From the IMG/VR virus record IMGVR_UViG_3300021356_000095, positions 1 through 31,648 of that record: 31,648 nucleotides of DNA; one strand, written 5' to 3'. The notes under the pieces are model-generated. The model worked only from the letters and a program-made list of their open reading frames with translations, ran no database searches and had not been told where the DNA came from. Origin of the DNA: a virus. Both the position numbers and the translations under genes were made by a program. This document shows, in pieces, positions 1 to 31,648 of the stretch (its first letter is position 1; each line of letters opens with the position of its first letter).

Positions 1-2
1 TC

Positions 3-782
3 ATCGGTGACGAAGCACACCAGTTTAAGTCTAAGTCACTGACTGGCATCATGACAAAGTTACACCAGGCAAAGTATCGTTTTGGATTTACAGGCACACT
101 CGATGGGTCTGCTACACACAAGTGGGTGCTAGAAGGATTGTTTGGTCCTTGTGCTCAGGTAACCAAGACTGACAGACTCATCAAAGAGGGTCACCTAGCG
201 GAGTTTAGGATTAAGATTCTATTACTACGGCATGAGCCTCAGACATTCTTTACTTACCAAGATGAGATTGATTATCTTGTAGAGCATAAGAAAAGAAACA
301 ATCTGATTAAAAACCTAGTCAGGGACTTGGATGGAAACACTCTAGTCTTGTTTAACTACGTCGATAGACATGGTTTGCCTTTATACGAGAGCATAAATAA
401 GAGCATAGGTGAAACCCGAAAGGTTTTCTTTGTTTATGGTGGAGTAGATACTGAAGAGCGTGAAAAAATCAGAAGCATTACTGAGCGTGAAAAAGACGCT
501 GTAATCATTGCCTCATACGGCACATTCAGCACAGGTATCAACATTAGAAATTTGCATAACGTCGTATTCGCATCACCTTCTAAATCTAGAGTAAGGAATC
601 TTCAATCTATTGGAAGGGTGCTACGCAAAGGTGAAGGAAAAGATTTAGCAACATTATATGATATTGCCGACGACATTTCTGAGAAACCAAATAAAAATTA
701 TACGTTAAAGCATTTAGAAGATAGAATTAATATCTACCAAGAAGAAAACTTTAATTATGAAGTAATTAAGATTAACGTCTAA
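3..782 (+). CDS. uvsW: UvsW-like recombination DNA/RNA helicase, C-terminal part (5' truncated by window edge)
   Basis: Superfamily 2 helicase. In T4, UvsW unwinds branched DNA and R-loops and helps switch from origin-dependent to recombination-dependent replication. The open frame runs in from the left edge and begins with the Walker B box as DEAH (bases 9-20), followed by the SLTGIM segment. The ATG at 51 is therefore internal, and motifs I and Ia lie upstream of the window. Near the C terminus are a motif V-like segment (GTFSTGINI) and a motif VI-like segment (QSIGRVLRKGEG). About 259 residues are present; T4 UvsW is about 500. One base separates its stop from the next ATG, so the two genes are probably co-transcribed. 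The assignment is firm for a UvsW-type helicase; only the N-terminal half is unseen. Confidence 0.92.
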   Translation: MGDEAHQFKSKSLTGIMTKLHQAKYRFGFTGTLDGSATHKWVLEGLFGPCAQVTKTDRLIKEGHLAEFRIKILLLRHEPQTFFTYQDEIDYLVEHKKRNNLIKNLVRDLDGNTLVLFNYVDRHGLPLYESINKSIGETRKVFFVYGGVDTEEREKIRSITEREKDAVIIASYGTFSTGINIRNLHNVVFASPSKSRVRNLQSIGRVLRKGEGKDLATLYDIADDISEKPNKNYTLKHLEDRINIYQEENFNYEVIKINV

Positions 783-783
783 T

Positions 784-1179
784 ATGGAAGAAGAATTCTA
801 TGCATCAATAAAATTAATGTCAGGCGAAGAAATCGTTGCTAAGGTTTCTTACGATAACGATGAAGACGTTCTCATTATTGAGAATCCTCGCCTAGTTAAT
901 GTGATTGAAATGAAAAGAGGTAAATCACACATGAAAGGGTTTACCTTTGATGCATGGATGGCAGCGACTTATGATGAGATGTTTATCATCAAGAAAGACC
1001 ACATCCTCACAATCACAGAATTAGATACAAAGATTAAAAAATTCTACACCCGTTTCTTGCAAAAGGAGAATGGTGAAGTTGAAGATACAACAAAGGTAGA
1101 TATTAAGCACCAAAGAGGATACATGTCCTCAGTAAAAGAAGCCCGTAAGTCTTTAGAAGATCTCTATAAAAGAAGCTAA
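784..1179 (+). CDS. Small Sm/SH3-like conserved phage protein
   Basis: No enzyme motif is visible and I do not know its function. The N terminus (about residues 7-45) reads as a small beta-barrel: IKLMSGEEIVAKV, then a run of acidic residues, then LIIENPRLVNVI. The same pattern (hydrophobic strand, SGE turn, IVA strand, acidic loop, strand, P-hydrophobic) recurs in the products at 14367 and 14686, so I see these as one family resembling Sm/LSm folds. The rest is mixed charged sequence with an aromatic FTFDAWMAATYDEMF segment, possibly a second strand pair, and a lysine-rich C-terminal helix. It sits one base after uvsW and before the gp55 promoter. RNA binding would be a guess from the fold only. 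Confidence 0.75.
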   Translation: MEEEFYASIKLMSGEEIVAKVSYDNDEDVLIIENPRLVNVIEMKRGKSHMKGFTFDAWMAATYDEMFIIKKDHILTITELDTKIKKFYTRFLQKENGEVEDTTKVDIKHQRGYMSSVKEARKSLEDLYKRS

Positions 1180-1238
1180 TAATCTTTGAAACGCTACATC
1201 GCTAATTATACAGAGATTTAGAGGTCTTGTCAAGTCCC

Positions 1239-1267
1239 TTGCATTTTCTTGAATAAGGTGTTACAAT
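1239..1267 (+). promoter_or_regulatory. Sigma70-type promoter upstream of gene 55
   Basis: TTGCAT (1239-1244), a 17-nt spacer and TACAAT (1262-1267) match the host sigma70 layout. It lies in the 110-nt gap 1180-1289, one of the longest gene-free stretches here. An AAGGA Shine-Dalgarno sits at 1274-1278 before the ATG at 1290. This fits an early/middle promoter giving gp55 before late transcription begins. The gap contains nothing else I recognise. Confidence 0.6.
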
Positions 1268-1289
1268 ACAAACAAGGATAAGTAAGACC

Positions 1290-1781
1290 ATGGCAAGAAG
1301 AAAGACAGAAAATTATGTAAACAACAGAGACTTCCTAGATGCTCTGATGGTTTATCGTAAAGAGGTTGCTGAAGCAGCAGAGAATGGTCAACCCAAACCT
1401 CGTGTCCCTCCTTACATTGGAGAGTGTTTTCTCAAGATTGCAACACACTTGTCATACAAACCAAACTTCGTAAACTACATGTTTAGAGAAGACATGATTT
1501 GCGACGGTATTGAAAACTGCTTACAATACATTCACAATTTTAATCCAGAGAAGTCTACTAATCCTTTTGCATACTTCACTCAAATCATCTACTTTGCTTT
1601 CCTTCGCCGTATCTCTAAAGAAAAGAAACAGTTAGAAATCAAAGCAAAGATTCTAGAGAAGTCTGGTTTTGATGAAGTTTTACATACAGATAGTCACACT
1701 GGTGACATGGCAGGTTATAGTAGTAGTGCCTCCGACTTGAATAGCATCAAAGAGTCCCTTGAGATTAGATATAAACGATGA
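1290..1781 (+). CDS. 55: gp55, sigma factor for late transcription
   Basis: A reduced sigma70-family factor that directs host RNA polymerase to TATAAATA-type late promoters and, in T4, is activated by the gp45 clamp. The product is 163 residues (T4 gp55 is 185). The N terminus carries the NYVNNRDFLDAL pattern seen in T4 (NYVNNKELLQAI). The core has DMICDGIENCLQYIHNFNPEKSTNPFAYFTQIIYFAFLRRI in two stretches, matching sigma region 2 with its aromatic/basic -10-binding helix. Its own promoter lies upstream (1239-1267). The stop overlaps the gene 47 start by 4 nt (ATGA). The ATG at 1290 is supported by AAGGA at 1274-1278. Confidence 0.95.
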   Translation: MARRKTENYVNNRDFLDALMVYRKEVAEAAENGQPKPRVPPYIGECFLKIATHLSYKPNFVNYMFREDMICDGIENCLQYIHNFNPEKSTNPFAYFTQIIYFAFLRRISKEKKQLEIKAKILEKSGFDEVLHTDSHTGDMAGYSSSASDLNSIKESLEIRYKR

Positions 1782-2824
1782 TTGCTCTTATCACTGACCA
1801 GCACCTAGACGGAAGAAAAGGTAGTGTTGCTTTCTGGGAATACTTCAAAAAGTTTTACGATGATGTTTTCTTCCCCACGCTGGAAAAGAAAGGTATCAAG
1901 AGCATCATTGACCTAGGTGATACATTCGACAACCGTAAAGGTATTGACTTCAATGTATGGAGTCGTGTGCGACAGTATTACTTCCAACGTCTTGAGGACA
2001 TGGGTATTACTGTCCACATGATTCTTGGCAATCACTGTGTGTATTACAAGAATACTAATCAAGTAAACTCACCTGACCTGCTGCTTGATAGTTTCCACAA
2101 CATCAATGTCATCTCTACTGCCCGTGAGGTTACAGTAGAGGGACGAAAGATTCTTATGTTGCCTTGGATTAATTCTGAGAATAGAGAGAAGACATTCAAA
2201 GTTATCGAAGAGAGTGACGCTGAAATTTGCATGGGTCACCTTGAGCTAAATGGTTTTGAAGTTACTCCTGGCATGAGAATGGAGCACGGGATGGACCCGA
2301 AGATTTTTTCTAAATTCAAACAAGTATTCTCAGGTCACTTCCATCATAAGTCTAAGAAAGGTAACATCCAGTATCTTGGCAATCCTTATCAGATGTTTTG
2401 GAATGACTATAAGGATGAAAGAGGATTTCATCTCTGGGACCCTGACACTACTAAACTTACTAGAGTCAAGAATCCCTACGAGATTTTCCAAAAAGTTTTC
2501 TACAACGAAACTACAGAGTCACATTTGGAGTTTGACCTCGACAAGTGTAAGCATTCATTTGTCAAGATTGTAGTTGAAGATAAGAAAGACTATCAAGAGT
2601 TTGAAAAATTTGTGGAGAATGTCTATTGCAAGAAACCACATGATGTCAAAATCATTGAGACCTTTGTCAATGACACATTCTTGGAAGACGATGATAACGT
2701 AGAAGTCAAAGATACATTGACTTTGCTCAACGAATACATCGATGAAGTTGACCTAGCAGTCAACAAAGATAAACTAAAATCTCTCATGCGGTCCCTATAT
2801 ATTGAGAGTTGTGAGGTAGTATAA
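1778..2824 (+). CDS. 47: gp47, recombination nuclease subunit (Mre11/SbcD-like)
   Basis: Nuclease half of the gp46/47 complex, which resects DNA ends for recombination-dependent replication and, in T4, helps degrade host DNA. The metallophosphoesterase motifs appear in order: DQH (D7, H9), GDTFD (about residues 48-52), GNH (about 84-86), GHLELNG (about 150) and GHFHHKS (about 183). These supply the two-metal site. The 348-residue length is close to T4 gp47 (339). It overlaps gene 55 by 4 nt and the next ORF by one base (TAATG), so it is read as part of one operon. Confidence 0.95.
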   Translation: MIALITDQHLDGRKGSVAFWEYFKKFYDDVFFPTLEKKGIKSIIDLGDTFDNRKGIDFNVWSRVRQYYFQRLEDMGITVHMILGNHCVYYKNTNQVNSPDLLLDSFHNINVISTAREVTVEGRKILMLPWINSENREKTFKVIEESDAEICMGHLELNGFEVTPGMRMEHGMDPKIFSKFKQVFSGHFHHKSKKGNIQYLGNPYQMFWNDYKDERGFHLWDPDTTKLTRVKNPYEIFQKVFYNETTESHLEFDLDKCKHSFVKIVVEDKKDYQEFEKFVENVYCKKPHDVKIIETFVNDTFLEDDDNVEVKDTLTLLNEYIDEVDLAVNKDKLKSLMRSLYIESCEVV

Positions 2825-3093
2825 TGTTTCTCATCACCCTCAAGGACCAACCTGATGGAGTCTATTCTCTAATATCAGAAGAGGGTGAGCATGTCATCTT
2901 TTTCTTTGAGGAGGAGGATGATGCCGACAGATACCTCATGCAACTGGAGCAACACGATGACCACCAAGACCTGCCAGAGATGACAGTTGTTGAGGTGGAC
3001 ATTGACATTGCATCAAAAGTATGCGAAGATAAAGGATACCACTACACAGTGGTAACACCAGACGACGTGATAGTGCCACCCGACGATTTATGA
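2824..3093 (+). CDS. DUF3110-like protein between genes 47 and 46
   Basis: An 89-residue acidic protein. Its layout resembles DUF3110, a small family I know from cyanobacteria: GVYSLISEEGEHVIFFFEEE, then DDADRYLMQLEQ, then a valine-rich strand and a C-terminal VVTPDDVIVPP segment. The function of that family is not known to me. It overlaps gene 47 by one base and gene 46 by 4 nt, so it is translated together with both halves of the recombination nuclease. It could be an accessory or inhibitor of that complex, but nothing in the sequence proves it. The family match is from pattern memory and needs a profile search. Confidence 0.75.
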   Translation: MFLITLKDQPDGVYSLISEEGEHVIFFFEEEDDADRYLMQLEQHDDHQDLPEMTVVEVDIDIASKVCEDKGYHYTVVTPDDVIVPPDDL

Positions 3094-4814
3094 TTATTTT
3101 TGAAAACCTGAAGTGGAAAAACTTTCTCAGCACAGGCAATCAGTTTACTGAAGTCAACCTGGCACAAGACAAGAGCACTATCATTGTTGGTGCTAATGGT
3201 GCAGGTAAGTCTACAATTCTAGATGCACTTACCTTCGCGTTGTTTGGAAAACCTTTTCGTAAGATTAACAAACCACAACTCCTTAACTCTATCAACATGG
3301 GAGATTGTGTTGTCAATCTTAACTTCAACATCGGCAGGAATAAATATGAAGTAACGCGAGGTATTAAACCTGCGGTATTTGAAGTTAAGCAGAATGGTGT
3401 AGCACTGAATCAAGACTCGTCTGTTGTTGACCAGCAGAAAAATTTTGAGCAAACCATTCTCAAAATGAATTACAAATCTTTCACACAGATTGTCGTATTG
3501 GGGTCCTCTACCTTCGTGCCTTTTATGAGGTTGCCGCTAGCAGCACGAAGAGATATCATTGAAGACATTCTGGACATTCAAATTTTCTCATCAATGAATG
3601 TCAATCTGAAAGACAAGATTAGAAATATTAATGATGAATTAAAAGACCACGAATATAAACTGTCGCTCGTCAAAGAGAAGATTGACATGCAGAAGCAGTT
3701 TATGCTCGACATCGAAAAGAAGAATAAAGAAGACATCCAGGAAAAGGAATCTCGTAAGGAGCAATTCCTGACTGAGGCTTTAGGTTATGAAACTGAGATA
3801 CTCAATAACGACAAGGAAATCGACGAGAAGAGCTCTGCCATTTCAGACACGCAGAAGATTAAAACAACGATTGCTAAAGTCGAAACACTCAAGAATAAAA
3901 TCTCAACCAAACAAAACGCATACACAAAAGAGAAATCATTCTTTGAAGAAAATGATTCTTGTCCGACATGCGGTCAAGGTATCGAAGAGCATTTCAAACA
4001 TGAGAAGGTCTCGCTTCTCTCGGATAAACTTGCTGAGGTGGAGAAAGCAATGTCTGATTTGGGACAACAACTTTCCGATCTCCAAAGTCAAGAGAATACC
4101 TTTATTCTTTTAATTGATGAAATCAATCAACTCAATTCAAAGAATAGACAATTAAAGAATGACATTAACTCACTTCATAGGCGAATTGAGGACTTGGACC
4201 GAGACATCAGAAAACTTAGGGATACGGATGTCAGTCAACGGGAGCAGTTTTCAATTCTTAAATCACTCGACAATCAAAGTAAAGAAATCCAAAAAGTCAT
4301 CTCGGAAACCAAAGAGGAGAAAGATTGTCTCACCACAGCAACGCAACTTCTCAAAGATTCGGGAATCAAAACGCGCATCATCAAAAAATACCTCCCGACG
4401 ATGAATAAACTCATCAACGAGTATCTCGATAAGATGGAGTTTTCAGCAAGTTTTATGCTCGATGAAAGTTTTTCTGAAGTAATCAAATCTAGATATCGTG
4501 ATGAGTTTAGTTATGAAAGTTTTAGCGAAGGAGAAAAAGCTCGTATTGATATTGCTCTTCTGCTTACTTGGCGTAGCATTGCTAAACTTAAGAATAGCGT
4601 GGATACTAACCTCCTTATTCTAGATGAAATCTTTGACGGGTCTCTTGACCAATCTGGCAATAGTGACCTTGGTTGGATTCTAAAAACGTTTGATGACAAG
4701 ACAAACGTATTCGTCATCTCACACCGCGACAACATGGCAGATAAGTTTGACCGATGTCTGCGATTCGAGAAGCATAAGAATTTCTCATACGTCACGGAAG
4801 AGACGACAGCATGA
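3090..4814 (+). CDS. 46: gp46, recombination nuclease ATPase subunit (Rad50/SbcC-like)
   Basis: SMC-type ATPase partner of gp47. Walker A is GANGAGKST (residues 34-42). A zinc hook CPTC lies at about residues 291-294, midway between two long charged coiled-coil stretches (about 175-280 and 305-400). The ABC signature FSEGEKARID is near residue 478 and Walker B (LLILDE) near 508-513, followed by an ISHRD switch histidine. Length 574 is close to T4 gp46 (560). All elements for DNA-end tethering and ATP-controlled nuclease action are present. It overlaps the upstream gene by 4 nt. Confidence 0.96.
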   Translation: MIIFENLKWKNFLSTGNQFTEVNLAQDKSTIIVGANGAGKSTILDALTFALFGKPFRKINKPQLLNSINMGDCVVNLNFNIGRNKYEVTRGIKPAVFEVKQNGVALNQDSSVVDQQKNFEQTILKMNYKSFTQIVVLGSSTFVPFMRLPLAARRDIIEDILDIQIFSSMNVNLKDKIRNINDELKDHEYKLSLVKEKIDMQKQFMLDIEKKNKEDIQEKESRKEQFLTEALGYETEILNNDKEIDEKSSAISDTQKIKTTIAKVETLKNKISTKQNAYTKEKSFFEENDSCPTCGQGIEEHFKHEKVSLLSDKLAEVEKAMSDLGQQLSDLQSQENTFILLIDEINQLNSKNRQLKNDINSLHRRIEDLDRDIRKLRDTDVSQREQFSILKSLDNQSKEIQKVISETKEEKDCLTTATQLLKDSGIKTRIIKKYLPTMNKLINEYLDKMEFSASFMLDESFSEVIKSRYRDEFSYESFSEGEKARIDIALLLTWRSIAKLKNSVDTNLLILDEIFDGSLDQSGNSDLGWILKTFDDKTNVFVISHRDNMADKFDRCLRFEKHKNFSYVTEETTA

Positions 4815-5059
4815 TATATAATATATCCAACTGTCCTAAAACAATGACTACGCCAAACTGGCAGCACCACTCTAAAAAGGATAAACATGGTAAGGGGACT
4901 TGCAAAGGAAGAATCCGAGCAAGGAAGCAATCTCTTAGACACTTCAAAAACTGTCACCCCAAGACCTCTGGCAAACGCCAGGGGTCTTATACTATATGCA
5001 TTAACGCAAAAGACCGATGCTTAACATGGAAGTCAAGGGCAACCTCGCCCGCCTGCTAG
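4811..5059 (+). CDS. Doubtful small basic Cys-containing ORF
   Basis: An 82-codon frame that starts with an ATGA overlap on the gene 46 stop, as real neighbours here do; a second in-frame ATG is at 4844. The product is very basic and has six cysteines but no arrangement I recognise. Against it: a 12-bp hairpin (4961-4987) lies inside it, and its 3' end overlaps the next gene by 43 nt. The alternative is an approximately 200-nt untranslated leader and terminator region. I keep it only as a low-confidence candidate. Confidence 0.25.
   Translation: MIYNISNCPKTMTTPNWQHHSKKDKHGKGTCKGRIRARKQSLRHFKNCHPKTSGKRQGSYTICINAKDRCLTWKSRATSPAC
4961..4988 (+). terminator. Hairpin after gene 46, probable terminator
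   Basis: AAGACCTCTGGC pairs with GCCAGGGGTCTT around an AAAC loop (12 pairs including one G-U). The tail is only TTATACTAT, so the U tract is poor. It may terminate the 55-47-46 transcript weakly, or protect or process the mRNA just before the VWA gene. Confidence 0.5.
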
Positions 5060-7131
5060 CCACTGAGAATCTGGTTGTGGAGCACCGCAACGTGGAGACT
5101 GCCATGTTTAACGTCGTTGACCGTGTGCTGACCCTGCCCATGTGGAAACGTGCCAGCAGCGATGTGTATGACATGCTGGTGGGTCATGAGGTCGGTCACG
5201 CTCTCTACACCCCACAGAAGTTTGGGCATGACTATGGTGTCCCTCAGACCTATATCAATGTGGTTGAGGATGCTCGCATCGAGAAACTGATGAAACGCAA
5301 GTTTCCTGGTCTGTCTCGTAACTTCTTTGTTGGATACAAAGAGTTGGATGAGCAGGACTTCTTCTGCATCGGTGACCGTAACCTTGAATCCTATACTCTT
5401 ATTGACCGTATCAATCTTCATTTCAAGATTGGTGCTTACTCTCCTATGCCATTCTCTGTAGAAGAGATGGAGTTGGTTGACTTGGTTGCTGATGCTGAAA
5501 CCTTTGAGGATGTTGTGGAAGCAACTCGTCGCATCCTGGCATACACCAAAGAGAAAGAGATGGAGAAGGTTGCTGACATTCCTGACGCTGAGGAGATGGG
5601 CAATCCTTCACCTATGGCACAGGATGGTGACTCCATGACTCATGAAGAAATGATTGAGGAAGCAGCACGGCGTGAGAGTGCTGATGCTGAAGAGACTGGC
5701 ACTGAGGGCACTCCTACTACTGGCGCAGGAGACCTCGGTGGTGAATTAAAGTCTGAGACTGACGCTGCATTCACTGAGTCTGCAAAAGACCTGACTTCCC
5801 AGGAATATGGTGAAACTCACTATGTTGAGATGCCACCTCTCGACATCGAGACCTTTGTTGTCTCTAACAAGACTGTCATGAAAGATTGTGAGGAATGCTA
5901 TGCTGAGCAATCTGCTGATAGTTTTAACTTTGCTGATAATGATTATCTGAAGTATCGCAAGGAAGCACAGAAAGAAGTCAACTATCTGGTCAAAGAGTTT
6001 GAGATGAAGAAGTCTGCAGACCAGTATGCTCGCTCTAGCACTGCAAAGACTGGTGTGCTTGACACATCTAAACTCCACACTTTCAAGTGGAATGAGGACC
6101 TCTTCAAGAAGATTAATGTTGTCCCTGACGGTAAGAATCATGGACTGATTTTCGTCCTTGATTGGTCTGGGTCTATGGGTAGTATCCTTCGGAATACTGT
6201 CAAGCAACTCTTCAACATTGCATGGTTTTGTAAGAAGTGTCAGATTCCTTTTGATGTCTATGCATTCACTAACAACTACTGGGTTGACCGTAACTTCAAC
6301 TATCGTGATGAGCTCTATGAAACTTCTCATCCCCACCATGAAACAGTTGAAGGATACATCGAGATTCAACCAAACTTCCGTATGCTGAATATGGTTTCCT
6401 TTGATGGAAAGAGTGGCAAGAATTTGGAGAAGCAACTGAAAAACTTCTGGCGCATTGTTGGTGGTGAAGTCATGTATTGTGGTTACAGGAATCCTGCTGG
6501 TTATGGTCTCTCTGGCACCCCTCTCAATGAGGCAGCAATCTCTCTGACTGCTATCATCCCCGACTTCCTCAAGCGCAACAAAGTCCAGAAGACTAACGTT
6601 GTGATTCTGTCTGATGGTGAGGCACAGTCAATCTCCTACAATCGTAAGTTGCACTATGGTGGCGAAGATAAGTTTGGTCGTCGTCACATTGAGCGTGATT
6701 GCGTCCTGCGTGACCGCCAGACTGGACGTGTCTATCCTGCCTTTGATGGTGGTTACTACAGCAGTGGTGACCTGACTACCAGCACTTTCCTTAACGCTGT
6801 CCGTCACAGATTCCCTGACATCAATCTGATTGGTATCCGTCTTCTCAACGGTCGTGCTCTCAACACTGCTATGGCAACTGGTCGGTGTGAGACTCCTTAT
6901 GAGAAAGTCCAGAAGCAGTGGAAGAAAGAGAAGACTGCTGCAGTGCCAGAATTCAATGGTTATCAGATGATGTATTTCATGTCTGCTAATGACCTGCATG
7001 ATGATGACACTGGTATCGATGTCCCAGATGATGCTACTAAGACTCAAATCAAGAATGCATTCAAGAAGTCTCTCGTCAAGAAGGGAGTCAATAAGAAGAT
7101 GCTCTCTTCCTTCGCAACCATGGTCAGTTGA
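5017..7131 (+). CDS. HExxH metallopeptidase-like protein with C-terminal VWA domain (CobT-like partner)
   Basis: A 704-residue protein with two recognisable ends. The N-terminal domain has HEVGH (residues 57-61) and, about 30 residues later, VVEDARIEK, giving a zincin-like HExxH...E arrangement. A low-complexity acidic, glycine/threonine-rich linker covers roughly residues 190-260. The C-terminal VWA domain has a complete-looking MIDAS: DWSGS (near residue 382), then SGTPLNEA, then ILSDGEAQ. VWA proteins of this kind work with MoxR/CobS-type AAA+ ATPases, and one follows directly at 7202. Probable role: metal-dependent substrate capture or remodelling, possibly with proteolysis. A second in-frame ATG at 5026 is an equally possible start; neither has a good Shine-Dalgarno. 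Confidence 0.85.
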   Translation: MLNMEVKGNLARLLATENLVVEHRNVETAMFNVVDRVLTLPMWKRASSDVYDMLVGHEVGHALYTPQKFGHDYGVPQTYINVVEDARIEKLMKRKFPGLSRNFFVGYKELDEQDFFCIGDRNLESYTLIDRINLHFKIGAYSPMPFSVEEMELVDLVADAETFEDVVEATRRILAYTKEKEMEKVADIPDAEEMGNPSPMAQDGDSMTHEEMIEEAARRESADAEETGTEGTPTTGAGDLGGELKSETDAAFTESAKDLTSQEYGETHYVEMPPLDIETFVVSNKTVMKDCEECYAEQSADSFNFADNDYLKYRKEAQKEVNYLVKEFEMKKSADQYARSSTAKTGVLDTSKLHTFKWNEDLFKKINVVPDGKNHGLIFVLDWSGSMGSILRNTVKQLFNIAWFCKKCQIPFDVYAFTNNYWVDRNFNYRDELYETSHPHHETVEGYIEIQPNFRMLNMVSFDGKSGKNLEKQLKNFWRIVGGEVMYCGYRNPAGYGLSGTPLNEAAISLTAIIPDFLKRNKVQKTNVVILSDGEAQSISYNRKLHYGGEDKFGRRHIERDCVLRDRQTGRVYPAFDGGYYSSGDLTTSTFLNAVRHRFPDINLIGIRLLNGRALNTAMATGRCETPYEKVQKQWKKEKTAAVPEFNGYQMMYFMSANDLHDDDTGIDVPDDATKTQIKNAFKKSLVKKGVNKKMLSSFATMVS

Positions 7132-7145
7132 GGCACTGTCCTCTC

Positions 7146-7177
7146 TGACCTAAATACTGGTCAAATTGCTCTATAAT
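7146..7177 (+). promoter_or_regulatory. Candidate promoter with operator-like inverted repeat before cobS
   Basis: A perfect TATAAT (7172-7177) is preceded by the inverted repeat TGACC-N8-GGTCA (7146-7163), placed where a -35 element would be. No good -35 hexamer is visible at 17 nt, so this could be an activated or repressed promoter or chance. It occupies the 70-nt gap between the VWA gene and the cobS start at 7202. Confidence 0.35.
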
Positions 7178-7201
7178 AACTACATCAACGAAAGGCACTC
7201 A

Positions 7202-8251
7202 ATGGCATTCTCTGCTGAATTCATCCGCGCATCACTTGCTGACCTCTATGGCAACAACATCAATGCATCCAACATTCGTGACTGGTGTGTCGGTCAAGAT
7301 ATCACCTATCAAACCGTAACCAAAAAAATCGAGCAATTCAAAACTGGTCGCGGTGAGTGGAATCTTACCATTGCAGAGCAACTTGAGCAGTCTATTCAAT
7401 CTCCTGTGAAAGAAAACCTTATCCCCGAGAAAGATGATACCTTCGTCAGCTTTGGTAGTTTCAGTGATGTTAAAAAAATTATTTCATCCCGCCTATTCTA
7501 TCCTGTCTTCATTACAGGTCTCTCTGGCAACGGCAAAACATTCTGTGTTGAGCAAGCATGTGCCCAACTCGGACGCGAAATCATCCGTGTAAACATTACA
7601 ATCGAAACCGATGAAGACGACCTTATTGGTGGGTTCCGCCTTGTTAATGGCGAAACAGTATGGCACAACGGTCCAGTTATTGAAGCGTTGGAGCGCGGCG
7701 CAGTCTTGCTTCTGGATGAAGTGGACCTTGCATCTAATAAAATTCTTTGCCTTCAGTCCATCCTAGAAGGCAATGGGGTCTTCCTTAAGAAGATTGGTAA
7801 ATATGTTAAACCCGCTGTAGGATTCAATGTTATTGCAACTGCAAATACTAAAGGTAAAGGCAGCGATGACGGTCGTTTTATTGGCACCAATATTCTTAAT
7901 GAAGCATTCCTTGAGCGATTCCCAATCACCTTTGAGCAGTCATATCCTTCTGCAAAGGTAGAGTCTGACATCCTGCGTAAGGTTGCTGAGCAACTTGACT
8001 GCTACGATGCTGACTTTGTTGACCGCCTGGTCGCCTGGGGTGAGATTATTCGCAAGACCTTCTATGATGGTGGCGTGGATGAAATCATCTCTACCCGCCG
8101 CCTGGTGCATATCATCCGTGCATTCTCCATCTTCAAGAAGCGCAGCAAAGCGATTGAAGTTTGTGTCAATCGTTTCGATGATGAAACAAAGTCGTCATTC
8201 ATGGAATTGTATGCTAAGATTGATGCAACTGTCGAAGACGCCGATGTTTGA
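7202..8251 (+). CDS. cobS: CobS-like MoxR-family AAA+ ATPase
   Basis: A 349-residue AAA+ ATPase. Residues 1-75 form a small helical N-terminal domain. Walker A is GLSGNGKT (106-113) and Walker B LLLDEVD (169-175). A sensor-1 stretch IATAN is near 211, and an arginine-finger region (NEAFLERF) near 233-240. Cyanophage homologues are usually called CobS because of similarity to the cobaltochelatase subunit. The start is ATG 7202 with AAAGG at 7191-7195; an upstream in-frame TTG at 7166 is unlikely. Its neighbour is a VWA protein rather than a CobN-type chelatase, and the phage reductase at 28651 is class Ia and needs no B12. I therefore read this as a general MoxR-VWA remodelling pair, with a cobalamin role unproven. 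Confidence 0.88.
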   Translation: MAFSAEFIRASLADLYGNNINASNIRDWCVGQDITYQTVTKKIEQFKTGRGEWNLTIAEQLEQSIQSPVKENLIPEKDDTFVSFGSFSDVKKIISSRLFYPVFITGLSGNGKTFCVEQACAQLGREIIRVNITIETDEDDLIGGFRLVNGETVWHNGPVIEALERGAVLLLDEVDLASNKILCLQSILEGNGVFLKKIGKYVKPAVGFNVIATANTKGKGSDDGRFIGTNILNEAFLERFPITFEQSYPSAKVESDILRKVAEQLDCYDADFVDRLVAWGEIIRKTFYDGGVDEIISTRRLVHIIRAFSIFKKRSKAIEVCVNRFDDETKSSFMELYAKIDATVEDADV

Positions 8252-8465
8252 TAACCTTCCTCGCCACACCCTCATCCGTAAAAAAGATGGGGGTATTTTT
8301 TTGACTAAGTGCAAAGTGCATCAACTTATGCATGGCAAGGAAGTGCCTTGTTATTTGGGTCATCGATATCTAGATGATGAGGCTCTTGACTATGAGCCTG
8401 GCACATGTTATATTGACAATATTGACCACGTTATTAATTATGAATCCACACCACTGGAAGTATAA
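8244..8465 (+). CDS. Small conserved-looking hypothetical protein
   Basis: A 73-residue product starting at ATG 8244, overlapping the cobS end by 8 nt. I do not recognise it. It has two cysteines, several histidines and an acidic C-terminal half (YLDDEALDYEPGTCYIDNIDH). A longer frame reaching upstream only shadows cobS. A terminator hairpin (8266-8302) lies inside its first codons. Either the terminator is leaky and the gene is read through, or this ORF is spurious and only the next gene is real; another in-frame ATG at 8329 would escape the hairpin. Confidence 0.55.
   Translation: MFDNLPRHTLIRKKDGGIFLTKCKVHQLMHGKEVPCYLGHRYLDDEALDYEPGTCYIDNIDHVINYESTPLEV
8266..8302 (+). terminator. Intrinsic terminator after cobS
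   Basis: ACCCTCATC (8268-8276) pairs with GATGGGGGT (8286-8294), with one wobble, around a 9-nt loop. It is followed directly by ATTTTTTT. It is a good intrinsic-terminator shape placed 15 nt past the cobS stop, although inside a small overlapping ORF. Confidence 0.6.
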
Positions 8466-8736
8466 TGAGGAAGAAATCCTCAATGAGTTGAAAGAATACA
8501 TTACTTCAACTTACAACCAGCACTATTCTGCTGGCACTGACAAAATCCAAACCCTTGACCTTATTGAAGCATGTGGTGACGGTGAAGCATTTTGTAGAAG
8601 CAACATCTTGAAGTATGCTTCTCGGTATGATAAGAAGGGCACTGCCCGCCGAGACCTTATCAAGATTCTCCACTATGCAGTCCTGCTACTGCACTTCAAT
8701 GATAAAAATGCACAACGTGAAGATTACAACCAATGA
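8440..8736 (+). CDS. DUF3310-like small protein (putative nucleotide-metabolism)
   Basis: A 98-residue product. The central part reads TLDLIEACGDGEAFCRSNILKY and then ASRYDKKGTARRDLIKILHYAVLLL. This is the layout of DUF3310 phage proteins (GdFxxGNxxKYxxRxxxKxxxxxDLxKAxxYL), small helical proteins often filed under nucleotide kinase or MazG-like. ATG 8440 gives the family-sized protein; longer in-frame starts upstream would add an unrelated hydrophobic segment. It overlaps the preceding ORF by 26 nt and gene 45 by 4 nt. Confidence 0.75.
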   Translation: MNPHHWKYNEEEILNELKEYITSTYNQHYSAGTDKIQTLDLIEACGDGEAFCRSNILKYASRYDKKGTARRDLIKILHYAVLLLHFNDKNAQREDYNQ

Positions 8737-9395
8737 GTAATATTGCCCTTTCAAAGACCACAATCGAAATCCTCAAAAATTTCTCTACAATCAATACGTC
8801 GATTGTCATCAAAGAGGGCAACGTCCTTCGCACCATCAGTAATGAAGAAAACATCCTTGCTACTGCAAAGGTGGAAGAAACGTTTCCACAAACGTTTGCT
8901 ATCTATGACTTGAATCAATTCCTTGCAGGTCTTTCCCTGTTTGAGAATCCTAGTCTGGTGTTTGACAATGATGACTATCTGATTATTAAGTCTGGTCGCT
9001 CCCGTGTTAAATACTATTTTAGCGACCCTGAGATTACTCTCAAGACTGCACCCGACAAGAAGGTAAACTATCCTGGGTCTGATGTTACTTTCTCTCTGTT
9101 TGCTAGTGACCTGTCGTCACTCAACAAAGCATCCAACGTTTACAAACTTCCTGATTTCGTAATCAATACAGACAATGAGATTAATCTCTCAGTTTGCGAC
9201 CTTGAAAACGATACCTCTCACGTCTATGATGTGACAGTCAAGGGTGAGTTTGAAGGTGCTCACAATCTCCACCTCAAGGTTGAGAATCTGCGCCTGATGC
9301 AGGGTGACTATACCGTTGGTGCTTCCAAGCATCTCATCACTGAGTGGAAGCATACAGACCTTGACCTGACCTATTACGTCGCACTGGAGCCTTGA
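8733..9395 (+). CDS. 45: gp45, sliding clamp
   Basis: DNA polymerase processivity clamp, which in T4 is also the mobile enhancer of late transcription through gp55. The product is 220 residues (T4 gp45: 228) and aligns from the start: LSKTTIEILKNFSTINTS against T4 LSKDTTALLKNFATINSG, then FAIYDLNQFLAGLSLF, ending in YYVALEP as T4 ends YVVALE. It is the first gene of the clamp/loader operon, with ATGA overlap on the upstream gene and TTGA overlap on speD. Confidence 0.95.
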   Translation: MSNIALSKTTIEILKNFSTINTSIVIKEGNVLRTISNEENILATAKVEETFPQTFAIYDLNQFLAGLSLFENPSLVFDNDDYLIIKSGRSRVKYYFSDPEITLKTAPDKKVNYPGSDVTFSLFASDLSSLNKASNVYKLPDFVINTDNEINLSVCDLENDTSHVYDVTVKGEFEGAHNLHLKVENLRLMQGDYTVGASKHLITEWKHTDLDLTYYVALEP

Positions 9396-9733
9396 AGCAC
9401 ATTCTATTTACTCTGAAAGGGTGTCCATTTTCATTGCTGGATGATGAGGCACACATTCGTAACGTGCTGGTCAATGCCGCTACGATGTCTCGGAGTACTT
9501 TACTGGATGTGTCTTCCCATAAATTTGACCCTTATGGTGTAACTGCCGTAGCTCTTCTTGCTGAATCTCATATCAGCATCCACACATGGCCAGAGAAGTG
9601 CATGGCAGTATGTGATGTATTTACTTGTGGTGACCACACCATGCCCAACTCAGCAGCGCAGTATATGTATGAGCGTATGGAAGCGTCTGACTGGGTTGGC
9701 ACTGAAATTTTGCGACCTTTAGATAATGAATGA
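9392..9733 (+). CDS. speD: S-adenosylmethionine decarboxylase proenzyme (auxiliary metabolic gene)
   Basis: Makes decarboxylated SAM for spermidine synthesis. The 113-residue product is the short bacterial SpeD type. The self-cleavage/pyruvoyl serine is S59 in LAESHISIHTWPE, with the catalytic H64 and C79 (DVFTCG), all present, so it should be active. The only start that keeps the conserved N terminus is TTG at 9392, overlapping the gene 45 stop as TTGA, with GGAG just upstream. It sits between the clamp and clamp-loader genes and overlaps gene 44 by 8 nt, so polyamine supply is tied to replisome expression. No speE is in the window. Confidence 0.92.
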   Translation: MKHILFTLKGCPFSLLDDEAHIRNVLVNAATMSRSTLLDVSSHKFDPYGVTAVALLAESHISIHTWPEKCMAVCDVFTCGDHTMPNSAAQYMYERMEASDWVGTEILRPLDNE

Positions 9734-10667
9734 TTTTTTGTGGGTGGAGAAGTATCGTCCTCATAAGATTGAGGATTGTATTCTCCCTACTTCGATGAAG
9801 AAAGTGTTTACTGGATTTGTAGAGCAGGGTGAGATTGCTAATCTCATGCTCTCTGGTCCTCCTGGTGTCGGTAAGACTACCGTTGCTAAGGCACTGTGTG
9901 AAGAGTTAGGTCTCAGTTATATTGTTATCAATGGCAGTGACGAAGGTCGCTTCCTTGATACTATCCGCACGAAAGTCCGTAACTTTGCTACTACCAAATC
10001 TTTGATTGGTGGTGGTGCTCACAAGGTGGTGATTATTGACGAGGCAGACAATACCACGCATGACGTGCAATTGTCTCTTCGCACCTTTGTGGAGGAGTAT
10101 CACACCAACTGCCGATTTATTTTTACCTGCAACTTTATCAATAAGATTGCAGAGCCACTGCATTCTCGATGCACAGTGGTTGACTTCCGAATTAAGCAGG
10201 CAGAGCAGCAGAAACTCCAAGCACAATTCTTTGACCGCTTGAAGGGCATCCTAGACGCCTCTGGCGTGACCTACGAGGATAAGGTCGTGGTCAAACTTAT
10301 CCAGCGTTACTACCCCGACTGGCGTCGTCTTCTGAATGAGGCACAGCGTCACTGTGCTGGTGGGTCTCTAGATGCTGCTGTGCTGTGTGATATTGCCGAT
10401 GTCAATATCGAAGAATTGATTCGTGCAATGAAGAATAAAGAGTTTACTACCGTGCGTAAGTGGGTGGTAAACAATATGGATAGTGACCCCAATATTATCA
10501 TGCGTAAAGTGTATGATAATCTGATTACTTTTATTGAAGGGTCTACTATTCCTCCTGCTGTCCTGGTTCTTGCTAAGTATCAGTATCAAGTTGCCTTTGT
10601 TGCCGACCAGGAAATCAATCTCTTGGCATGTCTTACTGAGTTGATGGTGGAGTGTAAATTCAAATGA
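9726..10667 (+). CDS. 44: gp44, clamp-loader large subunit (AAA+ ATPase)
   Basis: ATPase that loads gp45 onto primed DNA together with gp62. Walker A is GPPGVGKTT (44-52), Walker B VVIIDEAD (101-108), and the SRC arginine-finger motif is S147-R148-C149. The 313 residues match T4 gp44 (319). The last codons (VECKFK) lie in a 21-bp sequence that is repeated 365 bp downstream, at the end of the next ORF. In T4, 44 and 62 are adjacent; here three genes lie between them. Confidence 0.95.
   Translation: MNDFLWVEKYRPHKIEDCILPTSMKKVFTGFVEQGEIANLMLSGPPGVGKTTVAKALCEELGLSYIVINGSDEGRFLDTIRTKVRNFATTKSLIGGGAHKVVIIDEADNTTHDVQLSLRTFVEEYHTNCRFIFTCNFINKIAEPLHSRCTVVDFRIKQAEQQKLQAQFFDRLKGILDASGVTYEDKVVVKLIQRYYPDWRRLLNEAQRHCAGGSLDAAVLCDIADVNIEELIRAMKNKEFTTVRKWVVNNMDSDPNIIMRKVYDNLITFIEGSTIPPAVLVLAKYQYQVAFVADQEINLLACLTELMVECKFK
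10647..10667 (+). repeat. 21-bp direct repeat, left copy (end of gene 44)
   Basis: The perfect 21-bp sequence at 10647-10667 recurs at 11012-11032. It begins GTGGAGTGTAAATTC and ends with the ATGA stop/start overlap. It encodes VECKFK plus stop in both copies. Bases flanking it differ on both sides. Confidence 0.95.
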
Positions 10668-11032
10668 GAAATCCCTACAAACTAATTCTTTCTAATGCTA
10701 AAGGTGCTCAAAACGGGTGGAATAAAAAACATCAAAAAGTGGGCATCAACCGTAGAGTAAAGGAATTTACTATTACTTGGGAAGATGTTGAAAGAGTATT
10801 TCTGCAACAAAATGGAAAAAGTAAGTGGTTGGGTATTCCTATTGATGCGAATGATGTGTTTAGGAAACATTATCCATTAGCTCCAAGTTTAGATCGTCTG
10901 GATAATGATAAAGACTATACTCCAGATAATATTTGTATTAGCACACGATTTGAAAACTATGGATTCAATAAGTGTGATGAAGACATAAAAAAAGAATGTG
11001 TTAAAAAAATTGTGGAGTGTAAATTCAAATGA
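10664..11032 (+). CDS. HNH-like endonuclease, probable homing-type insert
   Basis: A 122-residue basic protein. The C-terminal half has PSLDRLDNDKDYTPDNICIST followed by an N (RFEN), the signature of a small phage HNH subgroup in which SxDRxDnxxGYtxDN replaces the classical HH. Upstream, FLQQNGKSKWLGIPID matches the 'Q.G.C..TGIP' strand of that group but without its cysteine. Target DNA is unknown. The sequence is visibly more A-rich than gene 44. Its last six codons are a copy of the gene 44 tail, and it starts with ATGA overlap, so gene 44 stays intact and the next gene keeps its coupling. This is what a free-standing homing gene at a cleaved site would look like; activity is inferred. Confidence 0.75.
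   Translation: MRNPYKLILSNAKGAQNGWNKKHQKVGINRRVKEFTITWEDVERVFLQQNGKSKWLGIPIDANDVFRKHYPLAPSLDRLDNDKDYTPDNICISTRFENYGFNKCDEDIKKECVKKIVECKFK
10668..11032 (+). mobile_element. 365-bp insertion carrying the HNH-like ORF
   Basis: The segment between the left repeat and the end of the right repeat contains only the HNH-like gene. Recombination between the two 21-bp copies would remove exactly 365 bp and leave gene 44 fused by ATGA to the oxygenase gene. No terminal inverted repeats are visible, so this is not a classical IS. Confidence 0.55.
11012..11032 (+). repeat. 21-bp direct repeat, right copy (end of HNH-like ORF)
   Basis: Second copy of the sequence at 10647-10667. It supplies the last codons of the HNH-like gene and the ATGA start overlap of the oxygenase gene at 11029. 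Confidence 0.95.
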
Positions 11033-11574
11033 AGACTATTGTAATCCCACAAACACCTGAGTATCAATCATTGAAGACAGATGTCCTGTCCTCAAACTTT
11101 CCGTGGGTTTATGTAGAAACTCCATTTGGACCTGCTACAGAAGAAGATAAGAAACTGTGGAATTGTTTTCCATATTTTAGTCACTCTGTGCTGAGAGCTC
11201 CTGGTGCTGGTGGTGACCAAAATATTTTCTCCCTTACAAATTCTGAATGGGCACCACTCTGCAACGAAGTCTTGAAACAAATTAGTCGAGAAAACAATCT
11301 TGATATCAATGTAGTTTTGAGAATCAATTTTAATCTGACTCTTCCCTCAGATAATGATAGACCAGATAGAAGACATGTTGACCATAACTTCCCACATAAA
11401 AATATGTTGGTATATCTAACAGAGTGTGATGGTGGAGAGACAGTAGTATTTGGTGAAACAACTGAAGAGTATTTTCCAGTAGAAGATACTGGGATTGTGT
11501 TTGGTGGAGACGAGCACTATTACTTCTATCCTAAGAGTGGTAGAAGAGTTGTAATGGTAGTAACATACATTTGA
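11029..11574 (+). CDS. 2OG-Fe(II) oxygenase-like protein 1
   Basis: A 181-residue protein with the double-stranded beta-helix pattern of 2-oxoglutarate/Fe(II) dioxygenases. HVD (H116, D118) is followed by NMLVYLTECDGGETVVFGE, then a distal H163 and GRR (R172 or R173), supplying the metal triad and a 2OG-binding arginine. The substrate is unknown; a protein, nucleic-acid or lipid hydroxylase are all possible. It lies between the HNH-like insert and a Dam-like methylase, so a DNA-modification role is worth considering but is only positional. It differs in motif from the oxygenases at 13822 and 20459. Confidence 0.78.
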   Translation: MKTIVIPQTPEYQSLKTDVLSSNFPWVYVETPFGPATEEDKKLWNCFPYFSHSVLRAPGAGGDQNIFSLTNSEWAPLCNEVLKQISRENNLDINVVLRINFNLTLPSDNDRPDRRHVDHNFPHKNMLVYLTECDGGETVVFGETTEEYFPVEDTGIVFGGDEHYYFYPKSGRRVVMVVTYI

Positions 11575-11575
11575 T

Positions 11576-12457
11576 ATGAAATCCTTGAAAACCCCTTTAC
11601 GTTACCCAGGTGGCAAGTCTCGCGCCTGTGTAAAACTGGCACAGTATCTGCCAGACATGAAACAATACAAAGAGTTTCGAGAGCCATTCCTTGGTGGTGG
11701 TAGTGTCGCACTATACATGACCAAGCAATATCCTCACCTAGATATTTGGGTAAATGATTTGTATGAACCTCTCTATAATTTTTGGAGAGAATTGCAGGAC
11801 AATGGTCAGGCACTTGCCGAGCAACTGAGACAATACAAGATTGATAACCCTACACCTGACACTGCCAAGAATCTTTTTCTAGAATCAAAGGAGATTGTTA
11901 ATGAAGATTCCGTTTCCAATTTACTTCGTGCTTGTAGTTTCTACGTTATTAACAAGTGCTCTTTTTCTGGTCTCACTGAGTCCTCATCCTTTAGCAGGCA
12001 AGCGTCAGACTCCAACTTCTCAATGCGAGGAATTGATAAACTACCTGAATACTCAGGACTGATTGAAAACTGGAAAATTACTAACTTGTCTTATGAATAC
12101 CTCCTTAGCGATAACAAGCAGACATTCACTTACCTCGACCCCCCTTATGAGATTGGAAGTAATCTCTACGGAAAGCGAGGCTCTATGCATTCCCAATTCA
12201 ACCACGACCATTTTGCTATCAAGTGTGACCGCTTTGTTGGTCCTCAACTTATATCTTATAATTCGTCTCAACTCATTCGTGAGAGGTTTGAAGACTGGCA
12301 AGCAGCAGAATTCTCCCACACCTACACCATGCGATCCGTGGGAGACTACATGAAGGACCAACATGAAAGAAAAGAATTAGTATTGTTTAATTATGACCGC
12401 ACCAACTCTCTCACAGATTCTCTATTCAATCAATCAGTCAAAGAAGCATCTGTATGA
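11576..12457 (+). CDS. dam: Dam-type (D12 class) DNA adenine methyltransferase
   Basis: N6-adenine methylase of 293 residues. The N terminus LRYPGGKSR is typical of the D12/Dam family. The SAM-binding motif is REPFLGGGSVAL (about residues 35-46) and the catalytic motif TYLDPPYEIG is near residue 183. The family commonly targets GATC, but the sequence alone does not fix the site. GATC is very scarce in most of this window. The last 65 nt overlap the gene 62 start in another frame, suggesting the gene arrived between 44 and 62. It lies 1 nt after the oxygenase stop. It could protect phage DNA from host restriction. Confidence 0.9.
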   Translation: MKSLKTPLRYPGGKSRACVKLAQYLPDMKQYKEFREPFLGGGSVALYMTKQYPHLDIWVNDLYEPLYNFWRELQDNGQALAEQLRQYKIDNPTPDTAKNLFLESKEIVNEDSVSNLLRACSFYVINKCSFSGLTESSSFSRQASDSNFSMRGIDKLPEYSGLIENWKITNLSYEYLLSDNKQTFTYLDPPYEIGSNLYGKRGSMHSQFNHDHFAIKCDRFVGPQLISYNSSQLIRERFEDWQAAEFSHTYTMRSVGDYMKDQHERKELVLFNYDRTNSLTDSLFNQSVKEASV

Positions 12458-12776
12458 AGAGGAGGATGCTAAGTCATACCCACCTTTCATTGTAAACAAG
12501 TGCCTGTCTGGTTTTCTGGACACTGTGCTGTATGCAAATGAAATGAATATGCACCCTCATCTAGACAAGAAGATTCAATATGACTTTTTTATAAATAGTA
12601 TCACGCCAAGGAAGAGATTCTCTCCTTGGGAGAAGAAGTCTTCAATTGATTGTCTTGATGCAGTCAAAGAATATTATGGGTATAGCACCGATAAGGCTTT
12701 GCAAGCGTTGAGGATTTTAAATAATGAGCAACTTGAAGAGATTAAACGCTTAGTAAATAAAGGTGGTAGACGATGA
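12393..12776 (+). CDS. 62: gp62, clamp-loader small subunit
   Basis: Non-ATPase partner of gp44. The 127-residue product has the cyanophage gp62 pattern: ILYSINQSKKHLYEEED at the start, then FIVNKCLSGFLDTVLYANEMNM, QYDFFINSITPRKRFSPW (like T4 MAAVPRGKRYGKW) and a C-terminal helix. It is shorter than T4 gp62 (187), which is usual for cyanophages. The ATG at 12393 lies 65 nt inside dam; no later ATG would keep the conserved N terminus. A regA ATGA overlap follows, as in the T4 44-62-regA order. Confidence 0.85.
   Translation: MTAPTLSQILYSINQSKKHLYEEEDAKSYPPFIVNKCLSGFLDTVLYANEMNMHPHLDKKIQYDFFINSITPRKRFSPWEKKSSIDCLDAVKEYYGYSTDKALQALRILNNEQLEEIKRLVNKGGRR
12590..12629 (+). promoter_or_regulatory. 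Late-promoter-like TATAAATA plus dyad inside gene 62
   Basis: TATAAATA (12590-12597) equals the T4 late -10 consensus, but it is in coding sequence. Sixteen nt after its start begins a dyad CCAAGG...CCTTGG (12606-12629) with AGAGA/TCTCT inside. It could provide a late regA transcript; coding constraint is an equally good explanation. Confidence 0.25.
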
Positions 12777-13201
12777 CAACTGACGTAGAAGTTAAGTGGA
12801 ATCAAACTGATATGATTGAAGTGACTCTCAATGAGCCTGATGATTTTCTGAAGGTTAGAGAGACTCTTACTCGCATCGGTGTGGCATCTAGAAAGGAAAA
12901 GATTATCTATCAATCCTGCCATATTCTGCATAAACAAGGCAAATATTATATTGTCCATTTCAAAGAGTTGTTTGCTTTGGATGGAAAGAAGACAAATCTA
13001 TCGTTGAATGATATTCAACGTAGAAACAGAATTGTCCAGCTACTCTCTGATTGGGGATTGATTACTGTATCTAAACCAGAATCAATTGCAGACGTTGCTC
13101 CCCTCAACCAGATTAAAGTCCTTGCTTTTAAAGAGAAGGATGAGTGGACTCTTGAAAGTAAATATAACATTGGTCGCAAGAAAGTAGAGGCAACCGAATG
13201 A
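12773..13201 (+). CDS. regA: RegA translational repressor
   Basis: Binds initiation regions of early mRNAs and blocks their translation; in T4 targets include 44, 45 and regA itself. The product is 142 residues. Residues 14 onward align with T4 RegA: MIEVTLNEPDDFLKVRETLTRIG against MIEITLKKPEDFLKVKETLTRMG in T4 (compared in parts), then IIYQSCHILHKQGKYYIVHFKE. The protein has an extra 13-residue N terminus before the T4-like Met (ATG at 12812), so a shorter start is possible. It is followed by a strong terminator. Confidence 0.95.
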   Translation: MTTDVEVKWNQTDMIEVTLNEPDDFLKVRETLTRIGVASRKEKIIYQSCHILHKQGKYYIVHFKELFALDGKKTNLSLNDIQRRNRIVQLLSDWGLITVSKPESIADVAPLNQIKVLAFKEKDEWTLESKYNIGRKKVEATE

Positions 13202-13206
13202 CTTAG

Positions 13207-13232
13207 TGGGGGTAACTACACCCCCATTTTTT
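13207..13232 (+). terminator. Intrinsic terminator after regA
   Basis: TGGGGGT (13207-13213) pairs perfectly with ACCCCCA (13220-13226) around a 6-nt loop and is followed by six T. It closes the 45-44-62-regA early operon. Confidence 0.88.
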
Positions 13233-13241
13233 ATGCCTACG

Positions 13242-13249
13242 AATAAATA
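13242..13249 (+). promoter_or_regulatory. T4-type late promoter upstream of hsp20
   Basis: AATAAATA (one mismatch to TATAAATA) lies 9 nt after the regA terminator and 65 nt before the hsp20 ATG. The leader 13250-13306 holds a small CC-TTC-GG hairpin and the pyrimidine tract TCCTTTCT (13271-13278), partly complementary to the Shine-Dalgarno AAGGAGAAAG. Confidence 0.55.
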
Positions 13250-13306
13250 TTTGCATGGATGCCTTCGGGGTCCTTTCTATAACTCGCTTTTTTAAGGAGA
13301 AAGAAA

Positions 13307-13753
13307 ATGCAAAAATACACTTGGGACATTTATGCTCCCTTCGGAGTTGGTTTGGATGATGTATTTCATCGACTAGATTCGATGACTGGACACAACACAA
13401 ACTACCCACCCTATAATATCATCAAGCATGATAGCAGTAACTACGAAATTGAAATCGCTCTTGCAGGATTTAAAGCAGAGGAGATTGAAGTCACTACAGA
13501 ATCTAACATTCTCAGAATTGCCAGCAGACATCAGAAAGGAAATACTGATGTCCGCTATGTCCACAAAGGATTATCAAAACGCTCTTTTAACAATTCCTGG
13601 CAACTAGCAGATGATGTAAGAGTAACCGATGTGCAATATGAAGATGGACTACTATCTGTTTCGCTGGAGAAAATTATCCCAGAGCACCAAAAGAAAGTTA
13701 CATACACTATCGGTGAAGCGAAAACTTCAGACCAACAATTTCTAACTGAATAA
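13307..13753 (+). CDS. hsp20: Small heat shock protein Hsp20 (alpha-crystallin family)
   Basis: ATP-independent holdase chaperone, common in cyanophages, where a role in virion assembly or host proteostasis has been suggested. The 148-residue product has the IbpA-type N-terminal region (FHRLDSM...YPPYNI) and an alpha-crystallin domain: YEIEIALAGFKAEEIEVTTE, then VHKGLSKRSFNNSWQLADDV, then YEDGLLSVSLEKIIPE with the GLL/L-V-L edge strand. A strong AAGGAG (13294-13299) precedes ATG 13307. It is a single gene between two terminators, with a late-type promoter upstream. Confidence 0.93.
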   Translation: MQKYTWDIYAPFGVGLDDVFHRLDSMTGHNTNYPPYNIIKHDSSNYEIEIALAGFKAEEIEVTTESNILRIASRHQKGNTDVRYVHKGLSKRSFNNSWQLADDVRVTDVQYEDGLLSVSLEKIIPEHQKKVTYTIGEAKTSDQQFLTE

Positions 13754-13756
13754 ATA
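13749..13756 (+). promoter_or_regulatory. Late-promoter-like motif at the hsp20 stop
   Basis: AATAAATA overlaps the hsp20 stop codon, 66 nt before the next ATG. A terminator hairpin begins 28 nt downstream of the motif start, so a transcript from here would carry the hairpin near its 5' end. Confidence 0.4.
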
Positions 13757-13776
13757 CAACTGAATATCGTCGCCGC

Positions 13777-13817
13777 AGGGACAGGGTTGGTTACAGTCAA
13801 CCCAAGTCCCTCTTTTT
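13777..13817 (+). terminator. Two-segment intrinsic terminator after hsp20
   Basis: AGGGAC (13777-13782) pairs with GTCCCT (13806-13811), and GGGTTG (13784-13789) pairs with CAACCC (13798-13803), separated by an A/AA internal bulge. The run CTTTTT follows. It ends 4 nt before the next gene. Confidence 0.85.
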
Positions 13818-13821
13818 ATCT

Positions 13822-14364
13822 ATGACTACATTTATTGAAACTTACAGTGATGTTTTACAGAGACGAGTATGTAAAACTTTAATTGATTGGTTTGAAGATA
13901 ATCCAAACTTCCATGAGAAACAGGAGTTGGGTTACAAGCAATCAACAGATGCATTGATGCTTATGGAAAGCAATACATATCCTTCCAGAGTAATTATGGA
14001 AGCGATAAGTCAATGTGTAGAAAAATACAAAGACAAGTATGAAGTAATGGATGGTATGCCACATAGGTGGGCACTATCAAATTATTATAGAATACAAAGA
14101 TACTATCCTAATGAAGGATATTCAGAAAAACATTTTGAGCATTCTCCGAATAATTATCCAAACAGGATGATGGTGTGGATGCTGTATTTGAATACACTTA
14201 CGGATGGCGGTACAAGGTTTCCTCAGCATGACTTGACAGTTAATGCAGATGCGGGTAAGATGGTATTATGGCCTGCGTATTGGACACATGTGCATCATGG
14301 TATAGTCAGTCGCACGCAAACTAAATATATTGCCACAGGTTGGTTTGAATTTATTACGGAGTAA
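13822..14364 (+). CDS. 2OG-Fe(II) oxygenase-like protein 2
   Basis: A 180-residue dioxygenase-fold protein of a family common in T4-like cyanophages. The metal pair is HFE (H104, E106) in GYSEKHFEHS. It is followed by MMVWMLYLNTLTDGGTRF, a distal histidine in WTHVHHG (H156-H159) and KYIATGWF (K168), the prolyl-hydroxylase-like order with the 2OG-binding basic residue near the end. The acidic ligand is glutamate, as in its relatives, and not aspartate. The substrate is unknown. It starts 4 nt after a terminator, with no clear Shine-Dalgarno, and is 2 nt from the next ATG. Confidence 0.82.
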   Translation: MTTFIETYSDVLQRRVCKTLIDWFEDNPNFHEKQELGYKQSTDALMLMESNTYPSRVIMEAISQCVEKYKDKYEVMDGMPHRWALSNYYRIQRYYPNEGYSEKHFEHSPNNYPNRMMVWMLYLNTLTDGGTRFPQHDLTVNADAGKMVLWPAYWTHVHHGIVSRTQTKYIATGWFEFITE

Positions 14365-14366
14365 CA

Positions 14367-14720
14367 ATGGTCCCAAAAGTTTTAGTATTTAAGTCTGGTG
14401 AGCGTGTTATCGCTGGTGCTTCCGAGATGACTGATAAGAATACTGGTAAAGGTATTTGTTTGGTTATCAAGTGCCCTTACATTCTTACGCTTAATCCCAA
14501 ACCAGATGATGCAGAAGAGTATTCGGTAAACTTCAGTAAGTGGAATCCTTTCACTCCTGACACCACTTTCAATGTGCCATACGATGCTGTGGTGTGTCTC
14601 AGTGATGTGGAGCAAGGCATCCTTGACGTTTACATGGAAAGGTTTGCACAAGAATTGACTTATGAAGAAGAGGAGGAGGAAGATGATGCAGAATCTGAAA
14701 CTGCTGCTACTGAAGAATAA
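14367..14720 (+). CDS. Small Sm-like protein with acidic tail
   Basis: 117 residues, function not recognised. The N terminus VLVFKSGERVIAGASE...GICLVIKCPYILTLNP follows the same strand order as the proteins at 784 and 14686. The C-terminal tail (about residues 98-117) is almost all Glu/Asp with some Ala/Thr. The DNA encoding that tail (AGGAGGAGGA, 14671-14680) also forms the Shine-Dalgarno of the next gene. It lies directly between the second oxygenase and the polymerase gene. Confidence 0.78.
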   Translation: MVPKVLVFKSGERVIAGASEMTDKNTGKGICLVIKCPYILTLNPKPDDAEEYSVNFSKWNPFTPDTTFNVPYDAVVCLSDVEQGILDVYMERFAQELTYEEEEEEDDAESETAATEE

Positions 14721-14979
14721 TTCTTATGTGGTCGCACAAGTCGAAGAGATTGTTGCTGACTACGGTATGCCAAACTGCAAACTAATCCAACCATACGAAG
14801 TCATGAGCGAGGTTGACCTTCGTCCATGGCCATGCTATACTGACCAGGAAGAGGTGCTCTTCTCGTCTGACAACATCCTGACTATCATTAGTCCAAACGC
14901 AGACGTTGTAAAAGCATACATCGATATGGTCCCATCCGTGATTGACGAAGAGGTTGATGAAGTTTTACAAGAACGTTGA
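14686..14979 (+). CDS. Small Sm-like protein upstream of DNA polymerase
   Basis: 97 residues; third member of the family seen at 784 and 14367: LKLLLLKNNSYVVAQVEEI, then NCKLIQPYEVM. Start choice: the AGGAGGA at 14674-14680 is ideally spaced for ATG 14686, with ATG 14683 and 14662 also in frame. It overlaps the upstream gene by 35 nt and the polymerase gene by 23 nt, so all three are probably coupled. The function is unknown; the position suggests a regulator of, or accessory to, gene 43. Confidence 0.78.
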   Translation: MQNLKLLLLKNNSYVVAQVEEIVADYGMPNCKLIQPYEVMSEVDLRPWPCYTDQEEVLFSSDNILTIISPNADVVKAYIDMVPSVIDEEVDEVLQER

Positions 14980-17449
14980 GCAAGTTGGTAACAAGATTCT
15001 TGTCCGTGCCCATGAGAATGGCACAGACGTGCAATACAGGGAGGACTTTAAGCCCTCCCTTTTTGTTTCTTCAAACAAAGAAGTAACAGATTACAAGAGT
15101 CTCGATGGTCGCCCCTTGCGTCGTGTCATGCCAGGCAGTATTGCTGACTGCCGAAACTTTGTGCAACAGTATGCTGACATTGATGAATTTGAGATTCATG
15201 GAAATACTAGATACTTATACCAGTACATCAACGAGAAGTATCCTGGAGATGAAATCAAATTCGACAGCTCTCTCATTCGTGTCTTCACGATTGATATCGA
15301 GACGGCAGCAGAAAATGGATTTCCTGACATCCAATCCGCTGACCAAGAGATTCTGCTTATATCTTTGCGCGATTCTTTTACCAATCGTATCACTGTGTGG
15401 GGAAGTAAAGCTTTCCCGAATGAAGATCGCCAGGTCGATTACATCCACTGCGATGATGAGACGAAACTCCTCCATTCGTTTTTGGGGTGGTGGCAAGAAA
15501 ATTTTCCCGATGTAATCACAGGATGGAATGTCCAACTATTCGATATTCCATACATCTGCCGCCGTATGAATCGTATGCTTGGTGACAAATACACCAAGAT
15601 GCTATCCCCATGGAAGATGGTTTCTGACCGTGAGATTTATATCAAAGGTCGCAAGCAGATTGCATATGATATCCCTGGTATCTCCTGTCTTGATTATCTT
15701 GAGTTGTATAAGAAGTTTACTTATACAAACCAGGAATCATATCGTCTTGACCACATTGCTTTTGTGGAGTTGGAGCAGAAAAAACTTGACCACTCTGAGT
15801 TTGATACCTTCAAGGAATTCTATACTAATGACTGGCACAAGTTTGTTGAATACAACATCCATGACGTGCGCCTGGTAGACCGTCTTGACGACAAGATGAA
15901 ACTACTAGAGTTGGCATTCACCATGGCATATGACGCCAAAGTAAACTTTGAGGATGTCTATTCTCAGGTCCGTATGTGGGACGCAATCATCTACAACTAT
16001 CTTGAGAAGCAGAAGATTGCTATCCCACCAAAGCAAAACTCCCACAAGGATGCTCAGTATGCTGGTGCATATGTGAAGGAACCTATCCCTGGCATGTATG
16101 ACTGGGTGGTATCGTTTGACCTTAACTCTCTATACCCTCACCTCATCATGCAATACAACCTGTCCCCTGAGACGCTTCTGCCGCGCCGTAGCAGCGTCAA
16201 CGTGGACATGCTGCTGGACAAAGACTTTGATACCAGCGACCTAGCAGGGGAGACTCTGTGCGCTAATGGCACCCACTACACTACAAAGGAGCAAGGATTC
16301 CTGCCAAAACTGATGGAGAAAATCTATCAGGACCGCACGATTTACAAGAAGAAGATGCTCGCTGCCAAGCAGCAATATGAGAAGACTCCTACTATCGAAT
16401 TGAAGAAGGAGATTGCTCGCTGTAACAACATCCAGATGGCAAGAAAGATTCAACTTAACAGTGCTTATGGCGCAATTGGCAATGAGCACTTCCGTTATTA
16501 CAAGTTGGAAATCGCTGAAGCCATCACACTTTCTGGTCAACTCTCTATCCGATGGATTGAGAAGAAGATGAATGAGTATCTAAATAAACTCTTGTCAACC
16601 CAAAAGGAGGATTATGTCATTGCATCTGACACTGACTCAATCTATCTTAACCTTGGACCTCTTGTTAATAAATTTTTTAGTGCTAAGTCTGGCGACAAAA
16701 CAGCAATTGTGGGCATACTTGACAAGATCTGCCAAGAAAAACTCGAACCTTTTATTGAATGTTCATATCAGGAATTGTCGGATTACCTGGCGGCGTATGA
16801 CCAGAAGATGAAAATGAAGCGTGAGAATATCGCTGAGCGTGGCATCTGGACTGCTAAGAAGCGATACATTCTCAACGTGTGGGATAGCGAAGGCGTCCGA
16901 TACTCTGAGCCTAAGATGAAAATCATGGGACTGGAAACCGCCAGGTCATCCACGCCTGCATATTTCCGTGACAAACTGTATCAGGCATTCAAGATTATCA
17001 TTACTAAAACTAACGACGACATTATTGAATTCATTGATGAAATTAAAGTTGACACCCGCGAGCAAAACTATCTTGACATCGCTTTCCCTCGCGGCGTTAA
17101 CGGTCTCGACAAGTATCGTAATGGCACAGACATATATGCGAAAGGCACTCCAATCCACGTCAGGGGTGCATTGCTCTACAACCACTATGTCAGACGCAAC
17201 AAGGTAGAGAATAAATATCCTGTCATTCAGGAAGGCGAGAAGATTAAGTTTCTCTATCTTAAAACACCAAACCCTATTGGCGAGAATGTGATTTCATTCT
17301 TCCAGCAACTGCCCAAGGAATTCAACCTTGAGAAGTATGTTGACTATCAGCGTCAGTTTGAAAAGTCATTCTTCGATCCGCTGAGAAATGTGCTAGAATC
17401 TATTGGATGGCAGTCCGAAAAACGTGGCAACTTGATGAGTTTCTTTTGA
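14957..17449 (+). CDS. 43: gp43, family B DNA polymerase
   Basis: Replicative polymerase with proofreading, 830 residues (T4 gp43: 898). Exo I is DIET (D113, E115), Exo III is near YNIHDVRLVDRL, Pol motif A is DLNSLYPH (D388), the B helix KIQLNSAYG is near residue 500, and motif C is DTDS (D558, D560). The C terminus ends in LMSFF, a likely clamp-binding tail like that of T4 gp43. The start is ATG 14957 with GAAGAGG upstream; an in-frame TTG at 14942 would add five residues. All catalytic residues are present. uvsX follows after 6 nt. Confidence 0.96.
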   Translation: MKFYKNVEQVGNKILVRAHENGTDVQYREDFKPSLFVSSNKEVTDYKSLDGRPLRRVMPGSIADCRNFVQQYADIDEFEIHGNTRYLYQYINEKYPGDEIKFDSSLIRVFTIDIETAAENGFPDIQSADQEILLISLRDSFTNRITVWGSKAFPNEDRQVDYIHCDDETKLLHSFLGWWQENFPDVITGWNVQLFDIPYICRRMNRMLGDKYTKMLSPWKMVSDREIYIKGRKQIAYDIPGISCLDYLELYKKFTYTNQESYRLDHIAFVELEQKKLDHSEFDTFKEFYTNDWHKFVEYNIHDVRLVDRLDDKMKLLELAFTMAYDAKVNFEDVYSQVRMWDAIIYNYLEKQKIAIPPKQNSHKDAQYAGAYVKEPIPGMYDWVVSFDLNSLYPHLIMQYNLSPETLLPRRSSVNVDMLLDKDFDTSDLAGETLCANGTHYTTKEQGFLPKLMEKIYQDRTIYKKKMLAAKQQYEKTPTIELKKEIARCNNIQMARKIQLNSAYGAIGNEHFRYYKLEIAEAITLSGQLSIRWIEKKMNEYLNKLLSTQKEDYVIASDTDSIYLNLGPLVNKFFSAKSGDKTAIVGILDKICQEKLEPFIECSYQELSDYLAAYDQKMKMKRENIAERGIWTAKKRYILNVWDSEGVRYSEPKMKIMGLETARSSTPAYFRDKLYQAFKIIITKTNDDIIEFIDEIKVDTREQNYLDIAFPRGVNGLDKYRNGTDIYAKGTPIHVRGALLYNHYVRRNKVENKYPVIQEGEKIKFLYLKTPNPIGENVISFFQQLPKEFNLEKYVDYQRQFEKSFFDPLRNVLESIGWQSEKRGNLMSFF

Positions 17450-17455
17450 GGTATT

Positions 17456-18478
17456 ATGAGTTTTCTAAACAATGTTATTAAGGAATTAAACAATGAATAT
17501 GCAACAGTCGTTGATGAAGGCGTCTCCACTGGGGATTGTGATTCGTTTGTGGACACTGGTTCTTACATCCTCAATGCTCTTGTGTCTGGGAGCATTTTTG
17601 GTGGTCTCCCAGCAAACAAAATCACTGCGCTTGCAGGAGAGTCCAGCACAGGTAAAACCTTCTTTGCCCTCTCAGTAGTCAGGAGTTTCCTTCAGTCGAA
17701 TCCAGATGCTCAAGTGATTTACTTCGAGACTGAATCTGCTATCTCGAAGGACATGATGGAGACTCGCGGCATTGATGTGAAGCGTGTTGGTCTGGTCCCT
17801 GTTACTACTGTGCAGGAGTTTCGCACCCAGAGCATTAAGGTTGTTGACGAATATATGAAATTGAAGAAAGAGGATAGACCTCCTCTGCTCTTCGTGCTAG
17901 ACTCTCTTGGGATGCTGTCCACCTCTAAGGAAGTGGAGGATGCTACTGCTGGTAAAGAAACCCGTGACATGACCCGTGCTCAGGTTATTAAATCTATCTT
18001 CCGTATCCTGTCACTTAAACTTGGACAGGCAGGCATTCCGCTTATCGTTACTAACCACACATATGAAGTTGTTGGTGCTTATGTCCCAACAAAAGAAATG
18101 GGTGGAGGCACTGGATTGAAGTATTCTGCATCTAGCATTCTCTTCTTGTCTAAGAAGAAGGAAAAGGATGGCACGGATATTGTCGGCAACATTATCAAGG
18201 TGAAGGCACAGAAGTCACGCTTCACCAAGGAAAACTCACAGATTGAAACCAGACTATTCTATGACTCACGCGGACTTGACAAGTATTACGGATTATTGGA
18301 ATTGGGTCAGAAATACGGAGTCTTCCAGCGGAGGGGTAATAGGATTGCTTTTGGGGAATCTTCCGTTTATCCTTCTGTTGTACTTGCTAATCCCGAAAAA
18401 TATTTCACCCCCGAAGTGATGCAAGCACTAGACGAATGTGCAAGGAAAGAATTTTTGTATGGTAGCGGCGATGAGTGA
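17456..18478 (+). CDS. uvsX: UvsX, RecA-like recombinase
   Basis: Strand-exchange protein that drives recombination-dependent replication. The 340-residue product has Walker A GESSTGKT (61-68), YFETESA after it, a Walker B-like [11 protein letters not shown] and the L2-like region around [16 protein letters not shown]. The N-terminal [18 protein letters not shown] matches the UvsX core. T4 UvsX is 391 residues. It overlaps the helicase gene by 8 nt. Confidence 0.95.
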
Positions 18479-19853
18479 AAGAATTGAGACAACTATCTTA
18501 CGCAACCTTCTGTGTAATGAGCAATATTATAGGAAGGTTGTCCCCTTCGTAAAACCAGATTACTTCGATGAGCAACATGAGAAAGTAATCTACGAAGAGG
18601 TGTGGGACTTTGCAAGTAACTATGACTTGATGCCCACAGCTGAGGTGTTGACTATCAACTTACAGAATAGGAAAGACCTTAATGATGAAACGTATCAAAA
18701 CGCTGTTAAGACGATTCAGTCGCTTAATGATGACGCTGTTGAATACAACTGGTTACTTGACACGACGGAGAAGTGGTGTAAAGACAGAGCAATCTATCTC
18801 GCCTTACTTGAATCGATCAAGATTGCTGATGGAGGAGAGAAGAAAGTTTCAAAGGATGCGATCCCCAGCATACTCCAAGAAGCCTTGGCAGTATCTTTCG
18901 ACGAGCACGTCGGTCACGACTACATCGAAAACGTCGAAGAGCGTTACGATTTCTACCATCTGGAAGAAGATAAGATGCCGTTTGACTTGGAGAAATTCAA
19001 TCTGATTACAAAGGGTGGTCTTCCTAATAAGACTCTCAATGTAGCATTGGCAGGCACAGGTGTGGGTAAGTCTCTATTCATGTGCCACTGTGCTGCTCAG
19101 GCATTGCAGCAGGGTAAGAATGTCCTTTACATTACATGTGAAATGTCGGAGGAGAAGATTGCTGAGCGTGTTGACGCTAACTTGCTGAATGTAAATATCA
19201 AAGATATTGCATCATTGCCTGAATCTATCTTTACTTCTCGTATCAAAGACATCGGACGTAAGACGATGGGTAGGTTTATAATCAAAGAATACCCTACTGC
19301 ATCTGCACACGTCGGACACTTCAAAGCATTGCTTAATGAGTTGTCCCTCAAGAAGTCTTTCAAACCAGATATTATTTTTATTGACTATCTAAATATCTGT
19401 GCTTCTGCAAGATACAAGGGAGCTATCGTAAACTCCTACACCTATGTCAAAGCAATCGCAGAAGAATTACGAGGATTGGCAGTTGAATTCAATCTTCCAA
19501 TCGTATCTGCTACCCAGACTACTCGGAGTGGGTATGGTAACTCTGATGTCGATCTCACTGATACCAGTGAGTCCTTTGGCTTGCCAGCTACTGCTGACCT
19601 TATGTTTGCTCTCATCTCTACAGAGGATTTGGAGAAAGATGGTCACATTCTTGTCAAGCAGTTGAAGAATAGATACAACGACCTATCATTTCACAGGAAG
19701 TTTCTCATCGGCGTTGACAGGTCGAAGATGAAGCTGTATAATGTGGATGTCCCAGATTCTTCTATCATGATTGCTGAAGAGGAATATGAGTATGAGGAAG
19801 AGCAACCTCAGACCAAAAACAAATTTACTAAGTTTACAGAATTTATCGTATGA
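18471..19853 (+). CDS. 41: gp41, replicative DNA helicase (DnaB-like)
   Basis: Hexameric 5'-3' helicase that forms the primosome with gp61. The 460-residue product (T4: 475) has an N-terminal helical domain (1-150), linker and RecA-type motor domain: AGTGVGKS (194-201), [18 protein letters not shown], Walker [20 protein letters not shown] and a C-terminal acidic tail ([10 protein letters not shown]). The start is ATG 18471, inside the last codons of uvsX; a longer upstream frame only shadows uvsX. Confidence 0.95.
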
Positions 19854-20272
19854 CGACGACACCTACACGCAAGATTGATTTCTCCCGATATGAAGAATTT
19901 GTGGCAGCAGTTACTTCAAATGCTTCTACAAACTTTGTTGATTTCGCTGACCGTATTGGTGAGCTTGATAGGCAGGGTGCCAATATTGAAAGACTGCTTA
20001 CTGCTGGCGTTGGTCTCAATGCTGAGGGTGGTGAGTTTCTTGAAATCATCAAGAAGATGGTTTTCCAAGGAAAACCTTGGAATGACGATAACCGTGAGCA
20101 TCTTATTATCGAGCTCGGTGATGTCATGTGGTATGTTGCTCAGGCATGTATGGCACTTGAAATCTCTTTCGATGATGTGATTGCTGGTAACGTTAAAAAA
20201 CTGGAGAAGCGTTATCCCGAGGGCACCTTTGACCCTTACTTTTCTGAAAACCGTGCTAGTGATGACCGATGA
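19850..20272 (+). CDS. mazG: MazG-like nucleotide pyrophosphohydrolase
   Basis: 140-residue all-helical NTP pyrophosphohydrolase. The Mg-binding acidic residues appear as NAEGGEFLEI (ExxE-type) and ELGDVMWY (ExxD). KKMVFQGKPW is the usual intervening loop, and the C-terminal NVKKLEKRYPEGTF is typical. Cyanophage MazG proteins prefer dGTP/dCTP in published work, which fits recycling of G/C-rich host DNA. It overlaps gp41 and the next gene by ATGA, so it belongs to the replication operon. Confidence 0.92.
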   Translation: MTTTPTRKIDFSRYEEFVAAVTSNASTNFVDFADRIGELDRQGANIERLLTAGVGLNAEGGEFLEIIKKMVFQGKPWNDDNREHLIIELGDVMWYVAQACMALEISFDDVIAGNVKKLEKRYPEGTFDPYFSENRASDDR

Positions 20273-20493
20273 AGTTTACACAAGAAGATTTTTGGGAAAC
20301 CATGCAAACACTTGGATGGAATCCAATGGATGACATTCACATTGAGATTGGCGGCACTCAGGTCTATGAAATTGATGGACCTGGCACTAAGTGGTCACCT
20401 CTCAAAGGCACCCGCAAGTATAACAAGGATGCGTTTATTGTAATTAAAAATAGGTCCCGTGACGATACTACCAAGAGTAAACCTGCAGAATAA
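20269..20493 (+). CDS. Small hypothetical protein downstream of mazG
   Basis: 74 residues, not recognised. It has an N-terminal helix (MKFTQEDFWETMQTLGW), an IHIEIGGTQVYEIDGPGTKWSP segment that looks like a beta-hairpin, and a basic C terminus. It is coupled to mazG by a 4-nt overlap. Confidence 0.7.
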   Translation: MKFTQEDFWETMQTLGWNPMDDIHIEIGGTQVYEIDGPGTKWSPLKGTRKYNKDAFIVIKNRSRDDTTKSKPAE

Positions 20494-21004
20494 AATAGAT
20501 ACTCCTCATATTATTGATAACTTCATAGATGAGGAGATTCTTTCTCATATTCAAAGGACAGTTTATAGTTCAGAATCATTTCCCTGGTTTATCAATCATT
20601 CTATTACAGGCAATCCTAGTGATAAAGAATTTTATTTGACTCACATGTTGTATACGGATTACAAACCAAACAGTCCTATGTTTGATTTGTTTTATCCTGT
20701 GATAGAAAAATTAAATCCTCTTGCTCTCATGAGAGTCAAAGCAAATTGGTATCCTCCTACGGATAAAGTTGTAGAGCATCAGTATCATCAGGACAAACCC
20801 TTTGACCACTGTGGTGCTATATTCTATTTGAATACCAACAACGGTAAAACAATATTTGATGATGGCACCGAGGTTAAATCTATAGCAAATAGGTTACTCT
20901 TATTCAATCCATATCAACCACATAAGAGCACAACCTGCAGTGATAATCATATGGGTAGATATAATATAAATATGAATTTCCTTGGTTTGCGCGACCTTCC
21001 CTAA
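20459..21004 (+). CDS. 2OG-Fe(II) oxygenase-like protein 3
   Basis: 181 residues if GTG 20459 is the start; no ATG is in frame until 20645, well inside the fold, so a non-ATG start is needed. IDTPHIIDNFIDEEIL opens the protein. HQD (H110, D112) in EHQYHQDKPF, AIFYLNTNNGKTIFDDG, a distal H155 in NPYQPHKSTT and R167 in MGRYNINMNF supply the metal triad and 2OG arginine. The substrate is unknown. It overlaps the preceding gene by 35 nt. Its 3' end contains a TATAAATA element, and a terminator hairpin straddles its stop. Confidence 0.78.
   Translation: MTILPRVNLQNKIDTPHIIDNFIDEEILSHIQRTVYSSESFPWFINHSITGNPSDKEFYLTHMLYTDYKPNSPMFDLFYPVIEKLNPLALMRVKANWYPPTDKVVEHQYHQDKPFDHCGAIFYLNTNNGKTIFDDGTEVKSIANRLLLFNPYQPHKSTTCSDNHMGRYNINMNFLGLRDLP
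20965..20972 (+). promoter_or_regulatory. T4-type late promoter, exact TATAAATA
   Basis: An exact match to the T4 late -10 consensus, 56 nt before the ATG at 21028. The expected transcription start lies about 10-15 nt downstream, just before the hairpin at 20994. It is well placed to drive the 21028-24501 operon. Confidence 0.5.
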
Positions 21005-21025
21005 ATACCTAGGGGAGGTTTTTTT
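20994..21025 (+). terminator. Terminator hairpin whose 3' arm holds the Shine-Dalgarno of the next gene
   Basis: ACCTTCCCT (20994-21002) pairs with AGGGGAGGT (21011-21019), with one G-U, around an 8-nt loop, followed by a run of seven T (21019-21025). GGGGAGG in the 3' arm is also the only Shine-Dalgarno for ATG 21028. The hairpin covers the oxygenase stop codon. Confidence 0.7.
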
Positions 21026-21027
21026 AT

Positions 21028-22464
21028 ATGGCAAAGCAACCTGCTAGCATAGCACAAATAGTAGCTCCAGTGCCAGCACCTGCAAAGGCAGCGTTAAAAG
21101 CTAGATTGGAAGAAGTCGCTACATCTGGTTGGTTGAGACCAGAGAAAGGTGATAGTGGATTTAAATGGCCTACCAATAGACAAGGCACCTATAAAATTTA
21201 TTTAAATAAATCTATGCTTGAGGATGTTATCAGTAACAATCCTGGCGGAACTGCTGGTAAAGACAAGTATCAGATTGACCTTGATAAGAAGAAAGTAGTT
21301 TTTGAAGTTACAGGAAAGACTGGTGCTGGTGGAGCACCAGATGCTAAGACCACTGCTGCACAAGAGCGCGGGTCTGCTTACATCTTACAGCGTGCATTAA
21401 AGAATAATAAGAAATATAATTCTGCTGAAGATATCAGAAAGGATAGTCAAGCATACCGAGCACTGAAAGGTATTTGGAAATTGTCTCAATTAGAGTTTGA
21501 TGATTCCTGGTTGGATGATTATTACAAACAGCAGAAGACTATGCTGGTTGAATATTCGAGTCCTAGATTTACAGAGTTTATTCGTGATGGTGGATTCATG
21601 AAATGGATTACGGATTTGGTTAGAGAGAAGTATCAAATCTCCCAGAAAGATAATTGGAATCCTGCTGACATTTGGTTGATTAAAGACCAAAACAAAACAA
21701 TAAGAATGATTCAGGAATTGGTTGATGGTGGCAGTAGTCAAACACTCCAAGAATTGAATGCTATCTTGAGGACTTTGTTTAGAGATGAGATTGTAGTTGG
21801 TGTATCTCTCAAGAAAATTTCTGGAAAAGAAGCACGATATGAAAAAGTCAACCTCAGTGAGGCAGACTTTGAATCATACAAACAAATGTATTTTGAGATA
21901 GATAAAGTTAGGATTGATTTATCTTTAGGAGAAGATAAGAAAGGAGTTATTTCTTTTGGCACACAAGATACTAGAGTGCTAGTAGCAGCTCCCAAGTATG
22001 TTTATAACTTCCAGATTAAAGGTAATGATAGTGCTGACTTCTCTAATTTAAAATGGGAGCCTACACAAGAGGGAGCAGCATCTGCTCGCCTGGGTAAAGC
22101 GCCAGTTGATATGGTCAAGAAACTTATGGTTGACTATGGCATCAGGTTTGACAACATGCATAGACAGTATCCAAAGAGTACCAAGGACTTCTTGGCAGAG
22201 GTCGGTGACTATGTTAAAATGATTGAAAGACTCAAGCGTAAGGGTGTGGACACTGTGGTTGACACAGATGATGCCGTCAATAACATCGCAGTTGTCTTGG
22301 GGTCTCCTAATGCACATGTTGCCAATTCTAAGTTGATGCAACTTACATTTTTAGATGTGCTTATGAGTATGCCTAAGAAGAAGAGGAATCAATTCATGAC
22401 AGATATGTCATTCCTCGCTCAGAAGAAGGGCGACAGATTTGGTCCATTCGGTAAACTATACTGA
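21028..22464 (+). CDS. PD-(D/E)XK nuclease-like conserved phage protein
   Basis: 478 residues, no named family that I can assign. The middle contains NPADIWLI (D214) and, 46 residues later, VVGVSLKK (K262, K263), the strand-D...(S/E)-x-K spacing of restriction-endonuclease-like folds. An upstream helix with ERGSAYILQRAL fits the expected first acidic residue (E114). The N terminus is Ala/Pro-rich, and residues 50-110 include a glycine-rich loop. The C-terminal third is helical and basic. It is the first gene of a coupled set with the ligase-like and nucleotidyltransferase genes. A virion structural role is the alternative, since this island carries structural genes. Confidence 0.7.
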   Translation: MAKQPASIAQIVAPVPAPAKAALKARLEEVATSGWLRPEKGDSGFKWPTNRQGTYKIYLNKSMLEDVISNNPGGTAGKDKYQIDLDKKKVVFEVTGKTGAGGAPDAKTTAAQERGSAYILQRALKNNKKYNSAEDIRKDSQAYRALKGIWKLSQLEFDDSWLDDYYKQQKTMLVEYSSPRFTEFIRDGGFMKWITDLVREKYQISQKDNWNPADIWLIKDQNKTIRMIQELVDGGSSQTLQELNAILRTLFRDEIVVGVSLKKISGKEARYEKVNLSEADFESYKQMYFEIDKVRIDLSLGEDKKGVISFGTQDTRVLVAAPKYVYNFQIKGNDSADFSNLKWEPTQEGAASARLGKAPVDMVKKLMVDYGIRFDNMHRQYPKSTKDFLAEVGDYVKMIERLKRKGVDTVVDTDDAVNNIAVVLGSPNAHVANSKLMQLTFLDVLMSMPKKKRNQFMTDMSFLAQKKGDRFGPFGKLY

Positions 22465-23678
22465 TGTCTAAGAATACACACCTAGAGCACTTAGAAGATA
22501 GTATCTTGTTTGATGGTAAGCAAGGTGCGGTGGATGCATTCAAGTTTTTAGACTTGCTTGCCAATACTTTTTCTGGCAAACCATCTAAGAATTTTAAGGT
22601 TACTACTAAGTGGGACGGAGCACCTGCTATCTTCTGTGGTCAGTATCCTGGCACAGATAAGTTTTTTGTTGGCACAAAGTCTGTCTTCAACAAAGACGCA
22701 AAGATTAATTTTCTACCAGAAGACATTGATGTAAACCATGGCCATGCTCCTGGTCTGGTAGATAAACTTAAAGATGCTCTGAAGTATTTTCCTAAACTGA
22801 ATGTTAATGGTGTAGCGCAGGGAGACCTGTTGTTTACAGATGATAAGAAATATGAAACCATTGATAGACAGAGATGTATCACATTCAAACCAAACACGAT
22901 TACATATTGCATTCCTGAAGACAGTGAGTTGTATGAAAAAGCAAAGCGTGCAAAGATTGGCGTAGTATTTCATACAACATATAGAGGTGCATCTATCCAA
23001 GCATTGTCTGCTACCTTTGGATATGATGTCAAGAGATTGAAGAGTAGTCCTGATGTCCTTGTCTTGTCTGCAGAGATTGATGAGTTGGGTAAGGATGTCT
23101 TACTGACAGATGCAGAGAAGGTGAAACTCATGAGGATGAAGACTGCTAGTGCATCTCTAGTCAGAGCTTCAGGTGGATTCCTTGACGAGGTTGCTGCACA
23201 GATTGAGGCAAACGACCAGTTGACTGTCGGTCCTAGATTGAAAATCTACTTCAATACTTATGTCAGACAGGGACGCAAGGTCAACAATGCCAAGCAGTTT
23301 GTCAACAACTTCAAGAAATACTTTGAGGGTGAAGTGCAGAAGGCAGTTGCCAAGGTGAAGACACCTAAGGCAAAGGCAACCAAACTTGCAAAACTATATG
23401 CGGGTTTGGATTTCATCGAAGCAAACGAAGCAGCGATGATTAAGGCAGTTGGACTATATACAACATTGCAGAATGCCAAAACATTCTTTGTCCGTAAACT
23501 GGAGAAGGGTGAGAAGATTGGCACATATCTACAAACAGAAAATGGTTATGAGATAACAGCGCCAGAAGGATTCGTTGCTATCAGTGAAGACAGGAATGCA
23601 GTCAAGTTAGTAGACAGATTGTCATTCAGTGTTGCAAACTTTAACGTATCCAAAGATTGGGTAGCAGGAGATAAATGA
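22464..23678 (+). CDS. Nucleotidyltransferase/ligase-fold protein with KxDG motif
   Basis: 404 residues. Residues 44-57 (KVTTKWDGAPAIFC) match motif I of ATP-dependent DNA/RNA ligases and capping enzymes, with K49 as the candidate AMP-accepting lysine and D51-G52. Further possible motifs are GDLLF (120-124), FKPNTITY and GVVFHTTY (166-173). The C-terminal half is helical and lysine-rich. It is longer than a minimal RNA ligase. The ligase reaction is inferred from motif I and order only; later motifs (IV, V) are not clear to me. It overlaps both neighbours by 1-4 nt, so it is made together with the nuclease-like and adenylyltransferase-like proteins. Confidence 0.72.
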   Translation: MSKNTHLEHLEDSILFDGKQGAVDAFKFLDLLANTFSGKPSKNFKVTTKWDGAPAIFCGQYPGTDKFFVGTKSVFNKDAKINFLPEDIDVNHGHAPGLVDKLKDALKYFPKLNVNGVAQGDLLFTDDKKYETIDRQRCITFKPNTITYCIPEDSELYEKAKRAKIGVVFHTTYRGASIQALSATFGYDVKRLKSSPDVLVLSAEIDELGKDVLLTDAEKVKLMRMKTASASLVRASGGFLDEVAAQIEANDQLTVGPRLKIYFNTYVRQGRKVNNAKQFVNNFKKYFEGEVQKAVAKVKTPKAKATKLAKLYAGLDFIEANEAAMIKAVGLYTTLQNAKTFFVRKLEKGEKIGTYLQTENGYEITAPEGFVAISEDRNAVKLVDRLSFSVANFNVSKDWVAGDK

Positions 23679-24223
23679 GCAGAGTAGTAGTAGCGTGGGG
23701 TAGATTCAATCCTCCTACAATTGGTCACAAGAAACTCATTGAGGCAGTTGCTAAGATTGCCAAGGGAGATGACTATTTCATCTACCCTACTCATACTCAT
23801 AAGAAACCAAAAGACCCTCTACCATCTAATAAAAAGGTGGAGTATATGAAGAAGATGTTTCCTACTCATGCATCACATATTATTTACAATAAAGATATCA
23901 ATACTATCATTAAATTATTGCAAGAGTATCAAGGGACATATACTGATTTGACACTGGTTGCTGGGTCTGATAGAATACCTAGTTATAAAGCACTATTAGA
24001 TAAATACAATGGTGTGGAATATACATATAGAAATCTAGATGTAGTCTCTGCTGGTGAGAGAGACCCAGACGCAGATGGTGCCTCTGGAATGTCTGCGAGT
24101 AAAATGAGAGCCGCTGCTAAAGATGCAGACTTTATGACTTTCAGAAAAGGTATCGCAGACACATTAGATGACAATGAGAAAATGCAATTAATGATGGAAG
24201 TAAGAGAAGGAATGGGTTTATGA
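23675..24223 (+). CDS. HxGH-type nucleotidyltransferase (NMNAT/cytidylyltransferase-like)
   Basis: 182 residues with the class I nucleotidylyltransferase fold. GRFNPPTIGH (9-18) holds the TxGH nucleotide-binding motif, VAGSDR (95-100) follows, and SGMSASKMR (137-145) matches the ISSTxxR-type second motif. Such enzymes join a nucleotide to NMN, phosphopantetheine, glycerol-phosphate or similar; the substrate here is not determinable. NMN adenylyltransferase is attractive because it would supply NAD, but no nicotinamide salvage gene is in the window. It is coupled by ATGA to the ligase-like gene upstream and to the SH3-like gene downstream. Confidence 0.85.
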   Translation: MSRVVVAWGRFNPPTIGHKKLIEAVAKIAKGDDYFIYPTHTHKKPKDPLPSNKKVEYMKKMFPTHASHIIYNKDINTIIKLLQEYQGTYTDLTLVAGSDRIPSYKALLDKYNGVEYTYRNLDVVSAGERDPDADGASGMSASKMRAAAKDADFMTFRKGIADTLDDNEKMQLMMEVREGMGL

Positions 24224-24501
24224 AATCATTCAAAGAAGTCTTTGAGCAGTCTCAACAAAAGTCTTATCGTCTAGGTGAAGTATTTTCAGAAGGTGATTGG
24301 GTGAGAAACGCTGATGGTCAGGTAGGCAAGATTCATCGTCGTGGTATCAATTATGTCATTGCTGTTACAGAAGAAGGTGACATGTTTCGTGCCTGGGTAA
24401 AAGATGTTACCGAGCACAAAGGATACGAGGATGAAAATCCAACTACAGCAAAAGATACAATCAAGACATTTATAAATAAAAGTAAACGGAAGTCGAAGTA
24501 A
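24220..24501 (+). CDS. Small SH3/KOW-like conserved cyanophage protein
   Basis: 93 residues. After an N-terminal helix (MKSFKEVFEQSQQ), the centre EGDWVRNADGQVGKIHRRGINYVIAV...MFRAWVKDV has the turns of a small SH3/KOW barrel. The C terminus is basic. The 'MKSFKEVF' type of N terminus is frequent in cyanophage structural-island proteins. It overlaps the genes on both sides by 1-4 nt. The function is unknown. Confidence 0.72.
   Translation: MKSFKEVFEQSQQKSYRLGEVFSEGDWVRNADGQVGKIHRRGINYVIAVTEEGDMFRAWVKDVTEHKGYEDENPTTAKDTIKTFINKSKRKSK
24471..24478 (+). promoter_or_regulatory. T4-type late promoter, exact TATAAATA
   Basis: TATAAATA lies 30 nt before ATG 24501, inside the end of the preceding gene. 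It could give a separate late transcript for the Cys-rich frameshift gene. Confidence 0.5.
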
Positions 24502-25103
24502 TGAAACCTTACGATACGGTTAATGATGATTTCTCCAAATTTATTATGGAGAGAGCTATTGCTGGTATGACGGGTCAAACCTCATACGGTCAAATCGAAG
24601 AGAAGTGTAATCACTCTGGTGCTGGCACCTGCTGCCCTGAGCATGGTGATGCTGATTGTAATTCTTCCAAGCAGAATCGCAAAGAAGAAACTGAAATTAA
24701 AGAAGGTAGTTTGAAACAAGCACGCAAAAATATTGGTAGAGACCCAAACAAGAAGTCTTGCTGGAAAGGATACAAGGCAACAGGCACTAAGATGAAGGGT
24801 GGCAAGTCAGTCCCTGATTGTAAAAAAGAAGAAGCTGAGATTGCAGAAGGTCTGAAGGGTGGTCAGCATAAGATTGATGCTAACAAGAATGGTAAGATTG
24901 ATAGTCATGACTTCTCCATTCTCCGTGGTAAGAAAAATAAGAAGTCGATGAAAGAAATGTGGCAACTCGCTGCAGAAGCAAAGGCAAAGATTGAAGTCAT
25001 GCCTGAGATTGATGACCGTGACCCTGGTAACATCAAAAAGAAAGGTGAGAAGAAAGTAGAAGAGTCTTCCTGCGGTAGCAGCAAGAAGGGAAAAAAGTAT
25101 TGA
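24501..25103 (+). CDS. Cys-rich, EF-hand-like late protein; zero-frame product of a frameshift pair
   Basis: 200 residues in frame 0. Visible parts: a Cys/His cluster KCNHSGAGTCCPEHGDADC (35-53), plausibly metal-binding; CWKGYKATGTKMKGGKSVPDC (87-107), a two-Cys motif I associate with several cyanophage late proteins; an EF-hand/dockerin-like loop DANKNGKIDSHDF (124-136) with the D-N-N-K-D spacing; and a lysine-rich C terminus. The reading frame ends KKGKKY-stop immediately after an A AAA AAG slippery site (25091-25097). A -1 shift there would replace the final Tyr with 50 further residues (ending at 25249), giving about 249 residues. The function is unknown; a virion or assembly protein is likely from its position. 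Confidence 0.78.
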   Translation: MKPYDTVNDDFSKFIMERAIAGMTGQTSYGQIEEKCNHSGAGTCCPEHGDADCNSSKQNRKEETEIKEGSLKQARKNIGRDPNKKSCWKGYKATGTKMKGGKSVPDCKKEEAEIAEGLKGGQHKIDANKNGKIDSHDFSILRGKKNKKSMKEMWQLAAEAKAKIEVMPEIDDRDPGNIKKKGEKKVEESSCGSSKKGKKY

Positions 25104-25126
25104 GTCAGGAGGAGGCACCTCCTGGC
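25091..25126 (+). promoter_or_regulatory. Candidate -1 programmed ribosomal frameshift signal
   Basis: Slippery heptamer A AAA AAG (25091-25097) lies in the correct phase of the 24501 frame (codons GGA AAA AAG TAT TGA). After a 6-nt spacer comes a stem of nine pairs (25104-25112 with 25118-25126: CAGGAGG/CCTCCTG core plus a G-U and a G-C) with a 5-nt loop. The zero-frame stop sits in the spacer. This is the arrangement of E. coli dnaX-type sites. The -1 frame stays open for 50 codons. Confidence 0.7.
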
Positions 25127-25249
25127 AAAAAATATGAGAGGATGATTAAGCATATTAAAAAAGGATATGCTAAGGATGGCAAGTTGACTAAGGATGAAAA
25201 GTCTATTGCTTATGCAACTGCATGGAAGCATAAGAATAAGAATAAATAG
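25097..25249 (+). CDS. -1 frame extension of the 24501 gene (or separate 49-codon TTG/35-codon ATG ORF)
   Basis: Fifty codons from the slippage point to TAG 25247-25249. The sequence has a PPGKKYERMIKHIKKGYAKDG segment followed by KLTKDEKSIAYATAWKH, a tail pattern I remember at the C termini of several cyanophage proteins; that makes it real coding sequence and suggests it normally belongs to a longer protein. Alternative ways to express it: TTG 25100 overlapping the upstream stop as TTGA, as in speD at 9392, or ATG 25142. The strong AGGAGGAGG is in the right place for neither TTG nor slippage but could help ATG 25142 weakly. Confidence 0.68.
   Translation, partial: VLSQEEAPPGKKYERMIKHIKKGYAKDGKLTKDEKSIAYATAWKHKNKNK
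25241..25248 (+). promoter_or_regulatory. Late-promoter-like AATAAATA
   Basis: One mismatch to TATAAATA, overlapping the stop of the -1 frame and 25 nt before ATG 25273. Confidence 0.4.
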
Positions 25250-25272
25250 ATTAGCAACACTGCATTCAAATC

Positions 25273-25476
25273 ATGTTAGCTTTTCTACTCCCATTAGCAT
25301 CGAAGATTGTTTCCGATGCCGTCGCTAAACTTCCCGAAAACGAGGAGCTTGGTGAGAAACTGGTCGAAATCTGTTTAGTCATTCTTAAAAAGGCAGTCAA
25401 ACTAACAAAGACTGACATGGATGATAAACTACTTGCTGTTGTTGAGCAAGCAATTAAGGCACGCGAAGAAGCGTGA
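25273..25476 (+). CDS. Small helical protein
   Basis: 67 residues, unrecognised. The first 14 residues are hydrophobic (MLAFLLPLASKIV) and the rest forms amphipathic Lys/Glu helices (ELGEKLVEICLVILKKAVKL, DKLLAVVEQAIKAREEA). It could be peripheral-membrane or a small structural protein. A late-like motif lies upstream and a strong terminator 5 nt after its stop, so it is a compact transcription unit. Confidence 0.7.
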   Translation: MLAFLLPLASKIVSDAVAKLPENEELGEKLVEICLVILKKAVKLTKTDMDDKLLAVVEQAIKAREEA

Positions 25477-25480
25477 TAGA

Positions 25481-25502
25481 AGGGGCGCAAGCCCCTTTTT
25501 TT
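25481..25502 (+). terminator. Intrinsic terminator
   Basis: AGGGGC and GCCCCT pair perfectly around GCAA and are followed by seven T. The last T is also the first base of the TATAAATA promoter, so one unit ends exactly where the next begins. Confidence 0.92.
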
Positions 25503-25509
25503 ATAAATA
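25502..25509 (+). promoter_or_regulatory. T4-type late promoter, exact TATAAATA
   Basis: Exact consensus immediately after a terminator and 37 nt before the ATG of a virion protein, with TAGGAG at about 25531-25536 as Shine-Dalgarno. This is the best late promoter in the window. Confidence 0.75.
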
Positions 25510-25545
25510 TACTTTAGATATAACAACCGTTAGGAGAATTGTACC

Positions 25546-26154
25546 ATGCCTCTATGGGGAAAGACAGACTCTGCTGGTGACAAACCAGCGTGGGCAACCA
25601 CGTTGGAAAACATGGACACCGCAGGTAGACAATTAATTTTTATTGATAACACTGAAGCAGAATTAGAAGTTAACCGCGCAAGAGGATTCAATTCTCCTGG
25701 TTGGTGGGCATATTATACTGTTGAGCAATCTGATGGCACCCTACGCTACAGAGGTCAAGAGTGCTTAGTTGCTATTTCTGAGACAGCAGCAAACGCTGGT
25801 GACCAGGCAGACGACGCAGTGGCAGCAGACGCAGCACCTGCAGCAATCAGCATTGATGCACAACCATCTGATGAAGGTGCTGCAGGAGACCCATTCACTG
25901 GCACATTCGTTGTTGGTGCATCTGGTGGTGCAGGCACACTCGGATTCCAATGGCAAGTCCAGACTGCAACTCAGTCTTCACGTTGGGCAAATCTTGAGGA
26001 CGCAGGTGTTTACAGTGGCACTGGCACCAGCACTCTAACTATCACTGGTGCTGCTAAGGCAGACCTAGATGGTTTCAAATTCCGTTGCAGAGTTTCTGAT
26101 GACGGTGGCGCTCTAACTGTTAACTCCAACAAAGCGACCTTAACATTTGCATGA
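25546..26154 (+). CDS. Virion structural protein with C-terminal Ig-like domain
   Basis: 202 residues. The N-terminal part (MPLWGKTDSAGDKP...NSPGWWAYYTVEQSDGTLRYRGQECLVAI) matches a cyanophage structural family by pattern. An Ala/Asp-rich linker (about 80-105) leads to an Ig-like domain: FQWQVQTA, then GVYSGTGTSTLTITGA, then FKFRCRVSDDGG, with the core W and C of the fold. Ig-like domains on phage capsids or tails usually aid attachment to cell-surface sugars, as with T4 Hoc. It has its own late promoter and Shine-Dalgarno. Confidence 0.82.
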   Translation: MPLWGKTDSAGDKPAWATTLENMDTAGRQLIFIDNTEAELEVNRARGFNSPGWWAYYTVEQSDGTLRYRGQECLVAISETAANAGDQADDAVAADAAPAAISIDAQPSDEGAAGDPFTGTFVVGASGGAGTLGFQWQVQTATQSSRWANLEDAGVYSGTGTSTLTITGAAKADLDGFKFRCRVSDDGGALTVNSNKATLTFA

Positions 26155-26163
26155 TAATGTGAT

Positions 26164-26523
26164 ATGATTATTAATGAATTGAATGATGATAATTGGTTAT
26201 TCTTTGCAATACAAAATTACAACAATCCAGCATCCGTAACGTATGATGATTTTGAAGAAGATTTGAAGAGATTCAAATACATCAAAAGATTACTCAGACG
26301 TTACGAGATGCATGGAGAGTTGAAAACTCATTTGATTCTAAACCATATTATTGTGTTGTATAACATCTTCAACGATGCTGCTACTCCACTTCTATTCTAT
26401 AAAGTGGAAACCAAATACTGGGGCACGGTGAAGGCATTTATGGAATACCTAAATAGATTACCGCTTGGCGTAGATAAATCTGATATAGATGACCAATGTC
26501 TGAAGAGTCTCAAACTAATTTAA
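26164..26523 (+). CDS. Conserved hypothetical protein of the late island
   Basis: 119 residues, predicted mostly helical and aromatic-rich (NWLFFAIQNYNNP, HLILNHIIVLYNIFNDAATPLLFYKV). No motif is recognised. The size and patterning look like a cytosolic or structural small protein. It starts 9 nt after the Ig-like gene and overlaps the following gene by 28 nt. Confidence 0.75.
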   Translation: MIINELNDDNWLFFAIQNYNNPASVTYDDFEEDLKRFKYIKRLLRRYEMHGELKTHLILNHIIVLYNIFNDAATPLLFYKVETKYWGTVKAFMEYLNRLPLGVDKSDIDDQCLKSLKLI

Positions 26524-27263
26524 ATGAAATGATGGCTGGAGATGGCAGTGGTCTCGCTCTGCCACCTGCTTTTGTTTTCGTTAATACTAAGAAGAGGAAG
26601 AGTCTCCTTAAGCGTAAGAAGTCAGATGAAAAAATTGACGGACGCAAGAAGAGTGCTCGGAAACTTGTAAAACGTATCTTAACTAATCGTTCTAAAAGGA
26701 AAGGAAAAATGTCTGAAGAGAATACTAGTGTGAATCTAAGCGAGGCAGAAATGTCTTCGACAGAGAAAGCACAAAAGCAAATCAAGCAGCAAAAAACTCT
26801 TAAGGGTAGACAGGAGCTCCAGAAGAAGCGCCAGGATGCCAAGAAGAAAATGCAGGACAAGCAGGGTGAAATGAATACCCTCGTCAAAGCACGTCTTGAT
26901 GACTTCAGAAAGAAGGCAGCAGAGAAGCAGAAGAAAGCGACTAAGCAAGTTGAAAAAAATTCTTATAATCCCGAAGGTGAAATGATTTCAGAAAACATTG
27001 GTCCTAACGCAACGGACGTATTCGCACAGGCAATGAAGGTTGCAGGCGAAGCAAACAGCTATGGTAGAGATGCTGAGACACACTTTGCTCAGGTCAAATT
27101 CCAAGACGGCACCAGTCAAAACATGAGTGCATTTGATGCTCAGAAAATTGTATCAGCATACGAAGGTCTTAATGATGAGAACAGACAGAAGTTCTGTGCT
27201 CTCCTTAATATGAATCCTACGACTTACGCTAACGCTCTACAATTTGCACAATACAACGTTTGA
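26496..27263 (+). CDS. Lysine-rich late protein with a nested internal start
   Basis: 255 residues. The first 71 are very basic after a short acidic N terminus (MSEESQTNLNEMMAGD). At residue 72 a second MSEE sequence (MSEENTSVNLSEAEMSS) begins, preceded by AGGAAAGG, a better ribosome-binding site than the first. A long charged helix/coiled coil (residues 85-150) and a C-terminal domain (about 165-255) follow. The full-length form may therefore be accompanied by a 184-residue form. The function is unknown; scaffold or core-like proteins have similar composition, which is only suggestive. Confidence 0.75.
   Translation: MSEESQTNLNEMMAGDGSGLALPPAFVFVNTKKRKSLLKRKKSDEKIDGRKKSARKLVKRILTNRSKRKGKMSEENTSVNLSEAEMSSTEKAQKQIKQQKTLKGRQELQKKRQDAKKKMQDKQGEMNTLVKARLDDFRKKAAEKQKKATKQVEKNSYNPEGEMISENIGPNATDVFAQAMKVAGEANSYGRDAETHFAQVKFQDGTSQNMSAFDAQKIVSAYEGLNDENRQKFCALLNMNPTTYANALQFAQYNV
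26697..26711 (+). promoter_or_regulatory. Internal ribosome-binding site and ATG within the 26496 gene
   Basis: AGGAAAGG (26697-26704) is followed 4 nt later by ATG 26709, in frame with the larger gene. It would yield a protein lacking the basic N-terminal 71 residues. Confidence 0.5.
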
Positions 27264-27275
27264 TAGGAGGCAATC

Positions 27276-27662
27276 ATGGCTTTCGGGTTGGGTAAACTCG
27301 CGGTCCTTGAATCTAAACTCGATATCTATGAAGACCTATCAAAAGAAATGCTCGACAAACTTGAGCGAGCAGTTGCATCAATATCCGACAACAGCAATCG
27401 TGTCGCTCTAGTTTTGGAGCGGCACGAAAATCGTCTGGATAAGAATGAAGACAATCAAGATGCTATTCTCAAACTAGTTGAGAAAGTAGAAGAGAAGATT
27501 GACTCTGTAGAAAAACGTGTCAATGACTTGTCAAGATTTAGATGGATTTCTGTAGGTGTTATTACTGCTATCCTGGTCCTATTCAAGGTGGTGGATGCTC
27601 CCTTGACATTGCAAGGTCCCAGTGCTAGTATACCAGGAGTGACCTCTGACCTTACAAGATGA
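27276..27662 (+). CDS. Coiled-coil protein with a C-terminal membrane segment (XhlA/holin-like topology)
   Basis: 128 residues. A coiled coil covers roughly residues 9-85 (LESKLDIYEDLSKEMLDKL ... ILKLVEKVEEKIDSVEKRV), then one hydrophobic segment WISVGVITAILVLFKVV (about 90-106) and a short Pro/Ser tail. The topology resembles XhlA-type lysis accessory proteins, but a single TM and no other lysis gene nearby leave it open; a baseplate- or membrane-anchoring role is also possible. AGGAGG upstream supports ATG 27276. It overlaps gene 61 by 4 nt. Confidence 0.72.
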   Translation: MAFGLGKLAVLESKLDIYEDLSKEMLDKLERAVASISDNSNRVALVLERHENRLDKNEDNQDAILKLVEKVEEKIDSVEKRVNDLSRFRWISVGVITAILVLFKVVDAPLTLQGPSASIPGVTSDLTR

Positions 27663-28654
27663 GTTTTATTGACACCAAATATATTAGTTTGGTCTCTCCT
27701 CAACTTACAAACTTCACACAAAAGAAAAAAAGTTTATACAACTTCAGGTGTCCATACTGCGGCGATTCTCAGAAGAGAAAAAACAAGTCGCGTGGATACC
27801 TGTTTCAGTATAAAGACAGTCATGTATACAAGTGCCATAACTGTGGTGTGAGTAAAAGTTTTGCTAAGTTTTTGCAGGACATTAGTGTTGGTTTGTATGA
27901 CCAATACATCATGGAGAGATACAAAGAAGGCACGACTGGTAAAGGTCGGAGGGTAGCAAACCCTAAGTTTGAGTTTAAATCACCAGTCTTCAAAGAGAAA
28001 GAAACAACCACTACAGTTTTGGATTCTCTTGAAAAAATCTCAGACCTAAATATTAATCACCCAGCTAAAACATATCTTCTACAACGCCAAATACCAGAGA
28101 CACATTTCTCTGGAATCTATTACACAGAAGACTTCAACGCCTGGGAAGATAACGGAAATAACTTTAAGGAAGCAAGAATTGTTTTACCGCTGCTCTCCCA
28201 GTCAGGGAAATTATATGGATACCAAGGCAGGTCACTGGACAAGAATTCTAAGCTTCGTTACATTACAACCATTCTCGATAAACGCTATCCGAAACTATAT
28301 GGTCTAGAGCGTGTAAAATTTGAGAGCACTATCTATGTGACAGAGGGTCCTATTGACTCTCTTTTCTTGTCTAATGCCATTGCAATGTGTGGTGCCGATG
28401 TTACACTCGACAAGGACATATATAAGGACCGTGTGTTTATCTACGACAACGAGCCAAGAAACAAACAAATCGTGCAGAGATATGAAGCAACGATTAATCA
28501 AGGTGAGAAGATTGTCATTTGGCAGTCTAATGTTAAGGAAAAAGATATTAATGATATGGTCCTAGGTGGACGCGATGTCCAACATATGGTAGAATGTAGC
28601 ACCTACCAAGGCTTAGAAGCAAAACTAAAGTTTAACGAATGGAAGAAAATATGA
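27659..28654 (+). CDS. 61: gp61, DNA primase
   Basis: Synthesises RNA primers with the gp41 helicase. The 331-residue product (T4: 342) has an N-terminal zinc ribbon, CPYCGD and CHNCGV (residues about 31-34 and 59-62), an ARIVLPLLSQSGKLYGYQGR catalytic-core strand, and a TOPRIM domain with VTEGPIDSLFL (E active) and FIYDNEP acidic residues near 250. The order and length match T4 gp61. It is coupled to nrdA by ATGA. Confidence 0.93.
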   Translation: MSFIDTKYISLVSPQLTNFTQKKKSLYNFRCPYCGDSQKRKNKSRGYLFQYKDSHVYKCHNCGVSKSFAKFLQDISVGLYDQYIMERYKEGTTGKGRRVANPKFEFKSPVFKEKETTTTVLDSLEKISDLNINHPAKTYLLQRQIPETHFSGIYYTEDFNAWEDNGNNFKEARIVLPLLSQSGKLYGYQGRSLDKNSKLRYITTILDKRYPKLYGLERVKFESTIYVTEGPIDSLFLSNAIAMCGADVTLDKDIYKDRVFIYDNEPRNKQIVQRYEATINQGEKIVIWQSNVKEKDINDMVLGGRDVQHMVECSTYQGLEAKLKFNEWKKI

Positions 28655-30960
28655 GCAACGGTATCAAAGTAAAAAAGCGTGACGGGTCCCAAGAGTCGAT
28701 TAACCTAGACAAGATTCATACGATGGTCGAATGCGCCTGTGAGGGTCTTGCAGGGGTGTCTCCGTCGCAAGTAGAGATTCAATCGGGTATCCAATTTTAT
28801 GACGGTATTACCACTGCAGAGATTCAAGAGATTCTTGTCCGCTCTGCCAGTGACCTCATCGACCTAGAGAATCCTAACTATCAGTTTGTTGCTGCCCGTC
28901 TGCTTCTGTTTGGTCTTTACAAGCAAGTCTTTGGTGGTGATTGGAAGCATGGATTCCCATCTCTTGGAGCACATCTATGTGAAGGTATTACAAAAGGTAT
29001 CTACGACAAGGAGCTTGCTACTAAATATTCTGACGAAGAGTGGTCTAAACTAAATTCTTGGATTGACCACCATCGTGACTATTTGTTTACCTATGCTGGT
29101 TTGCGCCAGGTGGTAGATAAATATCTTGTGCAGGACCGTAGCACTGGGTCTCTATACGAAACTCCCCAGTATGCATACATGCTGGTTGCTGCTACTATCT
29201 TCGCAGAGTATCCAAAGGAGTCAAGACTCAATTATGTCAGAAGATACTACGACGCAATCAGCAAGCACCGAATCAACGTTCCCACACCTATCTTGGCGGG
29301 AGTGCGAACTGCACTTCGACAATTTGCTAGCTGTGTTCTTGTTGATTCTGATGACACCCTCGATAGCATCTTTAGTTCTGATATGGCTATCGGCAGATAT
29401 GTTGCACAAAGGGCGGGCATCGGTATCAACGCAGGCAGAATCCGTGGCATCAACAGTAAAATCAGAGGCGGAGAAGTTCAACACACAGGTGTTGTACCAT
29501 TCCTCAAAAAATTTGAGGCGACTGTCCGATGCTGCACTCAAAATGGCATTCGAGGCGGAAGCGCGACTGTCCACTTCCCCATCTGGCACCAAGAAATCGA
29601 AGACATCCTAGTCCTCAAGAACAACAAAGGCACAGAGGACAACCGTGTTCGCAAACTCGACTACTCAATCCAGATCAGCAAACTATTCTATGAACGATTC
29701 ATCAACAACGAAGACATCACCCTCTTCAGTCCACACGACGTTCCTGGTTTGTATGATGCTTTTGGCACTCCTGAGTTTGATGGTCTCTATCGCCAGTATG
29801 AATCTGATGGATCAATTCCAAAGCGATCTATTGGCGGTCAAGAACTTCTTTTGGACCTCCTGAAAGAACGTGCAGAGACTGGGCGTCTCTACATCATGAA
29901 CATTGATCATTGTAATGAACACTCGTCTTTCAAAGACAAGGTGTACATGAGTAATCTTTGTCAAGAAATCACCCTCCCAACTGAACCGTTGCAGCACATT
30001 GATGGTGAGGGTGAAATTGCACTGTGCATTCTTTCTGCTGTAAACGTTGGCAAGATCAACAAACTAGATGATTTGGAAGAACTCTGTGACCTTGCAGTCC
30101 GTGGTCTAGAGGAACTGATTGACTATCAAGAATACCCTGTTGAGGCAGCAAAACAAAGCACTCTCAACCGTCGTTCTCTTGGCATTGGTTATATCGGACT
30201 AGCACACTACCTAGCAAAGCAAGGAGAACACTATGACGATCCAAAAGCATGGCAACTCGTCCACGACTTGTCTGAATCTTTCCAATATTACTTGCTCAAG
30301 TCAAGCAACACCATCGCTCAAGAGAAGGGCAAGTGTGGATATTTTGATCGAACCAAGTATGCAGACGGTATCCTCCCAATCGACACTTACAAGCGCGATA
30401 TCGATGAGTTCTGTGGAGGAGAATTGAGACATGATTGGGAATCTCTTAGGGTATCTATCACCACCCACGGTCTCAGGCACTCAACATTGTCCGCTCAGAT
30501 GCCATCGGAGAGCAGTTCCGTTGTGTCAAACGCAACAAATGGAATCGAGCCACCTAGAGCCTTTCTGTCCACTAAAAAAAGCAAAAAGGGACCGCTCAAA
30601 CAGATCGTTCCTCAGTATGGTAGTCTCAAAAATAACTACACTCTTCTCTGGGACATGAAAGACAACGATGGTTACATCAAAGTTGTCGCTGCTATGCAGA
30701 AGTTCTTTGACCAGGCAATTTCTGGCAACTGGAGTTACAATCCAGAGAACTATGAGAACAATGAGGTGCCAGTTTCTGTTATGGCAGGTGACTTCCTGAA
30801 AACTTACAAGTATGGATGGAAGACTTCTTATTATCAAAACACTTACGATCAAAAAGGAGCAGAACCAGAACTAACAGAGGAGAAGAAAGAATCAATTGAA
30901 GACCTATTATCTCAAATTCTAGAAACCGAGGAGGAAGACTGTGACAGCTGCAAAATTTAG
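28651..30960 (+). CDS. nrdA: Ribonucleotide reductase class Ia large subunit
   Basis: Reduces ribonucleoside diphosphates to dNDPs. The product is 769 residues from ATG 28651 (ATGA overlap with gene 61; an in-frame ATG at 28639 is the alternative). An N-terminal ATP-cone (about 5-90) implies allosteric activity control. The active site is complete: C228 and C459 (redox pair), C437 in NLCQE with E439, and the AQMPSESSS...NATNGIEPPR signature. The C-terminal CDSCKI supplies the mobile redox cysteines. GATC sites are absent from the first 1,020 bp of the gene and frequent after 29673, suggesting a recombinant origin of the 3' part. Confidence 0.96.
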   Translation: MSNGIKVKKRDGSQESINLDKIHTMVECACEGLAGVSPSQVEIQSGIQFYDGITTAEIQEILVRSASDLIDLENPNYQFVAARLLLFGLYKQVFGGDWKHGFPSLGAHLCEGITKGIYDKELATKYSDEEWSKLNSWIDHHRDYLFTYAGLRQVVDKYLVQDRSTGSLYETPQYAYMLVAATIFAEYPKESRLNYVRRYYDAISKHRINVPTPILAGVRTALRQFASCVLVDSDDTLDSIFSSDMAIGRYVAQRAGIGINAGRIRGINSKIRGGEVQHTGVVPFLKKFEATVRCCTQNGIRGGSATVHFPIWHQEIEDILVLKNNKGTEDNRVRKLDYSIQISKLFYERFINNEDITLFSPHDVPGLYDAFGTPEFDGLYRQYESDGSIPKRSIGGQELLLDLLKERAETGRLYIMNIDHCNEHSSFKDKVYMSNLCQEITLPTEPLQHIDGEGEIALCILSAVNVGKINKLDDLEELCDLAVRGLEELIDYQEYPVEAAKQSTLNRRSLGIGYIGLAHYLAKQGEHYDDPKAWQLVHDLSESFQYYLLKSSNTIAQEKGKCGYFDRTKYADGILPIDTYKRDIDEFCGGELRHDWESLRVSITTHGLRHSTLSAQMPSESSSVVSNATNGIEPPRAFLSTKKSKKGPLKQIVPQYGSLKNNYTLLWDMKDNDGYIKVVAAMQKFFDQAISGNWSYNPENYENNEVPVSVMAGDFLKTYKYGWKTSYYQNTYDQKGAEPELTEEKKESIEDLLSQILETEEEDCDSCKI

Positions 30961-31648
30961 AGTTGGTAACGAGAACATGCGTAGCAAAGTAGATGGGATG
31001 ACGGTGTTTAACACCACCCAAGTAGACAGTACGAAACAAAAGATGTTCTTTGGTGCCCCTCTTGGGGTCCAAAGATATGATAAGTTTAAGTATCCTGTGT
31101 TTGATAAACTTACACAGCAACAACTTGGATTTTTCTGGCGTCCTGAAGAAGTATCATTGCAAAAAGATCGTGCCGACTATCAGACACTTAATGCAGCACA
31201 AAAGCACATCTTCACTAGTAACCTTAAGTACCAAATCCTCTTGGATAGTGTACAAGGCCGTGGTCCTGGGATGGCTTTTATGCCTTACTGTTCATTACCT
31301 GAACTAGAAGGTGCCATGAACATCTGGCAGACCATGGAGATGATCCATAGTCGCTCTTATACGCATATTATCAAGAATGTATATGCTGACCCCTCTGATG
31401 TTTTTGATCACATCCTAGACGACGAGAAGATCCTTTCACGGGCACAGTCAGTTACCCGTGCATATGATGAGTTTTTACAGGCAGCACAGGCTTACGGGTC
31501 TAGCAACATGTGGGAACATAACCTTGATGGAGTCCCAATGGCACAGGCAGAACTCTATGAACTCAAAAGAAAACTATATCGAGCGGTCGCTAATGTCTAT
31601 ATCCTTGAGGGAATTAGATTTTACGTCTCGTTTGCTTGCTCTTTCGCA
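30941..31648 (+). CDS. nrdB: Ribonucleotide reductase class Ia small subunit, N-terminal part (3' truncated by window edge)
   Basis: Di-iron, tyrosyl-radical subunit. MFFGAPLGVQRYD, FFWRPEEVSLQKDR and LLDSVQGRGP (first Asp ligand) are followed by MEMIHSRSY, supplying Glu, His and the radical Tyr; LEGIRFYVSFACSFA with the next Glu ends the window. Radical chemistry is therefore intact as far as seen. Start: GTG 30941 has GAGGAGGAAG before it but overlaps nrdA by 20 nt; ATG 30977 and ATG 30998 are alternatives, and 30998 gives the N terminus (MTVFN) most like homologues. Confidence 0.92.
   Translation, partial: MTAAKFRVGNENMRSKVDGMTVFNTTQVDSTKQKMFFGAPLGVQRYDKFKYPVFDKLTQQQLGFFWRPEEVSLQKDRADYQTLNAAQKHIFTSNLKYQILLDSVQGRGPGMAFMPYCSLPELEGAMNIWQTMEMIHSRSYTHIIKNVYADPSDVFDHILDDEKILSRAQSVTRAYDEFLQAAQAYGSSNMWEHNLDGVPMAQAELYELKRKLYRAVANVYILEGIRFYVSFACSFA

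Follow-up and report, generated by a model that had tools for sequence, protein, structure and literature searches.

A very probable programmed -1 ribosomal frameshift of dnaX type at the end of a late gene of T4-like cyanophages

The end of ORF1 and its -1 frame

The cyanophages considered here are T4-like and infect the dominant picocyanobacteria of the ocean. In the 31,648-nt stretch of viral DNA that was analyzed (the window), a gene, ORF1, stops directly behind a run of A, and the frame one base back stays open beyond the stop. The question raised by this locus is whether ribosomes starting on ORF1 make one protein or two. A sequence-only reading had proposed two, through a -1 frameshift cassette in a late gene. 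The locus comprises the following features.

24471..24478, + strand: late promoter of T4 type, TATAAATA, 30 nt before the start codon ATG of ORF1
24501..25103, + strand: ORF1, 0-frame, 200 aa, the short product ending KKGKKY
25091..25097, + strand: slippery heptamer A_AAA_AAG, in phase with ORF1
25097..25249, + strand: -1 frame tail, a basic domain of 50 codons, with its TAG at 25247-25249
25098..25103, + strand: 6-nt spacer TATTGA, which includes the 0-frame stop TGA
25104..25126, + strand: predicted 3' stimulatory stem-loop of 9 bp (25104-25112 with 25118-25126) with a 5-nt loop
25273..25476, + strand: next gene, phrog_402, the downstream marker of the locus
25482..25502, + strand: terminator-like hairpin GGGGC-GCAA-GCCCC with a T run, read from the sequence and closing the unit

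ORF1 ends in ...GGA AAA AAG TAT TGA, with the codons AAA at 25092-25094 and AAG at 25095-25097, and the stop TGA (25101-25103) lies one codon (TAT) beyond the heptamer. As in -1 frameshift sites of the X_XXY_YYZ type, the heptamer is in phase and the -1 frame is open past the 0-frame stop. This frame runs from 25097 for 50 codons (VLSQEEAPPGKKYERM...KNKNK; in full, VLSQEEAPPGKKYERMIKHIKKGYAKDGKLTKDEKSIAYATAWKHKNKNK) and encodes a strongly basic tail (pI 9.9). The stem follows the heptamer after 6 nt, within the range of about 5-9 nt downstream expected of a 3' structure, and the fold of 76 nt had a free energy of -17.6 kcal/mol (z = -3.3), equalled by 3 of 200 shuffles. The in-phase A AAA AAG with TGA 3 nt on, the 9-pair stem after a 6-nt spacer and the lysine-rich -1 frame of the sequence-only reading were thus all found again, and its coordinates were correct throughout. 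Its two products of 200 and about 249 residues agree with our computed lengths of 200 aa (22.1 kDa) and 199 + 50 = 249 aa (27.7 kDa), both products being predictions from the sequence.

Among heptamers of this kind, A_AAA_AAG was reported to shift most readily in E. coli, where dnaX uses it naturally (PMC5009743). When Lys-Lys codon pairs were counted in the genome of isolate S-H9-2 together with the window (219 kb), 7 of 383 were in A_AAA_AAG. Three of these seven were located 10 codons or fewer from a stop, and two of the three were the present junction. A lysine-rich C-terminus does not explain the heptamer, because so few Lys-Lys pairs take this form.

We are highly confident that the locus is best explained by genuine programmed -1 ribosomal frameshifting, located where a cyanophage gene that is transcribed late comes to its end. 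On arriving at A_AAA_AAG, most of the ribosomes on ORF1 would decode TAT-TGA and release the 200-aa protein. Some would be held up by the stem-loop, which lies 6 nt past the heptamer, and their two Lys-tRNAs would slip back by one base, to AAA-AAA. The slipped ribosomes would go on with GTA-TTG-AGT in the -1 frame and append a 50-aa basic helical module, ending at TAG 25247 with the 249-aa protein. We infer that this slippage occurs in the cell with some efficiency and that the long form has a role of its own.

The motif NATAAATA, reported as a late promoter motif of cyanophages (PMC2984593), was found 20-54 nt before the ORF1 ATG in the frameshift class, where 57 of the 58 loci that could be tested had it, and likewise in 53 of 60 loci of the ATG-start class described below. 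The neighbours of the locus were mostly replication genes; they included SbcCD-like, clamp loader, DNA polymerase, helicase and cytidylyltransferase genes and a head protein family. Since the promoter is conserved, ORF1 is very probably a late gene despite the adjoining replication genes. The designation as a late gene in the sequence-only reading therefore stands, with the promoter 30-41 nt upstream of ORF1 in nearly all relatives. On the 3' side of the tail came phrog_402 and the head protein family; in isolates, the neighbours of this family carry the label virion structural protein, T4-GC 537. A further TATAAATA at 25502-25509 directly overlaps the terminator-like hairpin (window 25482-25509) and is a late promoter serving the gene of the head protein at 25546.

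In the ORF1 protein we noted the sequence IEVMPEIDD, the motif CWKGYK...GGK and a DxNxDG stretch that weakly resembles an EF-hand or dockerin. Neither ORF1 nor the tail matched a family above cut-off in Pfam or NCBIfam scans, and the tail had no DUF6321 match in Pfam. The DUF6321 label rests only on the annotation of the phage Sf-CH11 record, and no mention of it was found in the literature searched. A profile search of solved structures found nothing. The AlphaFold2 model of the tail showed two helices at low confidence (pLDDT 72, pTM 0.35); rows derived from annotated records were left out of the alignment used for the structure model. Most likely the long product is a minor form of a late protein with an extension at its C-terminus, to which the module would add positive charge. 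That this late protein is a basic one is our guess, made with low confidence.

Conservation of the junction in relatives

IMG/VR and annotated phages were scanned for the tail domain (pattern xxxKExAPPGKKYERMVKHIKK...SIAYATAWKHKNK) and yielded 281 loci, of which 133 were distinct in the 210 nt around the domain start. In 61 of the 133, a long ORF had A_AAA_AAG 0-1 codon before its stop and the domain in its -1 frame. In another 60 the domain was opened by its own ATG close to or at the end of another frame, mostly in an ATGA overlap with the upstream stop (MK[ST]FKQ[LF]REEC...); in a few of these the domain belonged to an ORF at a different locus or to one longer ORF (L080). In the remaining 12, another ORF contained the domain or ended with it. 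No locus among the 133 had the domain in another frame with neither heptamer nor start. One contig, IMGVR_UViG_3300035135_000069 (L013, L092, L103), encoded ORF1, tail and phrog_402 proteins identical to those of the window and is probably the same virus or a very close one.

The 61 frameshift loci formed 24 clusters at 80% identity around the site, a partial correction only, as related contigs are not independent. All seven heptamer positions were identical in 24 of 24 clusters, with variable flanks. The codon before the heptamer was GAA, GCA, GGA, TCA, GTA or CCA in these clusters, always ending in A, and the 0-frame stop in frameshift loci was TGA, TAA or TAG. The 0-frame N-termini also varied by cluster (MKPYDTV, MYNFSEY, MDLSKLA, MERQKPT, MKSFSDF, MAKRDAL, MTQNNFE). 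In the ATG-start class, Lys-Lys occurred near the C-terminus of the upstream ORF in 54 of 60 loci, and A_AAA_AAG in none of the 60.

Searching with ORF1 itself located relatives that lack the tail. In five near relatives with the same ORF1 (L093, L096, L099, L100 and L101), the next gene follows directly, and ORF1 ends in KKAKKY encoded by GCG AAG AAG, GCG AAG AAA or GCG AAA AAG. Another tail-less relative (L144) reads ATA AAA AAA TAT TAA. A_AAA_AAG was present in the window and in all the relatives with a tail (L092, L094, L095 and L097). The heptamer was thus lost at synonymous sites where the tail is absent, a conservation beyond what the amino acids need. Judged from these alignments, the heptamer evidently serves the tail and not the short protein, because the C-terminal peptide is unchanged where heptamer and tail are lost. 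The alignment of relatives suggested by the sequence-only reading hence spoke for frameshifting: heptamer and tail are gained and lost together at synonymous sites, and the heptamer is invariant in the 24 clusters. The signal, its phase, its conservation and its coupling to the tail are established at this level of comparison.

The same comparison bears on starts of translation within the -1 frame, which the sequence-only reading had named as alternatives (TTG 25100 or ATG 25142). Under translational coupling, ribosomes that have terminated at TGA 25101 would use TTG 25100, which overlaps this stop, as a new start in the -1 frame, and the tail would be a separate protein of 49 aa. The window has this TTGA overlap, several relatives have a GTGA overlap, and in the sister group this domain is clearly opened by starts that lie in an ATGA overlap. 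The start is, however, unconserved in the frameshift loci: GTG occurs elsewhere, many loci have GTA-TAA/TAG contexts, GCA stands at the start position in L338, L340, L349 and P-HM2, and L019 has CTG at the position of TTG 25100, with no ATG, GTG or TTG between heptamer and domain. The heptamer is always present, and coupling leaves unexplained that, at synonymous sites, the heptamer persists where the tail does and is missing where the tail is missing. We consider coupling improbable, and on these alignments re-initiation is evidently not what is conserved.

An independent start further inside the -1 frame, at ATG 25142 or at the Met of VE[VI]MP in other clades, was chosen by the annotators of S-H9-2, P-HM1 and Sf-CH11. 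The Met of KYERM (ATG 25142), however, was invariant across 80 aligned domain sequences whatever their start, including those that start far upstream, and a start there would lose conserved residues. As for the Met of VEVMP, relatives of the ATG-start class carry it inside the protein, and in the window it belongs to frame 0. Such a start is extremely improbable, and neither of the two proposed start codons held up, with CTG at the one and an invariant internal Met at the other.

Frameshifting thus remained the preferred reading, and two further ways to obtain the same frame were weighed against it. Insertion of one A into the A run by the RNA polymerase would yield the same reading frame, so that the fusion would come from edited mRNA. 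The runs here, however, have only 6-7 A and are always terminated by G, shorter than the runs of about 9 on which bacterial transcriptional slippage was described (PMC5009743), and the conserved downstream stems and Shine-Dalgarno elements act on ribosomes. Transcriptional slippage is accordingly very improbable. That a single ORF was broken by a sequencing error or in a pseudogene might be thought of for a metagenomic viral contig such as the window; the same junction in independent contigs and in isolate genomes makes the chance of this next to negligible.

The elements that could stimulate the frameshift differed among clades. In most clusters, a predicted stem begins about 6-7 nt past the heptamer. 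Group A, the clade of the window, retains the stem without compensatory changes, apart from L337, where a weak hairpin takes its place; covariation was looked for among the few distinct group-A sequences and none was found. In clade B3 (16 loci), an equivalent stem showed changes on both sides of pairs (15/54, 18/51 and 30/42), and its covariation score was matched by 0 of 500 shuffles. Covariation of the stem was seen in this sister clade and not in the clade of the window. Many group-B loci have an AGGAG/GGAGG-like Shine-Dalgarno about 6-13 nt upstream of the heptamer, and in L001 and L184 of this group AGGAGG ends 7 nt before it. The window had no good Shine-Dalgarno at the dnaX spacing, only AAGGGAA abutting the heptamer. 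The clade of the window and clade B2 would rely on the stem.

Isolates and the second mode of expression

The junction was present in nine isolates: Sf-CH11, S-H9-2, P-HM1, P-HM2, MED4-213, S-CAM1, S-CAM3, Syn1 and Sf-FR1. The tails of the last seven lack KYERM and have VE[VI]MPE or a similar sequence. An ATG stands instead of the junction in S-RSM4, S-H9-1, S-WAM2, Sf-CH1b and ACG-2014h, and ACG-2014b and S-SZBM1 have other endings. The isolate records that were read either list the tail as a hypothetical gene of its own or leave it unannotated; therefore proteome searches against these records would miss the long protein.

S-RSM4, S-WAM2, S-H9-1 and Sf-CH1b, with their ATGA overlap, have the same locus, a homologous ORF1 and the same basic domain, but, unlike the window, they have no heptamer and make the domain as a separate protein from its own ATG. 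Relatives that lack the heptamer and keep both ORFs with their own starts had been named in the sequence-only reading as evidence that would speak against frameshifting. Such relatives do exist in this sister group, but the start is a dedicated ATG, and we therefore read it as a second mode of expression rather than a refutation. It also follows that fusion is not essential to the domain.

The record of S-H9-2 has an A_AAA_AAG at position 125265 (L356:25265), directly before the stop of a small ribonucleotide reductase-like ORF. The -1-frame ORF that follows this site has its own ATG in a TAATG overlap.

Known frameshift systems and the composition of the locus

E. coli dnaX (tau/gamma) has the same A_AAA_AAG and a simple 3' stem-loop. 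Its upstream Shine-Dalgarno-like element is shared by some relatives, at 6-8 nt before the heptamer, but not by the window, so that the likeness to dnaX drawn in the sequence-only reading applies to heptamer and stem and not to the upstream element. The mixture of stems and Shine-Dalgarno elements across clades resembles dnaX with and without this element. Unlike in dnaX, the frameshift product here would be the longer protein, the 0-frame stop is immediate, and the gene, a late gene of a phage, is unrelated to dnaX. A layout with a longer frameshift product exists for dnaX in a few bacteria, according to a review (PMC5009743).

Lambda gpG/gpGT likewise has a -1 frameshift near the end of a late gene that adds a C-terminal domain, but here there is no adjacent tape-measure gene and no homology was found. 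A tail assembly chaperone of the lambda G/GT type was rejected on gene context, as neither a tail module nor a tape measure gene neighbours the locus. A tail-assembly role is thus unsupported, the neighbours being replication genes and the head protein family. In 2022, Vladimirov et al. reportedly argued against the use of frameshifting by T4-like chaperones, and cyanophages are T4-like. T7 gene 10 (10A/10B) shares the arrangement of two products with one N-terminus, the longer made by a -1 frameshift near the end of a late gene. It differs in that the present gene is not the major capsid gene, the slippery site is another one, and local stems stand where T7 has a distant terminator element.

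No matching earlier report of cyanophage frameshifting was found in the searchable literature, outside which most subscription journals lie. The mechanism would belong to a known kind; as a frameshifter, the gene family seems not to have been reported in that literature. Taken from sequence comparison, this would be a new gene family with -1 frameshifting of dnaX type, and with it a widespread family would join the short list of phage genes decoded in this way. As loci with tail and heptamer, with neither, and with a tail opened by its own ATG occur as paired cases, the evolution of a recoding site becomes directly testable.

Two metagenomic contigs at the same locus, L129 and L175, have A_AAA_AAG followed by TAG and lead into unrelated -1 tails of 296 and 129 codons, respectively; the distance from heptamer to phrog_402 is 936 nt in L129 and 430 nt in L175. 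The L175 tail has no start codon within its first 150 nt. VEVMP-like sequence lies in frame 0 in the window (IEVMPEIDD) and in the -1 part in group B. The impression is of a modular locus that has retained its frameshift joint. We tentatively propose, at slightly less than an even chance, that the site serves as a portable joint: T4-like cyanophages would have one hypervariable late locus at which differing N-terminal proteins and C-terminal modules (KYERM, VEVMP-only, and the L175 and L129 tails) would recombine around a conserved frameshift site that sets the ratio of short to long product, and sister phages would swap the site for an ATG.

The KYERM domain was also observed in-frame within a different protein near terminase genes (L006 1300-1668 and L007 1300-2193; MED4-213 and P-HM2), and the module has therefore spread to a second locus. 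On the host side, the review cited above (PMC5009743) describes frameshifting in the carboxysome gene cso2 (CsoS2), predicted in 79 of 162 species, which may be a parallel in the marine picocyanobacterial hosts.
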